A DNA stretch of 64,000 nt from an uncultured Pseudodesulfovibrio sp. Lineage in GTDB: Bacteria > Desulfobacterota > Desulfovibrionia > Desulfovibrionales > Desulfovibrionaceae. The stretch is taken from NCBI RefSeq assembly GCF_963675635.1, contig NZ_OY776488.1:2314001-2378000 (forward strand), given 5' to 3'. Position numbers and translations under genes: made by a program. Under the pieces are notes generated by a model. The model was not told the origin of the DNA, searched no databases, and was given only the letters and a program-made list of their open reading frames with translations. This document shows positions 1 through 64,000 of this stretch, piece after piece. Numbering within the stretch: the first letter of the stretch is position 1; each line of letters starts with the position of its first letter.

Positions 1-1052
1 CGTTGGTCACAGTCGAGGCATTGGACCGACTGACCAATGTTGTCGGGTGCTGCGATATCGCATTCATGACCATCACTCCACGCGATACCGGCGCATTTGG
101 TCGCGTAGTACGTGACACCGAGCGCAGGATTATAGCTATCGTGGAAGCCAAGGATTATGATTTGAATGTCCACGGCTCGGTTACGGGCGAAGTCAACGCC
201 GGAGTCTATTTGCTCAAGGTGGACACAATCGGACCGTTGATATCTCGATTGGAAAACACCAACAATTCAGGCGAATACTACATCACCGATCTGGTCAAAC
301 TGGCTGTAAGTGAAGGGTTGACCGTCGACGGAGTCCAATGCGGTGATGACATCAGCCTCATGGGCATCAATTCGCCTCGGGAACTGATAACCGCAGAAAA
401 CACCCTGCGCCGCCAGATAGTGGACGACCACCTGGACTCCGGCGTGCTTATTCACAACCCTGACACCGTGATCCTCGGCCCCAAGGTGACAGTTGAACCT
501 GGAGCGGAGATCTTCGGACACTGCGAAATTTATGGCACGTCCACAGTCAAGGCAGGAGCGCGGCTGGGATCATACAACTACATCCTCGACTCAACCTTCG
601 AAGACGGATGCGATGTACGTCAGTTCAACCACATCGAAGGTGCGACTGTTGGCGAAGGATGCTGGGTGGGACCATACGCCCGACTGCGGCCCGGAGCGAT
701 CATGAAGAAGGACGCTCGCATAGGCAATTTCGTCGAGATGAAAAAGGCCACTCTGGGCGAAGGTGCCAAGGCCAACCATCTGACATATTTGGGTGATACC
801 GAAGTCGGTGCCAAAGCCAACATCGGGGCCGGAACCATCACCTGCAATTACGACGGCAAGAACAAATTCACTACCACTATCGGAGAAGGGGCGTTCATCG
901 GTTCCAACACCGCTCTGGTAGCTCCGGTCACCATCGGAAAAGACGCTCTTGTAGGCGCCGGATCAACTATCACGAAAGACGTGCCGGAAGGTCAGGGAGC
1001 TGTCGCCCGAGGCAGACAGGTAAACATAAAACGCAGACTCAAGAAGTCTTGA
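1..1052 (+). CDS. glmU: GlmU, bifunctional UDP-GlcNAc pyrophosphorylase / glucosamine-1-P acetyltransferase (5' truncated)
   Basis: Last 349 residues of the enzyme that acetylates glucosamine-1-phosphate and uridylylates GlcNAc-1-phosphate to make UDP-GlcNAc for peptidoglycan and LPS. The reading frame is already open at the window edge (codons in phase from base 3), so the start and the nucleotide-binding loop lie outside. Residues 1-130 are the end of the nucleotidyltransferase domain (GEYYITD). From about residue 150 hexapeptide repeats form the left-handed beta-helix acyltransferase domain, with the family signatures VGPYARLRPG, NHLTYLGD and IGAGTITCNYDG. The family is usually about 450 residues, so roughly 100 are missing. 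The stop is followed after 31 bases by the zapB-like gene on the same strand. Identity is clear. Confidence 0.96.
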   Translation, partial: LVTVEALDRLTNVVGCCDIAFMTITPRDTGAFGRVVRDTERRIIAIVEAKDYDLNVHGSVTGEVNAGVYLLKVDTIGPLISRLENTNNSGEYYITDLVKLAVSEGLTVDGVQCGDDISLMGINSPRELITAENTLRRQIVDDHLDSGVLIHNPDTVILGPKVTVEPGAEIFGHCEIYGTSTVKAGARLGSYNYILDSTFEDGCDVRQFNHIEGATVGEGCWVGPYARLRPGAIMKKDARIGNFVEMKKATLGEGAKANHLTYLGDTEVGAKANIGAGTITCNYDGKNKFTTTIGEGAFIGSNTALVAPVTIGKDALVGAGSTITKDVPEGQGAVARGRQVNIKRRLKKS

Positions 1053-1083
1053 TTTGTTAAAAAAAAAGGACTAGATGTAATAT

Positions 1084-1260
1084 ATGGAACTTGTTACCCA
1101 ACTTGAAGAAAAATTCAACAAATTGTTGAACAAGATCAATGAATTGAAAGAAGATAATCAGCGCTTGAGGGAGGAAGTCGAGGCCGAAAGACAAACGCGT
1201 CACGACATCGAATCTCGCATCGACACTTTGCTCGAGAAGATTCAGAACGAGCTGGAATGA
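1084..1260 (+). CDS. Small coiled-coil protein, ZapB-like
   Basis: A 58-residue open frame starting MELVTQLEEKFNKLLNKI and ending at TGA 1258-1260. Almost the whole chain is a heptad-patterned, Glu/Lys/Leu-rich coiled coil with no Cys, Trp or Pro. Its size, composition and place directly before zapA match the small ZapB-type division factors that bridge ZapA and the division or chromosome-organising machinery. It ends 12 bases before zapA, so the two are probably translated from one message. Sequence similarity in such coiled coils is weak evidence, so the ZapB name rests mostly on context and length. Confidence 0.75.
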   Translation: MELVTQLEEKFNKLLNKINELKEDNQRLREEVEAERQTRHDIESRIDTLLEKIQNELE

Positions 1261-1272
1261 TAGTGCGTTACG

Positions 1273-1527
1273 ATGCCACGATACACGTTGACTCTGCTGG
1301 GACTCGAAATATCCTTCAAGACAGATGCGGATAACCCCCGCATTGAGGCCGCCCAGGCGTTTATTGAAAACAAGCACAAGGAGCTTGTTGCCGGAGCCGG
1401 TGACATCAGCAAAGAAAAACTGCTGACCTATCTGCTCCTCAGCTTGGCGGACGACTACCTAGTCGCCACAGACAAACTGCAGCGGCTGGAAGAGAAGATT
1501 GAAGAGATTTTGGAAAAGACCTCATAG
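1273..1527 (+). CDS. zapA: Cell division protein ZapA
   Basis: An 84-residue protein with the ZapA pattern: an N-terminal beta strand region (RYTLTLLGLEISFKTD), then helices and a C-terminal coiled coil rich in Leu/Glu (LQRLEEKIEEILEK). ZapA binds FtsZ polymers in the cytoplasm and cross-links them at the Z ring. It follows the zapB-like gene at 12 bases and is followed immediately by 6S RNA, the same gene order as in enterobacteria. The length is at the short end of the family but no element is obviously missing. Confidence 0.9.
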   Translation: MPRYTLTLLGLEISFKTDADNPRIEAAQAFIENKHKELVAGAGDISKEKLLTYLLLSLADDYLVATDKLQRLEEKIEEILEKTS

Positions 1528-1708
1528 GCGTTCGTACCGATACTTGGGCGAAACCGGGGGTCGGAAAGGAATTACCCCTGGGACGTGCGTGATTGTCTGG
1601 AGTGTTATTGAGCCAATACTCTGTAAAAGGGCGACGACTCCAGTGAGCTGGTGAGCAAGCCCGGTACAACCGGGAAGCCTAAAGGTTCACGAGTCATGCC
1701 CACCTGGA
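1528..1708 (+). ncRNA. ssrS: 6S RNA (RNA polymerase regulator)
   Basis: The 1648-1692 stretch reads GGTGAGCAAGCCCGGTACAA followed by CCGGGAAGCCTAAAGG, which I can align by eye with the E. coli 6S segment GGTGAGCATGCTCGGTCCGT / CCGAGAAGCCTTAAAA. It keeps the CCCGG/CCGGG hairpin at the same place. Outer arms can pair (TTGGGC near 1548 with GCCCA near 1699; GACTC near 1636 with GAGTC near 1691), leaving the open central bubble that mimics a melted promoter. It lies right after zapA, the classical ssrS location. 6S RNA binds the housekeeping sigma holoenzyme and damps transcription in stationary phase. The ends are approximate. Confidence 0.88.
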
Positions 1709-1760
1709 AATGCCAGGTTCAAAACAAACAGGCAACACGGCATCCCGGGGATTAATACAA

Positions 1761-1795
1761 CCATCTGACCGACACAGATCGGCATTTTCAGATGG
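1761..1795 (+). promoter_or_regulatory. Nested hairpin in the leader between 6S RNA and rny
   Basis: CCATCTGA (1761-1768) pairs perfectly with TCAGATGG (1788-1795) and encloses an inner CCGA/TCGG hairpin. A second inverted repeat, AGAGTAC (1856-1862) / GTACTCT (1871-1877), follows. Neither has a T-tract, so they look like leader structure rather than terminators. The rest of 1709-1943 holds no gene that I can support. An in-frame extension of rny upstream to 1710 exists but lacks a ribosome binding site. Confidence 0.4.
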
Positions 1796-1943
1796 GAATA
1801 TATTCACACTACCCTTCCGTCCAATATATCCCTTCCCCTCCTTCTCTTCACGTAGAGAGTACCTTTTCTCGTACTCTTATAGGTGCACTACGGCGTCAAC
1901 AGACCGCCTAAGTCTGTCAACATACAAGATAAGGAGTAACCTC

Positions 1944-3500
1944 ATGTTAACCGAAATCGCCATGATCGGTGGAGGGCTGGCAGTTGGTCTTGGAACCGGC
2001 TTCATCCTCTTCAAATATATATCCGACAAGCAGGTTTCAGACTCCAGAGGCCTCGCGGAACGCATTATCTCCGAAGCCAGAAAAGAGAGCGAGGCTCTGA
2101 AAAAGGAAACTCGTCTCCAGGCTCAGGATGAAATTTTTAGTCAGAAAAAAGAGTTGGAGCGGGAATTCAAAGACCGTGAAAACCAACTCAAAAACGAAGA
2201 GAAACGACTCCATTCCAAAGAAGAACGGCTGGACACAAAACGTGAAAAGGTCGCAGACAAGGAAGCGCAGGCCATGGAGCTGGAGAAGCAGCTCATCAAA
2301 CAGGAAAAACAGCTCGTAGAGCTTGAGGAAGACCTGGAGCGCAAAGCGGACGAACACGAACGCAAGCTTCAGGAAATCTCCGGCCTGACTGTCGAAGAAG
2401 CACGAGAAAACCTCCTCAACGAGATTGAATCCCGCACCCGCCATGAAGCCGCAAAAATGATCCGCAACATAGAGATGGAAGCCAAAGAGGCTGCCAGCAA
2501 GAAGGCCAAGGAAATTCTCTCCCTTGCCCTGCAGCGCTATGCAGGAGATTATGCGGGTGAGCAGACGGTCACCGCTGTAGCCCTGCCTTCCGAAGACATG
2601 AAGGGGCGTATCATCGGCCGTGAAGGGCGCAACATTCGTGCTCTGGAAGCGGCAACCGGCGTTGATCTCATCATCGATGATACTCCTGAAACCGTCGTCC
2701 TGTCCGCGTTCAGTCCGCTCAAACGCGAAGTCGCCAAGCAGGCACTTGAACGCCTCATCCACGACGGTCGCATTCATCCGGCCCGCATTGAAGAAATCGT
2801 GCGCAAAGTTGAAGGAGAAATGGACACCAAGCTCAAGGAAATCGGCGAACAGGCCACCTTTGACGTCGGTGTCCACGGCATTCACCCTGAGGTCATCAAC
2901 CTTCTGGGTCGCTTGCACTACCGCACCAGTTTCTCTCAGAACGTCCTCCAGCACTCCATGGAAGTCGCCTTCCTGTGTGGTGTCATGGCCGCCGAACTGG
3001 GACTCAACGAGAAAGAAGCCAAGCGCGCAGGACTGCTGCACGACATAGGCAAGGCCGTGGACCACGAGATCGAAGGTCCGCACGCCATTATCGGCGCCGA
3101 CCTGGCCAAGAAGCATGGCGAATCCAAAGAAATCATTCACGCCATCGCGGCTCACCACGAAGACACTCCGCCCATGTCCATCCTGGCCAATCTGGTCCAG
3201 GCTGCTGATTCCCTGTCCGGAGCACGTCCCGGCGCACGCAAGGAACTGCTTGAGAACTACGTCAAGCGCCTTGAGGAACTGGAAGGACTGGCAACCGGAT
3301 TTGAAGGCGTTCAAAAAGCCTATGCCATCCAGGCCGGACGCGAAATACGCGTCATGGTCGACTCGGACAAGGTCGGCGACGAGAACACATATGTTCTCTG
3401 TAAGGATATTGCCGAAAAGATCGAGAACAACATGACATACCCCGGTCAGATCCGAGTAACGGTCATCCGGGAAAAACGAGCGGTCGGCTACGCGAAATAA
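1944..3500 (+). CDS. rny: Ribonuclease Y
   Basis: A membrane-anchored endoribonuclease that initiates mRNA decay. The 518 residues start with a single transmembrane segment ([18 protein letters not shown]). A long charged coiled coil runs to about residue 195, followed by a KH RNA-binding domain ([17 protein letters not shown]) and an HD phosphodiesterase domain with the metal motif [12 protein letters not shown]. The length matches the family (about 520). ATG 1944 was chosen because AAGGAG lies 8 bases upstream and the transmembrane anchor follows at once; the frame is open to 1710 but that part has no family features. The next genes are cheR and ymdB; a YmdB homologue also neighbours rny in Bacillus. 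Confidence 0.97.
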
Positions 3501-3510
3501 GACACTTCAC

Positions 3511-3546
3511 TGTACACCCGGAGTTCACGCGAACTCCGGGTGTACA
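3511..3546. terminator. Perfect 16-bp inverted repeat after rny
   Basis: TGTACACCCGGAGTTC is followed by the loop ACGC and the exact complement GAACTCCGGGTGTACA, starting 10 bases after the rny stop. There is no immediate T-run; a run of eight T occurs only near 3570. It is either a weak or Rho-assisted terminator or a 3'-end stabilising hairpin. Bases 3547-3738 contain nothing else that I can name. Confidence 0.6.
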
Positions 3547-3738
3547 TGTATAGAGGTCACACTATTGATATTTTTTTTATAGAAGTGCAGATTATCATGG
3601 CATTATAAGGTAATTATCGTATTATGCCGTTACCGATTAAGAACAGCACGCTTCACGAACGCACGGGGAGTACGAAGTCAACAAGGCGACGGTACGTCGG
3701 AACGCCGCGCCAAAAACGGGGTCGACACCAGGCAGAGA

Positions 3739-4584
3739 ATGAATAAAGCCATGCAGGTCAATCAGTCCCAGATGGGCGATACCGAATTCAAACGTTTCAG
3801 CGAACTCATCCACACCGAATTCGGCATCAAGATGCCGCCGACCAAACGCGTGCTCCTGCAAAGCCGCTTTCAGAAACGCCTCCGTGTTCTGGGAATGTCC
3901 TCTTACAAAGAGTATTGCGACTACGTTTTTTCCGACAAGGGTCGAGAACAGGAACGATCCCACCTCATCGACGTCGTCACAACCAACACCACACATTTTT
4001 TCCGTGAGCCCAAGCATTGGGATATCATGAACAATTCGGTTCTGCCGGAACTCTGGAGTCGTGGCATCGGGAGAAACGGCGATCTGCGAATATGGTCTGC
4101 AGGGTGTTCCAGCGGAGAAGAACCGTACACGCTGGGCATGGTCCTCCACGAATGGTCCACCACGCACCACGGCTTCAAATTTTCCATCCTTGCCACCGAC
4201 ATTTCCCAGAAGATCCTCTCGGAAGCCAGCAACGCCGTCTATTCCATTGAGAAGGTGGATGACGTGCCCATGCAGTACAAGAAAAAGTACATGCTCAAAT
4301 CCAAGGACAAGAAACTGGTCAAAATGGATTCGATCCTTCGCAACAAGGTATCGTTCCAGCGGCTTAATTTCATGGAGGACTTCAAACTCCCCCATCAGCA
4401 GGACATCATCTTCTGCCGCAACGTGGTAATCTATTTTGACAGGGCGACCCAGGCCACACTGTTCAGCAAGTTCTGCAACAATCTCAAGACGGGCGGCTAT
4501 CTGTTCATCGGCCACTCCGAGAGCCTGTCCGGCCTGACTCTTCCCATCAGACAGGTGGCACCGACAGTTTTCCAACGGTTGTAA
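3739..4584 (+). CDS. cheR: Chemotaxis protein methyltransferase CheR
   Basis: It uses S-adenosylmethionine to methylate glutamates on chemoreceptors for adaptation. The 281 residues hold an N-terminal helical CheR domain, then the Rossmann methyltransferase with TTNTTHFFRE, the SAM-binding WSAGCSSGEEPYTL, FCRNVVIYFD and a C-terminal GGYLFIGHSESL. All expected motifs are present and there is no TPR extension. Starts at 3739, 3751 or 3772 are possible and no strong ribosome binding site decides between them. It is an orphan: no cheA, cheB or receptor gene is next to it. cheD, the other adaptation gene in this window, is 26 kb away. Confidence 0.93.
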   Translation: MNKAMQVNQSQMGDTEFKRFSELIHTEFGIKMPPTKRVLLQSRFQKRLRVLGMSSYKEYCDYVFSDKGREQERSHLIDVVTTNTTHFFREPKHWDIMNNSVLPELWSRGIGRNGDLRIWSAGCSSGEEPYTLGMVLHEWSTTHHGFKFSILATDISQKILSEASNAVYSIEKVDDVPMQYKKKYMLKSKDKKLVKMDSILRNKVSFQRLNFMEDFKLPHQQDIIFCRNVVIYFDRATQATLFSKFCNNLKTGGYLFIGHSESLSGLTLPIRQVAPTVFQRL

Positions 4585-4623
4585 TCCGCAGCAGGCCGAT
4601 TCACCACGTCCACAATCACATTC

Positions 4624-4645
4624 GCCGTTTTTTGACGGCTTTTTA
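4624..4645 (+). terminator. Weak terminator after cheR
   Basis: GCCGT, a T-rich loop and ACGGC are followed by five T. The 5-bp stem is short. It lies between cheR and the ribosome binding site of the next gene, so it may only attenuate. Confidence 0.35.
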
Positions 4646-4659
4646 TTCACAGGAGTAGC

Positions 4660-5445
4660 ATGCGTATTCTGTTTCTCGGCGATATCGTCGGCATTCCCGG
4701 TCGCAAGGCGATCAAGGATAACCTTGCTCGCATCAGGGAAAAGGAATGCATTGATCTCGTTTTTGCCAACGGCGAAAACGCCAGCGGCGGGTATGGGTTA
4801 AAAGCCAAGCACGCCAAGGAATTCTTCAAGGCCGGAGTTGACGGTATCACCGGCGGTAATCATATATGGAAGTATAAGGATCTGTATTCCCTGCTCGAAT
4901 CCGACAAACGGATTCTGCGACCGCTCAATTACGCCGACCACCTTCCAGGGACCGGACTGCGTATATTTGAAAAAAAAGGACTTCCGCCAATCGCGGTATT
5001 CAACATTATCGGACGGACTTTCATGCCGCCCATCGACTGCCCCTTTGCAGCCATGGAATCCGCGCTGGACGCCCTTCCAGCAGATATTCCGGTCCAGATC
5101 GTGGACTTCCACGCCGAGGCCACCGGAGAGAAAATCGCCATGGGATATTTTCTGGAGGGCAAGGTTTCAGCCGTCGTCGGCACGCATACCCACGTTCAAA
5201 CCAACGATGCCAAAGTCCTGCCAGGCGGCACGGCATATCTGACCGATCTGGGCATGTGCGGAGCCGTCGACTCCTGCCTCGGCATGAAACCGGAAATAAT
5301 ACTGGATAGATACTTAACCGGGTTGCCAAGACAGCTTGAAGCCGCTTCGGGTCCGGGGGTTTTACAAGGCGCGATTTTTGACATAGAGGATACCACCGGC
5401 AACGCGGTTTCCATAACCACGTTCAAGCAAAATGACAGACCGTAA
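4660..5445 (+). CDS. ymdB: YmdB-type metallophosphoesterase (TIGR00282 family)
   Basis: A dinuclear-metal phosphodiesterase that in Bacillus cleaves 2',3'-cyclic nucleotides and affects RNase Y-dependent regulation. The 261 residues begin MRILFLGDIVGIPGR with the first metal motif (GDIVG). NGENASGGYGL, GGNHIWKY and VGTHTHVQTNDAK supply the remaining metal ligands, and TDLGMCG closes the signature. AGGAG lies 7 bases before the ATG. It sits two genes after rny, consistent with a shared RNA-turnover role. The end overlaps the longest possible tyrS frame by a few bases. The family assignment is firm; the substrate is inferred. Confidence 0.92.
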   Translation: MRILFLGDIVGIPGRKAIKDNLARIREKECIDLVFANGENASGGYGLKAKHAKEFFKAGVDGITGGNHIWKYKDLYSLLESDKRILRPLNYADHLPGTGLRIFEKKGLPPIAVFNIIGRTFMPPIDCPFAAMESALDALPADIPVQIVDFHAEATGEKIAMGYFLEGKVSAVVGTHTHVQTNDAKVLPGGTAYLTDLGMCGAVDSCLGMKPEIILDRYLTGLPRQLEAASGPGVLQGAIFDIEDTTGNAVSITTFKQNDRP

Positions 5446-5467
5446 CGAAACAAAACGTACGGCAATA

Positions 5468-6760
5468 ATGGGGAAAGAAGTGAATATTTTCGATGAATTA
5501 AAGTGGCGAGGGCTTATCAATCAGGTTTCCGACGAAGACAAGGTGCGCGAGTATCTCGCTACCCCCGGAGCCTCCATGTATTGCGGCTTCGACCCCACTG
5601 CGGAATCCCTGCATATCGGCAACCTAGTCCCCCTACTCTGTCTCGTGCGAATGAAGCGCGCAGGCCACAACCCCCTGTATCTCATGGGTGGGGCCACAGG
5701 TCGCATCGGCGACCCCTCCGGCAAGGACAAGGAACGTGAACTGTCCAATACCGACGTCATGGAAGAACGCCTTGAAAAAATCAAGGGCCAGGTACGCCGC
5801 TTTGTGGAACGTAACACAGGTGATCGTCCGGATATCGTCAACAACTATGACTGGACCAAGGACATGACTGCCATTGAGCTGCTGCGTGATGTGGGTAAAC
5901 ACTTCACCATCAACTGGATGTTGCAGAAAGAATCGGTCAAGGGCCGCATCGACCGCGAGGATACCGGCATTTCCTACACCGAATTTTCGTACATGATCCT
6001 TCAGAGCTACGATTTTTACCACTTGTACAAGACCCGCAACTGCAGGTTGCAGATCGGTGGCGGCGACCAATGGGGCAACATCACCTCGGGGTGTGAATTC
6101 ACACGGCGCCGTACTGCCCACGAAGGCGAACCCGCTGAGGTCTTTGCCCTGACCTTCCCCCTGATTACCACGGCATCCGGCAAGAAGTTCGGCAAATCCG
6201 AAGGCAATGCGGTTTACATGAATGCGGACATGACTTCGCCCTACGCATTCTACCAGTATTTTGTAAACACTGATGACGCAGACGTTATCAAGTTCCTCAA
6301 GATATTCACATTCCTCGATCAGGATGAAATCGCGGCGATAGAGAAACAGCTCGAAGAAGCACCGCACGAACGTGCTGCCCAGAAAAAACTTGCTGAAGAA
6401 GTCACCCGTATGATTCACGGCCAAATGGAACTGGATCGTGTTTTGGCCGCTACCGAAGCGCTGTTCGGCAAGGGCGATCTCAAGTCCATCGACCCGGTCA
6501 CCCTGAGATCCGCTCTGGAATCGGCTCCGACCTTCCGCTATGCCCCCGGCGACGTCCCGGACCTGCCGCAGATGTTCGTAGACCTCGGAATGGTCAAATC
6601 CAAAGGCCAGGCCCGCAAGGACCTCAAAGCCGGCGGTATCTACATTAATGGCGAGCGTGTAGAAGAAGACCATGTCGTCTCGGATTCAGATTTTATCGCT
6701 GGCGAACTGCTGGTTATCCGCAAGGGCAAGAAGAATTACGGTTTGATCACCAAGGGATAA
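5468..6760 (+). CDS. tyrS: Tyrosyl-tRNA synthetase
   Basis: Charges tRNA-Tyr. A class I synthetase: MYCGFDPTAESLHIGN carries the HIGH-type motif (HIGN), IGGGDQWGNITSG is the tyrosine/tRNA-pocket signature, and KKFGKSEGNAVYM contains the KMSKS-type loop (KFGKS). Residues from about 365 form an S4 RNA-binding domain (KGQARKDLKAGGIYINGERV). With ATG 5468 the protein has 430 residues, the usual size. The frame is open back to 5432, which would overlap ymdB, and GTG 5480 is also possible. No candidate has a convincing ribosome binding site, so the start is uncertain. A strong terminator follows. Confidence 0.96.
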   Translation: MGKEVNIFDELKWRGLINQVSDEDKVREYLATPGASMYCGFDPTAESLHIGNLVPLLCLVRMKRAGHNPLYLMGGATGRIGDPSGKDKERELSNTDVMEERLEKIKGQVRRFVERNTGDRPDIVNNYDWTKDMTAIELLRDVGKHFTINWMLQKESVKGRIDREDTGISYTEFSYMILQSYDFYHLYKTRNCRLQIGGGDQWGNITSGCEFTRRRTAHEGEPAEVFALTFPLITTASGKKFGKSEGNAVYMNADMTSPYAFYQYFVNTDDADVIKFLKIFTFLDQDEIAAIEKQLEEAPHERAAQKKLAEEVTRMIHGQMELDRVLAATEALFGKGDLKSIDPVTLRSALESAPTFRYAPGDVPDLPQMFVDLGMVKSKGQARKDLKAGGIYINGERVEEDHVVSDSDFIAGELLVIRKGKKNYGLITKG

Positions 6761-6782
6761 TTCCCCTTGTAACGACACGACC

Positions 6783-6809
6783 AAGGCCGCCTCATAGGCG
6801 GCCTTTTTT
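6783..6809 (+). terminator. Rho-independent terminator of tyrS
   Basis: AAGGCCGCC, loop TCAT and GGCGGCCTT, followed by a run of T. A perfect 9-bp GC-rich stem. Confidence 0.92.
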
Positions 6810-6894
6810 GTGTGTACAGCCCTCAGAATGCCCTCTGGACAGCCTATGGCCTTAATACTTGACCTCACCCTTGATAAAAGGCACACCCACGCGC

Positions 6895-7608
6895 ATGAAC
6901 GAAACGCTATGGATACTCTTCGCTTTGGTGGACCTGTGCATGGTCCTGGTAGTGTACCGACTCTTTGGACGCGTGGGGCTTTTCGGCCTCATGGTCTTCA
7001 ATCTGCTGCTGTGCAATATTCAGGTACTCAAAACTGTTGAACTTTTCGGCCTGACAACAACTCTTGGCAACGTACTGTATGCCAGCGTCTTTCTGGCCAC
7101 GGATCTGCTCAGTGAATTTTATGGCAAGAAAGAAGCGCGCAAGGGCGTACTGCTCGGATTTGTCGCTCTGGTCATGATGGTTGCGTATATGCAGATCGCG
7201 CTCTATTTCCAGCCAGCCGAAGGCGACTTTGCCCAGCCCCACCTCTCCGCCCTGTTCGGTTTCATGCCGCGCATTGCCCTGGCAAGCATGATGGCCTACC
7301 TTGTTTCCCAACTCCATGATGTCTGGGCATTCCACGCCATCAAGCAGCGTACCGGCGAAAAGTTCCTGTGGTTGCGAAACAACGCCTCCACCATGATCAG
7401 CCAACTGCTGGACTCAGCAATTTTCTGTTTCATAGCCTTCTGGGGTATGTTTCCCATGGAAGTCTTCATGGAAATCCTGCTTTCCACTTACATCATCAAG
7501 ATAGTGGTCGCAGGTTTGGATACTCCCTTCATTTATCTCGCTAAACGCATTTTCGCTGATCGCGTTAACGCCCATCAGGCTCATGCTCACGTACATGCCC
7601 CCAAATAG
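6895..7608 (+). CDS. Queuosine precursor transporter (YhhQ/VUT family)
   Basis: An integral membrane protein of about 237 residues with six hydrophobic segments. Family signatures visible are TDLLSEFYGKKEARKGV after the second or third helix and WLRNNASTMISQLLDS near the C-terminus. YhhQ-type proteins import queuosine precursors (preQ0/preQ1) for tRNA modification. The tail is His-rich (NAHQAHAHVHAPK), which is unusual and could bind metal. ATG 6895 was chosen; a TTG at 6859 in the same frame is possible, with AAAGG lying between the two. I looked for a preQ1 riboswitch in 6810-6894 and saw none. Terminators follow. Confidence 0.88.
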   Translation: MNETLWILFALVDLCMVLVVYRLFGRVGLFGLMVFNLLLCNIQVLKTVELFGLTTTLGNVLYASVFLATDLLSEFYGKKEARKGVLLGFVALVMMVAYMQIALYFQPAEGDFAQPHLSALFGFMPRIALASMMAYLVSQLHDVWAFHAIKQRTGEKFLWLRNNASTMISQLLDSAIFCFIAFWGMFPMEVFMEILLSTYIIKIVVAGLDTPFIYLAKRIFADRVNAHQAHAHVHAPK

Positions 7609-7639
7609 GCACCATCGTAATACGTATTCAAACGTATCA

Positions 7640-7669
7640 AGCCCCTGCCATGGCAGGGGCTTTCTTTTT
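7640..7669 (+). terminator. Rho-independent terminator of the yhhQ-type gene
   Basis: AGCCCCTGCCA and TGGCAGGGGCT form a perfect palindrome (7640-7661), followed by TTTCTTTTT. Confidence 0.9.
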
Positions 7670-7720
7670 ATGAAAAGACTGATCAAATCCAGACCATCTC
7701 TTCCCGGCTGACATTACAAA

Positions 7721-7750
7721 AAAAAGGCAGACCATCTGGTCTGCCTTTTT
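7721..7750. terminator. Bidirectional terminator
   Basis: AAAAAGGCAGACCA, TC and TGGTCTGCCTTTTT form a perfect stem with A and T tails on both sides. It sits 8 bases beyond the stop of the minus-strand SPOR gene and serves mainly that gene. Confidence 0.92.
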
Positions 7751-7758
7751 CATTCGTC

Positions 7759-8448
7759 TTATTGAACAGCCGTTTTTTTCTTCAAGAGCGGCTTCTGAAT
7801 ACCGTGTTTTGCGAGCACGGCCTTCATCTCATCGGTGGAAGCCGGTGTGCCGTGATAGAGCACCTGGACACGATGCCAAGTCGACCCTTTGGCTTCACCT
7901 GATGCCACTTGAGCGCGCAAGCCTGAAGCAGCCAGTTTGTCGCGCAGGGCCTCGGCCATATCAGCCTTTTTAAACGAAGCCACCTGATAGACATAATCAA
8001 ACACAGGCTCACCAGAAGCGACCTTCACGGGATCAAACACTTCTGGCTTTATCGGACTGGGCTTGGCCTTGGTTTCCTGCTTGGGAGCAGCAAGCTTCTT
8101 CACAACAGGTTTGTCAGATTCCGGCTGATCCATGACCTGCTGAGTCGGCGCAGACAGGCGATCCGCGTATTCCAATTCCTCAAGTTTGAGAATCTCCGGC
8201 TTGGCCTGCTCAGCAATCTGCCCATGTTCATTGAAGGGCATGATCTGCTCAAGAGGTGGCACGTCAGCCTCGGGCCGATATCCTCGGCCAATGAGGATGC
8301 CCATGATAAAGAAGAAAGTCAGTGCGAGTACACACGCCCCAACCGAACTGATCATGCCCGGCAGAGACAGAGAGAAGTCATACGTCTTCTTGCTCACATT
8401 GAGCTTAGGGACTTTAATCTTGTATTTCGGTTCTTTTTTTTCCGCCAT
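7759..8448 (-). CDS. SPOR-domain membrane protein
   Basis: A 229-residue protein with a basic cytoplasmic N-terminus (about 30 residues), one transmembrane helix (about 31-55, GACVLALTFFFIMGILIG) and a Pro/Lys-rich linker. The C-terminal SPOR domain (about 148-222) starts at FDYVYQVASFKKADMAEALRD. SPOR domains bind denuded glycan strands at division sites, so it is probably an inner-membrane septal protein. It lies 4 bases after the argS stop and is probably co-transcribed with argS. No more specific name can be given. Confidence 0.87.
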   Translation of the reverse strand: MAEKKEPKYKIKVPKLNVSKKTYDFSLSLPGMISSVGACVLALTFFFIMGILIGRGYRPEADVPPLEQIMPFNEHGQIAEQAKPEILKLEELEYADRLSAPTQQVMDQPESDKPVVKKLAAPKQETKAKPSPIKPEVFDPVKVASGEPVFDYVYQVASFKKADMAEALRDKLAASGLRAQVASGEAKGSTWHRVQVLYHGTPASTDEMKAVLAKHGIQKPLLKKKTAVQ

Positions 8449-8452
8449 GATC

Positions 8453-10096
8453 CTACATCGATTCCGGTGCGTTCACTCCGAGCAGACCCAAGCCGTTCTT
8501 GACCACAACAGCCACACAATTCAGCAGCATGAGCCTGGCCGAAGCAATATCGTCTTCGGCAGAGAGTACATGACAATTGGTATAGTATCTATGGAGCTTT
8601 GAAGCAAGCTCCTGCAAATACATCGAGATCAGGTTCGGGCTCTGCGTGCGTGCAGCCACTTCCACAAAGTCCGGGTACAGATCAAGATGTTGCAAAATTT
8701 CCATATCATACACGGTGTCGAGTAGAGCCAGAGAGTCCGGTCCAACAGCGGCCGCACTCTTGCCAGCCTCAGCCGCCTTGGCTTTCAGCGAACAGATGCG
8801 GGCGTGGGCGTACTGGACATAGTACACAGGGTTGTCCATGGACTTCTGCTTGACCAGCTCCAGATCGAAATCGAGCTTGGAGTCGGATTTGCGCGACAGG
8901 AACATAAACCGGGCAGCGTCGGAACCGACTTCATCCACCACGTCCTTGAGCGTCTCAAACTGACCGGCGCGGGTGGACATGGCAATGGGCTGACCGTCCC
9001 GGAGCAGGTTGACCAGATTGACCAGAATGACATGCAGCCCGCCCTTCTTTCCAAGCGCTTCACAGGCAGCCATCATGCGGGGAATGTATCCGTGATGGTC
9101 AGCACCCCAGATATCGACCACGAGGTCGAAACCGCGCTTGAATTTATTGTCATGGTAGGCAATGTCGGAGGCAAAATAGGTGGTGTCGCCGTTGGACTTG
9201 CGCAGGACACGATCCTTGTCGTCGCCCAGCTCCGTTGACTTGAACCAGTACGCGCCATCGGACTCATACCCCATGCCGGATGCGGTCAGGTCCGCAAAGG
9301 TTTCATCAACCTTGCCGTCCGTGACCAGAGACTTTTCCGAGAACCAGACATCATGACGCACGCCAAAGGCGGCCAGGTCAACCTTGATGCCTTCAAGGAT
9401 TTCGTCCTTGCCATACACTTTGCACAGCTCGGTAGCTTCGGCTTCGTCCATCTCCAACAGGTCCGGGTATTTTGCCATGACATCTCTGGCAATGTCGGTG
9501 ATGTAATCACCCTTATAAAAATCTTCAGGTTCGGACACGTCCTGACCGGCGAGCTCACGGGCGCGATACAGGATGGACCCGCCGAGAATGAGCATCTGGC
9601 GACCAGCGTCGTTGATGTAGTATTCGGCTTCGACATCATACCCGGCTTTTTCCAGAATACGGGTCAGGGAATCGCCAAGAGCCGCGCCACGACCGTGGCC
9701 GATATGCAGTGGGCCTGTGGGGTTGGCGGAAACATACTCCACCTGCACTCTGGTACCGTTGCCCATGGTGGACGTGCCGTACGCTTCACCAGCTTCAGTG
9801 ATGACACCCACGGTATCCTGCCAGAAGCTCGGCGCAAACGTGAAATTCAAGAACCCCGGTCCGGCAATCTCGACCTTCTCGATCAGGACATCGTCCGCAA
9901 AGGCCGCCTGAATATCTTCGGCGATTGCACGAGGAGCCTTCTTGGCTTCCTTGGCCAGCATCATGGCCACGTTGACCGACATGTCGCCGAACTTCTTGTC
10001 CTTGGGCGGCTCGATAACCGTTTTCTCCGGCCATTCCCAGCCAAACCCATTCAGCACGTTTTTCAGTGCCTCTTCCAAATGTATTTTCGCTCTCAT
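8453..10096 (-). CDS. argS: Arginyl-tRNA synthetase
   Basis: Charges tRNA-Arg. The 547 residues start with the arginyl-specific additional domain (about 1-85). The class I signature [20 protein letters not shown] (HIGH) follows. [24 protein letters not shown] and a modified KMSKS region ([13 protein letters not shown]) are present, and the C-terminal DALR anticodon-binding domain begins near [28 protein letters not shown] before the ATG gives a good ribosome binding site. Length and motifs are complete. It appears to be the first gene of a two-gene unit with the SPOR protein. Confidence 0.97.
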
Positions 10097-10204
10097 GAGT
10101 ATATATTCTCCTTAAACAAAGCTTGTGGGGGTGCCACTAGCACGTTTGGTGCCGCAATCCAAGAGGAGAAAAGCGACCAATTCCGGCTGAAATACCGCCC
10201 CTCT

Positions 10205-11239
10205 CTACCTTCTGAACTGAGGCAATGACCGTTTCATCGCTTCTGGGAGCAGGTTCACGACCTTGCTTTCAATACTCTCCTTGTGCCGATGATATTGAAG
10301 TCCCAGCGCGATAACAGCCAGTCCGACACAGCTCAAGGCAAACGCGAAAAGCAGCTCACTCTCGAAAACATCATACGCCAGATGTCCGATATATATGCTG
10401 ACGCCAATACCGCCAAAAACGATAAAGACCCGACGCTGCACCAGCACAGACACGCCGATCAATAGAAGATTGATACAGCAATACATGAATTTCCCAAGTT
10501 CCGTATCACTATCCATGCTCGTCAAGCCTCCCCAAAAGGCGAACATCCCGAACAGATATCCCCAAAAAGCGAAATCCTGTTCAGTTCGCCGGTCCACAAG
10601 AAAGCTGCCCACCAGCATGACCAGACCGAACCACACAGAAACGAGTTTTCGCTGTTCCCATGAGAACTCCGGCCCATACAGTACTGCCGTCACATCCATG
10701 GACATGAACCAGAGGCTGAACGCCACAGGCAGCATGATAAACGGGAATCGACACCAACGAAGAGCAGCAAGCCCTGCCACGATGGTGCTTACTTCCATTA
10801 TGAACCAGCCACTCTTGATCCAGCGATAAAAATCAGAATACGCCCCAGGCTCATTCCAAACCCACCAGCCGGTTACTTCCTGAACCCCGTAGACAGCCAT
10901 AGGCGTCATACAGACCGCCGCCGTAACCAAAATGCCGCCGGGGATGATCTGCCCCTTGCCTTTCCAGAGCCACCGGCCAGCCAACAGGAACGCACCGGCA
11001 TAAAGCAGTGCCACGGCCAGATGTCCGATTCCCCCGAGATCTTTCCATGCGGTGGAAACGTACAATGTCATTGAGCCGATAACGATGAGTCCACCCAGAT
11101 AATACAGGACATTGGCAAAGGACAATGAAGGTTTGTCCGCATATTTCTGCTGGAAGGCATCGACTAACGAATCACGCACTTCAGGCGTTATGACACGTGT
11201 TTCTGCAGCCCAATCAAGATCTTTTTTCGTAAACCTCAT
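10205..11239 (-). CDS. DUF2157 polytopic membrane protein
   Basis: A 344-residue protein whose first 45 residues are soluble (MRFTKKDLDWAAETRVITPE, then a predicted helix). It then has about nine hydrophobic segments (for example LYYLGGLIVIGSMTLYVS and HLAVALLYAGAFLLAG). The N-terminal layout and following helix bundle fit the DUF2157 family, whose function is unknown. It ends with a basic tail (PEAMKRSLPQFRR). It is divergent from the AraC gene, whose start is about 100 bases away, and precedes argS on the same strand at a 108-base distance. Confidence 0.75.
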   Translation of the reverse strand: MRFTKKDLDWAAETRVITPEVRDSLVDAFQQKYADKPSLSFANVLYYLGGLIVIGSMTLYVSTAWKDLGGIGHLAVALLYAGAFLLAGRWLWKGKGQIIPGGILVTAAVCMTPMAVYGVQEVTGWWVWNEPGAYSDFYRWIKSGWFIMEVSTIVAGLAALRWCRFPFIMLPVAFSLWFMSMDVTAVLYGPEFSWEQRKLVSVWFGLVMLVGSFLVDRRTEQDFAFWGYLFGMFAFWGGLTSMDSDTELGKFMYCCINLLLIGVSVLVQRRVFIVFGGIGVSIYIGHLAYDVFESELLFAFALSCVGLAVIALGLQYHRHKESIESKVVNLLPEAMKRSLPQFRR

Positions 11240-11337
11240 GGCACTCCTTTCAGATGAATACCCTTCAGAGAATAGTACGCCAATCCCGCCACGATATACA
11301 CATTTACAATTTCTCCCACACTTGGCATGATGTGTCC

Positions 11338-12174
11338 ATGAGTTGCACGATCAAAGAACATTCACATGTTTCCACACTCCCTTTTCTGGGCGGGGTGGAA
11401 CTGTTGCATGCACGATTCGTGACCCAGAGTTTCTCCAGACACTTTCACGAAGGGTTTGCCATAGGCTGTATCGAATCCGGTGCCATGCGCTTCAACTATC
11501 TCGGAGAGTGTGTGGTTGCCAGCAAGGGACAGGTCAACCTTGTGGTACCCGGCGAGGTTCATGACGGTCACGGCGCCGACCGAGACGGATGGGCCTACCG
11601 GATGTTCTACCTGCAACCCGAAGCACTCATGACCGTTGCCCGGAGTTTGATGAAACGACCTGCCCTGCCAAATTTCCGCATGGGCGTCATCGCCGACCCT
11701 GAATTCGCCGGAGTCATTGCACAAACCCACCGACTTATGGAAAGCCCAGATGTACCGGCCCTGGAAAAGGAAACACAGCTCCTCTCACTGCTGACCAGAT
11801 GGGTTAACCAGTATGCTGACGACCATGGATATCACCCAAAACATGGCACAGAGCACAATGCCGTAAATCGGGCCAGAGACATCATTGAAGACCGATTTGC
11901 CGAGGACATTTCCCTGACAGAACTGGCTCGGTTGGCTGGGCTCTCACCCTATCACCTGACACGGGTCTTCGAGAAACGGCTCGGTATCTCCCCGCACACC
12001 TATCTGACCCAGACACGTATCAAACGTGCCAGGGAACGCCTGAGCAGGACTGACCGTATCGCTGATATAGCCCTGGACTGCGGTTTTTCCGACCAGTCCC
12101 ATCTGACTCGCCTGTTCAAAAAGCAAACGGGGGTCACCCCGGGCAAATACCGCAATATTCTTCAAAACAACTGA
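11338..12174 (+). CDS. AraC-family transcriptional regulator with cupin sensor
   Basis: About 278 residues. The N-terminal half is a cupin-like ligand domain (FSRHFHEGFAIGCIESG, GQVNLVVPGEVHDG). The C-terminal 100 residues contain two helix-turn-helix motifs (SLTELARLAGLSPYHLTRVF and IADIALDCGFSDQSHLTRLF), the typical AraC pair. The frame opens at 11254, but ATG 11338 (MSCTIKEHSH) fits the usual domain start better; neither has a clear ribosome binding site. An EamA-type exporter gene starts 24 bases downstream on the same strand, so this regulator may control that exporter. The ligand is unknown. Confidence 0.88.
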   Translation: MSCTIKEHSHVSTLPFLGGVELLHARFVTQSFSRHFHEGFAIGCIESGAMRFNYLGECVVASKGQVNLVVPGEVHDGHGADRDGWAYRMFYLQPEALMTVARSLMKRPALPNFRMGVIADPEFAGVIAQTHRLMESPDVPALEKETQLLSLLTRWVNQYADDHGYHPKHGTEHNAVNRARDIIEDRFAEDISLTELARLAGLSPYHLTRVFEKRLGISPHTYLTQTRIKRARERLSRTDRIADIALDCGFSDQSHLTRLFKKQTGVTPGKYRNILQNN

Positions 12175-12198
12175 TACGAACTCGGGCATGTTTCACCC

Positions 12199-13077
12199 AT
12201 GCCACACAACCTTACCGCATACATCAATCTCAGTCTCGCCATGATCCTGGTGGGCAGCTCTGTCGTTGCCGGAAAAATCATGGTCACGGAACTGCCGGTT
12301 TTTCTCGCATCCGCGCTTCGATTCATCCTGGCGCTCTGCATTCTCCTGCCCCTCCTCGCATACCGCGAGGGCGGCCTGCCACGCATTTCCCGCCGTTCCT
12401 GGTTCATGATCGGATTGCAGTCACTGTGCGGCTCCTTCCTGTTCACGGTCTTTCTGCTTTACGGCCTGACATTGACCAGTCCGGCCTCTGCCGGAATCAT
12501 CACTTCCACAACTCCGGCCTGCATGGGACTCATCGCGTGGCTGTTCCTGCGGGACCGCCCAACCGGCCGGACAGCTCTCGGCATCGGGTTATCCATACTC
12601 GGCGTGCTGGTCATCAACATGATGCAGGAATCGGGAAGCATATCAGGAAACAGCCCGGTCTTCGGAAACCTGCTTGTGCTCGGAGCGGTCATCTTTGAAT
12701 CCCTGTTTCTGCTCATTCGCAAAACCGTGCCTGAACCGCTTTCCCCACTGGCAGTGTCAACGCTCATCTCACTCTTCGGGCTGGTCTGGTTCCTGCCTGC
12801 GGGTCTGGTCGAGGCATGGGATACGAATTTCTCAGCCATCAGCCTGACTGGCTGGCTGACCGTCATTTACTACGGTGTATTCGTGACAGTTCTGGCCTAC
12901 CTGTTCTGGTTTGCCGGCATCACCAGAGTTGCGGCCTCCACGGCTGGAATATTCACAGCCATCATGCCGGTATCCGCCCTGGCATTATCCGCCCTGATCC
13001 TGAACGAGCCACTTGGTTGGCAGCAACTGACTGGATGTGGATGTGTCCTCGGCGGCATTGTTCTCATCTCGCGCTGA
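12199..13077 (+). CDS. EamA/DMT-superfamily transporter
   Basis: A 292-residue membrane protein with ten predicted helices arranged as two EamA repeats (about 10-140 and 155-290). Visible family features are VVAGKIMVTELPVFLASALR in repeat 1, GIITSTTPACMGLIAWLFLRD at its end, and IFTAIMPVSALALSALILNE closing repeat 2. Such proteins export metabolites, amino acids or drugs by proton exchange. It directly follows the AraC regulator. Substrate unknown. Bases 13078-13238 between this gene and the next stop hold no recognisable element. Confidence 0.88.
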   Translation: MPHNLTAYINLSLAMILVGSSVVAGKIMVTELPVFLASALRFILALCILLPLLAYREGGLPRISRRSWFMIGLQSLCGSFLFTVFLLYGLTLTSPASAGIITSTTPACMGLIAWLFLRDRPTGRTALGIGLSILGVLVINMMQESGSISGNSPVFGNLLVLGAVIFESLFLLIRKTVPEPLSPLAVSTLISLFGLVWFLPAGLVEAWDTNFSAISLTGWLTVIYYGVFVTVLAYLFWFAGITRVAASTAGIFTAIMPVSALALSALILNEPLGWQQLTGCGCVLGGIVLISR

Positions 13078-13238
13078 TGAACTTCCGTTATCCGATAAAC
13101 ACGCCGGCTTCTGACTGCCTTCGCTTTGAGGAATCTTCTCCACGGAAAGATTCACGCAGGATAGATATATCCTATCAAAGTACCGGGAGCCTTTCTGCCA
13201 ACGACAGATACGTCGTCAGACAGTGTCTCCCCACTCTC

Positions 13239-14696
13239 TTACAATTCCAGATTGGTAAAAGGCTTGCGCTTTTTCTTGCTCTTTTTTGAGTCGGACATGG
13301 TCAAGTCGAAAACTGTGTCACCCGCTGATTCGCTGGCCTTGCGAACAGGATCAGGTTCGTTTTCAGCTTTGCTCCGTGCCTCGACAAGTTTTACCTGTGC
13401 CAAGGAGTTCTCGGGATCAAGATCAAGGACATGCTCGAAAAATGGTATGGAATCACGGTATCGACGCAACTCCAGATGAAGCAGCCCAATGTTCAGCGCT
13501 GCTCCCACGCTCCCTGCATAAAAATTCGGATCAATACTCAAAGCGCGATCAAAACAATCCAGAGCAACCATGCGTTGCTTGCCTTCCCAGTGGGCCAACC
13601 CCATGTTGTAATGAATGACCGGATCTTCCGGAGCGATGGTTACGGCCTTGCCATAGACCTCTACAGCCTCAGCCCACCGTCCTTCGCCACGCAGGATAAT
13701 CCCAAGACGATTGAAATGGACAAGATCATCCCGTCCCAGCACACGCTTGGTGTCAATTACCCGATTCAAGTATTTGACCGCCAGATTGGGAGCAATAGCC
13801 GTCACAGCATCCACTATACGCTGAGTCAGGTCACCGACCATGCTGCTGACCTCCTTTTCGGCAACCGTTATCCCACGATCAAGGTATTTCTCCGCTTCTT
13901 CATGCTCGCCTTTGCGCAAATGTTCTTCGGCTATGTCGATTTTGCGTTCCGGATTCAACGGACTGATGTCGTCCAGTTCTTTCATGTACGCCAGAGCACG
14001 TTCATCTTCCATTTCCTTGAAGGCTTCCGCGAGCTTGATGAGCGGGGCCATGAAAATGGGCTTGGCTTCGTGAGCCGCCATGTAGCACTGCACGGCCCTG
14101 TCGGTCTCACCGACACCCATGAGGGCATTGCCACGGAGGACCAACGCACGCGCGCTGTCCGGACGGTTCATGAGGATACGATCGGCCGCTTCCAACGCCG
14201 CATCATATTGCTGTTTCTCAAGCAGTTCTTCGCAAAGCTCGATCTGTTGCTTGAGCTCCATGGTCGGCGAGATAACCTCGGCAAGAGCATCAATGACCAT
14301 ATTGGCAGACGCAGGTTTGATCAAAACCCGGCTCACACCAAGCTCAAAGAAATAGGCTACGGTCTCCTGGGTGGCCTCCCATGTCAGAACAACCATCTTG
14401 ATGTCCGGAAACTCGCGTTTGAGGTTGATGATAAAATCAGTGGACGGTTTATTTTCAATCATGCGTTCGATAAAGATAACGCACGGGATACTCTGATCCT
14501 GCAATTCGAGACATTTTTTCATGGCAGCGTTCATGGAAGAAAAAGCAAGCAAAGAGTCGCCGCTGAGACCGATAACCCGTGAAACAATATTTCTCAGAGC
14601 ACGGGTAAAGACAAAGTCATCAGACAGATAGACGATGACGCCTCCATCTTTCTTGATGAAATCATGAACAATGGTATCAGTTGATTCTCCAAACAT
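13239..14696 (-). CDS. Pseudo-receiver / TPR protein, copy 1
   Basis: 485 residues. Residues 15-135 fold like a response-regulator receiver (VIVYLSDDFVFTRALRNIVS, MVVLTWEA, VSRVLIKPAS). The residue at the phosphoacceptor position is Glu77 (CVIFIERMIENKPS) rather than Asp, while the conserved Lys is kept. From about residue 150 several TPR repeats follow (ALVLRGNALMGVGETDRAVQ, IHYNMGLAHWEGKQRMVALD), and the tail is strongly basic (KKSKKKRKPF). The start at 14696 has GGGAGA upstream; the frame is open further. The next gene upstream is a paralogue with the same architecture and the same substitution. Probably a scaffold or constitutively 'on' regulator; partners unknown. Confidence 0.85.
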   Translation of the reverse strand: MFGESTDTIVHDFIKKDGGVIVYLSDDFVFTRALRNIVSRVIGLSGDSLLAFSSMNAAMKKCLELQDQSIPCVIFIERMIENKPSTDFIINLKREFPDIKMVVLTWEATQETVAYFFELGVSRVLIKPASANMVIDALAEVISPTMELKQQIELCEELLEKQQYDAALEAADRILMNRPDSARALVLRGNALMGVGETDRAVQCYMAAHEAKPIFMAPLIKLAEAFKEMEDERALAYMKELDDISPLNPERKIDIAEEHLRKGEHEEAEKYLDRGITVAEKEVSSMVGDLTQRIVDAVTAIAPNLAVKYLNRVIDTKRVLGRDDLVHFNRLGIILRGEGRWAEAVEVYGKAVTIAPEDPVIHYNMGLAHWEGKQRMVALDCFDRALSIDPNFYAGSVGAALNIGLLHLELRRYRDSIPFFEHVLDLDPENSLAQVKLVEARSKAENEPDPVRKASESAGDTVFDLTMSDSKKSKKKRKPFTNLEL

Positions 14697-14790
14697 GATC
14701 TCTCCCGTTTTTCGTACAACACACTGCGAGACAGTCCTGGCTATCTCCACACTACGTGATGTCAGTGAAACGGGTCAACCGGGAACAAGA

Positions 14791-14822
14791 ATCCCCGGCT
14801 GTCTTGAGTGACAGTCGGGGAT
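14791..14822 (-). terminator. Hairpin between the two pseudo-receiver genes
   Basis: ATCCCCGGCTGTC and GACAGTCGGGGAT form a 13-bp stem with one wobble pair and a 6-base loop, 28 bases beyond the stop of the upstream paralogue. The T-tract on the minus strand is weak. Confidence 0.6.
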
Positions 14823-14849
14823 GCATGATCTGAAAAAAAGGGAACGCGT

Positions 14850-16184
14850 TTACAAACTGTCTTCCATTGCGGCCAGCTTGCGATGAGCCGCTGCATTGTT
14901 CGGATTTATTTCAATCGCGCTTTGAAAACACGGTATGGCTTTCTCATACTCTCTGAGTTCACTGAAGAGAGTTCCGACGTTCATGGAGACAGCTTCGCTG
15001 TCCTTATAGAAAACAGGATTCCTCTTCAACGCGTTTTCAAAGCATTTGCCTGCCAGACGCCGCTCTCCACCATCAATATACGCCAGGCCCATATTGTAGT
15101 GCAGCCCCTCGTCATCAGGAGATATCCGCAGTGCCTGGGTATAGTTCTCAATGGCTTCCTTCCACTTTCCCTGTCCACGCAAGGCAATACCGAGTTTGTT
15201 GAAAAGTGTAATATCACCCGGTCCAAGGCGCTTGCCTTTGGCTTCCAGCACCCTGCTCAGATACTTCTCGGCCATGCGGGGCGACGTCTGTTCTACCGCT
15301 TCAGAAATATTTTCGGCAACCGAGCTGATCAGACTCATGGCTTCTTGCGTTGCGGCATCAAGGGCTTGATCGAAATACTTTTCCGCCATGTCCATTTCCT
15401 TTCGGTGGACATAGATCTTGCCGATATCCGTCTTGCGTTCGGCATTGAGCGGGCTCAATTTGTCAAGCTTCTTCATATAGACGAGCGCCTTGTCCGCATC
15501 CACCTCCCTGTATGCCCCCACCAGCTTCTTGATGGGTTCCAGGTAGAGCTTGGAACTGTCGTGAGCTCGGTGATAACAATCCAAAGCCTTGGTCAGGTCA
15601 CCCTGCAATGAAAAAATATCGCCCTTGAGCATGAGCCCTGCCGGGCTTTCCGGTTTGAGCCGCAGTATCTTATCCGCGATCTGCATGGCATCCATGAGTT
15701 TGCCAGCGGCCATGCACCGCTTGCCTATGGACATGTATTCACTGAGCTTGCCCTGCGGTTGCACAGTAAATGCCATTTTTTCGATGATATTGTTTATGGA
15801 GGCGGGCTTGGAGATGACATTGTTCACGCCAAGCTCATAAAAATAGGCGATATTTTCGCGCTTAGTTTCACCTGCAAGAACGACTATTTTCAATTCCGGC
15901 AACAGCCGCTTGAGAGTAATAATAGTGTCAGTACTCGGGTACCCCGCAAGAATTCGTTCGATAAAGACGACGGTCTCCACTGACTTCTTTTCCAACTCCT
16001 GAATCTTTTTCAGTCCCTGCCGAATATTCTCAAAAGCAAAAAAACAATTCCGTTTGATGCCAAGGACCTTGAGAATGGTCGTAGCGAGCGTTTTCTTGAA
16101 GATCATATCTTCGCTTATAAGAACAACGCTACCGTTTGATTTCTCAAAATAGTCGTAAACTATTGAATCGTATTTACCCGCCAT
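14850..16184 (-). CDS. Pseudo-receiver / TPR protein, copy 2
   Basis: 444 residues with the same plan as the downstream paralogue: a receiver-like domain (SVVLISEDMIFKKTLATTIL) in which Glu76 replaces the phosphoacceptor (TVVFIERILAGYPS), the conserved Lys kept in VISKPAS, then a TPR array (GLHYNMGLAYIDGGERRLAG, VGTLFSELREYEKAIPCFQS). It lacks the basic tail. Similarity runs over the whole length, so the pair arose by tandem duplication. The two genes are separated by a hairpin and could be independent transcripts. Cytoplasmic; no DNA-binding or enzymatic output domain is visible. Confidence 0.85.
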   Translation of the reverse strand: MAGKYDSIVYDYFEKSNGSVVLISEDMIFKKTLATTILKVLGIKRNCFFAFENIRQGLKKIQELEKKSVETVVFIERILAGYPSTDTIITLKRLLPELKIVVLAGETKRENIAYFYELGVNNVISKPASINNIIEKMAFTVQPQGKLSEYMSIGKRCMAAGKLMDAMQIADKILRLKPESPAGLMLKGDIFSLQGDLTKALDCYHRAHDSSKLYLEPIKKLVGAYREVDADKALVYMKKLDKLSPLNAERKTDIGKIYVHRKEMDMAEKYFDQALDAATQEAMSLISSVAENISEAVEQTSPRMAEKYLSRVLEAKGKRLGPGDITLFNKLGIALRGQGKWKEAIENYTQALRISPDDEGLHYNMGLAYIDGGERRLAGKCFENALKRNPVFYKDSEAVSMNVGTLFSELREYEKAIPCFQSAIEINPNNAAAHRKLAAMEDSL

Positions 16185-16306
16185 GAGTCCCTCGGAAACA
16201 AATACTCAAAAGTAATAAAAAAAAACCGCCTGCTTCACACGTTTAACCAACGCTGACTCTGTCACAAAAAAACATCGTTTGGAATGATAAATCGAGAAAC
16301 AACACT

Positions 16307-17059
16307 CTATAAAATATGGATATCGCCCGGATTTGGAAGAAAAACCTTCAGATCTGAAACAGCATTTGCCCGGGCAAGAATCACGTCTTTCCTTTCACGC
16401 CGAACCGTTCGCTTCACATGGACCAGAGCGCAGGCCTTTGCCCCTGCCTTGCGTGCGAAATCAATCGAAGACTCGACACTTCCGTGCCCCGTATTTTCCC
16501 GATCCAGAGAATAGGATTCATGCACCACGAGATTGCATCCAAGAGCCAGCTCCAGGGTCTCGTCAGTAGGATGCCCATCACCTGAGTAGAACAAGGATTT
16601 GTCCGCAGTGTCGAGCCGTATGGCCTGACAGGGCATGGCATGATCACTCATGGCAAATCGGAACCGAAAACCTGCATGTTTCAAGTCCTGACCGGGATCG
16701 CATTCAATAAAGAATATCCCGAATTTTGCCCGGGCCAGGGCGTTGGAATATGCCATCTCCATCAGACGGGTGACCCGGGATTCTATGCCGGACGGCCCGA
16801 GAATGGTCAGCCGTTTTGTACGTCCCTCCTCAATGGAGCGGACTAGCAGTGCGGGCAAGCCAAAATAATGATCACCGTGAAAATGTGAGATATAAACCGC
16901 ATCGAGATCAAGCGGATTTGAAGCCATTCCCCAAAAGACACAGGAAGCCGTAAAACCGCAATCAAGCAGAATTGAGGAAGAACCGGAGTGCACCAACAGA
17001 GAGGTATTGGGCAGCTTGTCATCAAAAGCTTCACCGACACCGGCAAAGGTCACGCGCAT
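16307..17059 (-). CDS. MBL-fold metallo-hydrolase, RNase Z-like
   Basis: 250 residues with a metallo-beta-lactamase fold. The zinc motif is SHFHGDHYFGLPALL, with later ligands in AMSDHAMP, YSGDGHPTDE and HGSVESSIDFARKAG. The layout resembles RNase Z and related phosphodiesterases, but the arm that grips tRNA in true RNase Z is not obvious and the protein is short. I therefore leave it as an RNase Z-like hydrolase of unknown substrate. It starts MRVTFAGVGEAFDD. The genes on both sides are unrelated. Confidence 0.82.
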   Translation of the reverse strand: MRVTFAGVGEAFDDKLPNTSLLVHSGSSSILLDCGFTASCVFWGMASNPLDLDAVYISHFHGDHYFGLPALLVRSIEEGRTKRLTILGPSGIESRVTRLMEMAYSNALARAKFGIFFIECDPGQDLKHAGFRFRFAMSDHAMPCQAIRLDTADKSLFYSGDGHPTDETLELALGCNLVVHESYSLDRENTGHGSVESSIDFARKAGAKACALVHVKRTVRRERKDVILARANAVSDLKVFLPNPGDIHIL

Positions 17060-17139
17060 AAGGAAAACTCCATAGCTGAAATTTAGAACATGCGAATGAT
17101 TATTGTCTGAAAAACGAATGAGGGCAATAGGGGGGAATC

Positions 17140-17397
17140 CTATTTTTCGCTGTCTCTGTTTCTAACCTCTTCACGCCATGCGTTGAGCGGAGCATAACAT
17201 CCCTGTCCTTCATGCTGTGATTTTCGCACCTGTTCGCTCATTTCAGGATCAAGCATGAGACCGCACATATACCGCGCCTTTTCCTCATCCCAGAAAAGAT
17301 CCGGGCAACGGCGCATATAGCCGTATCGCCTATGAGATTCCATGCAGGGGTCCTGCAGACAGCACCACCCACACCCTATACACGGTTTGGACATGTT
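17140..17397 (-). CDS. Small cysteine-rich protein
   Basis: 85 residues starting MSKPCIGCGWCCLQDPC; AGGAGA lies 9 bases before the ATG, which decides this start over the longer frame. Seven or more Cys are arranged as CxxCxxCC near the N-terminus with further Cys at about 30, 44 and 66. This resembles YkgJ-type zinc/iron-chelating domains, although it is shorter than those. Function unknown; a metal-binding role is inferred only from the cysteines. Confidence 0.7.
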   Translation of the reverse strand, partial: NMSKPCIGCGWCCLQDPCMESHRRYGYMRRCPDLFWDEEKARYMCGLMLDPEMSEQVRKSQHEGQGCYAPLNAWREEVRNRDSEK

Positions 17398-17536
17398 TTT
17401 CCGTTCTCCTGATTGATATGCTCCAGCGATACCTGTGGCCGCCGCAAATGGCAAGAAAGGACACTTGACTTTTTTCCCGGTTACTATCAATCATTAAGTA
17501 TCTAGAATTTGAGACACTTATTGAGGTTACCCCTTC

Positions 17537-17902
17537 ATGCAACTCACACTGAGGCTCGAGAATGACTGTCTGCACGTCACCACAACAGGTACAGTGGATA
17601 CAGTCGAAAAAATGCAACACTACGCTGTCACCATTCTGGAAAAGGCCATTGAATACAACACGAAACGTGTACTACTGGATGAAAGGAATCTGACAAATCT
17701 TACAACATCTCTTGATGCGAGCCTGCTCGCTCAATCTGCCGAGGTTGATAAAGCCGCAATTTTGGGTATACGTGTAGCCAATCTCGTCAGCCAAAAAGGG
17801 TACAGCATTGCGGTTATATATGAGAATGCATTGTTCAACAGATCACTGAACTGCAAGACGTTCACGGATAAGGAACAAGCCATACAGTGGCTCACATCCT
17901 GA
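17537..17902 (+). CDS. Hypothetical protein, SpoIIAA/STAS-like
   Basis: 121 residues (MQLTLRLENDCLHVTTTGTV) with alternating beta strands and helices, no signal peptide and no cysteine motif apart from single Cys. The pattern TGTVDTVEKMQHYAVTILE followed by KRVLLDERNLTNLTT resembles small STAS/SpoIIAA-like proteins. GAGG lies 10 bases before the ATG. It is divergent from the Cys-rich gene and lies about 80 bases before dapF. I do not recognise a specific family member. Confidence 0.6.
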   Translation: MQLTLRLENDCLHVTTTGTVDTVEKMQHYAVTILEKAIEYNTKRVLLDERNLTNLTTSLDASLLAQSAEVDKAAILGIRVANLVSQKGYSIAVIYENALFNRSLNCKTFTDKEQAIQWLTS

Positions 17903-17983
17903 TCTACGCCGCATCCATATCCAAAAAGAATTGGACCATATGTCAATCACGGCCTACCTGTGGTAAAAATGGAGTTACACACC

Positions 17984-18835
17984 ATGACCATATTCACCAA
18001 GTCCGTCCCCTTCTACAAGATGCAGGGTTGCGGCAATGATTTCGTCATCATCGACAACCGGGAACTTGGCGTACCCGAATCAGCTATGGAAGCATGGGCA
18101 AAAGCTATCTGCGCCCGAGCTTTTGGCGTCTACGCCGACGGTCTTTTCTTTCTTGAAAATTCCGACGACGCGGCCCTGGACTACCGGTGGCATTTCTACA
18201 ACTCCGACGGTTCCCGCGCCGAGATGTGCGGCAATGCCTCCCGCTGTGCGGGCAAACTGGCCCACGCTATCGGCCTGGCCCCTGCCGATCACACCTTCGG
18301 AACGGACGCAGGTCCCATCAAGGCTTCGGTCCTTCTCGACGGACCTGATGCCGGGCGCGTGAAGGTACAGCTCACACCGCCGAAAGAAACGAAAGCCGAC
18401 ATCATTCTGGACATAGACGGCGAACCGTTGACCGTCCACTTTTCCGACACCGGCGTCCCCCATGCCGTGGTTTTTGTGGACGACGTCAAGGCACTCGACA
18501 TCATGGATCTTGGTCCCAAAGTCCGCTACCACGACTATTTTTCCCCGGCAGGGACCAATGTCAACTTCGCTCAGGTGGTCGACAGGAATACCATGCTACT
18601 GCGTACATATGAGCGTGGTGTAGAAGCCGAAACTTACGCATGCGGGACCGGCGCGGCCGCGACGCAGCTGTTGGCCAACACACTCGGCCTGACCGACAGT
18701 TTCGCCAACCTGACTACCACCGGCAATGAAGTGCTGACCATTTTTCTGGAAAACGGTAACGTCTTTCTGCAAGGAGCCGCCGAATTAACCTTCCAAGGCG
18801 AGCTCTATCTCGGGCCGCTGGGGCTGTCTCTGTAA
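17984..18835 (+). CDS. dapF: Diaminopimelate epimerase
   Basis: Converts LL- to meso-diaminopimelate for lysine and peptidoglycan synthesis. The 283 residues show the N-terminal signature KMQGCGNDFVIIDN, the first catalytic Cys in EMCGNASRCAGKLA and the second in ETYACGTGAAATQLL. The loop reads GNASR instead of the more common GNGAR. ATG 17984 was chosen because GGAG lies 9 bases upstream; in-frame GTG 17960 and ATG 17969 are alternatives. A strong terminator follows, then copy A of the dispersed repeat. Confidence 0.95.
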   Translation: MTIFTKSVPFYKMQGCGNDFVIIDNRELGVPESAMEAWAKAICARAFGVYADGLFFLENSDDAALDYRWHFYNSDGSRAEMCGNASRCAGKLAHAIGLAPADHTFGTDAGPIKASVLLDGPDAGRVKVQLTPPKETKADIILDIDGEPLTVHFSDTGVPHAVVFVDDVKALDIMDLGPKVRYHDYFSPAGTNVNFAQVVDRNTMLLRTYERGVEAETYACGTGAAATQLLANTLGLTDSFANLTTTGNEVLTIFLENGNVFLQGAAELTFQGELYLGPLGLSL

Positions 18836-18864
18836 GACCTCCACAGAACACCCTGGCAAATAAA

Positions 18865-18899
18865 ACGCCTCACCATCAAGCTGGTGAGGCGTTTTTTTT
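18865..18899 (+). terminator. Rho-independent terminator of dapF
   Basis: ACGCCTCACCA, loop TCAAGC and TGGTGAGGCGT with a run of eight T at 18892-18899. Confidence 0.94.
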
Positions 18900-18900
18900 G

Positions 18901-19463
18901 AAGAAGCCGCCTTTGGCGAGAGCCGTTGTTGGGTGTTGGAGCACCCAACGTTCTCCATGCCCTCCCAGCGGGGGCCTTTTTGTTGTTGGGGCAAAAAAAG
19001 GGCTGAAAAAAAGCCCCTTACGATCTTGGCCGCCTTGTGATCGGCGGCAAGAAGCTGATCAAGGGCTGAGTCCGGTCTTCGTCTGAGAGGGGGAGAAGAT
19101 CTCGTCTTCGAAGGGAGAGCGGTGTTGGGAGTGCTAAAGCCTCCCAAAGACCTTTATGGTTATCGAAGAGCCAAAAAATCAACATCTTCCACCTACACTG
19201 AACAACACCTTACAACGACGATCAATTGATACCGGACCTTAGAGCCTGTCCCACGCGGCGCAGCGTGGCCCGACCGCAGTCTGTTTCAACTGACACATCT
19301 GTCGGGCAGTGAAGCCGCGTACAGGCTCTTGGGTCCGGTATCAGGCTCACAGCCCAAAAGGCGCTTTTTGCCTCTTTTTTGCCGCCCAGCAAAAAACAGG
19401 TCGTCGTCAAGGCGAAACCTTTGAAACAATACCGCTTGCAACCCCACTGCGAACGCACGCAAT
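18901..19463 (+). repeat. Long dispersed structured repeat, copy A (internally deleted)
   Basis: About 560 bases that recur at 33769-34430 (inverted) and 62354-63017. Shared landmarks in order are: the GCCTTTGGCGAGAG motif; a TTGGGTG/CACCCAA hairpin (18929-18948); a GGGGC...GCCCC element with A-runs; GGCCGCCTTGTGATCGGCGG; TCTTCGAAGG; CTCCCAAAG; and a 115-base nested palindrome (19228-19342). The last bears perfect outer arms GATACCGGACC/GGTCCGGTATC and inner arms AGAGCCTGT/ACAGGCTCT. Relative to copies B and C about 110 bases are missing at a GATCA junction near 19055. It lies between the convergent genes dapF and acs. No convincing gene is inside. Confidence 0.9.
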
Positions 19464-19468
19464 CCAAA

Positions 19469-19502
19469 AAAAAGACCCCGCACACCGTGCAGGGTCTTTT
19501 CA
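19469..19502 (-). terminator. Terminator of acs (minus strand)
   Basis: AAAAGACCC...GGGTCTTTT with a nested GCAC/GTGC hairpin. On the minus strand it lies about 20 bases beyond the acs stop and ends in T. Confidence 0.8.
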
Positions 19503-19520
19503 TTATACTTTTCGTAATAT

Positions 19521-21503
19521 TTAACTGACGAGATCTTTATTCCCTTCGACCAGATCAGTAACAACACCCGGATCGGCGAGTGTGGACGTATCACCAAATT
19601 CATTCGAACCTTCAACGATCTTCCGCAGAACCCTCCGCATGATCTTACCTGAACGGGTCTTAGGCAGGCCGTCCGCAAACTGGATGAACTCGGGCGTGGC
19701 AATGGGGCCGATTTCCTTGCGCACCCAGGCTTTCAAGTCCTTGACCATATCGTCATCCGGTTCAAGACCGGCCCTGAGAGTGACATAGGCATAGATGGTC
19801 TCACCCTTGATCTCGTGGGGCATACCAACGACTGCGGCTTCGGAGACATCTTTGTGTGCGACCAGAGCGGACTCAATCTCAGCGGTCCCCATACGATGCC
19901 CGGACACGTTGATAACGTCATCCAGACGACCCATGATCCAGAAGTAGCCGTCCTCATCCACACGAGCACCGTCACCGGCCTCGTAAGCTCCGGGGAATCC
20001 GGCAAAATACGTGGATTTATAGCGTTCCGAATCACCCCAGACATTACGGAGCATACCGGGCCACGGCTTGTCGATGATGAGGTGGCCCCCTTCGTTTGGC
20101 TCGGCGGGAGTTCCGTCGCGACGTACAATCTTTGCAGAGATACCGGGCAGAGCCTTGGTGGCGGAACCGGGCTTGAGCGGCGTGGCATACGGCATGGCGG
20201 AAATCATGATGCCGCCGGTTTCAGTCTGCCACCATGTATCCACGATGGGCAGCTTCCCGCCACCGATATTCTTATGATACCAGAGCCACGCTTCCGGGTT
20301 GATAGGCTCGCCCACGGACCCGAGCAGGCGCAGGGAGGAGATATCATATTTCTTAGTCCACTCTTCACCTTCACGCATGAGCGCACGGATAACGGTGGGC
20401 GCGGTGTAAAAGATATTGACCTTGAACTTGTCCACGATCTGCCAGAAACGATCCGGTTTGGGATAGCTCGGCACTCCTTCGAACATGACGGACGTGGCAC
20501 CCAGGGCCAACGGACCATACACGATGTAAGAATGCCCGGTGATCCAGCCGATGTCAGCCGTACACCAATAAACATCGTCGTCTTTCACATCGAACACATA
20601 CTGGGTGGTATGGGCTGCGTAGGTCAGATACCCGCCGGTGGTGTGCAGCACGCCCTTGGGCTTGCCTGTGGAACCGGAGGTATAGAGAATGAACAACGGG
20701 TCTTCAGCTTCCATCTTCTCGAAATCGCATTCGGAAGAAATATCCTCGGCATTGATCTCGTCATGCCACCAGGAGTCACGACCTTCGACCATGTTGACTT
20801 CATTACCACCGCGCTGAACCACAACGCACTGCTCGATCGTCGGACAGTCCTTGAGGGCTTCGTCGGCATTGGGCTTGAGCGGAATCGTTTTGCCTGCACG
20901 CAGAACCGCATCAGACGTGACTAACACTCTGGCCTGGCAATCGTCGATACGAGACTGAAGCGCGATGGAAGAAAACCCTGCGAAAACGATGGAGTGCAGC
21001 GCACCAAGGCGGGTACATGCGAGCATGGCGATGGCCAGTTCAGGAATCATGGGCATGTACAGAGCAACACGGTCACCGCGTTTAACGCCCTTCTTTTTCA
21101 GGACATTGGCAAATCGGCAGACCTCGGTGTGCAGCATCTGATAAGTGTAAACCCGGGTATCCTCCTCGGGTTCGCCCTGCCAGATGAGCGCGGCCTTGTT
21201 ACGACGACCATCGGTCAGGTGGCGATCCAGACAGTTGTAGGAAACGTTGGTCGTGCCGCCGGAGAACCATTTGAATTCGGGTTTGTCGTAATCCGCTTCC
21301 AGTACGGAATCAAAATCGGAAAACCAGGTCAGGAGATCCTTGGCCCGATCGCCCCAGTATCCTTCAGGATCGTTGAGCGCCTTTTCATTGGCCGCGTCGT
21401 AGGCTTCCATGTTCTGAATCCACGCCTGGGCCTGCATGGAGGAGTCGGGTTCGAATATCTGCCCATCTTTTTGCAGACTCTCGATTTTCTTTTCTTCGCT
21501 CAT
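19521..21503 (-). CDS. acs: Acetyl-CoA synthetase (AMP-forming), copy 1
   Basis: Activates acetate to acetyl-CoA through acetyl-AMP. The 660 residues carry the phosphate-binding motif [30 protein letters not shown], the hinge region [20 protein letters not shown] and the C-terminal acetylatable lysine motif [14 protein letters not shown]. The ATG at 21503 has AGGAGA 8 bases upstream; the frame is open 35 codons further without family features. A second AMP-forming synthetase lies at 59320-61236, so the genome has at least two. Bases 21504-21818 upstream hold its leader; I see no other gene there. Confidence 0.96.
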
Positions 21504-21818
21504 TCTGGTGTTCTCCTGATCTATGGTTGTGTCTTCAAGGTCTTCGTCGGAATGGACCGCAACCTTCTGAAATGTCGTTCCCATTGCGGGGTGAACCACG
21601 CTGGACACGTTATCATTTATTCAAAGAAACGCGCAACCGCGTTCTTTTTTAGGTGAACGGTTCAAATACGCCCGGTGAACGGTGAAACACTTGAAAGACT
21701 GCCCACAACTTACGGTAAGCGGTCGAAAGAAGGCCCCCGAAGGGTTAACGAGTCAAGGTACCAAGAGGCCACAAACAACCCGACGAGTGGGCCGGAGATT
21801 CTTCACGTCTGCGATAGA

Positions 21819-23183
21819 TCACTCTCCGCACACCGCCCGGACAAAGAACCGACAGGTGCGGTCCTGCCACCAGACGAACCCCATCTCGGCGTCAGCGTAC
21901 CATGCAGCGGTAAACGCCTTGGTGTCAGCGGACCACAGTCTGGCCTTTTGGGCATCAAATACGGATTCCAAACAGAATTCTCCCGGCTCGGTCCGTCCCG
22001 TAAACAGCGTGGTCAGCTCGTCTACCGTCGGCAGGCGCCAATCGTTGTGACCGGCAAAACCGTTGCGGTTCAGCCGTTCCACATGCGCATGGGCGCGCTC
22101 CCAGGTCAGGGGATACCGCGAACCGTCCTTTTCCCAAACCCGACCAGAGACACTATCCAAAACTGTCCCATCTCCCGAATCCTTGAATTCTCCAGGACCG
22201 TATTCGTTGGGCCGCCACAATTCATCAAGATCAAAAAAGGCTCTGGCTCCCTTGATCCCCACTTTCACGGATTCATGACGCGGCAACCATTCTGGCTCAT
22301 GGCGTTCTGGTTCAAACAGCAGATCAGAGACCGTGCAGGTAGCGTCTTTTTGCGACTGCCATGCCGCCTCCAGACTATTCAAAGCGTCTATCATACCCAT
22401 GGCATCCTGAAACCGCTTGTCCGGTTCAAGAGCCAATGCCTCATCAAAAAACTCATCCCAGGCACAATCCAGGTCGGCATGAATGTCGCACAGCCTTTTC
22501 CCGCTGCCACGCTCTTCTGGCAGGGAACCTGTGAGCATTCGATATAACGTCACGCCCACGGAATAAATATCGGAACGGGCGTCCGCGCTTTCGGGGTCGG
22601 ATTCCTGTTCGGGAGCGGTATAATATGGGGAACCGACCACCATGCCTTTGTGCCCCGCAGGCTTCTCGCCCCGCAGTTTGCTCAGGCCGAAATCTATGAG
22701 TTTGACCTGACCAGGCCCGCCCTGATCCTCCGCCAGCATGACGTTGAACGGTTTGACGTCCCGATGGATGATGCCCTCGTAATGCAATCTGTCCAGACCA
22801 TGCAGCATGCCGCGCGCGATATGAAGTGAGGCCTCAATCCCGAGACGGCGAGATTCCAGCTCAACCTCGTACGTCTCGCCCATGAGCACCCCGAGATTGC
22901 CGCAAAAATATTCCATGGTGAAATGGGGCGGCGTCACGGCATCCCCCATGCCCACATCCAGAATGGAGGCCACGTTCACATGATTGATACTCGCCATCGT
23001 GGCTGCTTCCTTGAAAAACATTTTCCGGAGCGCATCTTCGCCCACAATGTCCTCAAGTATTTCAGCAGGCTTCAAAACCTTCAGCGCAACAATCCGTCCA
23101 GTCACCGGCATAGCTGCCTTATATACCGCACCCATGCCACCCCGGCCCAGAAGACCTTGTATTTCATACCGTCCCATTCGCAT
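21819..23183 (-). CDS. Ser/Thr protein kinase with C-terminal DUF1566 domain
   Basis: About 454 residues. Residues 1-285 form a complete Hanks-type kinase: glycine loop LLGRGGMGAVYK, VALKVLKP lysine, catalytic IIHRDVKPFNVML, metal-binding LIDFGLSK and YYTAPEQ. After a linker, residues from about 340 form a DUF1566 (Lcl C-terminal) domain (VSGRVWEKDG, NDWRLPTVDELTTLF, RFFVRAVCG), normally found in extracellular or lipoprotein contexts. No transmembrane segment separates the two, so both would be cytoplasmic. The frame is open to 23345; ATG 23183 or 23177 is chosen because the kinase fold begins there. Divergent from the potassium channel gene. Confidence 0.87.
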   Translation of the reverse strand: MRMGRYEIQGLLGRGGMGAVYKAAMPVTGRIVALKVLKPAEILEDIVGEDALRKMFFKEAATMASINHVNVASILDVGMGDAVTPPHFTMEYFCGNLGVLMGETYEVELESRRLGIEASLHIARGMLHGLDRLHYEGIIHRDVKPFNVMLAEDQGGPGQVKLIDFGLSKLRGEKPAGHKGMVVGSPYYTAPEQESDPESADARSDIYSVGVTLYRMLTGSLPEERGSGKRLCDIHADLDCAWDEFFDEALALEPDKRFQDAMGMIDALNSLEAAWQSQKDATCTVSDLLFEPERHEPEWLPRHESVKVGIKGARAFFDLDELWRPNEYGPGEFKDSGDGTVLDSVSGRVWEKDGSRYPLTWERAHAHVERLNRNGFAGHNDWRLPTVDELTTLFTGRTEPGEFCLESVFDAQKARLWSADTKAFTAAWYADAEMGFVWWQDRTCRFFVRAVCGE

Positions 23184-23281
23184 TGGTGGACAGTATCCCA
23201 ACCCACACCAGTCCGTCCACACCCGGCAAGATTTGACTCCAGGTGCAACTTTCGTCATAGAAAAATAGAATGTAAAAAAAG

Positions 23282-24472
23282 GTGGATGACTTGCAGACAC
23301 TCTTGACCATGTTCGGATCGTTCTCCGGGTGGTATCGCACACCATTCGGAAAGCTCACCCTGCTCATCCTTGTCATGCTGACCGGCAGCACCGTAGGATT
23401 CTGGTTTTTTGAGCGTTATCCCAACGGAGAAATTCACGACTTCTTCGGAGCGCTCTGGTGGGCTGTGGTCACTCTGACCACCGTAGGATACGGAGACATG
23501 GTGCCCGGCACCGTGGGCGGTAAAATCATGGGTGTCTTCGTGATGGTCTGCGGTATCGGGCTGGTTTCCGCCCTGACCGGCAATCTGGCCTCCATGCTCG
23601 TGGAGCAAAAGGCCAAAAAACGAAAGGGGCTGCTCAAGGTGAACCTGACAAACCACGTCATCATCATTGGCTGGAACGACTTCGGAATGGAACTGATCAC
23701 GGCATTACGTGACAATGGCGTTCTTGGCTCAAAAGATGGCGGCGGCTCGGATCTCGTACTGGTCAATGCGCTGACACAGGACGAACGGGAAACCCTGGCC
23801 TTGCAGCTGGGCATGGGTGACAGGCTCCATTTCGTATGGGGGGCCATCACTCAGGAAAGCGTACTCCACAAATCCCAGCCTGATCAGGCCCGGATCATCT
23901 ACATGCTTTCCGAGCACCGGAAACAAAACCCCAAGGAAGCAGACCAACAAACACTCTATTGTGCCTTAGCCATTAGGGAAATGGCTCCCCAGGTTCCGCT
24001 ATACGGCGAGGTTGCACTGCCGGAAAACCGCAAGCACCTTTTGCGGGCAGGCGTCAACGAAATCCTGATCCATGGACAACTCACCAGCATGGTCCTCGGC
24101 CTCATGGGAAACAATCCCTCCATGTGGACTTTCATCCAGGAACTTCTCGGCATGCACGGCAACCCCCTCCTCGGTGTCGAAAATCTGAGCACGGAAGACA
24201 AGTCCCTGACCTGGGGCCAACTCATGACCCTCTTCAGGAGCAAAGGCTTACTCCCTCTGGCAATATGTCAGATATCCAAAAACATCTCGCTCAACGACAT
24301 ACTCGACGACACCCTGGCTCTGGACAAATTCATTTTGGAACTCTTTGAATCATCGGGGCAGGAAACCGGAATCGGCAATTCAGGCCCCCGAGTCGTGGCC
24401 AATCCACCGGATTCAATATTTCTCACCGATTATGATGCCGTTCTGTTCCTCAAGCCGGGAGACTGCAAATGA
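23282..24472 (+). CDS. Two-TM potassium channel with RCK/TrkA-N domain
   Basis: 396 residues: transmembrane helix about 22-45, pore loop with the K+ selectivity filter [13 protein letters not shown] (about 60-75), second helix about 80-105, then a cytoplasmic RCK domain starting [15 protein letters not shown]. The nucleotide-binding glycine pattern is degenerate (GWNDFG). The GTG at 23282 follows an A-run without a clear ribosome binding site; ATG 23309 is an alternative. The stop overlaps the start of the cyclic-nucleotide-binding gene by 4 bases (ATGA), indicating translational coupling and a probable channel-regulator pair. Confidence 0.9.
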
Positions 24473-24999
24473 ACATCGAACACGTTGACTGGCCTGCCAT
24501 CACCCTGTTCAAGACGTTCCCGTCTGCAGCCCTGGAGAAAATAAAGCCTCTCTTCGATGTTCGGTCATACGAAGCCGGTGAAAATCTGATTACTGAAGGA
24601 GACGTGGGTGACGAAATGTTCATCCTCATCCGGGGACGTGTGCGCATTACCAAATCGATGTTCCTCAAGGGGATGAATATGCCTATTCTTGAAGTGGACA
24701 ACCCCCGCAAGGTACTCGCCACAATGGATGAGACGGAATACCCCCTCTTCGGTGAAATAGCGCTCATCGACACAGACACCCGGTCCGCGACCATCCAGAC
24801 TCTGGATCAGTCCCATTTCCTTGTCACTGACCGCCAGAAATTCTTCGATTTTCTCGACAGGGAACCGGCTATTGGCAACAAGCTCTTCATGACCCTGGCC
24901 AAGCGCATGACTGCCACCATCCGCAAAAACAATACGGAACTCGTCAAGCTCTCCACGGCACTGGCGCTGGCACTCAGCCGATTCAAGACCTCCCCCTGA
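24469..24999 (+). CDS. Cyclic-nucleotide-binding-domain protein
   Basis: 176 residues made of a single cNMP-binding (cNBD) domain. The beta-roll glycines are in [20 protein letters not shown] and IRGRVRI, and the phosphate-binding cassette region is [20 protein letters not shown]. No DNA-binding helix-turn-helix follows, so it is not a Crp/Fnr activator. It overlaps the channel gene by 4 bases, so it is probably a separately encoded regulatory subunit or an allied sensor. The cassette keeps FGE and R but is not a canonical cAMP site; the ligand is unknown. Confidence 0.85.
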
Positions 25000-25134
25000 C
25001 CAAAAGAGAACGGCCCGGCCCGCACACACCCTCTGTTGGCCGTGGACCCTTCACTCTTGCACTTGGATATGGTTTAGATTATCTCTAGAACTGATCCACT
25101 ATTCACAAGATTGAAGGAAGGGGGGAGTTATCCC

Positions 25135-25782
25135 ATGAAAAAAAGCATATTGATCCTGAGTATTTTGACTGTTTCCACTCTGCTGCTCAGCGGCTGTTTC
25201 CGCAAGCACATTGAATCCGCACCTCCGGCCAAACAACCGGCGCGACAGGCAACGACAGCACCTACCACGGCACCGACACCGGCCCCAGTCAAGGTCGATG
25301 AGCAATCTGGAATCATTGAAGAAACATACATTGTTGATGCTCCGGCAGAAGCCGCAGTTCAGCCCGCTGACATAGACGAAGGCAATCTGGCTGAAGAACC
25401 GCTGCCCCAGACCAAGTCCGCGCAAGATAAGCCCGGGACCGTTGAAAGTCAGACCGCTGAAAAACAGGTCGTGGCCGAAGAGATTACCATCACAGAGGAA
25501 GTGGTTGTCACAGAAGAACTGACATCCTCGACTCAGGCCGAAGCTGGAATGTACTACATACAGATCGGTGCATTTTCCGACCTTGAAAACGCAAACAAAG
25601 CCCTCGCACGCGTCCTTTCAGACGGGTACAAGGACTCTGTATTGTCCAAAACGGATACGGGGTTGTACCGCGTTCAGGCTGGCTCATTCCCGGATGAAGC
25701 TTCGGCCGGAAACGCGCTTGCCACGCTCAAGGCGGACTACCCCGAAGGGTTCGTATTCAAAAAGTCAACCGACAATCAATAG
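25135..25782 (+). CDS. SPOR-domain lipoprotein
   Basis: 215 residues beginning MKKSILILSILTVSTLLLSG with a lipobox LLSGC (Cys about 21), so it is lipid-anchored. A Pro/Thr/Ala/Glu-rich low-complexity linker (about 30-135) leads to a C-terminal SPOR domain (MYYIQIGAFSDLENANKALA to about 215). It probably binds septal glycans from the membrane. A GGAAGGGGGGAG ribosome binding region supports ATG 25135; the frame is open to 25111. It is preceded by about 135 bases that may contain its promoter and is followed by a terminator shared with the convergent HU/IHF gene. Confidence 0.85.
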   Translation: MKKSILILSILTVSTLLLSGCFRKHIESAPPAKQPARQATTAPTTAPTPAPVKVDEQSGIIEETYIVDAPAEAAVQPADIDEGNLAEEPLPQTKSAQDKPGTVESQTAEKQVVAEEITITEEVVVTEELTSSTQAEAGMYYIQIGAFSDLENANKALARVLSDGYKDSVLSKTDTGLYRVQAGSFPDEASAGNALATLKADYPEGFVFKKSTDNQ

Positions 25783-25789
25783 ATACAGC

Positions 25790-25828
25790 GGTTCATGAGG
25801 CCCGATGGTATTCGGGCCTTGCGAACCG
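25790..25828. terminator. Bidirectional terminator between the SPOR lipoprotein and HU/IHF genes
   Basis: Outer arms CGGTTC/GAACCG enclose an AGGCCCGA/TCGGGCCT stem. It lies between two convergent stops 50 bases apart; T-tracts are short. Confidence 0.7.
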
Positions 25829-25831
25829 GTT

Positions 25832-26116
25832 CTAGCGATTCAGTTCTGCGCGGAACTTGCGGGACAACCTGAAGACAACCACTTTGCGCGGCGGCAGTGT
25901 AATCGTCTGGGTGGTCTGGGGATTGCGCCCCTTGCGTGCCCGCTTGTCGTACGCTTCAAACTTGCCGAAGCCGCTGATCAGAAGAGCGTGGTCCTTCTTG
26001 ACGGCTGTCTTCATGATCTCAAGAATGGATTCAACCAGGTCCTTGATTTCAGCGCGATTCTTGTCAGTGCGTTCATAGATGTAATCTACGATACCAGCTT
26101 TGGTGAGGGTGCCCAT
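25832..26116 (-). CDS. HU/IHF-family DNA-binding protein
   Basis: 94 residues with the complete HU/IHF fold: helical N-terminus (MGTLTKAGIVDYIYERT), the ISGFGKFEAYDKRARKGRNP turn and the beta-arm region carrying the intercalating proline (ARKGRNPQT), then a C-terminal helix. It bends DNA in the nucleoid. The residues do not clearly separate IHF-alpha from HU, so no symbol is given. It ends next to the shared terminator and is followed upstream by the HIT gene on the same strand. Confidence 0.92.
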   Translation of the reverse strand: MGTLTKAGIVDYIYERTDKNRAEIKDLVESILEIMKTAVKKDHALLISGFGKFEAYDKRARKGRNPQTTQTITLPPRKVVVFRLSRKFRAELNR

Positions 26117-26145
26117 TGATCGCCTCCAGAAAAGGTTTTCAGAAA

Positions 26146-26571
26146 TTACTTCACGATTTTCACGATTTCAGCCGCAAGCCGCTTCATCTCGTCAGGATCT
26201 TTATACGGGGTCTGCTCCCAAAGACGCAGTCCGTCGTCCGAGAATCTCGGAATGAGATGATAATGTGCATGATGCACCAACTGTCCGGCAGCTTCGTAAT
26301 TATTCTGCATAAGGTTCAGGCCGTCGGCTCCTGTTGCCTCCATGACTGCTTTGCCCACTGCGGACAAAGCCTGGAGCAAATCGCTTCCCAATTCGACGGG
26401 AATGTCCATGAGCGTGGGGTAATGCCCCTTGGGTAGCACCAGAGCGTGCCCCGCGTTCACAGGTGCGATGTCCAGAAAGGCCAAACAGGTGTCCGACTCA
26501 AACACCTTGGCGCAGGGTATTTCTCCTGCCACGATCTTACAAAAAATACAGTCAGAATCCACGTGAGCCAT
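26146..26571 (-). CDS. HIT-family nucleotide-binding hydrolase
   Basis: 141 residues starting MAHVDSDCIFCKIVAGEIP. CxxC at the N-terminus and the catalytic histidine triad QLVHHAHYHLIPRF are both present, as in HinT-type purine nucleoside phosphoramidases. GGAGAGAAGGA precedes the ATG; the longer frame from 26637 has no family features. Upstream is a recognisable promoter (26664-26692). The HU/IHF gene starts 29 bases downstream, so the two may be co-transcribed. Confidence 0.92.
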   Translation of the reverse strand: MAHVDSDCIFCKIVAGEIPCAKVFESDTCLAFLDIAPVNAGHALVLPKGHYPTLMDIPVELGSDLLQALSAVGKAVMEATGADGLNLMQNNYEAAGQLVHHAHYHLIPRFSDDGLRLWEQTPYKDPDEMKRLAAEIVKIVK

Positions 26572-26663
26572 TCCTTCTCTCCAGTCTTCGTATCCGAACT
26601 TCAAGCCTTTCAATGACATGAGCCCGTTCCGTTTCACCGGAGAATTTTTGACAGTTACCCGCT

Positions 26664-26692
26664 TTTATACCCGGGATATCCAGTTAAATCAA
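26664..26692 (-). promoter_or_regulatory. Sigma-70-type promoter of the HIT gene
   Basis: On the minus strand TTGATT (26687-26692), a 17-base spacer and TATAAA (26664-26669) lie about 90 bases before the HIT start. The rest of 26693-26880 is AT-rich with one hairpin-forming stretch (AGCCTTGC/GCAAGGGCT near 26717-26736) that could end the upstream acyltransferase transcript. Confidence 0.65.
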
Positions 26693-26880
26693 GTTTGTTC
26701 GCGTTTTTTGTAGAAAGCCTTGCACAGCAAGGGCTAGCGGTCAGTCTAGAATTCTTCTGGAAAAACGGACGGTTGTTTCGCACAACCTGTTGAAATACAT
26801 GTTTGATTTTTTTAGACGTATAATTACAACAAGTTACACAGTCTTAAACCAATTTGTTCAACCATTGTAGACGACTAATG

Positions 26881-27516
26881 CTAAAAATGGAGTTTATCAG
26901 TCTTTTTTTCCCGTGCGGGAACACCGAAGACGACGGCATTGGGAACAACGTCATCAATAACCACGGCCCCTGCTCCAACCACACTATTCGAACCGACAGT
27001 CAAACATTGGAGAATGCACGCGCCGATGCCTACACATGCACCACTCTCCACGATAACGCGACCAGCCAGTTTCGCACCGGGCGCCACATGAACGTGCGAT
27101 CCGATAGAGCACTCATGCTCAACCACGCAGCCGGAGTTGAGAATGGTGTTTTCGCCGACAACAGCGCCGGTATTCAGGATAACGCCGGGACAGACAACGC
27201 ATCCGTTCCCGATCTCCACATCAGCAGCAATTATCGCGCTTGGATGCACCGCGCTCACCAGCGATTCACCGAAAGCAACCAATTGATCGAAAAGCCGCTG
27301 CCGGGTCTGATTGTCGCCGACAGCCACTATCACCCCGTCGTGCTCCACGGAGGAAACACATTCGTCTCCGCCCAGCACAGGCAGCCCAAGAGGACCGACA
27401 GTTCCGACCTTTTTGTCGTCGGTCACATACCCAAGCGGCTGCATATCTTCCATTGACGTCAAAATTGACGCCACCATACGGGCGTGACCGCCACCACCAA
27501 TAATCAATATCTTCAT
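26881..27516 (-). CDS. NeuD/PglD-type sugar O- or N-acyltransferase
   Basis: 211 residues. The N-terminal 75 residues form a Rossmann-like domain (MKILIIGGGGHARMVASILT), followed by a left-handed beta-helix of hexapeptide repeats (VEIGNGCVVCPGVILNTGAV, IGSHVHVAPGAKLAG) with the catalytic His in NSGCVVEHEC. This is the architecture of the sialic-acid/bacillosamine acetyltransferases that modify nucleotide sugars for surface glycans. It stands alone here with no glycan gene cluster nearby. The exact acceptor is unknown. Confidence 0.87.
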   Translation of the reverse strand: MKILIIGGGGHARMVASILTSMEDMQPLGYVTDDKKVGTVGPLGLPVLGGDECVSSVEHDGVIVAVGDNQTRQRLFDQLVAFGESLVSAVHPSAIIAADVEIGNGCVVCPGVILNTGAVVGENTILNSGCVVEHECSIGSHVHVAPGAKLAGRVIVESGACVGIGACILQCLTVGSNSVVGAGAVVIDDVVPNAVVFGVPAREKKTDKLHF

Positions 27517-27683
27517 GTTGTTGCTCCAATCATGCCCTCTGATCTACCTGCTTTGGTTTTTTCATGTCAACCTGCGACAACGGACTGCTTGACGCAACAT
27601 TCTCAGACACGATATCTCACGTATCACCAAATATGACATTTATAGATGGAAAAATTCTCCGTCATTCATACAAGGAGCAGATA

Positions 27684-28610
27684 ATGACCACAATCGGCGT
27701 ACTCTTTCCGGGACAGGGTTCTCAGGAAAAAGGCATGGGCCAGGACGTTGCCGCAAGCGACAGCGCGGCTCTGGACCTCTGGAAACTGGCAGAAAAGGAA
27801 TCCGGCCTGCCTCTTCGTGAAATATACTGGGATGGCGAAGCCGCCGACATGGCCGACACTCGGGCGTTGCAGCCCGCCCTGACTGTGGTCAACCTGTCCT
27901 TGTGGCTGACTGTGAAAAACAAACTTTCTCCCGCAGCAACAGCAGGCCACAGCCTGGGTGAATTTGCAGCACTCGGCGCGGCTGGCATCCTGAACATGGA
28001 GGACTGTATCAAGGCTGTTACCCTGCGCGGACGCCTCATGGCCGAATCCGGTGGCACCGGACACGGCATGGCCGCCGTGGTCAAGCTCCCGCAGGACGCG
28101 GTTGAAGAGATCGTGGCCACAGCAGCCAAGACCTCGGGCAAGGAACTGCGAATCGCCAACTACAACACCCCAGCCCAGTTCGTCATCAGTGGCGAACAGG
28201 AGGCACTCGATGCCGCTGAAGCATTGGTCAAGGAAGCCAAGGGACGCGCCATCCGGCTGGCCGTATCCGGCGCTTTTCACAGCCCGCTCATTCAGGAAGC
28301 CGCCGACGAATTCGCCACGTTCCTCAAGACGCTGACCTGGAACGCTCCTGCCTTCCCGGTATACCACAATGCAACGGCCCTGCCCGAGCCCGATCCGGAA
28401 CAGATCCTGACCACCATGCAGAATCAGATGACCTCCAGCGTGCTCTGGATTCAAACCATGCAGACCATGTGGGCAACCGGCATACGCGAATTCGTTGAAG
28501 TCGGCCCCAAGGGTGTGCTTTTCAAGATGCTCAAGGCCAACCTTGGCTCCATGGAAGAAAAATGGTCCGGGCTGAACATCGGTAACCTGGAACAGGCCCA
28601 AGAACTGTAA
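27684..28610 (+). CDS. fabD: Malonyl-CoA:ACP transacylase
   Basis: Loads malonate onto acyl carrier protein for fatty acid synthesis. 308 residues: VLFPGQGSQEKGMG (oxyanion Gln), nucleophile elbow TAGHSLGEFAAL (Ser), the carboxylate-binding Arg in VTLRGRLMAE and the catalytic His in SGAFHSPLIQ. AGGAG lies 8 bases before ATG 27684; the frame extends upstream to 27564 without family sequence. aroE starts 9 bases after the stop, so these two form an operon although they serve different pathways. Confidence 0.95.
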   Translation: MTTIGVLFPGQGSQEKGMGQDVAASDSAALDLWKLAEKESGLPLREIYWDGEAADMADTRALQPALTVVNLSLWLTVKNKLSPAATAGHSLGEFAALGAAGILNMEDCIKAVTLRGRLMAESGGTGHGMAAVVKLPQDAVEEIVATAAKTSGKELRIANYNTPAQFVISGEQEALDAAEALVKEAKGRAIRLAVSGAFHSPLIQEAADEFATFLKTLTWNAPAFPVYHNATALPEPDPEQILTTMQNQMTSSVLWIQTMQTMWATGIREFVEVGPKGVLFKMLKANLGSMEEKWSGLNIGNLEQAQEL

Positions 28611-28619
28611 AGGATCACC

Positions 28620-29429
28620 ATGTTCAAAAGCTACGGCATCATAGGCTGGCCTTTGGGCCATACCATGAGTCCAACCCTGCACAATTGGGGATTTGGTGAA
28701 CTGGGCGTTGATGCCAGCTACGCGGCATGGCCCGTTTCGTCAGGCGACCTTTCCTCTTTCATGGGACAGGTCCGCGCCCGTCCCATCTCAGGTCTGAGCG
28801 TGACCATCCCACACAAACAAGCCGTCATGGAACACTTGGACACAATTTCCGACAGGGCGGCACAGGTTGGCGCGGTCAACACGCTATACTGGGACGGCGA
28901 CACCCTGTGTGGCGAAAACACGGACGTCATCGGATTCATCGCGCCGCTTCGTTCAATGGCTCCACTTCCCGACTCAGCCCTTGTGCTGGGCGCTGGAGGT
29001 GCGGCCAGAGCGGCTATCGTCGGCCTGAAGGAACTAGGCGTCAGGCGCATCGGCGTGAGCAACCGAACCCGCACCAAGGCCACATTTCTGGCTGAAGAAT
29101 TTGGCGTGAACTGCATCGACTGGGAAAAGCGCATGGAGACCCCGTGGACTCTGGTCTGCAACACCACGCCGCTGGGTATGTCGGGCGAACTCGAACATCT
29201 CTCGCCATGGGACGCCGACAGGTTCACACCGGGTATGACCGCTTATGACATCGTGTATAATCCACTGGAAACCCGCTTCCTCCACGATGCCGACAACGCA
29301 CACTGCAAGACCATATCCGGCCTGGAGATGTTTCTCCATCAGGGGTTGGCCCAGTTCCATCTCTGGACCGGGCTGGACATGGACGAGGCAGGAGCCAGAC
29401 AAATACTGCTCAAAGCCCTGAACAGTTGA
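28620..29429 (+). CDS. aroE: Shikimate dehydrogenase
   Basis: Reduces 3-dehydroshikimate to shikimate with NADPH in aromatic amino acid synthesis. 269 residues with YGIIGWPLGHTMSPTLHN (substrate serines), the catalytic lysine in SVTIPHKQAV, GENTDVIGF, the dinucleotide-binding VLGAGGAARAAIVGL and DIVYNPLETRFL. An AGGATCACC sequence directly before the ATG serves as a ribosome binding site. It is translationally close to fabD. Confidence 0.96.
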   Translation: MFKSYGIIGWPLGHTMSPTLHNWGFGELGVDASYAAWPVSSGDLSSFMGQVRARPISGLSVTIPHKQAVMEHLDTISDRAAQVGAVNTLYWDGDTLCGENTDVIGFIAPLRSMAPLPDSALVLGAGGAARAAIVGLKELGVRRIGVSNRTRTKATFLAEEFGVNCIDWEKRMETPWTLVCNTTPLGMSGELEHLSPWDADRFTPGMTAYDIVYNPLETRFLHDADNAHCKTISGLEMFLHQGLAQFHLWTGLDMDEAGARQILLKALNS

Positions 29430-29483
29430 CCGGCTCCACGAAACGTCATAGTTTTTCTGAACAAATCAAGTAAAGGTGACCTC

Positions 29484-30149
29484 ATGAATATCGCACGAAG
29501 CATCCTTCTGTCAGTCGTCACGGTCTGCATGCTGTTTGCAGCCATTGTCGTATTTCCGTCCAGCGCAACTGCCGCCGGTCCGAACCCGGTAGTCGTCATG
29601 GAAACAACCGCGGGACGTATCATTATCATGCTCTACCCCAAGGACGCGCCAAAAACCGTAGCCAACTTCCTCAAATACGTGGATTCCGGATTCTACGACA
29701 AGACGTTCTTCCACAGGGTCATCCGTCAGCGCAAGCCCCCCAAAGGAACAGACGACACCAGCATGAATATTGTTCAAGGTGGCGGGTACACATACCCCAT
29801 CAACAGGAAGAAAACCCTGCCTCCCATTGCCAACGAGGCCGCCACAGGCCTGTTGAACCAAAAAGGCACCATCGCCATGGCTCGAGCCGATGCCCCCAAC
29901 TCCACGACGAGTGAGTTTTTCTTCAACGTGGAGGACAATCCGGTCCTCGACTACAAACAGACCGCAAAACAGGTGGGAACCGGTAGTTACACCGGCAGCA
30001 CCACCATGGGCTATTGCGCTTTCGGCAAGGTCATCAGAGGCATGGATGTGGTCAACAAAATCCACGAGTCAAAGACAGCCCGCTCCGGCAGGATGGACGA
30101 TGTCCCGGTCGAACCTGTCTTCATCAAAAAGGCCTTCCAGCCAAAATAA
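29484..30149 (+). CDS. Exported cyclophilin-type peptidyl-prolyl isomerase
   Basis: 221 residues with a signal peptide (SILLSVVTVCMLFAAIVVF, cleavage after about ATAA) and a cyclophilin domain. Visible are TTAGRIIIMLYPKDAPKTVANF, FHRVIRQR, MARADAPNSTTSEFFFNVED and the C-terminal FGKVIRGMDVVNKI. It should catalyse proline isomerisation during folding in the periplasm. Compared with minimal cyclophilins it has insertions around KPPKGTDDTS and KQVGTGSYTGSTT. A terminator follows. Confidence 0.92.
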   Translation: MNIARSILLSVVTVCMLFAAIVVFPSSATAAGPNPVVVMETTAGRIIIMLYPKDAPKTVANFLKYVDSGFYDKTFFHRVIRQRKPPKGTDDTSMNIVQGGGYTYPINRKKTLPPIANEAATGLLNQKGTIAMARADAPNSTTSEFFFNVEDNPVLDYKQTAKQVGTGSYTGSTTMGYCAFGKVIRGMDVVNKIHESKTARSGRMDDVPVEPVFIKKAFQPK

Positions 30150-30168
30150 TAGGTAAATAATCAGATGC

Positions 30169-30199
30169 AAAGGCGGTTCGGCAACGGGTCGCCTTTTTT
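30169..30199 (+). terminator. Terminator of the cyclophilin gene
   Basis: AAGGCG, a GC-rich loop and CGCCTT followed by six T. Confidence 0.7.
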
Positions 30200-30220
30200 C
30201 ATGGATCAGGAATCCGGCAC

Positions 30221-30700
30221 CTAGACGAGGTCGTGCGGCACACCTTTGGTGCGGATAACAACGCGCCCCGTGTCTAGATACAAAAACATGGTTCGGGGAA
30301 TGGTTCCTCCGAATTCTTCAGCGGTCAGGCGAGCATTATTGTATGCAAGCACTCCCCGCAATGCCTTGGCATTTTCCGCACCGATAGGGACATGATACTG
30401 ACTGCGAATACTGGCCCCACCCGCCCCCTTGAACACCAGACGACGCTGGTCGGCTCCGGCCTTGACCAAACGACGCACCATCACGGGGATACCGGTTGTG
30501 ACGAACTTGAACGGATTATCTCTTTCACCGTCCGGAGCCTCGCCCGGCAAAGGCAGCAGACAGTGGATCAGACCGCCGATTCGCGCCTTCGGGTCATACG
30601 CCGAGACCCCAATACAGGACCCAAGGGAATAGGTGACCAGTACATCTTCAGGGACGACTGAAATTCGCATATCCGACAAACCGACGACAATGGTACTCAT
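30221..30700 (-). CDS. cheD: Chemoreceptor glutamine deamidase CheD
   Basis: Deamidates receptor glutamines and interacts with CheC in adaptation. 159 residues with the catalytic Cys in LVTYSLGSCIGVSAYD, the catalytic His in IGGLIHCLLPLP and the later KGAGGASI loop. The start at 30700 has an AGAGAG sequence about 7 bases upstream; the frame is open to 30832 without family sequence. No cheC or receptor gene is adjacent. The divergent phosphoesterase gene begins 64 bases away. Confidence 0.92.
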   Translation of the reverse strand: MSTIVVGLSDMRISVVPEDVLVTYSLGSCIGVSAYDPKARIGGLIHCLLPLPGEAPDGERDNPFKFVTTGIPVMVRRLVKAGADQRRLVFKGAGGASIRSQYHVPIGAENAKALRGVLAYNNARLTAEEFGGTIPRTMFLYLDTGRVVIRTKGVPHDLV

Positions 30701-30764
30701 GCTGCACTCTCTTGAAACCACCATAGGGTCTGTCGTGTAACGAGTAAAGGAAGACCCGCTTGCA

Positions 30765-31544
30765 ATGCGAACGTTTTTAACCAATAGTCTTTCTAATATG
30801 CACAGAGAACCCTTGGCCGTTCTGGCTGACATTCACGGCAACAGTCTTGCTCTCGAAGCAGTGATTGCCCATGCCCGGGCGCGCGGCATCAAACGATTTT
30901 GCAACCTTGGTGACACCTTCTACGGACCATTGGACCCAGCGGGGACATGGGCCGTCCTGAAAAAACTGAACATGCCGACCATCCTCGGCAATCAGGACCG
31001 TATTCTCCTTGAAGGCGAATCGAACCGGAGCACTACACCGACCTTCGAACGGACCCTGCAAGGTATAGGCACAGACGGTCTGGAATGGCTGAGAACTCTT
31101 CCCGCCACGCTACGGCCCGAATCGGACGTTCTGCTCTGCCACGGTACTCCCAAAGATGACACAACCTATCTCATCGAGGATGTCACCACAGGCCTGCCTG
31201 CCATGCGGGACTGTACCACTCTCCTTGGTCATCTGATGCCTGAAGCGACTGGATGTACTCTGGTCCTGGCCGGACACTCTCATCACGCAGGATTGGTCAT
31301 GTGTGACGACATAACCATCGTCAACCCAGGCAGCGTCGGGCTTCCCGCCTATGACGACGATGCCCCACCACACACAATGTCCAGCGGGTCACCCCATGCG
31401 CGATATGCAATTCTCACCATGAACACTTCCGGCTGGGAGGCCGAATTCATAACGGTTGAGTATGACTGGAAGGCCGCCGCAATACTGGCAAAAAGAAACG
31501 GCAGGGCCGACTGGGCCGGTTGGATCACCACTGGACTTGCCTGA
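30765..31544 (+). CDS. Calcineurin-like metallophosphoesterase (YfcE/MJ0936-type)
   Basis: 259 residues carrying the metal-binding blocks LADIHGNSLAL, CNLGDTFYGP, ILGNQDRI and LAGHSHHAGL and the closing VNPGSVGLP, as in the small YfcE/MJ0936-type phosphodiesterases. The ATG at 30765 has AAAGGAAG about 10 bases upstream; ATG 30798 is the alternative nearer the fold. A paralogue with the same fold lies at 58293-59018. Substrate unknown. Confidence 0.87.
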   Translation: MRTFLTNSLSNMHREPLAVLADIHGNSLALEAVIAHARARGIKRFCNLGDTFYGPLDPAGTWAVLKKLNMPTILGNQDRILLEGESNRSTTPTFERTLQGIGTDGLEWLRTLPATLRPESDVLLCHGTPKDDTTYLIEDVTTGLPAMRDCTTLLGHLMPEATGCTLVLAGHSHHAGLVMCDDITIVNPGSVGLPAYDDDAPPHTMSSGSPHARYAILTMNTSGWEAEFITVEYDWKAAAILAKRNGRADWAGWITTGLA

Positions 31545-31683
31545 TTCTTTCCTTTTACCATATTCTTTTCTGGACTTTTTTTAGATTTTTCTGAAAAATG
31601 CTGCCAAACTGTATGTTCTGATATGCATGGTACGACAAACCATCTGTTGGAGTGTCTTTTCAAAAAGCCCCGGTCTGAAAACA

Positions 31684-33504
31684 ATGAAGAAGCACTACGC
31701 TGCAAAATCACATATTCTCCCCGTCCTGGCGGCCTTTGTCCTTGCGGTCACTTTTCTGTGTCCGAGCACGGGGATTGCCGCTTCGGCCAAATCCTACTTC
31801 ACTGTCGGGCATTCCGAATTCCACGCACTCACCCAAAATAGCAAGCGGGCCAAATACCGTTCCAACTGGGAAAAGGTGGAAAAGCACTTTTCCCGTTGTC
31901 TCAAAGCGGACCCCAACGGGCCGTATGCTCCCAAGGCGCTGTACTATATCGGTCGCGTCCACGAGGAACTCGGCATACAAAGTGGCCTGAAGTCCGACTT
32001 CCGCAGGTCCGTGGATTACTTCGGACGGGTGCTTGCCCGTTATCCACGCCACGGCTGGGCTGATGACTGCCTCTATCGACGGGCTGGTGTCTATGCAAAA
32101 AGGCTGAATGAAATAACCAACGCCCGCCTGGATCTGGCGACCATAATTGTCGATTATCCCCGTTCAGACATGCAGGTCAAAGCCAAGACAGCTCTCAGGA
32201 AACTTGGCAAATACGACTGGGCCATTGCCAAAGTTTCGGGAGGCTCATCCACCGGCAACGGGGCTTTGGACACGGTGGCTGCAAAGGCGACTGCCAAGAA
32301 GCCTGCCACCAAGAGCAAGCCCACGGTCAAAGCGGCCAGCAGTAATTCAAAAGATCCGTCCGGCAAAGCACATCTCAACGTAGTGCGGTATACATCCAGT
32401 AACGAATACACCCGTGTGGTCCTGGAATTGGACGATCAGGCCAAGTACCGATATCAGGTGCTCCAGCCCAACCCGGCAGTAAACCGGCCACACAGGCTCT
32501 ACATCGATATTAACAATTCACGTCTGGGGCACGACGTAACAGCGTCCACAACGGTATCAGACGGCATTCTGCGTTCCATCCGAACCGGACAATACAACAA
32601 GGACACGACCCGCGTCGTTCTCGATTTTCTGGACCTGCAGGACTACAAAGTCTTTCCACTTCAAAACCCGTACCGCATAGTTATTGACGTCTATGCGCCG
32701 GACGCGAAGACGCTTGCCGCTCAGAAAGCTGCTGCCACAGCCCATAAGACCACGGCCAATTCCAAATACCGTCCGCCCAACGGCAGCAAGAAAATGGCCG
32801 GAGATCTTCTTGAACAACTGGGACTGACCGTCAAGACCATCATGATTGACCCTGGTCATGGAGGCAAAGATCCCGGCGCAGTATCCAATGGATTACGCGA
32901 AAAAGACATCAACCTCCGCTTTGCCAAGGTTCTTGGCAAGAAACTTGAGGGCAAGGGTTTCCACATTGAATACACCCGAACCACCGATGTGTTCATCGCT
33001 CTGGAGAAAAGGACAGCCATAGCCAACGTCAAAAAGGCGGACCTGTTTTTGTCCATCCATTGCAACGCCAACCGAAGCCGCAAGATCAGCGGGTTGGAAA
33101 CGTACAGTCTGAACCTTGCAAAATCCAAGGACGCTGTTCGCATTGCCGCGCGTGAAAACGCCGTGGACCCACGTTCCATATCAGACCTCCAGTTCATCCT
33201 GACTGACCTCATGGTCAATTCCAAAATCAAGGAATCCAGAGACCTGGCTTCTGATGTGCAGTCCAAGACAATCAAGCAGGTTCGCAGGAAATACACTGTC
33301 AAAAACATGGGCACTCGCGAAGCTCCGTTCTATGTCTTGATGGGGGCGAAGATGCCCTCCGTGCTGGTTGAGCTGGGGTATATCACGAACAAGACCGAGG
33401 CAGGCCGACTCAAATCGGACAAGTATCTTGAGTATCTCGCGAACGGCATTGTTGAAGGGATATTGGCCTACAAAGGAAAGATCGAACGATACGCCTCTCT
33501 GTAA
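31684..33504 (+). CDS. N-acetylmuramoyl-L-alanine amidase (AmiC-like) with TPR and AMIN domains
   Basis: Cleaves the stem peptide from glycan strands during cell separation. About 606 residues: signal peptide (about 1-33), a TPR-like region (about 55-165, YAPKALYYIGRVHEEL), a Lys/Ala-rich linker, an AMIN domain (about 230-345, YTRVVLELDDQAKYRYQV) and the zinc amidase_3 domain (about 383-600). Catalytic features are MIDPGHGGKDPGA, LREKDINLR, LFLSIHCNANR and VLVELGYITN. ATG 31684 is used because a signal peptide follows; the frame is open to 31627. The N-terminal TPR segment is an addition to the usual AMIN-amidase plan. A terminator follows. Confidence 0.93.
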   Translation: MKKHYAAKSHILPVLAAFVLAVTFLCPSTGIAASAKSYFTVGHSEFHALTQNSKRAKYRSNWEKVEKHFSRCLKADPNGPYAPKALYYIGRVHEELGIQSGLKSDFRRSVDYFGRVLARYPRHGWADDCLYRRAGVYAKRLNEITNARLDLATIIVDYPRSDMQVKAKTALRKLGKYDWAIAKVSGGSSTGNGALDTVAAKATAKKPATKSKPTVKAASSNSKDPSGKAHLNVVRYTSSNEYTRVVLELDDQAKYRYQVLQPNPAVNRPHRLYIDINNSRLGHDVTASTTVSDGILRSIRTGQYNKDTTRVVLDFLDLQDYKVFPLQNPYRIVIDVYAPDAKTLAAQKAAATAHKTTANSKYRPPNGSKKMAGDLLEQLGLTVKTIMIDPGHGGKDPGAVSNGLREKDINLRFAKVLGKKLEGKGFHIEYTRTTDVFIALEKRTAIANVKKADLFLSIHCNANRSRKISGLETYSLNLAKSKDAVRIAARENAVDPRSISDLQFILTDLMVNSKIKESRDLASDVQSKTIKQVRRKYTVKNMGTREAPFYVLMGAKMPSVLVELGYITNKTEAGRLKSDKYLEYLANGIVEGILAYKGKIERYASL

Positions 33505-33527
33505 TCATTTGATGCACACACTTTAAG

Positions 33528-33556
33528 AAGCTCTCTTTTTTTAGAGAGCTTTTTTT
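33528..33556 (+). terminator. Rho-independent terminator of the amidase gene
   Basis: AAGCTCTCT, T-loop and AGAGAGCTT followed by a T-run. Confidence 0.88.
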
Positions 33557-33574
33557 GTGTGCATTCGCTGTTTT

Positions 33575-33704
33575 GTGCGTGCGTTCGCAGTGGAGGGGCG
33601 GCAGGCTCCAAGGGACGTTATCAATGGTTCGTCGCTGTCCGATGCTGTTCGGTGTAGGTGAGAGGTTTTGATTTTTGGGATACCCGATGACCATGAAAAA
33701 CTCT
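33575..33704. repeat. Decayed, internally deleted fragment of the dispersed repeat
   Basis: GTGCGTTCGCAGTGGAGG matches the left end of copy B. It then jumps to GGCAGGCTCCAAGGGACG, TATCAATGGTTCGTCGCTG, TGTTCGGTGTAGGTGAGAGG and TTTTGATTTTTGGG, which match copy B further inside (33980-34060) with about 15-20 percent mismatches. About 190 bases of the middle are missing. It lies immediately beside the complete copy B. Confidence 0.75.
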
Positions 33705-33768
33705 TGTGTGCAACACAGTCATTTTTTCGAAGATGAAGAGGGGGAAGGAGTGTTTCTTATGGATTCAC

Positions 33769-34430
33769 TGCGTGCATTCGCAGTGGAGGTGCAAACGGTA
33801 TTGTTGCAAAGGTTTCGCCTTGACGGCGACCTGCTTTTTGCGAGGCGGCAAAAAGAAGGCAAAAAACGCCTTTTGGGCTGTGATCCTGATACTGGACCCA
33901 AGAGCCTGTACGCGGCTCCACTGCCCGACAGAATTGTCTGTTGAAACAGACTCCGGTCGGGCCACGCTGCGCCGCGCGGGACAGGCTCTAAGGTCCGCTA
34001 TCAATTGGTGGTCGCTGTAAGATACTGCTCGGTGTAGGTGGAAGATTTTGATTTTTAGGCCCCCCGATAACCATAAAGGGCTTTGGGAGGCTTTAGCCCT
34101 CCCAACACCGCTCTTCCTTCGAAGACGAGCTCTTCCCCTTACCAGACGAAGACCGAACTCAGCCCTTGATCGGAAGGCTTAGAAGCTGACAGCGCGCAGT
34201 GGCAGCGTCTTGTTCGGAATTGCACTGGAGCGAAGCGGAAGAACGCGATTCCGAAAGCTGCGCGCGGTGATCAGCTTCTTGCCGCCGATCACAAGGCGGC
34301 CAAGATCGTAAGGGGCTTTTTTTCGGCCCTTTTTTTGCCCCAACAAAAAAACGGCCCCCGCCGGGAGGACATGGAGAACGTTGGGTGCTCCAGCACCCAA
34401 CAACGGCTCTCGCCGAAGGCGCATCTTCCA
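33769..34430 (-). repeat. Long dispersed structured repeat, copy B (inverted)
   Basis: About 660 bases, the reverse complement of the element at 62354-63017 and 18901-19463. The nested palindrome is at 33888-34002, the TTGGGTGCT/AGCACCCAA hairpin at 34381-34400. It contains the approximately 110-base block (34165-34270, including CGCGATTCCGAAAGCTGCGC) that copy A lacks. It lies between the convergent amidase and helicase genes. The stretch holds no gene I can support; short open frames in it are discussed under rejected items. Confidence 0.9.
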
Positions 34431-34431
34431 A

Positions 34432-34459
34432 TAAAAAAGGCCGCTCCCAAAGCGGCCGT
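34432..34459 (-). terminator. Rho-independent terminator of the helicase gene
   Basis: On the minus strand GGCCGCT, TTTGGG-type loop and AGCGGCC are followed by TTTTTTATT. It lies about 55 bases beyond the helicase stop. Confidence 0.85.
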
Positions 34460-34513
34460 TCCTTATTTCTTCATCTCCATCAGGGTTGAATCCCCCGATT
34501 CCTTCAAATACAT

Positions 34514-37492
34514 CTACCAATCAATCGGCAGTTTGACTTTCTGCCCTGCCTTATTCGTAAAAAAAACATACCCATGTTCCCGACCGAACAAATACACATC
34601 ACGGGTGACGGCTACATCCTGCCGGCAGTATTCAGTAATGAGATCGAGCCGCCCTTCCTGCCACCATTTCAACGCCTGAAGTCCATCGGCCGACTTGCCG
34701 ACATCCAGAGTCGCCGAAGCGATATTATCAAGCTTGAGACGATACCCGAGCCGGTTATGCACTTCCATGAGCAGATCAAGATTTGGCAACCCTCTGAAAT
34801 GGAATGGATTCAACCCGCCAAGTACGGCATAGTCAAATTTCACATGATTGAACCCGATGACAAGATCAAACTGTTGCAGGTGCTCCACCAGTTCGGGCAT
34901 CTGGTCCTGTTCATAATCATGCATGGCGTCATCATCCGAGTCATACACGCAGGCGATGGACACGCCCATTCGGTCGGCACGCCCCCAGCCGCCCACTTCG
35001 TCGGCGGAATAGCGGGTCTCAATATCAAGCACCCCGTACCGCTTGGGTGCGGGCTTCCTCATGTCGATTCCTGGCAGAAGATTCACATCTATCTCCTTTG
35101 GTTCGATTGATTTCGGATCGCCGGAGCGGATAGCTTCCAGCACAAACTGCGCAGCCCGTTTGTCGATGGGCCGATTGCCTGATCCACACTTTGGCGAATG
35201 AATGCAGGACGGACATCCCAGATCACACGGACAGTCGAGAATGGTCTTGAGCGTGGTTTCGATCAGTTCGTCGGCGCGCTCGAAAGCCTGCCGGGTCAGT
35301 CCAGCCCCCCCCGGCATGCCATCGTAAATAAAAACAGCCGGCCCCTCCACCTGTGGATGCATAGGGGTGGAGATGCCACCAAGGTCGTTGCGATCAGTCA
35401 TGACCAGCAGCGGTAGCATGCCGATGGCCGCATGCTCAAATGCGTGAATACCACCCATGAAATGCATGAACTCATCTTCGCACCGACGACGGATGTCATG
35501 CCCGACTTCAAACCAGATGGCTTCGGTTTCAAATACCAGTGGAGGCAGATCGAGCGGCATGATACCGAGCAGCTTGCCACCACGAACGGACCGCTTTTCA
35601 TACCCCGTAATCTGTTCCGTGACTTTGACCCGTCCAAAATACACACGCGTACCGAAACTCGCCTTCTGCCCAAGCACTTCCAGAATTTCCGTATCCTTGT
35701 TCCCACGAGGCTTGGTGTAATACCCCACCCGCTCCTTGCGCGCATGAACAGCGCCGGCACCCACATTCAGGTCTGAAATGACATAGGTCTGCCCACGATG
35801 CAGATAGACCGCCCCGGGGTGCGTCTCCCGAAAAGCCCGATGTGCGTCGATGGTGCCGATAACCGGCGCCTTGTCCTGCCCCAGGGTATTGTCTTCGATG
35901 TGCAACTGCTGGCCTGCCCCACGCAGATCCACGTCCCGATGGGGCCGCTTGCGGCTGGACACAACCTCTGTGGGGTGACCGGGCGTATCCGGCTGGACTT
36001 CGTACAATTGACCGAATCCGACAAGCTCTTCCACCCGCCTGCTGACAGGTTCCTCCCGCAGAAATTCTTCCCCCCGACGCAGGGTCAACTCGGCGGCAGC
36101 GCAGATGAGATGTCTATCCATGATGACCGGATTGTGCGGATTGAGCATGGCCGACTCAGGCGGCCGACTGAAAAAATCGTCCGGATTACGCATGAAATAC
36201 TGATCGAGGGCGTCCTCTTGCGCGATGAGGGCAACCACGGAGTCCTGCTGACTGCGCCCAACGCGTCCACCACGTTGCAAGGTCGCCATGATGGAGCCGG
36301 GATACCCGACCATGATACAGACATCCAGCCCGCCGATATCAATGCCGAGCTCAAGGGCGGAAGTGGAAATGACAGCCAGCAGATCGCCATCCGCCATTTT
36401 CGTTTCAATCTCGCGCCGCTCTTCAGGCAAAAAACCGGCTCGATATGCAGATATCTTTCCCTTGAACTGCCCACTCCGCTCTGTAGCCCACATGGAAATA
36501 AGTTCGGTCATCTTGCGCGACTGACAATAAACGATAGTCCGCAGATTACGCGCCAGCGCAGCCTGCAACAACTGAATGGCGGCCTGTGACGGGCTGCCGT
36601 CCGGATTGAGAAAGACCATGTGCCGCCCGCCGCGAGCAGCCCCGGATTCGAGGATAGGATGCACTTTGAGATCCGTGAGCATGTGACACAGTTCAGCAGG
36701 ATTACCTATGGTGGCCGAGCAGAACACGAAAGTCGGGGTTGCGCCGTAGTAACGGCAAAGTCTCAGCAACCGACGGAAAACCATGGCCATGTGCCCGCCC
36801 ATGACACCCCGATATGTATGAACCTCGTCCACCACGATATGCGTCAGACCTGACAAAAACTCAGCCCAGCTCGCATGATGCGGCAGCATGGACAGATGGA
36901 CCATCTCCGGATTGGACATGACCACATTGGGTGGTGAATTACGTATCTTCTTGCGAAAATGTGGTGTGGTATCGCCGTCATAGATGGCCGCTGTGGGGCG
37001 GTTCTCCTCCGGCAAAAGCGCAGCGAGTTCCTTGAACCCCTTGAGCTGGTCCTGCGCCAAGGCCTTGAGCGGAAAGAGATAGAGCGCCTTGGCTTCCGGA
37101 TCTGCCAGGCACCGCTCCAAGGCAGGCAGATTATAGGTCAGCGTCTTGCCACTGGCTGTTGGCGTGGCGACCACGACATGCCGCCCGGCCCGGACATAAT
37201 CCACTGCCTCGGCCTGATGGGCATACAAGTGATCCATACCAAGCAGGGAAAGTGCATTCTGCAAAGCCGCAGGCCACGGACGGCGCGGTTCACCCAAACG
37301 GGCTTCAGCGCCGAGAACCTTTCGGTGATGGGCTATCTGATGGGCCATACGCTCGGAATCGAGCATGGCCGCGACATATTCTGTGACAGGGGTTTCCACA
37401 GGTACGATGGTAGTACGTGATGCACCCCGAAGCAAGCCGTGAATATACTTGCCATAGGCGTATCGAGGACGCATATTATAGGAAGGAATCAC
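34514..37492 (-). CDS. MrfA-type helicase fused to an MrfB/YprB-type exonuclease
   Basis: 992 residues. Residues about 75-480 are a superfamily 2 helicase: ATPTASGKTL (Walker A, about 110-119), VVDEVHTYRGV (about 221-230), FCSATIGNP and QRGGRVGRSQQ. A DUF1998-type C-terminal region carries the four-Cys cluster CPCDLGCPSCIHSPKCGSGN (about 755-775). This matches Hrq1/MrfA helicases. Residues about 819-992 are an extra RNase H-like DEDD exonuclease: Asp-x-Glu in VLDIETRY, Asp in GFNHVKFDYAVL and Asp in EYCRQDVAVTRD. In Bacillus MrfA and MrfB are two proteins of a mitomycin-damage excision pathway. The start is uncertain (37492 or 37474). The HD-GYP gene is divergent at 23 bases. Confidence 0.9.
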   Translation of the reverse strand: MIPSYNMRPRYAYGKYIHGLLRGASRTTIVPVETPVTEYVAAMLDSERMAHQIAHHRKVLGAEARLGEPRRPWPAALQNALSLLGMDHLYAHQAEAVDYVRAGRHVVVATPTASGKTLTYNLPALERCLADPEAKALYLFPLKALAQDQLKGFKELAALLPEENRPTAAIYDGDTTPHFRKKIRNSPPNVVMSNPEMVHLSMLPHHASWAEFLSGLTHIVVDEVHTYRGVMGGHMAMVFRRLLRLCRYYGATPTFVFCSATIGNPAELCHMLTDLKVHPILESGAARGGRHMVFLNPDGSPSQAAIQLLQAALARNLRTIVYCQSRKMTELISMWATERSGQFKGKISAYRAGFLPEERREIETKMADGDLLAVISTSALELGIDIGGLDVCIMVGYPGSIMATLQRGGRVGRSQQDSVVALIAQEDALDQYFMRNPDDFFSRPPESAMLNPHNPVIMDRHLICAAAELTLRRGEEFLREEPVSRRVEELVGFGQLYEVQPDTPGHPTEVVSSRKRPHRDVDLRGAGQQLHIEDNTLGQDKAPVIGTIDAHRAFRETHPGAVYLHRGQTYVISDLNVGAGAVHARKERVGYYTKPRGNKDTEILEVLGQKASFGTRVYFGRVKVTEQITGYEKRSVRGGKLLGIMPLDLPPLVFETEAIWFEVGHDIRRRCEDEFMHFMGGIHAFEHAAIGMLPLLVMTDRNDLGGISTPMHPQVEGPAVFIYDGMPGGAGLTRQAFERADELIETTLKTILDCPCDLGCPSCIHSPKCGSGNRPIDKRAAQFVLEAIRSGDPKSIEPKEIDVNLLPGIDMRKPAPKRYGVLDIETRYSADEVGGWGRADRMGVSIACVYDSDDDAMHDYEQDQMPELVEHLQQFDLVIGFNHVKFDYAVLGGLNPFHFRGLPNLDLLMEVHNRLGYRLKLDNIASATLDVGKSADGLQALKWWQEGRLDLITEYCRQDVAVTRDVYLFGREHGYVFFTNKAGQKVKLPIDW

Positions 37493-37515
37493 CGTTTATA
37501 TACATGGAGCAGCCC

Positions 37516-38121
37516 ATGACCCAAAAACTCGATACACAAGACGTTCTAACCACTCTCATCAGTCTGGCCCAAGCCGCCGAGGCACGAAACCCCCTGACAA
37601 AAGACCATTCCGAACGGGTTGCCCAGGTGGCCCACTACATTGGGGAGGAACTTGAACTCCCAACCCAAAAACTCGAACGACTGCTGCTCATGGGCAGGCT
37701 ACACAATATCGGCAAGACAGGAATTCGCGATTCGGTTCTGCTCAAGACAGAAAAACTGAACGACACAGAGTACACCCACGTCAAAAACCATACTATTCTG
37801 GGAGCACAGTTGCTTGCCCCCATCAAGGAGCTGGAAGACGTGGCAGAAGTGTGCCTGACCCACCATGAACGATGGGACGGTTCCGGCTATCCCCACGGCC
37901 TTCGGGGAGAGGAAATTCCTCTTGCCACGAGACTTATCAGCACCGCAGACGTCTATGTCGCCATCATCTCCGAACGCCCCCACCGAGACTCAATGCCTGA
38001 ACCTGTGGCCGCTGACATCCTCAACGAAGAAAAGGGTACATTACTGTGCCCCCTTTGCGTGGAAGCATTCCAAAAATGGTTTGATAAGACCGGGGGCAAG
38101 ATAGATATCTTGAGTGAATAA
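37516..38121 (+). CDS. HD-GYP domain protein with a substituted metal-binding Asp
   Basis: 201 residues, one HD-GYP domain. GYP motif intact (HHERWDGSGYPHGLRGEEIP), but the HD motif reads LLMGRLHNIGKTGIRD, with Asn (codon AAT) where the metal-binding Asp is expected. The domain may therefore be inactive as a cyclic-di-GMP phosphodiesterase. The tail has CPLC in place of the usual DPEV-type sequence (GTLLCPLCVEAFQKW). ATG 37516 has GGAG 9 bases upstream; the frame is open to 37417. The next gene encodes a full-length relative with an intact HD motif, so this may be a regulatory partner. Confidence 0.87.
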   Translation: MTQKLDTQDVLTTLISLAQAAEARNPLTKDHSERVAQVAHYIGEELELPTQKLERLLLMGRLHNIGKTGIRDSVLLKTEKLNDTEYTHVKNHTILGAQLLAPIKELEDVAEVCLTHHERWDGSGYPHGLRGEEIPLATRLISTADVYVAIISERPHRDSMPEPVAADILNEEKGTLLCPLCVEAFQKWFDKTGGKIDILSE

Positions 38122-38221
38122 CAGAAAACAAATGCCATATAGTTTATAATTGCACGTTTCATAGTGCGCGAGTTATCTGATGAACGGTACTCCTTCCTGT
38201 CTCGTAAACTGGTAGGTGATT

Positions 38222-39613
38222 ATGACCGAATCCCTCAGAGTTCTCATTGCCGATGACTCCACCTCTGCGCTCTATGCGCTGAAAACCAGTCTTGCGCCAA
38301 CTGGCGCCATCCTCACCACGGCCATGGATGGCCTTGAAGCGCAACATATCCTCGAAAAACAAGCTTTCGATCTCATCATAACCGACGTCGACATGCCAAA
38401 GCTTGACGGCCTGAAGTTATGTGACTGGATCAAAAACAATCCGAATACCGCTGCCACCCCGGTCATCATTCTGAGCTCACGTGAATCCGATCAGGACATC
38501 GACAACGGCTTCAGGGTGGGGGCCGACGGGTACGTACCGAAAAGCTCTGCCGTTCAGGAGCTTATACCGCGTATCGAGCAGGTGCTGAACAAAACGGCCA
38601 TGACGAAAAACAGAATTCTGCTTGTTGTTGATGATTCGGAAGCCATACGAACCTTTCTCCACACAGGTCTTTCCGCGGAAGGCTTCGAAGTCCTGCTCGC
38701 CAGGGACGGGAAGGAAGCCATGGAGATACTCGCAAAGACTTCGCCGGACCTGATCCTGTCCGACCTGATGATGCCGAACATGGACGGAAAACAACTGTGT
38801 CATCACATCAAGACCCGCGACGACCTCAAGAACATACCGTTTGTCATCATGTCGTCCGTGCAGGACAAGGCGATCATGCACCGCACAATTCATGACGGAG
38901 CGGCCTCCTACATTACCAAACCATTCGGCATAAACAACCTGGTCCAGATTATCGACAAGATTCTTTCCGAACAATTCAGGGTCATGCTGGTGGAAAGAGA
39001 CAGGCTCCAGGCCGAACGACGTATGACGTTCGGGTCCATAGCCAGTCTCGTCAAGGCGTTGGAAGCCCGGGACCACTACACCAGCGGTCATTCGGAATCG
39101 GTGACACACATAGCCATGCACATGGCCAAGCGACTGAACTTCACCGATGACCAGATAATACGGCTGCACATAGCCGGCAACCTTCACGATCTGGGCAAAA
39201 TCGGAGTCAGAGACAACGTGCTCCTCAAGCCCGACAAATTGACCGATGAAGAGTTCGAGCACATCAAGAGCCACACGACGGTGGTGGTTGATATTCTTGA
39301 TCCGCTGCCGGGCATGGAGGATGTTCTCGTTGCTGCCTCATCCCACCACGAACGATGGGATGGAACCGGATACCCCACCGGTCTCAAGGGGGAAGACATC
39401 CCGCTTCTCGGACGCATTCTCGCCGTGGCCGACGTTTTCGACGCCATGATCTGCGACCGAGTCTACCGTAAAGGGATGTCCAAAACAGGAATCAGAGATT
39501 TCATTTTTGAAGAACGAGGCAAAAAGTTTTGCCCCGAGTGTGTCGACGCCTTCATGGACTGGTATACACAATCAGACGGCATCGTCGCCCCCCTCGAGGA
39601 TTGGGGAAATTGA
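38222..39613 (+). CDS. Double-receiver HD-GYP response regulator
   Basis: 463 residues: receiver 1 (about 5-125, phosphoacceptor Asp55 in LIITDVDMPKLDG), receiver 2 (about 130-250, LILSDLMMPNMDGK), a short coiled coil and an HD-GYP domain (about 275-440). The latter has an intact NLHDLGKIGVRDNVLL and HHERWDGTGYPTGLKGEDIP. Predicted to hydrolyse cyclic di-GMP under control of one or two histidine kinases. It shares the unusual C-terminal FCPECVDAF with the preceding gene. ATG 38222 is preferred; GTG 38216 is possible. No kinase gene is adjacent. Confidence 0.93.
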   Translation: MTESLRVLIADDSTSALYALKTSLAPTGAILTTAMDGLEAQHILEKQAFDLIITDVDMPKLDGLKLCDWIKNNPNTAATPVIILSSRESDQDIDNGFRVGADGYVPKSSAVQELIPRIEQVLNKTAMTKNRILLVVDDSEAIRTFLHTGLSAEGFEVLLARDGKEAMEILAKTSPDLILSDLMMPNMDGKQLCHHIKTRDDLKNIPFVIMSSVQDKAIMHRTIHDGAASYITKPFGINNLVQIIDKILSEQFRVMLVERDRLQAERRMTFGSIASLVKALEARDHYTSGHSESVTHIAMHMAKRLNFTDDQIIRLHIAGNLHDLGKIGVRDNVLLKPDKLTDEEFEHIKSHTTVVVDILDPLPGMEDVLVAASSHHERWDGTGYPTGLKGEDIPLLGRILAVADVFDAMICDRVYRKGMSKTGIRDFIFEERGKKFCPECVDAFMDWYTQSDGIVAPLEDWGN

Positions 39614-39620
39614 ACGAACG

Positions 39621-40786
39621 TTACACCTGCATTTCGACAAACCGGCTGAAATCAACGGTCAGGGCGGACTTCAATTCTTTGAGGTCCGCCTCATTCATAC
39701 GAGCGAAAGCGAAGGCGAACACAGGGTAGGAAATATAATCAATCTTTCGCAATTCCAACAGGTTGCTAAACAGCGCTCTGAATCTTTCATAATTGATTGA
39801 CTTGATTTTCTCTCGGTCTGTTCCCGGCGCGAGATCGCCGATGACCATGACTGTGGCCATGTCTTCCTGCCCGTCAAGAATGGCGTCCCAATCCGGTCGC
39901 AGATTTTCGAAATAGCACGTGTACGGATTGAAACCCCATGCATGGTGAGTGATATCCGCAACACACCACCCCGCAAAGCGGAGCGGATTTGCCTCAATGG
40001 GAATGATCTCGCCCCCACCCGTCACACGCACTTCGATGTGTGTCGCAAAATTACGAAAATCACATGCTCTGCCGACCTCGGATACATATTCCGAGAAAGA
40101 CAGCAGCCATGTCTTCATGACATTGGTCGAGGTGTAATAGAGCCGGTCCGAGATATCGTCCTCGGAGATGAAATGATGGTGCATGATGTTGGTAATCACG
40201 GCCTCGCCGTCGTCATCATAATAGACGTCAATGGCGTATTCTTCACCGTCAATGCCCTGTTCCACGATAAACTCACCCGAATTGACCACTTCTTCCGGAT
40301 ATTCGGCATTCATGGCCTCGCGTTCATCGCAAATGGCGGCCACAATTTCGGGCCAGTCGCCCTGAGTGTTGACCACATGCACACCGAGACTGAAAAATCC
40401 GCGGGCGGGCTTCACCACGAACGGACACGGCATGGATGACACATCCAGTCCGGCGAGGTCATCGAACGACACGCGCATGAAGCGATAGTCCGGGTGCATG
40501 TCAGCCACGGTCTCGCGAAACAGCGCCTTGTCCTTGCAGATATCGATCTGACGGGCCAGATCAGGCTGGCATCCACACCGAATAACATGTTCAAGGGCGT
40601 TTTCCGAATTGGCCAGCACCTTTTCTCCGGCTCCGAGACGAGCAGAGAAGTCGACAGCATCAATGAAATCAAGCCCCGCATCACCGGCAAGTGCACGGGC
40701 TTCGGGAGTATCCAGGACCGGTTGACCGAGTTCCCTGACTGTTTTCTTCAGGAAATCGGAAACATAGGGAGCGTCGAGAAGAAACA

Positions 40787-40787
<1 letters not shown>
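39621..40787 (-). CDS. ATP-grasp domain protein
   Basis: 388 residues. The ATP-grasp fold is recognised from the lysine region CPFVVKPARGFFSLGV, the FIVEQGIDGEEYAIDVYYDD strand and the metal-binding EVRVTGGGEIIPIEANPLRF. It lies 1 base inside the end of the sigma-54 activator gene (overlapping TAATG), so the two are translationally coupled. ATP-grasp enzymes ligate a carboxylate to an amine or thiol; the substrates cannot be told. No peptide or carrier gene is adjacent. Confidence 0.85.
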
Positions 40788-42166
<1,379 letters not shown>

Positions 42167-42288
42167 TCTTTCTCCGCGCGATCAGTTTTGTTAGTGTCGC
42201 TCGACATGATACAACAAGACGGTCCGAAACCCAAGCGGGGATATTCTCCATGCTGGATTGTCCTCAGCGTGCATGCTAGACTTTCGTC

Positions 42289-42870
42289 ATGAAGGACATG
42301 GACAAACAGACGTTGCGCACCGATCTTCTGGAACAACGCGCGGGTCTTTCCCCAGAGCAGATATGCAATGCCAGCCGTGCAATCATGGAATGCATCCGCA
42401 GTCTGCCGCGATGGAAGGACGCCAACGAAGCGCTTATCTACTGGCCCATCAAGGGTGAAGTGGACCTGCGTCCCCTGGTGACTGAATTGTGGCAGCGTGA
42501 CTGTCAGGTTCTTCTTCCCCGCTGTCATCCCGGCGCAACCGGCACAATGGATCTGGCCTGCGCCACCTGTGAAGGCGACCTCACGCCCGGTCCATTTTCA
42601 ATAATGGAGCCAGACGCAGAAAGGTGTCCGCCCAAACAGGACTTCTGCCCGGACATTGCGCTCATCCCCGGCGTCGGATTCGACCGTGCGGGCAACCGAC
42701 TCGGCTTCGGCGGCGGTTACTACGACCGGCTTTTGACCACTGTAAACATGCAAAACACCCTGATCGTGGGCATCTGCTACGACTTCCAGCTCGTGGAGAC
42801 CATCCCCACCGAACCGTGGGACAAGCCCATGCACGCGATCTGTACGGACAAGGAAATATGGCGGCCATAG
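42289..42870 (+). CDS. 5-formyltetrahydrofolate cyclo-ligase
   Basis: Converts 5-formyl-THF to 5,10-methenyl-THF using ATP in folate salvage. 193 residues with an N-terminal basic segment, KGEVDLRPL and the family signature ALIPGVGFDRAGNRLGFGGG followed by YYDRLL. ATG 42298 (MDKQTLRTDL) is an alternative start. The 3' end overlaps the pgeF start by 13 bases, so the two genes are coupled. Confidence 0.93.
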   Translation: MKDMDKQTLRTDLLEQRAGLSPEQICNASRAIMECIRSLPRWKDANEALIYWPIKGEVDLRPLVTELWQRDCQVLLPRCHPGATGTMDLACATCEGDLTPGPFSIMEPDAERCPPKQDFCPDIALIPGVGFDRAGNRLGFGGGYYDRLLTTVNMQNTLIVGICYDFQLVETIPTEPWDKPMHAICTDKEIWRP

Positions 42871-43625
42871 CATTCTTCCCCTATCAGTTCATCGACATCC
42901 CGGGCGTTGCCTGCGCCTTCACGTCCCGCCGAGGAGGAGTCTCCGAACCGCCTCACGATTCGGCGAATCTTTCCTTTGACGTCAACGACAACGAACAGGC
43001 CGTTCGCACCAACCGGCGCTCCATCTTCGACCGTCTGGAACTCAAAGGCTGGTGCGAGCTGAACCAGATTCACGGCGACGTGATCCATTATGGCCCCAAA
43101 CCGACCTTGCCGGAAGAACACGCCACCCTTGACGGCGACGGCCTGACCACTGCCACGCCCGGCGTTGGGCTGGTCATCAAGACAGCAGACTGTCAGCCCA
43201 TCCTGCTGGCCCACCGCTCCGGCAAATACATCGCGGGGCTCCACGCAGGCTGGCGCGGCAACAAGATCAATTTTCCCGGCTCCGGGGTGCGCCGCTTCTG
43301 CGAACAGTACGACCTCAAGCCCAAAGACGTGTTTGCCGTGCGCGGCCCGTCTCTCGGCCCTGAGGCAGCCGAGTTCATCAACTTCGACACCGACTTCGGC
43401 CCGAATTTCAAAACCTATTTCAATCCCGCCTCCAATACCGTGGACCTGTGGCAGATTACCCGCGATCAGCTCATGGACGCCGGGCTGCCCGAAAACCAGA
43501 TTTTCGGCATGGACTTCTGTACCATGGGGCTGGACGACACCTTTTTCTCATACCGCAAGGCATGCAGAACCCCGAACCGGGATACCGGACGGCAGGCGGG
43601 GATTATCTGGATACGTGGAGAATAA
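42858..43625 (+). CDS. pgeF: Peptidoglycan editing factor PgeF (YfiH/laccase-domain)
   Basis: 255 residues of the YfiH family, purine nucleoside/copper-oxidase-fold proteins that keep L-Ser out of the second stem position of peptidoglycan. Zinc or copper ligands are visible in LNQIHGDVI, IKTADCQPILLA and GLHAGWRGNKI, and the closing FCTMGLDDTFFSYRKA and RQAGIIWI are typical. The frame is open upstream through the FTHF gene; ATG 42858 with AAGGAA just before it is the sensible start. Confidence 0.9.
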   Translation: MAAIAFFPYQFIDIPGVACAFTSRRGGVSEPPHDSANLSFDVNDNEQAVRTNRRSIFDRLELKGWCELNQIHGDVIHYGPKPTLPEEHATLDGDGLTTATPGVGLVIKTADCQPILLAHRSGKYIAGLHAGWRGNKINFPGSGVRRFCEQYDLKPKDVFAVRGPSLGPEAAEFINFDTDFGPNFKTYFNPASNTVDLWQITRDQLMDAGLPENQIFGMDFCTMGLDDTFFSYRKACRTPNRDTGRQAGIIWIRGE

Positions 43626-43627
43626 TC

Positions 43628-43804
43628 ATGGGCTTATTCATCAAACTCGTCGTCGTGCTCGGGCTGATCTTTCTCATCATCAGCCAATTCACCAAGTCCA
43701 AGACGGAGCGTGCGCACCGCCGGGACAAGTGGACCAACGTGCTGTTGATCATCGTCATCGTCATGCTCGGACTGTCCATATTGTCCAATTTCCTGACACG
43801 GTGA
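43628..43804 (+). CDS. Small two-helix membrane protein
   Basis: 58 residues with two hydrophobic helices (LFIKLVVVLGLIFLIISQF and NVLLIIVIVMLGLSILSNF) joined by a basic loop (TKSKTERAHRRDKW). It begins 2 bases after the pgeF stop and ends 4 bases before the radical SAM gene, so it is inside the operon. I do not recognise a family. Confidence 0.7.
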   Translation: MGLFIKLVVVLGLIFLIISQFTKSKTERAHRRDKWTNVLLIIVIVMLGLSILSNFLTR

Positions 43805-43808
43805 CGCC

Positions 43809-45167
43809 GTGACCCGACCGGATTTCCCGCATATTCCCTGGTCTGAAGGGAACGGTCCGCGTATTCTCGGCATCAACCCGTGGATACACGACTTTGCCGC
43901 CTTCAATGTCTGGTCGCGACCCGTTGGCCTGCTTGCCTGCCTTGACATGGTCCGCGCAGCCGGAGCATCCGTGGCGCTTATGGACTGCCTTAATCCCACA
44001 TGGGAGGATGTCCATTGGCCCAAACCGGGTAAATACGGCACAGGCCATTATCCCAAGGAAGAAATACCCCTTCCCGAACAACTCTCCTTCATGGATCGAC
44101 GGTTCTCCCGCTATGGCCTGCCCCATGAACGGGTGCGCGATGCACTGGTCGCACTCGATCCTAAACCGGATGCGGTCATGGTTTCGTCCATCATGACCTA
44201 CTGGTATCCAGGCGCATTGGACGTGCTCGACATGGCTGCCGAACTCTGGCCCGACACCCCCCGTTTTCTGGGCGGGGCGTACGCCACCCTCTGCACCGAC
44301 CATGCGGCGATTCATGCGAACGCACATCTGCAACAGGGACCGCTGGAGCGACCAGACAATTGGGCTGACTTTTGGAAACACATTAATTCTGCCGCTCCGC
44401 AATTACCTGAAAATGCAGGTCTTTCATTAGCTCTTGATTTATATGAAGACCCGACATATTCCATCATCCTCGGCTCACGCGGCTGCCCTTTTTCCTGTGA
44501 ATATTGTGCAAGCCGCGCTCTGTATCCAAACTTCTGTCAGGGGTCGCCCGATGCGATAATGCGGTCCATACAATCAGAGTATGACCGGGGAGTACGTGAT
44601 TTTTCCTTTTACGACGATGCGCTTTTGGTCAACCCGAAACAATGGCTCTGGCCGGTACTCGACCAAATCACCGAACACACTCCCGACCTTCGACTGCATA
44701 CGCCCAACGCCATGCACATCCGCAGACTTACACCCGAGGTCTGCACACGGCTCAAGGCGGCAGGACTGCACACAGTCAGACTCGGGTTGGAGACCACCGA
44801 TTTCGACCACCGGAATGACGTCAAGCTTACCCGCGAAGAGTGGGAGTCCGGCGCACGAAACCTTCTGAATGCCGGATTCGATCTTGACGACATCGGTGTC
44901 TACATCCTGTTCGGCCTGCCGGGGCAGGACCTCGACAACGTGGCCCACGCCGTGGATCATGTTCGCGCCTTCGGCTTCCGTCCGCATCTGGCCCACTACA
45001 CACCCATTCCCGGCTCACCCATGTTCGACACCGCCTGCGCAGCCAGCCCCTATCCGCTGGCCGACGACCCGCTGTTCCAAAACAATTCCATCTGGCCCTG
45101 TGTCCCCGGTGGCTTCAACTGGGACGAAGCCAGAAAATGGAAACGCCTGCTCCACGAGAAAAAGTAA
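43809..45167 (+). CDS. B12-binding-type radical SAM protein
   Basis: 452 residues. The N-terminal 190 residues resemble a cobalamin-binding Rossmann domain (VGLLACLDMVRAAGASVALM, VSSIMTYWYPGALDVLDMA). The radical SAM cluster motif is GSRGCPFSCEYCASRALYPN (CxxxCxxC), followed by a TIM-barrel with FSFYDDALLVN and TVRLGLETTD. A GTG start at 43809 is used. Such proteins often methylate or rearrange unactivated carbons; the substrate cannot be told from the neighbours. The 178 bases to the next gene (45168-45345) show no recognisable element. Confidence 0.85.
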   Translation: MTRPDFPHIPWSEGNGPRILGINPWIHDFAAFNVWSRPVGLLACLDMVRAAGASVALMDCLNPTWEDVHWPKPGKYGTGHYPKEEIPLPEQLSFMDRRFSRYGLPHERVRDALVALDPKPDAVMVSSIMTYWYPGALDVLDMAAELWPDTPRFLGGAYATLCTDHAAIHANAHLQQGPLERPDNWADFWKHINSAAPQLPENAGLSLALDLYEDPTYSIILGSRGCPFSCEYCASRALYPNFCQGSPDAIMRSIQSEYDRGVRDFSFYDDALLVNPKQWLWPVLDQITEHTPDLRLHTPNAMHIRRLTPEVCTRLKAAGLHTVRLGLETTDFDHRNDVKLTREEWESGARNLLNAGFDLDDIGVYILFGLPGQDLDNVAHAVDHVRAFGFRPHLAHYTPIPGSPMFDTACAASPYPLADDPLFQNNSIWPCVPGGFNWDEARKWKRLLHEKK

Positions 45168-45345
45168 CTCAATACAGATATTTTGTGGGCGGAACCAACC
45201 GGATGTCCCTTTCGGGGGCAGGAACACGCCCCTTAGCCGAACAAACGCGCACACAAATAGTTCGGGAAAGAAAAGGGGATAGAGGGCCCGGAGAAGACGC
45301 CCGGCCACACTTTGACTCAACCCTTTTTGTGTGGGAAATTACGGG

Positions 45346-45756
45346 ATGTTCAACTTTTCGCAGATTGTGTCCGAAGACCACATCAAACGGGCAATCAGAG
45401 ACGGTAAATTCGAGAACCTTGAAGGAAAGGGAAAACCACTTCCCAAGGATGAAGCCGAGAACCTGCCGCCGGAACTGCGCATGGCGTATCGAATATTGAA
45501 AAGCTCGGGCTATGTGCCTGCGGAAATTGCCGAGGAAAAAGAAATAGTGCGTACCATTGACCTTTTGGCGCACATGAAAGACGAACAGCAGCGGTATCGA
45601 CAGATACAAAAACTGAACGTCATGATATTGAAGATGAATGAACGACGCGGGCGCCCTGTCCATCTGGACGACTCGGACGAATATTATCGCCGCATTGTTG
45701 AAAAAGTACGAATCGCGGAAGAACGATTCGGCAACACACATACAACCAACGAGTAA
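45346..45756 (+). CDS. DUF1992 (DnaJ-homologue subfamily C member 28-like) protein
   Basis: 136 residues with the DUF1992 signature: IKRAIRDGKFENLEGKGKPL near the N-terminus and AYRILKSSGYVPAEIAEEKE in the middle, then a charged helix. Small cytosolic proteins of unknown function found widely in bacteria. ATG 45346 follows a GGGAAATTACGGG stretch; GTG 45331 is possible. era starts 3 bases after its stop. Confidence 0.85.
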   Translation: MFNFSQIVSEDHIKRAIRDGKFENLEGKGKPLPKDEAENLPPELRMAYRILKSSGYVPAEIAEEKEIVRTIDLLAHMKDEQQRYRQIQKLNVMILKMNERRGRPVHLDDSDEYYRRIVEKVRIAEERFGNTHTTNE

Positions 45757-45759
45757 ATC

Positions 45760-46668
45760 ATGCATAAATTTGGAATGGTCGCCCTGATCGGGCCGCCCAA
45801 CGCAGGCAAATCCACCCTGATGAACACCTATCTCGGACAGAAGGTGGCCATCGTGTCACCCAAACCGCAGACCACGCGCAATCGGATCAGCGGCATTCTG
45901 ACCGAGGAGAATGCACAGATCGTATTTCTGGACACGCCCGGCATTCACCAGCTGCGCGGCAAAATGAACAGGTTCCTGCTGGAGTCGGCGTGGAATGCAC
46001 TGGCCTCGGCAGATGCGGTTGTCGTACTCATCGACGCGGCTCTGTATTGCGCCAAGCCACACATGCTGGAAAAGGAAATTGCGCCCCTGGTCAAGCCCAT
46101 CAGCGAATCTGGCAGACCTGTACTGGTGGCCGTGAACAAGATCGACCGGGTCAAGGAAAAGGACAAGCTGCTGCCGCTCATGGCTCGCGTTGCCGAGATG
46201 TGGCCAGAAGCTGAATACATTCCGGTATCCGCCCTGCGCGGCAAGGGAACGGAACAACTCATGGACCGCATCCTTTCGCTCCTGCCAGAAGGCCCGCCCA
46301 TGTTCCCGGAAGACCAGATTTCAACGGCACCCATGCGCTTCATGGCTTCCGAAATCATCCGTGAAAAGCTGTTCTATTCTCTCAGACAGGAACTGCCGTA
46401 CTCCACCGCCGTCGAGATCGAACAGTGGGACGAAGAATCACGCAAGGACATGATCATCGTCAATGCGGTCATCTACACCTCACGCAAAAGCCACAAGGGC
46501 ATGATTATCGGCAAACAGGGTGCGAATCTGAAAAAGATCGGCACCGATGCTCGAAAGGATATCAGCGAACTGACCGGCTCGAAAGTTCATCTGGAGATGT
46601 GGGTAAAAGTCCGCGAAGGATGGACCGAAGATCCTGGATTCCTCAGGGCTATGGGACTGGGAGAATAA
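45760..46668 (+). CDS. era: GTPase Era
   Basis: Ribosome assembly GTPase binding the 3' end of 16S rRNA. 302 residues: P-loop [12 protein letters not shown], switch [15 protein letters not shown]3 DTPG, G4 NKID, G5 SAL, and a C-terminal KH domain ([39 protein letters not shown]). Canonical length, all G motifs present. Follows the DUF1992 gene in one transcript. Confidence 0.97.
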
Positions 46669-46741
46669 CGCAGCCCCGAATATAACCCTCTTGCGAAAAT
46701 ATTGAAAAGATGCACCATGGTCCTTGAACGACGAGGTGTTC

Positions 46742-49222
46742 ATGACTGCTATTCCAATTCTTCGCGCACGACACCTGATTGGAGCAATTCTGTCAGCGAC
46801 ACTTTTGTGTACGCTTTTTTTCGCATACCCTGCCGGAGCGGAACACACCAAAGACCACTTTACGGCGGCGGTTCTCACGGACTTCCCCCCACTTTACACG
46901 ACAAATAGCACAGGCGAGCCGGATGGTTTTGCTTTGGACGTACTCAAGGCGGTGAGTGCCGAGACCAAGATTACATACGACCTGCTAGTCGTCCAGAACT
47001 GGGCCGAAGCTCTGGAGGCTGTTTCTTCCGGCAGGGCTGACTTCATACCCGGCATAGGGATCACCGAACCGAACAAGCAGAAATTCATTTATACCGATGT
47101 CATGGAAACCGTTTCGATTTCCTGCTTTGTCCGCTCTGAGTCGACCGACATCAAGAATATTTCCGACCTTGCTGGGCACCGGGTAGCCTTCATTGAAAAG
47201 ACGGCTCCTCAAGCCATGCTCAGCACCAGGCCGGACGTCATCCTGATGCCGCTCAGTTCCATTGATGAAGCACTGTTCAGTCTTTTGTCCGGCAAATCTG
47301 ACGCTATCATTTTCCCCGAGTCGTTCCTGTGGAGAACAGCGCGAAAAATCGGAGTTGATAACAGGATCAAGGTCGTTGGACCTCCGCTCATGGAAGTCAA
47401 GCGGGGCTATCTTCTGCGGAAGGACAACACAGAACTGCGAGACCGATTGAACAAGGCTCTGAACTCCTATGTCGCTTCACCGGCCTTCAATAAAGTCTAT
47501 CTGAAATGGCGTGGCAGCCCCACGCCTTATTGGACAATCCACAAAGTCGCCTCCGCAGGACTGATCCTGCTCGTCGTCATTGTCATCGAATTCTCGCTGT
47601 GGCGCTGGCGTTCCGTCTCCAAACTCAACAAAAGGCTCAAACAGTCCATCGCGGATCAGGCCAGAACCCAGGCTCTCTTAAAAGCGAGTGAGTCCCAACT
47701 CAACCGGGCTCAAGAATTGAGTTCCCTTGGCAGTCTTGAACGAAACCTCATCACCGATGTGGGCCACTGGTCCGCCGGGCTGTACAAGGTTCTCGGCTTT
47801 CCCCAGACGAAAGAAGCTCCTAGCACTGAGGAATTTCGTCAGTGCTTTCACCCGGACGACCTGAAAGAATATCGCCGTAAAGCCAACGCAGTTTCACCGG
47901 AGGCTCCTTCCTTTTTCATCGAATTTCGCTTCAGACAGCCCGGCAAAGGAACCTATAGAACGGCAGCCGGTGTGTTTTCCTACGAATTTGCCGACGACGG
48001 TACGCCCATAAAACGTATTGGTGCCATTCAGGATATAACCCGCCAAAAACAGATTGAAGCGCAGCTCATTGAAGCCAAGGAAAACGCCGAGGCCGCCAAT
48101 ACAAGCAAGAGTGAATTCCTTGCCAACATGAGCCACGAGTTGCGGACACCGCTCAACGGCATCATGGGTATGCTCCAGCTCATAGTACTGGAAGATATTG
48201 ACACTACGCATAAGGAATATGTGGAGACGGCCCTTTCGTCCTGCAAAAACCTGGCTCGTCTTATCGGTGACATTCTGGATCTTTCCAAGGTCGAAGCGGG
48301 CAAGATGGAACTCAGACCAGTCCCGTTCAGTCCGAACGAGCTCGTCTCGTCCGTGCGTGATGCCTTCGTTCAACAGGCAAAGGAAAAAGATCTGACACTC
48401 TCCCTCACGGTTGTTGACGATATCCCCGAATGTGTGATCGGTGATTCCGCCCGCCTGCGCCAAGTGCTTTTCAACCTTATAGGCAATGCCATCAAATTCA
48501 CTGAACAGGGTTCAATTTCCCTGCAAGTCTCCAAACTGTACTCCAAATCATCTGAGGCTCACAGACTCCTTTTCTCTGTCACTGATACGGGTATCGGCAT
48601 TCCGCAAGACATGCTGGAAAAAGTCTTTGGCGCATTCACCCAGGTGAAAGGCACTTCAAGGAAATTTCAGGGAACAGGGCTCGGACTCCATATCGTCAAA
48701 CAACTTGCGACACTCATGGGAGGCGAAGTCTCCATCGAGAGTTCGGAGGACAAGGGGACAACCGTCAACTTCTCGGCGGTGTTCAAATGGGATGATAGGT
48801 CAGAAGCACAGTGTCACGCACCAATTGAGATACATGAAGAAAGCATACCTCCTCAGCACATTCTGATTGTAGAAGACGAGCGAGTAAACCAGATTGCCAT
48901 CACCAAACTGGTGGAACGACTGGGGCATACCACGGTCAAGGCAAACAATGGGAAAATGGCACTTGAGAAGCTGGAGGAAGAGGACTTCGACCTCATCCTC
49001 ATGGACATCCAGATGCCAATCATGGACGGCATCGAAGCCACCGGTCGAATCCGTTCTCTGAAGGACAAACAGAAACGGAACATCCCGATTATTGCACTTA
49101 CCGCCCACGCAATGAGCGGGGACCGTGAAAAGTTCCTCGAAGTCGGTATGAACGATTATCTTGCCAAGCCCGTCAGCCTGGACGGGCTGAATAACATTCT
49201 CGGGAAAGTGTTGAGCGCATAA
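46742..49222 (+). CDS. Hybrid sensor histidine kinase with periplasmic solute-binding domain
   Basis: About 826 residues: signal peptide/TM (ARHLIGAILSATLLCTLFFA), a periplasmic SBP_bac_3 domain (about 35-260, FTAAVLTDFPPLYTTNSTGE), transmembrane helix (ASAGLILLVVIVIEFSLW), PAS (about 330-440), HisKA with phosphoacceptor His in LANMSHELRTPLNGIMGML, HATPase (NAIKFTEQG, DTGIGIPQDM, GTGLGLHIVKQL) and a C-terminal receiver (LILMDIQMPIMDG). It senses a small molecule in the periplasm. ATG 46742 has GAGGTG just before it; the frame opens at TTG 46724. No cognate output gene is adjacent. Confidence 0.93.
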   Translation: MTAIPILRARHLIGAILSATLLCTLFFAYPAGAEHTKDHFTAAVLTDFPPLYTTNSTGEPDGFALDVLKAVSAETKITYDLLVVQNWAEALEAVSSGRADFIPGIGITEPNKQKFIYTDVMETVSISCFVRSESTDIKNISDLAGHRVAFIEKTAPQAMLSTRPDVILMPLSSIDEALFSLLSGKSDAIIFPESFLWRTARKIGVDNRIKVVGPPLMEVKRGYLLRKDNTELRDRLNKALNSYVASPAFNKVYLKWRGSPTPYWTIHKVASAGLILLVVIVIEFSLWRWRSVSKLNKRLKQSIADQARTQALLKASESQLNRAQELSSLGSLERNLITDVGHWSAGLYKVLGFPQTKEAPSTEEFRQCFHPDDLKEYRRKANAVSPEAPSFFIEFRFRQPGKGTYRTAAGVFSYEFADDGTPIKRIGAIQDITRQKQIEAQLIEAKENAEAANTSKSEFLANMSHELRTPLNGIMGMLQLIVLEDIDTTHKEYVETALSSCKNLARLIGDILDLSKVEAGKMELRPVPFSPNELVSSVRDAFVQQAKEKDLTLSLTVVDDIPECVIGDSARLRQVLFNLIGNAIKFTEQGSISLQVSKLYSKSSEAHRLLFSVTDTGIGIPQDMLEKVFGAFTQVKGTSRKFQGTGLGLHIVKQLATLMGGEVSIESSEDKGTTVNFSAVFKWDDRSEAQCHAPIEIHEESIPPQHILIVEDERVNQIAITKLVERLGHTTVKANNGKMALEKLEEEDFDLILMDIQMPIMDGIEATGRIRSLKDKQKRNIPIIALTAHAMSGDREKFLEVGMNDYLAKPVSLDGLNNILGKVLSA

Positions 49223-49290
49223 GAAAAGCCGCTGCTCCCTCTCGGGAACAACGGCATGCAACCTGTCGTTCTTCGCACAACGCGAAGGGT

Positions 49291-49539
49291 TTATTCAAAC
49301 CCTTTTTTCGTCTTGTAGGCTTCCCACTCCTCGTGGTCCACCGTGTTGTCCGCATTCATATCGGCCTCTTCGAAGGTTGTCAGATCTCCATTCGGGAAAG
49401 CCACCAGAAATTCACCCTTTGTCATGACGCCATTGCCGTCAGCATCCAGAGAATTGAAACAGAGATTGTAATTCGTATTGGCTGAAACAGACTGGCTCGC
49501 AATGAGAACCAGTACACACGCTAAAAAGATTTTCTTCAT
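49291..49539 (-). CDS. Small exported EF-hand protein
   Basis: 82 residues with a signal peptide (MKKIFLACVLVLIASQSVSA) and two EF-hand loops: DADGNGVMTKGE (32-43) and DMNADNTVDHEE (60-71). It should bind calcium outside the cytoplasm. GGAGAG lies 7 bases before the ATG at 49539. It follows the repressor gene by 22 bases and is probably co-transcribed with it. Role unknown. Confidence 0.82.
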   Translation of the reverse strand: MKKIFLACVLVLIASQSVSANTNYNLCFNSLDADGNGVMTKGEFLVAFPNGDLTTFEEADMNADNTVDHEEWEAYKTKKGFE

Positions 49540-49561
49540 GTACTCTCCGAGTAGCATTACA

Positions 49562-49855
49562 TTATCCTTCAATAAACCCGGTCAAAACTTTGATAAGTTT
49601 ATCCAGAGCTTCCTTTTCATCAACATGGTTTTCCATGGCATCCGCATAACATCTGAGCATGTACCGTTTCAGAATCAGCTTGTTTGCTGATTGAAGAGCG
49701 GAACGGACAGCTCTTACCTGAACGAGGATTTCCTCACACTCTTTGCCTGCCTCAATCATACCCTGAATGCCACGCACCTGGCCTTCAATCCGCTTCATGC
49801 GTGATAAAACATTTTTCTTGATTGCCTGCTCTTCAATTGTCATTGGTGATTCCAT
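49562..49855 (-). CDS. CsoR/FrmR-family repressor, CstR-like (persulfide sensor)
   Basis: 97 residues, all-helical. The family core is RMKRIEGQVRGIQGMI and VQVRAVRSALQSANKL. Cu(I)-sensing CsoR uses Cys-His-Cys; here the positions hold Cys40 (GKECEEIL), Tyr65 and Cys69 (KRYMLRCYAD). The two Cys without the His are the pattern of CstR, which forms di- and trisulfide bridges with persulfides and represses sulfide-oxidation/rhodanese genes. The rhodanese and sulfur-reductase genes lie next door, which supports this reading. ATG 49855 has AGGAGA 5 bases upstream. A nearby palindrome (49906-49925) may be its own operator. Confidence 0.85.
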   Translation of the reverse strand: MESPMTIEEQAIKKNVLSRMKRIEGQVRGIQGMIEAGKECEEILVQVRAVRSALQSANKLILKRYMLRCYADAMENHVDEKEALDKLIKVLTGFIEG

Positions 49856-49905
49856 CCCATTCTCCTTGGCTTCGGGCCATGTTCCCGTTGCCGGACTTCA
49901 ATGTT

Positions 49906-49925
49906 TACCGTACTGTAGTACGGTA
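49906..49925. promoter_or_regulatory. Palindrome between the divergent cstR-like and torD-like genes
   Basis: TACCGTAC-TGTA-GTACGGTA: a perfect 8-bp inverted repeat with a 4-base spacer. It overlaps a TATAAA (49924-49929) that could be the -10 element of the plus-strand gene. The two starts are 99 bases apart, so one operator could serve both. Its sequence differs from the 57061-57077 palindrome, so it might also bind another regulator. Confidence 0.55.
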
Positions 49926-49954
49926 TAAATCATTGCCGACAAGAGGATCCAAAA

Positions 49955-50569
49955 ATGTCTATATCCGAATCAAAACTTCATATTCTCAAATTGTTGGAGC
50001 TGTGCGTCACCATCTTCCGCGGTCCAAACGCTGATGAATGGTCCACTCTGGCCACGGTTGGAGTGCCTGAACTCATTGTCCGTGTCCAGAAAAACTCCGA
50101 CACGCTCCTTGCTCCAATCCAAAAACTCAATCAATTATTGACCGACATCACAGATGAAAAGACATCTGTACTTGAAACCGAATACGTCCGGCTCTTCATT
50201 GCCGGCCCAGGCGGTATTCCCGCCCCATTGTATGCATCCTGCCACCTCGGCACCACGCCCCGAACCATGGGACAAAGTGCGCTTGACATGCAGAACCGTC
50301 TTCAGCAAGCAGGCCTTCAAATCTCCCTGGACTCCAACGAACCCGCCGACCACCTGACCATTGAACTCGAATTTCTTTTCTACCTGCTCTCCGAAGGCTG
50401 GTTCAACCAGAGTGAACAGGCGGATCAGGGCATTGAATTCGCCGAGTCTGTCATGCTCCCGTGGGTACGCCGTTTCCGGGATGCGTTAAACACAGCCAGC
50501 CCGCATCCGGTGTTCGCGTGTGCGGCAGATATAACCGTGGCGACGCTGGAAGCAGTTTCAAAGGTCTAG
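49955..50569 (+). CDS. TorD-family molybdoenzyme chaperone
   Basis: 204 residues, all-helical, with the family landmarks LETEYVRLFIAG and NEPADHLTIELEFLFYLLSE. TorD-type proteins bind the Tat signal of a molybdoenzyme and hold it for cofactor insertion before export. The only Tat-exported molybdoenzyme here is the gene at 54270-56465, so that is its likely client. GAGGATCC lies 6 bases before the ATG. The stop shares the CTAG tetranucleotide with the stop of the convergent rhodanese gene, the two genes overlapping by 4 bases. Confidence 0.88.
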   Translation: MSISESKLHILKLLELCVTIFRGPNADEWSTLATVGVPELIVRVQKNSDTLLAPIQKLNQLLTDITDEKTSVLETEYVRLFIAGPGGIPAPLYASCHLGTTPRTMGQSALDMQNRLQQAGLQISLDSNEPADHLTIELEFLFYLLSEGWFNQSEQADQGIEFAESVMLPWVRRFRDALNTASPHPVFACAADITVATLEAVSKV

Positions 50570-51576
50570 TTCTTTTCTTCCGTTCGAATCATGGCTGAAC
50601 GAAGCACTTCCAGGAACTTGGCATCCGGTTCAAAATATCCGCGCCGAATCAACTCAATGGTCCAGCTACCATTTCCCTCGGCCCGGACGAGATAAGCCAA
50701 TGGTAGTTCAGCTTGTCCAAGGCACTCGAAAATCTGCCCGTTTTTATCCGAGAACAACGGATATGCCACATCATAGTGCTTCTTGAAGTGAACAACGGCC
50801 TGATTCGAGTCATAAATACCCAACCCGATGATCTTGAGTTGACCCGCCAGTACAGGGTCGTTCTCCACATCCTTGAAAAAACGCGAAAGTTGTTTGGTTT
50901 CGTTCACACAATCACTGCACATGGTGTTGTATAATTGGATGAGCACGAAGCGAGCAGAGAGTTCAGAAAGCTGCAACCATTTGGTTCCATTCGGCAACCC
51001 CAGGTATTCCCGGTCAGCGTCTCCGTTCAGTACAGCCACCCGGCATGCGGGAAACGTATCCCCCACGGCAAGGATGTGTTTTTCTTCCTGCACTCCGTCC
51101 ACGAGATCGGGGTATGCTTCTTTCCAACCATGCAATCCAGCCGCATATCGATAGACATCGGTGTATCCGAGACGCGCTGCCCAGCGCGCCGCAATGCCGC
51201 TACGCAGTCACCTGAAACTGCGGCAATAGATCACCAACAACCTTTTCCGATCCTGCCCGGCCAACTTCACAAACCCGGTTCGTTTAACCTCAGGCAAATC
51301 CATTCTGTCACCAAGGTCAAATTCCATATTCACCGCACCGGCGATATGTCCTGCCGCGAATTCATAGTCAGCCCGCGCATCGATGATCAAAGGATTCGCC
51401 CCTGAATCCATCAAAGCCTTCAAGCTTTTGGAATCAACGAGTGCATACCCGTCTCGATCAGCTTCCATTTGTGCGGCCGACCACCAAACCTCGTTTTCGT
51501 CGGCACTGGCAGGTGCACTCCAGAAAAGGCAGAAGGCGAGGAGCAAATATACAATGGAAGATGGCTTAATCATCAT
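50566..51576 (-). CDS. Exported rhodanese-thioredoxin fusion, predicted selenoprotein (in-frame TGA at 51208-51210)
   Basis: 336 residues if the TGA is read as selenocysteine (residue 123). Signal peptide about 1-25 (SIVYLLLAFCLFWSAPASA), rhodanese domain about 30-155, then a thioredoxin/TlpA-like domain with CSDC (Cys220/Cys223, YNTMCSDCVNET). The frame stays open with family sequence on both sides of the TGA: VIYCRSFR-U-LRSGIAARWAA, RLGYTDVYRYAAGLHGWKEA. Cys118 and residue 123 form C-x4-U, matching the C-x4-C loops YCGGFQC and YCGGYKC of the neighbouring triple rhodanese. AGGAG lies 5 bases before the ATG. A hairpin follows the TGA. A nonsense mutation is the alternative. Confidence 0.83.
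51171..51190 (-). promoter_or_regulatory. Putative bacterial SECIS hairpin
   Basis: In the mRNA sense CGCGCT-GGGC-AGCGCG forms a perfect 6-bp stem with a GGGC tetraloop (51173-51188), extended by a G-U and a G-C pair (51171-51190). The apical loop lies 26-29 bases after the TGA. Known bacterial SECIS elements require a stem-loop with a G in the first loop bases roughly 16-37 bases downstream of UGA, recognised by SelB. The GC-rich codons here could make such a stem by chance, so this is supporting evidence only. Confidence 0.65.
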
Positions 51577-51638
51577 ATCTGCTCCTCGCCTGTCTGTGTG
51601 ACCTTTGACCGGACTATCCGGCCTTCAGCAACTGGAAT

Positions 51639-52736
51639 CTATTTATTCGGATGAACCTCATACGAATTATCTTCTCCGAAGTCATTGGTGGCTTCCAGAT
51701 AGAAGACATTCTTCGCATCAGGCATTATGTCCATATACAAATAATATGCTTCGCCAGCGCGTGCACCGGTAGCACAGGAGAAGACGATGGGCTTGTCGGT
51801 CGGAATTTCCTTGGCCTTTTTCTCGACCATATCAACAGGCATGTTGATGGCGGACGGGAAATGACCGGCTGCGTATTCCTCTGGATCACGTACATCGATC
51901 AACAGGATGGAATCCGGGGTTTCCTTGATGGTCTTCAAAAACCATTCCGTGTCCACTGCGCCTTCCGCCTCACCGGCCTTGACGGCGACCTCTGCGCCAC
52001 CGAACATTTCCTTCCATCCGGGATACCCGGCTTCGGCGACCACGACCTTCTTATAACCAAGGTAACGGGCCTTGATCGCGGACTTGTGGGACAGGGCACA
52101 CTTGTATCCACCACAGTAGTAAACCAGCGTAACTTCAGCCTTGTCAGCGGGCAACATGCCTCGCTTGTCGGCAAAGGCACTTTCGGGAATACCGATGGCG
52201 GACGGAATCGCGCCAGCCAGGTACTTCTGGTACGGACGGGCATCTACGAGAGCATATTTTTCGCCGTTCGCCATCTTGGCGTGGAGATTTTCGAGACCGA
52301 TGGAGTAATACAGCGCGTTCTTCTTATAGTCCGGGAAACCGGCTGCATAAACATGGACGTTGGTATACCCGAGAGCTTCCGCCTTCCATGCAGCTTTATG
52401 GGACAGACCGCACTGGAAACCACCACAATAAAAGATAAGCAGATCGCCCTTGTTGGCGGGCAGCTTGTCGACCATCTTGTCGAACTGGCTGGTGGGAATG
52501 GAGACCGAGGTCGGGATATACCCGTCGACAAACTTGGGCTTGTACGGTCTGGAGTCGACAATCATCACGCCCTTGGGCTTGGGCATCTTGGCATACTTGG
52601 CCACATACTTGTAATCCACAATGGAGTGAAATTCCTTAAACGCAGGTTTCTTGGCCTCTTCTGCCAAAGCCGCACCGAACATCGCGACCAGCGCGAATAC
52701 CATCATGACGGCTACTGCACACAATTTCCTATACAT
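51639..52736 (-). CDS. Exported triple-rhodanese protein
   Basis: 365 residues with a signal peptide (MYRKLCAVAVMMVFALVAMF, cleavage near ALA-EE). Three rhodanese domains follow: about 33-140 (IFYCGGFQCGLSHKAA, Cys104/Cys109), 145-245 (VYYCGGYKCALSHKSA, Cys208/Cys213) and 260-355 (VFSCATGARAGEA, Cys321). The first two share a C-x4-C loop and are close relatives; the third is a more ordinary rhodanese. It should carry or transfer sulfane sulfur in the periplasm. GGAAGGGAG precedes ATG 52736; the frame extends further. It lies 81 bases after the cytochrome b gene and 62 bases before the selenorhodanese. Confidence 0.92.
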   Translation of the reverse strand: MYRKLCAVAVMMVFALVAMFGAALAEEAKKPAFKEFHSIVDYKYVAKYAKMPKPKGVMIVDSRPYKPKFVDGYIPTSVSIPTSQFDKMVDKLPANKGDLLIFYCGGFQCGLSHKAAWKAEALGYTNVHVYAAGFPDYKKNALYYSIGLENLHAKMANGEKYALVDARPYQKYLAGAIPSAIGIPESAFADKRGMLPADKAEVTLVYYCGGYKCALSHKSAIKARYLGYKKVVVAEAGYPGWKEMFGGAEVAVKAGEAEGAVDTEWFLKTIKETPDSILLIDVRDPEEYAAGHFPSAINMPVDMVEKKAKEIPTDKPIVFSCATGARAGEAYYLYMDIMPDAKNVFYLEATNDFGEDNSYEVHPNK

Positions 52737-52817
52737 AACAAACTCCCTTCCTAAAGATTTGTCTGTGCTCTGCCCAGCACGGGGCAAAGTCCTCTCTCAC
52801 AGTATCGCTTCCGAGGT

Positions 52818-53537
52818 CTATTCCCCCTCGGTCTTGACCTTTTCCCACCACAGTCGGTGATGATGCTTGGCATAGCTGCCGGGAACCACGCCGGTAAACA
52901 TCGACTTGAAACCCGGACGTTCTTCGGGCGAAATGGCTGCCATGTAAATATGAACCAACAACCCTGCGAAAACCAGCCCCACAGCTATGAAGTGCAGGGT
53001 AACGGCCCAGCCTATCATGCCTGTGGATTCAGCCCCAAAGGTCCGGTCGGACAGGAACATGACCACGCCGGTCACGGCGATGACGATGCCGCCCACGACA
53101 GATGCCTGGGCAAAGGCCTTCTGGCCCATGTTGTAATATCCCTGATCCGGCAGTTCCGGGTCCATGCCCATCACCTTGAGCGCCTTGGGCCCCAGTGTCA
53201 TGAGCACCATTTTCTTGAGCATCCATGCCATGTCGCGCGCCGGACTGACGGCAAACACTTCGGCAAGGAAGAACCGGGCTCCCTTGAAGTTGATAAGAAG
53301 ATACAAAACGAACCCGGCCAGCCAGATCAGGCCGATGACTTCGTGGATAACGAGCAGATTCGCCCCGCCGCCAACCATGGCGCGCATGGCTTCGGGATAG
53401 CCGGAGCCAAACGGGTCAATGGCAGGATTCTGGATCAGCCCCACGCCTGTCAGCAGGAGCAGCAGCCAACAGGCCGCATTGAACCAGTGAATGAATATAT
53501 CGGATGCATCGTGTCGCTTGTACGTGATGTTAGGCAT
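52818..53537 (-). CDS. Diheme cytochrome b subunit (formate dehydrogenase gamma/PhsC-like)
   Basis: 239 residues with four transmembrane helices. Candidate heme His residues are His17 (DIFIHWFNA), IHEVIGLIWL and the pair in TLHFIAVGLVF and GLLVHIYMA. It anchors the complex and passes electrons between quinone and the iron-sulfur subunit. AGGAGG lies 6 bases before the ATG at 53537. Its start overlaps the end of the iron-sulfur gene by 8 bases. Confidence 0.9.
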   Translation of the reverse strand: MPNITYKRHDASDIFIHWFNAACWLLLLLTGVGLIQNPAIDPFGSGYPEAMRAMVGGGANLLVIHEVIGLIWLAGFVLYLLINFKGARFFLAEVFAVSPARDMAWMLKKMVLMTLGPKALKVMGMDPELPDQGYYNMGQKAFAQASVVGGIVIAVTGVVMFLSDRTFGAESTGMIGWAVTLHFIAVGLVFAGLLVHIYMAAISPEERPGFKSMFTGVVPGSYAKHHHRLWWEKVKTEGE

Positions 53538-54270
53538 CGGAATCCTCCTTATGGTCGGAATCGGAGCCGACGAACAGTTGGCGGCCAAGCATGGCGAGCA
53601 CACCCAGACCTGACAGGGCCACAATACCCTTGATCAGCGGTGCGGACTGCTTCATGACGACCATGGATGCGGGAATGACAGCTTCACGGCCCCACTCGCC
53701 CGGACCGGGATTCCCAAGATAGAACATGTTCGGCTTGGTGTCGGTCTTTGCCGCCACGCGGGTCAGGCGTTCCTTATTCTTGAGATACAGGCGACCGGCC
53801 TCACTTTCAGGATCGTTTATATCGCCGAAGACCCGAGCCTTGGTGGGACAGGTGTCCACACAGGCCGGAGGAATGCCGGCGGCCCTGCGCTCGGGACAGT
53901 AGTTGCACTTGTCCGCCTTGCGTTTGACCTCGTTGCGGAAACGAGCGTCATAAGGGCAGGCCGGGATACAGTTGCCGCATCCGATGCACAGCCCTTCGTC
54001 TATAACGACTTCGCCGGTTTCCTTGTCCTTGTATGTAGCACCAGTGGGACACGCCTCCACGCAGGTAGGATTGTCGCAATGCATGCATGCGCCGGGCTGG
54101 AACCTGGCGGTATCACTTTTTCTGCCGGGGACCGGGGCATCGCTGGTCGGCTTGATCCAGTTGCGCCACTGCCCTTCCGGGACTTCGTTGGCTACCTTGC
54201 AGGCAACCACACACGCCTTGCAGTCGATGCACTTGGCCGCATCAATGACCATCGCAAGTTGTTGTGCCAT
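53530..54270 (-). CDS. Four-cluster iron-sulfur subunit (PhsB/FdnH-like)
   Basis: 246 residues with four Cys groups for [4Fe-4S] clusters: CIDCKACVVAC, CMHCDNPTCVEACP, CIGCGNCIPACP and CNYC...CVDTCP. A C-terminal transmembrane helix (APLIKGIVALSGLGVLAMLG) anchors it, as in the FdnH/FdoH beta subunits. It links the molybdenum subunit to the cytochrome b. Its start codon overlaps the stop of the molybdopterin gene (TAATG). Confidence 0.94.
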   Translation of the reverse strand: MAQQLAMVIDAAKCIDCKACVVACKVANEVPEGQWRNWIKPTSDAPVPGRKSDTARFQPGACMHCDNPTCVEACPTGATYKDKETGEVVIDEGLCIGCGNCIPACPYDARFRNEVKRKADKCNYCPERRAAGIPPACVDTCPTKARVFGDINDPESEAGRLYLKNKERLTRVAAKTDTKPNMFYLGNPGPGEWGREAVIPASMVVMKQSAPLIKGIVALSGLGVLAMLGRQLFVGSDSDHKEDSDA

Positions 54271-56465
54271 TACGCCACCTTCCTTGTTACGGTGACAAAA
54301 GTCGTATGCATGGATGCATTTCCTGTAATTACATCATAATCATCATCCAACAGTTCATTGATGGATGCACCGTTGCCATGAGACAGGGTCTGCATGGTAG
54401 ACAGGGTGTTGTACCCGGAAAGCATATACACCGTGTCCTTCCTGATCCTGTCCGTGACTTCGGCCTTGAGCTCCTGTCGGCCAACGGAACTGGACACTTC
54501 AACCAGGTCACCGTCTGCAATGCCGAGACTCTGCGCCGCTTCAGGATTGAGCCACAGGGTATTGGTGGGGTTCAGCTCGTGAAGCAGCTTATTGTTGATA
54601 GTAGACGTCTGCGTGACTGCCGCGTCACGCCCCAGCACCAGCCGGAACTGATTTTTGGGTACTTTGGTCGGCGGGGTGTAAACGGGCATTGGGTCAAGTC
54701 CCATCTGCTCGTATCGCTGGTTATACAGCTCCACCTTCTTGGAGAGAGTCTTGTAAATACGACCGTCATAAATGCCATACACCTTGGACGGATTATAGTA
54801 GACGCCGTCACGGTCCATGACTTCAAGGGCTTCTGGAATCTCACGAGTCTGCTTCTTTCGGAACTCCTCGATGGTGAAGTCAAAGTATTCACCGAGATCC
54901 ATCTTGCCTGCGATATCCTTCATGATGTCGAATAAGGGGCGGGACTCATACAAGGGCTTGATGATCGGATCACGCTTGACCACGCAAGCGCAGGCCACAG
55001 ACCCCTGCAATCCAGCACACGGGTCCGTCCGCTCCAGATAGCTTTGTGACGGCAGAACCAGATCGGCGAACCATGCCGTATCCGACATGGCGATATCCAC
55101 CACGGTGACGAAGTCCATCTTGTTCATCATCTCGATGGTCTTCTTCCGATTGGGGGCCGTGCCCATGGGATTGGTCTTATACACGAACCAGCCCTTGATG
55201 GGATACGGGTCTTCAGCCAGCACGGAATCACGCGTGACCAGGAACGAGCCTTCGTGCTCGAACATCATCGGCACCTTATGGGCCTCAATGCGGTCTTCCT
55301 GATTTTCGTCATACCAGGGAGCATCGTACGATACACCCTTGAGTCCGACCTGGCGAGCAGCCAGCAGACCACCGGGACGGTCCCAGTTCCCAAGCAAGCC
55401 GTTGACAATGGCGAAGCTGCGGCGAATCTGGGTAGAGTCTTCATAGTCCGAAGTTCTGCGACCGGGATAAATCATGGCTGCCGGAGCAGCGGCTGCCAGC
55501 TCACGGGCCATGCGGGTGATGTCTTCTGCCGGAATGCCACACTCTTCTGCGGCAAAGCCGGGGGTATACTGCTTGACGTGCTCGGCGAGCTGCTCAAGCC
55601 CATAGGTCTTCTCTTCAACCCACTGAGGATCGTACAGCTTTTCGCCGATGATGACATGGGCCAAAGCGAGCATGAAGGCCATATCCGACCCTGGTCGGAT
55701 GGGATACCACTCATCGGAAAGGGCCGCAGTCTTGGTGTAGCGAGGATCGAGCGTGACCAACTTGCAGCCGTGTTCACGGATAGCGGTCATCAAATCGATG
55801 GAGTCGGGGGTGACCAGCGCTTCAAAGCGGTTGGCACCCGCCATGATAATATATTTGGAATTGAGCACGTCCGGAAACGGCACTTCGCCGAAGGTATCAA
55901 GGAATGCCCTATTGCCGGAGACCAGACACAGGGATTCATGAGACGTGACGTTGAACGAACCGTAGACTTCGGCAAACCGCCCCACAAACTGGGAATGCAG
56001 ATCTGTTCCGGCAGAGAAAAGATGACCGCAGGGGGTATACTGCTTGCGAACCTCTTCCATCTTCTGCGCAGCCATGTCTATGGCCTCGTCCCAGGGGATA
56101 CGCTGCCACTTGCCCTCGCCGCGAGCGCCCTTGCGGAGCAGAGGGTGCTTCAGACGGTCCGGATCATAGACCTGATCCAGTCCTGCGTTGCCGCGAGCGC
56201 ACAGCATGCCACGAGATTTGAGAAATTTCGGATTTGGATCAAGCTTCCTGATGACCCCGTTTTCAACACGGGCGATGAGGCCACACTTGTTGAAACATAT
56301 ATCGCAGGCCGAGAACTTGGAGTCCCAGGCCGGGGCCGCCACAGGAGACGCCTGTGCCTTTTTCAGACCACCCAGCAAGGCCGGGCCGCCTACCGCCCCT
56401 GCCGCGACCAGGCCTGAAGCCTTGAAAAAATCACGACGGGACATTGTCTGCTTGGAATTTGACAC
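54270..56465 (-). CDS. Tat-exported molybdopterin oxidoreductase, PhsA/PsrA-like
   Basis: 731 residues from GTG 56465, with GGAGG 6 bases upstream. Twin-arginine signal MSRRDFFKASG (Arg10-Arg11) followed by a hydrophobic stretch. [4Fe-4S] ligands Cys54, Cys57, Cys61 and Cys89 (CDICFNKC ... MLCARG), then the bis-MGD oxidoreductase fold. The residue at the molybdenum-ligand position is Cys180 (NVTSHESLCLVSG), not selenocysteine, so it is not a standard formate dehydrogenase. Most like thiosulfate or polysulfide reductases; the true substrate (thiosulfate, polysulfide, sulfur, tetrathionate) is not decided by the sequence. Rhodanese genes downstream support a sulfur substrate. Confidence 0.9.
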   Translation of the reverse strand: MSNSKQTMSRRDFFKASGLVAAGAVGGPALLGGLKKAQASPVAAPAWDSKFSACDICFNKCGLIARVENGVIRKLDPNPKFLKSRGMLCARGNAGLDQVYDPDRLKHPLLRKGARGEGKWQRIPWDEAIDMAAQKMEEVRKQYTPCGHLFSAGTDLHSQFVGRFAEVYGSFNVTSHESLCLVSGNRAFLDTFGEVPFPDVLNSKYIIMAGANRFEALVTPDSIDLMTAIREHGCKLVTLDPRYTKTAALSDEWYPIRPGSDMAFMLALAHVIIGEKLYDPQWVEEKTYGLEQLAEHVKQYTPGFAAEECGIPAEDITRMARELAAAAPAAMIYPGRRTSDYEDSTQIRRSFAIVNGLLGNWDRPGGLLAARQVGLKGVSYDAPWYDENQEDRIEAHKVPMMFEHEGSFLVTRDSVLAEDPYPIKGWFVYKTNPMGTAPNRKKTIEMMNKMDFVTVVDIAMSDTAWFADLVLPSQSYLERTDPCAGLQGSVACACVVKRDPIIKPLYESRPLFDIMKDIAGKMDLGEYFDFTIEEFRKKQTREIPEALEVMDRDGVYYNPSKVYGIYDGRIYKTLSKKVELYNQRYEQMGLDPMPVYTPPTKVPKNQFRLVLGRDAAVTQTSTINNKLLHELNPTNTLWLNPEAAQSLGIADGDLVEVSSSVGRQELKAEVTDRIRKDTVYMLSGYNTLSTMQTLSHGNGASINELLDDDYDVITGNASMHTTFVTVTRKVA

Positions 56466-56619
56466 TGAATACCTCCGGATATCCACCCTTCTACCGTTGG
56501 TGTCACAACTTTTTCCGACACCCCGCCTCCACAAGCGAGGTGTCGGGAAAAAGCGGATTGAAACTACGACGCGTCAGGCTTTCCCAATATCACTCTTGAG
56601 AGACCACCTGAACAACGTG

Positions 56620-56943
56620 CTAGCTGCACTTGGCCGGGGACGGGGAATCCTTGGCGAAGTCATGCAGATACGAGAAGATGTCATTCAGATCCTTCTCATT
56701 AACGGTCCAATCACCGGAACACTTGATCTTGCTTGTGTCCTGGAAAGTAGCGGTCCACTCCGCCTGAGTCCGATCAGCAGGACTCAAATCGCCAGCCTGG
56801 GCACCGTTGTGACAGGAGCGACAGTTTTTACGGTATAAGAATTTTCCTTTGCGAACATTTCCGCCACCCATGGCAAAAGCCATGGAAACTGCAAAAACGG
56901 TAATCAGGGCCGTTGCAACAGCCAGAACGATTGTGCGATTCAT
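56620..56943 (-). CDS. Small monoheme cytochrome c
   Basis: 107 residues: signal peptide (MNRTIVLAVATALITVFAVS, cleavage near AFA-MG) and one heme motif CRSCH (YRKNCRSCHNGAQAGDLS). Two further Cys at the C-terminal half. A periplasmic electron carrier, probably serving the downstream oxidoreductase. GGAGG lies 5 bases before ATG 56943. First gene of the putative operon; the 154 bases to the molybdopterin gene hold no other gene. Confidence 0.88.
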   Translation of the reverse strand: MNRTIVLAVATALITVFAVSMAFAMGGGNVRKGKFLYRKNCRSCHNGAQAGDLSPADRTQAEWTATFQDTSKIKCSGDWTVNEKDLNDIFSYLHDFAKDSPSPAKCS

Positions 56944-57032
56944 GATTCCTCCAAAATAAGATGAGTTCATGGTTACAGTTGTGACACTTTCCCACTCTAC
57001 AGAGCGGGCGTTTTTACGAACATTATAACCTG

Positions 57033-57046
57033 TACCCAGTATGGGC
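57033..57046. promoter_or_regulatory. Second operator-like palindrome in the cytochrome c leader
   Basis: ACCCAGTATGGG is an imperfect copy of the main operator (CCCA/TGGG arms), located about 15 bases downstream of the -10 element of the promoter at 57058-57086. It may be a secondary repressor site. Confidence 0.4.
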
Positions 57047-57057
57047 TTACTGATTCC

Positions 57058-57086
57058 CATATACCCATACGGGGTATAGGTGTCAA
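57058..57086 (-). promoter_or_regulatory. Promoter with embedded CsoR/CstR-type operator upstream of the sulfur operon
   Basis: On the minus strand TTGACA (57081-57086), 17-base spacer and TATATG (57058-57063). Inside the spacer and overlapping the -10 lies TATACCC-ATACG-GGGTATA (plus-strand view 57060-57078), a 7-bp inverted repeat. CsoR/CstR-type operators typically are AT-flanked runs of C and G of this kind. A repressor bound here would block RNA polymerase. The transcript leader to the cytochrome c start is about 105 bases. Confidence 0.8.
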
Positions 57087-57195
57087 GTGGGGGTAGCCAA
57101 AAATCAACCCAAGAAATTATCATGGGAAAAACCAGGAGAAAGGATAGAGGTTTCATACTATCGAGATTTCAATGAGTTCTGACATGGAGGTTCAC

Positions 57196-57705
57196 ATGAG
57201 CGGCATCCTTTCTCTTCCACACTCGCAAACGTTGACCAGTGACCCTGTTCGACACATTTTTACGGTCATGCTTGTCGCACTATTTTTTACTGTCCTGGCA
57301 ATGGTTTCAAACGCACAGGCCATCGAAGAAAACGCCACTGTCGGTTCGGTGAAAACCATTTCCGGCACTGCCCACGTAAATCGAAACGATATGCTGTACA
57401 CCGCTCATATCGGCGACCACCTTTACAAGGGAGACACGCTGCTCACTGCCGAAAAATCCTCTATGGGGGTCATTTTTCGTGATGACACAATCCTCTCCCT
57501 CGGTTCCCGGTCAGAGGTTAGCATCGATGAATTCATTTTTGATCCGGCGCATGAGGACGTGTCATTCATGACCAAGGTTTCCAGAGGAACAGCCCAATTC
57601 ATTTCCGGGCAGATCGCCAAGGTCGCGCCTGACAAGATGACTGTCGAGACACCCCTTTCCACCATCGGAATCCGCGGAACCCGTTTTCTCATCAAGGTCG
57701 ACTAG
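57196..57705 (+). CDS. Exported FecR-domain protein
   Basis: 169 residues with a signal peptide/TM (HIFTVMLVALFFTVLAMVSN) and a FecR-type beta domain (GSVKTISGTAHVNRND, GDTLLTAEKSSMGVIFRDDT, VETPLSTIGIRGTRFLIKV). Such domains occur in periplasmic sensor or structural proteins. GGAGG lies 5 bases before ATG 57196. The OmpA-type lipoprotein starts 8 bases after its stop. Divergent from the cytochrome c operon. Confidence 0.87.
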   Translation: MSGILSLPHSQTLTSDPVRHIFTVMLVALFFTVLAMVSNAQAIEENATVGSVKTISGTAHVNRNDMLYTAHIGDHLYKGDTLLTAEKSSMGVIFRDDTILSLGSRSEVSIDEFIFDPAHEDVSFMTKVSRGTAQFISGQIAKVAPDKMTVETPLSTIGIRGTRFLIKVD

Positions 57706-57713
57706 GAGCACTC

Positions 57714-58286
57714 ATGAAAAAACTCACTCTCATCATCTTCAGTTTGATACTGCTGGCTGGATGCGGTCAGAAAATAGTTCTCCTGCCCGATCTGGACGGA
57801 CATGTCGGAGAGGTCACCGTGACTCCGCACTCGGGAGAAGCCGTCACGCTGACACAAGCCAACCAGGCCGTCAGTGGCAAAAACGATGTGTACACAATGA
57901 CCGAGGCTGAAGTTCAAGACACATTTGGTGAAGCATTGCAGGCCCAGCCAGAACCGACTGCTCGATTCCGGCTCTATTTCTTAAGCGATTCAGCCAAACT
58001 CACCGTTGAATCCGAAAAAATGCTTTCTGAAATAATGGAAAGTTACCGAGCACGATCATCCACCGACGTTTCGATAATCGGACACACCGACACGGTTGGC
58101 GAAAAGCAGTACAATTATGATCTTTCACTCAGGCGGGCGCTCAGCATCAAGAAGAAGCTTGTAGAGGAAGGGATGCCTGCGGATATCATCCAGACCACAT
58201 CCCATGGGGAAACAAATCCTTTAATTCCAACGCCTGACGGCAAACGGGAACCAAGGAATCGACGTGTAGAAGTTCTCGTCAGATAG
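57714..58286 (+). CDS. OmpA-family lipoprotein
   Basis: 190 residues: lipobox LLAGC (MKKLTLIIFSLILLAGCGQ), a short variable region and a C-terminal OmpA domain (about 90-190) with peptidoglycan-binding residues in VSIIGHTDTVGEKQYNYDLS and RRALSIKKKLVEEG, NRRVEVLV. It tethers the outer membrane to the cell wall. AGGAG precedes the ATG by 7 bases. Co-transcribed with the FecR-domain gene; its stop is 6 bases from the convergent phosphoesterase stop. Confidence 0.9.
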   Translation: MKKLTLIIFSLILLAGCGQKIVLLPDLDGHVGEVTVTPHSGEAVTLTQANQAVSGKNDVYTMTEAEVQDTFGEALQAQPEPTARFRLYFLSDSAKLTVESEKMLSEIMESYRARSSTDVSIIGHTDTVGEKQYNYDLSLRRALSIKKKLVEEGMPADIIQTTSHGETNPLIPTPDGKREPRNRRVEVLVR

Positions 58287-58292
58287 GAGTTG

Positions 58293-59018
58293 CTACCAAA
58301 GGCGGTCGCCAAAGGCGCGATGGAATCCGTGTCTGCGAATATCGTCCACGGTTTTCTGAATGTCATATTCGACGAAACGCATGGTCAGGATGCGGGAATC
58401 CAGATCGAAAAGTCCGTATTTTGCCCGATTGTCACCGTCTCTGGGCTGACCAACGGCACCGATATTCACCAGATGGCGCATGTCGGGGTCAAGCAGGGTC
58501 TCTCCCTGATTCAAGGGCAGCTTTTCAGATACCCCCCCCCGGTGCGCATATCGGATCAGATCATGGGTGTGCCCTGCAAAACAGATGTCTTCTGGATACC
58601 GGGCAAAGATCTCGCCCATATTCTTTTCATACTTCCACAGGTACTCGGCCACAAAATCCGGCGGCGTGCCGTGCACGAACCGACATCCATATTCCACCAT
58701 GCTCTTGGGGCGCGAAACAAGCCACTGGTAGGTTTCTTCGGAAAGCATCTCCCGCGTCTTGCGCAAAGCATCCGCCGCAGGCTGGTTAAAACCCCGGAGG
58801 TAGTAGATATTAATGAGTCCCTGCTCATGATTGCCCATGAGACAATTAACGCCACGCTCCCGAAGCATATCCACGCACTGCTGCGGGTTCGGGCCATATC
58901 CTATCTGGTCGCCGAGACAGTACACTGCATCCACCGCAACCCCGTCCAGGTCCGCAAGCACTGCTTTCAATGCTTCAAAATTAGCATGAACATCAGACAT
59001 GATGGCAATTCGACTCAT
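58293..59018 (-). CDS. Calcineurin-like metallophosphoesterase
   Basis: 241 residues with MSDVHANFEALKAVL, YCLGDQIGYGPNPQQC, CLMGNHEQGL, CFAGHTHDLI and the closing NIGAVGQPRDGDNRA. These are the complete metal ligands of a YfcE/MJ0936-type phosphodiesterase, as in the gene at 30765-31544. Substrate unknown. It ends 6 bases from the OmpA-type gene; 300 bases upstream separate it from the acs2 terminus, including a long inverted repeat. Confidence 0.88.
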   Translation of the reverse strand: MSRIAIMSDVHANFEALKAVLADLDGVAVDAVYCLGDQIGYGPNPQQCVDMLRERGVNCLMGNHEQGLINIYYLRGFNQPAADALRKTREMLSEETYQWLVSRPKSMVEYGCRFVHGTPPDFVAEYLWKYEKNMGEIFARYPEDICFAGHTHDLIRYAHRGGVSEKLPLNQGETLLDPDMRHLVNIGAVGQPRDGDNRAKYGLFDLDSRILTMRFVEYDIQKTVDDIRRHGFHRAFGDRLW

Positions 59019-59248
59019 GGAGCAACCCTATACTCTACAACCCTTTACAGCAAGATATTTGCCCCTCTCCTTTCTCAAACTCGACTTGTCGCCTTCGGAG
59101 AAAGGATAGGCGGGATGACGAAAACAACTGTACGTAAAGTCCCACCCTCATTCATACAGCACCCCGAAGCCCCCTTCGAAGAACACCTTAACGAAGGACG
59201 CCCGCAAAGCGGCACCAAAGAGTTTCGAAAAATGAGAGGATAGGGGTC

Positions 59249-59302
59249 TGGTGGAAGGGAAGGAAAAACCTTTTGGAAAAGGTTTTTCCTTCCCTTCCAC
59301 CA
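59249..59302. terminator. Perfect 26-bp inverted repeat
   Basis: A 26-base arm starting TGGTGGAAGGGAAGGAAAAA (59249-59274), a 2-base GG spacer and its exact complement (59277-59302). It lies 18 bases beyond the acs2 stop, so it probably terminates acs2 and protects its 3' end. Long purine/pyrimidine-skewed hairpins of this sort are typical of Desulfovibrionaceae intergenic regions. 59019-59248 otherwise shows no gene. Confidence 0.75.
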
Positions 59303-59319
59303 ACCGTCGGAGACAAATT

Positions 59320-61236
59320 CTAATCGTCCTCAAGCCCGGTGAGATCGCCTATTTCGTGGCCGGATTCTTCGGCCTTGAGCACGCGACGCATGATCTTGCC
59401 GGATCGGGTCTTTGGCAGTTTATCGCGAAATTCGATGGATTTGATCACGGCCACGGGTCCGAGTTCGTTACGGATGGTCCGTTTAAGATCTTTGACAAGA
59501 TCATCGTCAGGATCGAAATCGGCGTTGAGCTGCACGAAGGCCTTGGCAGCTTCACCCTTGATCTTGTCAGGCACGCCGATAACCGCGCACTCGGACACGG
59601 CCCGATGCATGCCAAAGGCGGCTTCAAGCTCGGCTGAACCGATACGGTGCCCGGCAATATTGATGACATCATCGGCCCGGCCCTGAATCCAGAAATAGCC
59701 GTCTTCGTCCTTCTTGGCCACATCCCCCGCATAGTACACGCCGGGGATTTTCTCCCAGCATTCCTTGAAGGCGTCGTCGTCATTCCAATAGCCGGTCATC
59801 ATCGCAGGCCACGGTTTGGTCACGACGAGAAGTCCGCCCTTGCCGGGCGGCACGGGGTTGCCGTCACGGTCCACCACATCACACTCCACACCGGGTAGCG
59901 GCTTGGTCACGGAACCGGGCTTGAGCAATGAGATGGGCATGGGGGCGATCATGAACATGCCTGTTTCGGTCTGCCACCACGTATCAAGCACCGGGCATTC
60001 CGAGCGACCGATATTCTTGTAAAGCCAGGTCCATGCTTCAGGAGAAATGGGTTCACCCACGGAGCCGAGCAGACGGAGACTCGATAGATCATGCTGTTTG
60101 GGATACTGGGTGCCGAACCGCATAAGCATACGAATCATGGTCGGCGCGGTGTAAAAGGTCGTCACCCCGTATTTCGCCACAATGGACCAGAGTCGATCCG
60201 CCTGCGGATAATTGGGATGCCCTTCATACATGACGGAGGTAGTGCCTGCCATGAGCGGGCCATAGACCCCGGCACTGTGTCCGGTGACCCAGCCAGGATC
60301 AGCGGTACACCAGAAAATATCGGTCGGTTTGATGTCGAACACCGTGGTCAGCGTCCGGTTCACACCCACCATGTACCCGGCGTGCGAATGAACGATACCC
60401 TTGGGCTTGCCCGTAGTGCCGGAGGTATACATCAGGAAGAGCGGGTCGTCCGCGTCCATGACTTCGGTCGGGGCTTCGTTGCGTTCCTGACGGACAAGAT
60501 CTTCATATTGGAAGTCCCGCCCATCCATCATGTCCACGCTGAGATTACAACGACGAACCACGACCATGGAATCAACGCAGTCGGCACAGGCGCCGACCAA
60601 TGCCTCGTCGGCGGTTTCCTTGAGATTGATGATCTGACCGTTTCGATAGAATCCGTCGGCGGTGATGAGCAGTTTGGCCTGGGCATCGTTGATGCGCTGG
60701 CGCAATGCCTTGGCTGAAAATCCGGCAAAGACCACGGAGTGGATAGCCCCGATCTTGGCAGCGGCCAACATCGCAACAATGGTTTCCGGGAGCGGCGGCA
60801 TATAAATGACCACCCGGTCTCCCTTACGGATACCAAGAGAACGCAAGGCGTTGGCGAACCTGTTTACCTCGCGGTACAATTCAAAATAGGTGTATTTACG
60901 CTGATCGCCGGGTTCACCCTCCCAGATCAGGGCAAGCTTGTTCTTGTTGGCAGTCTCTATGTGCCGGTCAAGGGCGTTGTATACAATATTGCACCGTGCG
61001 CCGGGGAACCAGCGATAGAAAGGCGCATCCTTGTCATCGAGCACCTGATCCCACTTCTTGAACCAGTCCAGCTCGTCAGCAGCCTCCTCCCAGTAACCAA
61101 GGGAGTCCATGCGCGCGAACTTATGCGCAGCCTCCAGTTCCTGGGGATTGACGTTGGCCTCGATAACCAATTGCGGAAGCGGTCGAAATACCCGCTCTTC
61201 CTGCAACAAGCTGTCTACTGTTCCTGACTGGTCCAT
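59320..61236 (-). CDS. Acetyl-CoA synthetase (AMP-forming), copy 2
   Basis: 638 residues of the acyl/acetyl-CoA synthetase family: [53 protein letters not shown] and [14 protein letters not shown] with the acetylatable lysine. It is clearly diverged from the copy at 19521-21503 (for example HSHAGYMVG against HTTGGYLTY), so acyl preference may differ (acetate or propionate). It follows the LytTR regulator gene by 103 bases on the same strand and may be in its operon or under its control. Confidence 0.94.
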   Translation of the reverse strand: MDQSGTVDSLLQEERVFRPLPQLVIEANVNPQELEAAHKFARMDSLGYWEEAADELDWFKKWDQVLDDKDAPFYRWFPGARCNIVYNALDRHIETANKNKLALIWEGEPGDQRKYTYFELYREVNRFANALRSLGIRKGDRVVIYMPPLPETIVAMLAAAKIGAIHSVVFAGFSAKALRQRINDAQAKLLITADGFYRNGQIINLKETADEALVGACADCVDSMVVVRRCNLSVDMMDGRDFQYEDLVRQERNEAPTEVMDADDPLFLMYTSGTTGKPKGIVHSHAGYMVGVNRTLTTVFDIKPTDIFWCTADPGWVTGHSAGVYGPLMAGTTSVMYEGHPNYPQADRLWSIVAKYGVTTFYTAPTMIRMLMRFGTQYPKQHDLSSLRLLGSVGEPISPEAWTWLYKNIGRSECPVLDTWWQTETGMFMIAPMPISLLKPGSVTKPLPGVECDVVDRDGNPVPPGKGGLLVVTKPWPAMMTGYWNDDDAFKECWEKIPGVYYAGDVAKKDEDGYFWIQGRADDVINIAGHRIGSAELEAAFGMHRAVSECAVIGVPDKIKGEAAKAFVQLNADFDPDDDLVKDLKRTIRNELGPVAVIKSIEFRDKLPKTRSGKIMRRVLKAEESGHEIGDLTGLEDD

Positions 61237-61339
61237 ATTTCCTCCTCGCCGTAAACGGTTCGGCGAGTCTCTTTCATAACAATTTATCCCGGCAACTCCC
61301 GCCTTATTCGGTCAGCGGTTGCCCGAGCACGTTAAACGG

Positions 61340-62212
61340 TTACAGCCCGATGATCTTCTTCAACTCAGCGATGCGCCGTCGACTGATCGGCAACTCGATG
61401 CGGGTCCGGCCTGCCGTGCGCAACATGAAGTTCGAGCCGGGCATGCTGGCTATTTCTGTAACCATGTCGAGATTCACCAGATACTTGCGGTGTACCCGGA
61501 AAAACCGATGTGGCCCCAGCCGATCCTCAAGATTTTTGAGACGGTGGGACGAGAGAAATTTCTGATTGGCAGTATGCACGTAAGAATAATCTTCGAAAGC
61601 CTCCACGAAAATGATCTGATCGTAGGGGATGAGGATGGTACGTCCGTCCTGACTTACGGCGAGTTTGTCGATTTCCGGCCTGCGATTAGCGGTCTGATCC
61701 CATGCGGCTTTGAGCGCGGCCAGAAAGGAATCCTGTTCCTCTTCCGGCAAAGGCAACTTCACAGTCTGCTCACTGCCAGCGTCAGGGACATCGTCCGACT
61801 CCTCCATGTGCGGCTCGGGCGGCGGCACCTCACGAAATCTGGTCTTGAAAGTCTGGAGCCTGTCCATAGTCCGCGCCATGCGGCCCGGAGCAGGCGGCCA
61901 GAGCAGGTAATCCGTGGCCCCCAGCTCAAAGGCGGAATAGGCCTCGCCTTCCGAATCCGAAATAAACACCAGGGCAGGCTTGTTCTTGCGTCCGGCCAGC
62001 ATCTGGGCCATCTCGATACCACTGGCTCCGCCCGGCAGATCAATGCCCAAAAAAAACACGCCGTACGGGATGGCTTCGAGCATTTCCATGGCCTCAAAAG
62101 CGGTCACAGCCTCGCCCAGAACCTGAATGAAAGGGACCTCACCCAGGACATCTCGCAGGGCTGCGCGGATTTCCGGGTCGGGGTGGATGAGGAGAGTTTT
62201 CAGCTTGGGCAT
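61340..62212 (-). CDS. LytTR-family response regulator with degenerate receiver
   Basis: 290 residues. Receiver-like domain about 1-120 with Asp58 at the phosphoacceptor position (VFFLGIDLPGGASG), but the conserved Lys is Trp105 (DYLLWPPAPGRM) and only one acidic residue (Asp12) remains at the metal site. A charged linker follows, then a LytTR DNA-binding domain about 190-290 (IIFVEAFEDYSYVHTANQKF, FFRVHRKYLVNLDMV). Probably a local regulator of the downstream acs2. Phosphorylation-independent control is likely. Bases 62213-62353 separate it from the dispersed repeat. Confidence 0.88.
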   Translation of the reverse strand: MPKLKTLLIHPDPEIRAALRDVLGEVPFIQVLGEAVTAFEAMEMLEAIPYGVFFLGIDLPGGASGIEMAQMLAGRKNKPALVFISDSEGEAYSAFELGATDYLLWPPAPGRMARTMDRLQTFKTRFREVPPPEPHMEESDDVPDAGSEQTVKLPLPEEEQDSFLAALKAAWDQTANRRPEIDKLAVSQDGRTILIPYDQIIFVEAFEDYSYVHTANQKFLSSHRLKNLEDRLGPHRFFRVHRKYLVNLDMVTEIASMPGSNFMLRTAGRTRIELPISRRRIAELKKIIGL

Positions 62213-62353
62213 GAGATGTCATCGGCCTTTGTTGCAATGAATGAGGATTGGTGATTCACAGATAGCAGTACCCATAAATGTGTTGTTTCGCAAGGTTGAG
62301 ATGCTCACTTTGAACAGTGAATGTGTAGACGCCGGGGTTCACCTCCAGGGGGA

Positions 62354-63017
62354 GAATGCCGCCTTCGGCGAGAGTCATTGTTGGGTGCTGGAGCACCCAA
62401 GGCATTCCATGCCCTCCCGGTGGGGGCCGTTTTTTTGTTGGGGCAAAAAAAGGGCCGAAAAAAAGCCCCTTTCGAACTTGGCCGCCTTGTGATCGACGGT
62501 AAGAAGCTGATCACCACGCGCAGCTTTCGGAATCGCGTTCTTCCGCTCCGCTCCAGTGCAATTCCGAACAAGACGCTGCCACTGCGCGCTGTCAGCTTCT
62601 AAGCCTTCCGATCAAGGGCTAAGTCCGGTCTTCGTCTGGGAGGGAGGAAGAGCTCGTCTTCGAAGGAAGAGCGGTGTTGGGAGGGCTAAAGCCTCCCAAA
62701 GCCCTTTATGGTTATCGAAGAGCCAAAAATAAAAAACTTCCACCTACACCAAACAGCATCTTACAACGACGATCAATTGATACCAGACCTTAGAGCCTGT
62801 CCCGCGCGGCGTAGCGTGGCCCGACCGCAGTCTGTTTCAACAGACAAATCTGTCGGGCAGTGAAGCCGCGTACAGGCTCTTGGGTCCGGTATCAGGCTCA
62901 CAGTCCAAAAGGCGCTTTTTGCCTCCTTTTTGCCGCCCAGCAAAAAGCAGGTCGCCGTCAAGGCGAAACCTTTGCAACAATATCGTTTGCATCTCCACTG
63001 CGAATGCACGCAATCTA
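62354..63017 (+). repeat. Long dispersed structured repeat, copy C
   Basis: About 660 bases, same orientation as copy A, including the approximately 110-base block (62510-62620) that A lacks. The TTGGGTGCT/AGCACCCAA hairpin is at 62381-62400, the nested 115-base palindrome at 62779-62893 with arms AGAGCCTGT/ACAGGCTCT intact and one mismatch in the outer arms. A GTCTGTT/AACAGAC hairpin sits in its centre. Located between the divergent LytTR and TAXI genes, unlike copies A and B which lie between convergent genes. No supported gene inside. Confidence 0.9.
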
Positions 63018-63097
63018 AAGTGAAAAATAAAAATCTTCACCCTCACAGTTCAAAGCACCTTGTCTCCCTCTCATGAATTCTTTACATTCATTCAATC

Positions 63098-64000
63098 ATG
63101 AAAAATCCATACCTTGCCAAATTCATAAAGATGTTGAAGTCCCACCTGCTCATGTCGGTCATTATCTATGGGCTGGCCGCAGGCGTTCTGGCCGGCGCCC
63201 TCTGGTTCGCCTTCCAATTCGTGGACCCGCTGCCGCCGAACAAGGTAACCATCGTGTCTGGGGGTGAAGGCGGCGCATACGACGAATACGCCAAGCAATA
63301 CGCAGCGTTCTTCGCCAAACACGGCTTTGAACTCGAGATTATCCAGACCAATGGATCCATGGACAATCTGGCCCGCATCAGCAACCCGGAAGTCGATGTG
63401 CAGGCCGCACTCATGCAGGGCGGCATCGCCACACCAGAGGAACATCCTACCCTGCAAAGTCTGGGCAGTCTCTATTATGAGCCGGTCTGGCTGTTTCACA
63501 AGAAACGCCTCAAAATGAAAACACTGGCGGACCTCAAGGGTCGTACCATTGCTATGGGTTCCAAAGGAAGCGGCACCCATCATCTGGTATCAACCCTACT
63601 CGCTGAAAATGAAGTCACTCCTGAAGAAGCAAAGCTGGTGGAAGCCGGGGCTGCCACGGCCATTCCCATGCTGATGAACGGGGAAATAGACGCACTGGTG
63701 ACCATTGCCGGAATCAACTCGCAGGGTGTGGATTCATTGATCCACGCCACGAAAAAAGTCGAGCTGTACTCTTTTCAACGCGCAGAAACCTATGCCCGGA
63801 CTCACCACTATCTGAAAAAACTGACACTGCCTCAAGGCGGTATCGATCTGGTCAATAACCTGCCGAACAAGGACATCTCCCTGCTCGCCCCCACAGCCAA
63901 CCTGGTGGTGAGGGAAGACCTGCATCCGGCTATCAAATATCTGTTTCTGCTGGCCGCTGACTCGGTCCATTCCAAAGGCGACATGTTTGCACGACCCGAC
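63098..64000 (+). CDS. TAXI-family TRAP transporter solute-binding protein (3' truncated)
   Basis: Reads from ATG 63098 to the window end without a stop (301 codons). An N-terminal transmembrane anchor (SVIIYGLAAGVLAGALWFAF) is followed by the binding fold: VTIVSGGEGGAYDEYAKQYA, FELEIIQTNGSMDNLARI, VQAALMQGGIATPEEH and LKGRTIAMGSKGSGTHHLVS. This is typical of TAXI proteins, which deliver solutes to TRAP-type transporters. No ribosome binding site is visible before the ATG, so a later start is possible. Ligand and partner genes lie outside the window. Confidence 0.88.
   Translation, partial: MKNPYLAKFIKMLKSHLLMSVIIYGLAAGVLAGALWFAFQFVDPLPPNKVTIVSGGEGGAYDEYAKQYAAFFAKHGFELEIIQTNGSMDNLARISNPEVDVQAALMQGGIATPEEHPTLQSLGSLYYEPVWLFHKKRLKMKTLADLKGRTIAMGSKGSGTHHLVSTLLAENEVTPEEAKLVEAGAATAIPMLMNGEIDALVTIAGINSQGVDSLIHATKKVELYSFQRAETYARTHHYLKKLTLPQGGIDLVNNLPNKDISLLAPTANLVVREDLHPAIKYLFLLAADSVHSKGDMFARPD

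Follow-up and report, generated by a model that had tools for sequence, protein, structure and literature searches.

In the window (the whole 64,000-nucleotide stretch of Pseudodesulfovibrio DNA that was analysed), a minus-strand gene for a rhodanese–thioredoxin protein contains an in-frame TGA and stands last in a set of genes for a PhsA/PsrA-like molybdoenzyme and its probable partners (Table 1). The original prediction had described two frames in the same phase on this strand, parted by one TGA, and translation confirmed them as a single frame that begins with ATG, ends with TAG, has its sole TGA at codon 123 and encodes 336 residues when that codon is read as U123. The Pfam rhodanese domain (PF00581; 62.5 bits against a cut-off of 22.2) covers residues 50–154 and spans the TGA. 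It is followed by an AhpC-TSA domain (residues 197–298; 31.4 bits against a cut-off of 26), so the predicted arrangement, with the TGA inside the rhodanese loop and a thioredoxin domain after it, was borne out by the Pfam matches. The thioredoxin (AhpC-TSA/ResA-like) domain bears a CSDC motif. Its best relatives among solved structures are ResA chains (E 5.7e-8), and it scores 40.1 bits with the ResA model (NF002854), below the cut-off of 170. The CxxC C-terminal domain is thus like that of ResA/TlpA, but here it is fused to a rhodanese and has lost CxxC in some copies. The hydrophobic N-terminus resembles a signal peptide, and the protein looks like an exported one. An AlphaFold model computed from three sequences had a mean pLDDT of 41.5 and was too poor for use.

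Table 1. Features of the locus, in order of position in the window.
Feature	Position	Strand	Basis and remarks
CsoR-family repressor, CstR-like	49562..49855	minus	Trns_repr_metal 92.6 bits; C-x24-Y-x3-C
TorD/DmsD-like chaperone, convergent	49955..50569	plus	Nitrate_red_del 88.4 bits
Sec-rhodanese-thioredoxin gene	50566..51576	minus	Translation; 336 aa with U123
SECIS-like hairpin	51172..51189	minus	7 pairs, loop GGGC; register uncertain
In-frame TGA, codon 123, read as selenocysteine codon	51208..51210	minus	
Triple-rhodanese protein, exported by look	51639..52724	minus	Two C-x4-C loops
Cytochrome b561-type subunit	52818..53540	minus	Ni_hydr_CYTB 70.7 bits and synteny; start chosen by us, longest frame starts 53624
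4Fe-4S ferredoxin-type subunit	53530..54270	minus	
PhsA/PsrA-like molybdopterin oxidoreductase	54270..56534	minus	Molybdopterin 154.4 bits; longest frame, from TTG; Tat motif suggests start near 56444
Small c-type cytochrome, first gene of conserved set	56620..57156 (longest frame)	minus	Cytochrome_CBB3 29.2 bits, cut-off 27

The rhodanese loop that holds the TGA reads C118-RSFR-U123. C118, which we take to be the catalytic Cys position of the rhodanese active site, is encoded by TGC in the window gene and is Cys in all 48 loci compared. The common rhodanese loop is CxxxxR, and the C118-x4-U123 loop is two residues longer. The neighbouring triple rhodanese does contain the two C-x4-C loops with which this one had been compared (YCGGFQC and YCGGYKC), and the TGA falls on the second Cys of that pattern.

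We then considered codon 123 (U123) across relatives of the protein, hereafter Sec-rhodanese. In a search of 247 genomes from the organism's own family, 48 gave a match at 1e-20, own genome included, and in these 48 loci (the window's own among them) codon 123 is TGA in 37, TGC in 10 and TGT in 1. Four of the 11 Cys loci, L052–L055 from G217, G058, G121 and G174, are paralogs with a CGFVKC loop that fall outside the other family rows in our tree, and they were set aside. The original prediction had proposed asking whether homologues hold TGA or Cys codons in this column: of the 44 family orthologs, window included, 37 hold TGA there and the other 7 a Cys codon, and random stops were not found, the column never being TAA or TAG. 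A phylum search over 395 genomes, 43 of which matched at 1e-22, yielded 30 loci, among them five distant orthologs from one family of the same phylum, two with TGA and three with TGC. Scan loci L036 and L037 are the same records as L016 and L009 and were counted once, and the protein alignment covered 28 of the 48 loci, without L049. Reading the TGA as Trp was rejected, with Trp at codon 123 in none of the 48 relatives. A tblastn search of plasmids returned only distant rhodaneses and ResA, in four records.

All 37 TGA copies have the TGA in the codon-123 column with no other in-frame TGA in the preceding 90 codons, and the frame past it runs on open for another 33 to 230 codons. Therefore, the TGA is no chance stop. 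Over 10 chosen loci, giving 45 pairs, median dN/dS was 0.12 downstream of the TGA (195 codons; finite dS in 37 pairs) and 0.21 upstream of it (88 codons; finite dS in 26 pairs). Judged by these ratios, strong purifying selection acts on the sequence downstream of the TGA, and a chance stop was rejected on the dN/dS values together with the conservation of the TGA column. A pseudogene, in which a nonsense mutation has split an ordinary rhodanese–thioredoxin gene, would explain the presence of a stop codon, and the Cys-type gene of G231 does lie apart from its operon, on another contig. However, a decayed gene would sit poorly with a TGA that keeps one column across the orthologs, exchanges only with Cys and precedes a strongly selected sequence; on the conservation of the column and the downstream selection both a pseudogene and a split gene were rejected, the former having next to no probability in our view. 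It is also very improbable that two polypeptides are made, with a short rhodanese half ending at the TGA and a thioredoxin half produced separately. Single-domain relatives exist, so the domains can part, but the stop interrupts the rhodanese domain and the Cys relatives read straight through. Moreover, the first listed start 3′ of the TGA is a TTG at the 25th codon on, still within the rhodanese domain.

Sec and Cys have been exchanged repeatedly. On a 56-row tree that takes in the four paralogs and three rows of the selenoprotein TsoB (see below), at least 8 Sec/Cys changes were counted, of which 6 are forced by well-supported branches. This tree joins two long branches, those of the paralogs and TsoB, and the joining may be false (long-branch error).

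The machinery for selenocysteine insertion, which the original prediction had proposed to look for, is complete for selA, selB, selC and selD in the organism's own genome. SelA (609 bits), SelB (383 bits) and SelD (335 bits) all exceed their cut-offs, and tRNA-Sec scores 81.8 bits, far above its cut-off of 47. The selD gene itself has one TGA, at AAGUAAK, presumably the usual Sec site of SelD. Over 54 genomes searched, SelB passed its cut-off in 51 and tRNA-Sec in 53; in one TGA genome, G235, which is 82% complete, SelB over the cut-off was not found. Among 14 control genomes, the cut-offs were passed by SelA in one, SelB in two, SelD in two and tRNA-Sec in five, the RNA cut-off not being a strict one. 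The TGA at codon 123 is almost certainly a selenocysteine codon, in a gene for one exported selenoprotein of 336 residues. The TGA/Cys column is decisive for selenocysteine and the hairpin described next is supporting, not decisive. The original selenoprotein claim is accordingly strongly supported by the machinery, the codon-123 column and synteny, with weaker support from the hairpin.

The stem of the SECIS-like hairpin starts 18 nt past the TGA, and its apical loop lies at 25 nt (24 if the top U-A pair is counted as loop). As quoted in a 2026 review, the bacterial SECIS model has a loop of 3–9 nt, a stem of 4–16 bp, a spacing of 16–37 nt, a G in the first two loop bases and an energy of at most -7.5 (PMC13188914). 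The hairpin agrees with this model, with its stem paired at 7 of 7 positions in a register that is ambiguous, and the best fold of the 24-nt region has -13.8 kcal/mol. In the named register, which was chosen after inspection of the sequences, the observed number of pairs is attained by fewer than 5% of 300 synonymous shuffles in 26 of 37 TGA loci and, among the 11 Cys loci, in L030 alone, which is closely related to TGA copies. Of the hairpin cells, 90.3% are paired in the TGA set and 40.3% in the Cys set, and the TGA loci include three pairs in which both partners have changed. A register-free test gave a mean longest stem of 7.3 in TGA loci against 5.6 in shuffles, with 3 of 37 loci below 0.05, and 5.27 against 5.23 in Cys loci. 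Covariation does not favour the TGA set, which scores 0.188 against 0.221 for the small Cys set, and RNAalifold on the 37 sequences prefers a shifted register, other than the named hairpin. A single-sequence fold of 51 nt was no better than shuffles (z 0.42), and Rfam, searched with 201 nt surrounding the TGA, gave no match at E 10 or better. Taken together, a SECIS-like hairpin appears to persist in most of the TGA copies and in few of those with Cys, with a modest register-free excess, and we count it as the weaker support for selenocysteine.

Among known selenoproteins, the closest to the rhodanese part is TsoB (NF045694), its best NCBIfam match (E 2.2e-27, residues 8–154). TsoB is described in the same review as a rhodanese with a UxxxxU motif, two Sec residues and a DsbD-like part (PMC13188914). 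Sec-rhodanese misses the TsoB cut-off (95.4 against 805 bits), and no protein exceeded it in the eight genomes scored. The matches listed by the phylum search include 25 with two TGA codons in the rhodanese stretch; the loop is UAGLxU in the three of these TsoB-like loci that were read, with Sec at the same second loop position, and their two longer frames run on into a membrane-protein-like part. In contrast, Sec-rhodanese has the loop CRSFRU with one TGA, C118 encoded by TGC, a thioredoxin domain and a different operon. The 56-row tree does not place TsoB inside the Sec-rhodanese family. Membership of TsoB was rejected on the score, the UxxxxU motif and the DsbD-like part, in place of which AhpC-TSA is found. 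Forms 1–4 of the rhodanese-like selenoproteins are likewise rhodaneses with Sec, but their motifs (UxxS, UxxG, CxU and UxxG) are other than CxxxxU (PMC13188914). Form 3, rhodanese_LYCAU (NF041203, CxU), was also rejected, its cut-off being missed with 22.1 against 115 bits.

The review counts 119 selenoprotein families or subfamilies (PMC13188914). In its accessible text a CxxxxU rhodanese–thioredoxin was not found, nor was the term CxxxxU, for which the literature search gave no paper. By the rule stated in the review, differing Sec motifs define distinct subfamilies (PMC13188914), and Sec-rhodanese is therefore a new subfamily, provided that Haft and Tolstoy 2025 (mSystems), the source for TsoB, does not already describe it. 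The original description as a new type is thus fair at the level of a subfamily, defined by the CxxxxU motif and the fusion to thioredoxin, but TsoB already has Sec at this position of the loop.

To place Sec-rhodanese in its genomic setting, we compared gene order around it. The order c-type cytochrome, molybdoenzyme, FeS subunit, cytochrome b, triple rhodanese, Sec-rhodanese is kept in 20 of 20 further loci, which are one per genome, were chosen for having the gene and comprise 17 of the 43 other family orthologs and three of the five distant ones (L036, from genome G156, is a 21st row outside the synteny set). The TorD-like chaperone gene lies on the opposite strand in 19 of the 20, with L105 as the exception, and the CsoR-family gene comes after it in 17, not being seen in L107–L109 of the distant family. 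The molybdoenzyme has a Tat-like signal (TAT_signal 20.3 against a cut-off of 22.7) and does not reach the cut-off for PhsA (NF012032; 534.6 against 694 bits); it appears PhsA-like, and its substrate is not fixed by a score below the PhsA cut-off. In a strain and other type strains of the genus, phsA(psrA) is annotated as thiosulfate/polysulfide reductase (PMC11505543). The PhsABC and PsrABC-Sud systems similarly combine molybdoenzyme, FeS and b-type subunits with a periplasmic-looking rhodanese, whereas the window operon also has a c-type cytochrome, a triple rhodanese and a Sec rhodanese. Further genes in the window include, close to the operon, a hybrid histidine kinase that carries a solute-binding domain (46724–49222, plus strand), found nearby in some relatives, and a small exported-looking EF-hand protein after the CsoR-family gene (49291–49572, minus strand), kept in several relatives. 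A 6S RNA gene lies at 1572–1755 on the plus strand (101.4 bits).

The triple rhodanese was found in 53 of 247 genomes, and all 44 genomes with the Sec/Cys rhodanese are among these 53. The two genes are adjacent in 43 of the 44, 66–207 nt apart by match ends, and G231, with the genes on two contigs, is the exception. Fisher's test for the co-occurrence (p 3.7e-40) ignores kinship and was not used as proof. Nine of the 53 genomes, some of them drafts, gave no Sec-rhodanese match at 1e-20, and the four of these nine that were read (L110–L113) all keep the cytochrome c, molybdoenzyme, FeS, cytochrome b and triple-rhodanese genes with no Sec rhodanese following. Since the upstream genes persist without it in relatives, Sec-rhodanese is an accessory. 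In G231 (L039, L114), the Cys-type gene is preceded by transposase-like sequence and the operon contig ends in a rhodanese-like start; read by eye, this is probably an insertion.

In G241 the triple rhodanese also has an in-frame TGA, in place of the second Cys in the first of its C-x4-C loops (CGGFTU; L017:614-616), with a short hairpin behind it. This is 1 of 156 C-x4-C motif instances read, many of which show one gene more than once because loci overlap, and the G241 genome is fragmented (370 contigs, 87% complete, 4% contaminated). If this TGA is real, a paralog gained Sec at the same point of the loop in a separate event.

In the CsoR-family protein, two Cys lie 29 positions apart, and Tyr takes the place of the His of copper-sensing CsoR. 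The window and 20 of 28 further loci share this C...Y...C pattern, one G041 gene being counted twice; the exceptions are L100 and L106, in which the search pattern missed the first Cys, and L098, L107–L109, L112 and L114, which gave no match. The same spacing of 29 separates Cys31 and Cys60, the dithiol pair of the persulfide sensor CstR of Staphylococcus aureus (PMC9774590). The operon with Sec-rhodanese is probably under a persulfide-sensing repressor. As S. aureus CstR responds to sulfide stress (PMC9774590), a CstR-like dithiol repressor near the gene would suit a protein with a general task in the periplasm, repairing or detoxifying persulfides and oxidised thiols, and not one in the service of respiration. 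We consider this unlikely, given how closely the gene is linked to a respiratory-type molybdoenzyme and cytochromes in each of the 20 loci read.

The operon setting, the CstR-like repressor and the phsA(psrA) annotation together point to periplasmic sulfane sulfur, and Sec-rhodanese is likely to have a role in its handling. In the mechanism that we propose, C118 would take sulfane sulfur in the periplasm as a persulfide, the source being thiosulfate, polysulfide or the neighbouring triple rhodanese. The selenolate of U123 would attack this persulfide, so that sulfur is released or passed on and a C118–U123 selenenylsulfide is left. The selenenylsulfide would then be reduced, probably by the attached CxxC domain in most copies and by another partner elsewhere, and Sec-rhodanese would in this way serve the PhsABC-like molybdoenzyme. 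We lean towards this explanation as a whole, with a C118/U123 persulfide cycle serving a PhsABC-like enzyme, and regard the exact persulfide-reductase chemistry as tentative, a little short of an even chance.

The thioredoxin domain has CxxC in 28 of the 37 TGA copies; 5 have the domain without CxxC and 4 are without the domain. Because CxxC or the domain is absent, another reductant would have to serve in these 9 Sec copies. The original proposal that the CSDC domain is the reductant is thereby weakened: it may stand for the 28 copies with CxxC, but not for the other 9. In five genomes of one genus (L041–L045), Sec and the C-terminal domain are kept and CxxC is lost.

The same 9 copies would suit a sulfur carrier without a redox cycle, in which C118 and U123 hold sulfane sulfur and hand it to the molybdoenzyme, selenium merely speeds the transfer and the thioredoxin domain is for docking. 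The PhsA-like enzyme in the operon is consistent with this, and there are precedents: Sud is said to supply sulfur and polysulfide to PsrABC (PMC10092268), and in a sulfur-respiring haloarchaeon a rhodanese co-transcribed with PsrA was detected together with the Psr of highest abundance (PMC5437934). However, CxxC is kept in most copies, and a second chalcogen in the loop would suit a resolving role. We treat the carrier as a minority possibility. About as probable is a selenium-dependent persulfide reductase on the rhodanese fold, in which a C-x4-U pair in an enlarged active loop would make a redox enzyme out of a sulfur carrier and release sulfide. If this persulfide-reductase reading is true, the same chemistry would be latent in the C-x4-C triple rhodanese, which in one lineage seems to have acquired a Sec of its own at that place, and doubled in TsoB, and CxxxxC, CxxxxU and UxxxxU would form one evolving series of dichalcogen rhodaneses.

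In conclusion, a sulfur-respiration operon of sulfate-reducing bacteria gains a selenoprotein subfamily that is well supported, and gene models that routine annotation is likely to end at the TGA would be mended. The Sec/Cys switches (at least 6–8, on a tree that includes paralogs) provide natural Cys/Sec pairs for measuring the effect of selenium on persulfide chemistry, and the link to the operon makes the function of Sec-rhodanese directly testable.
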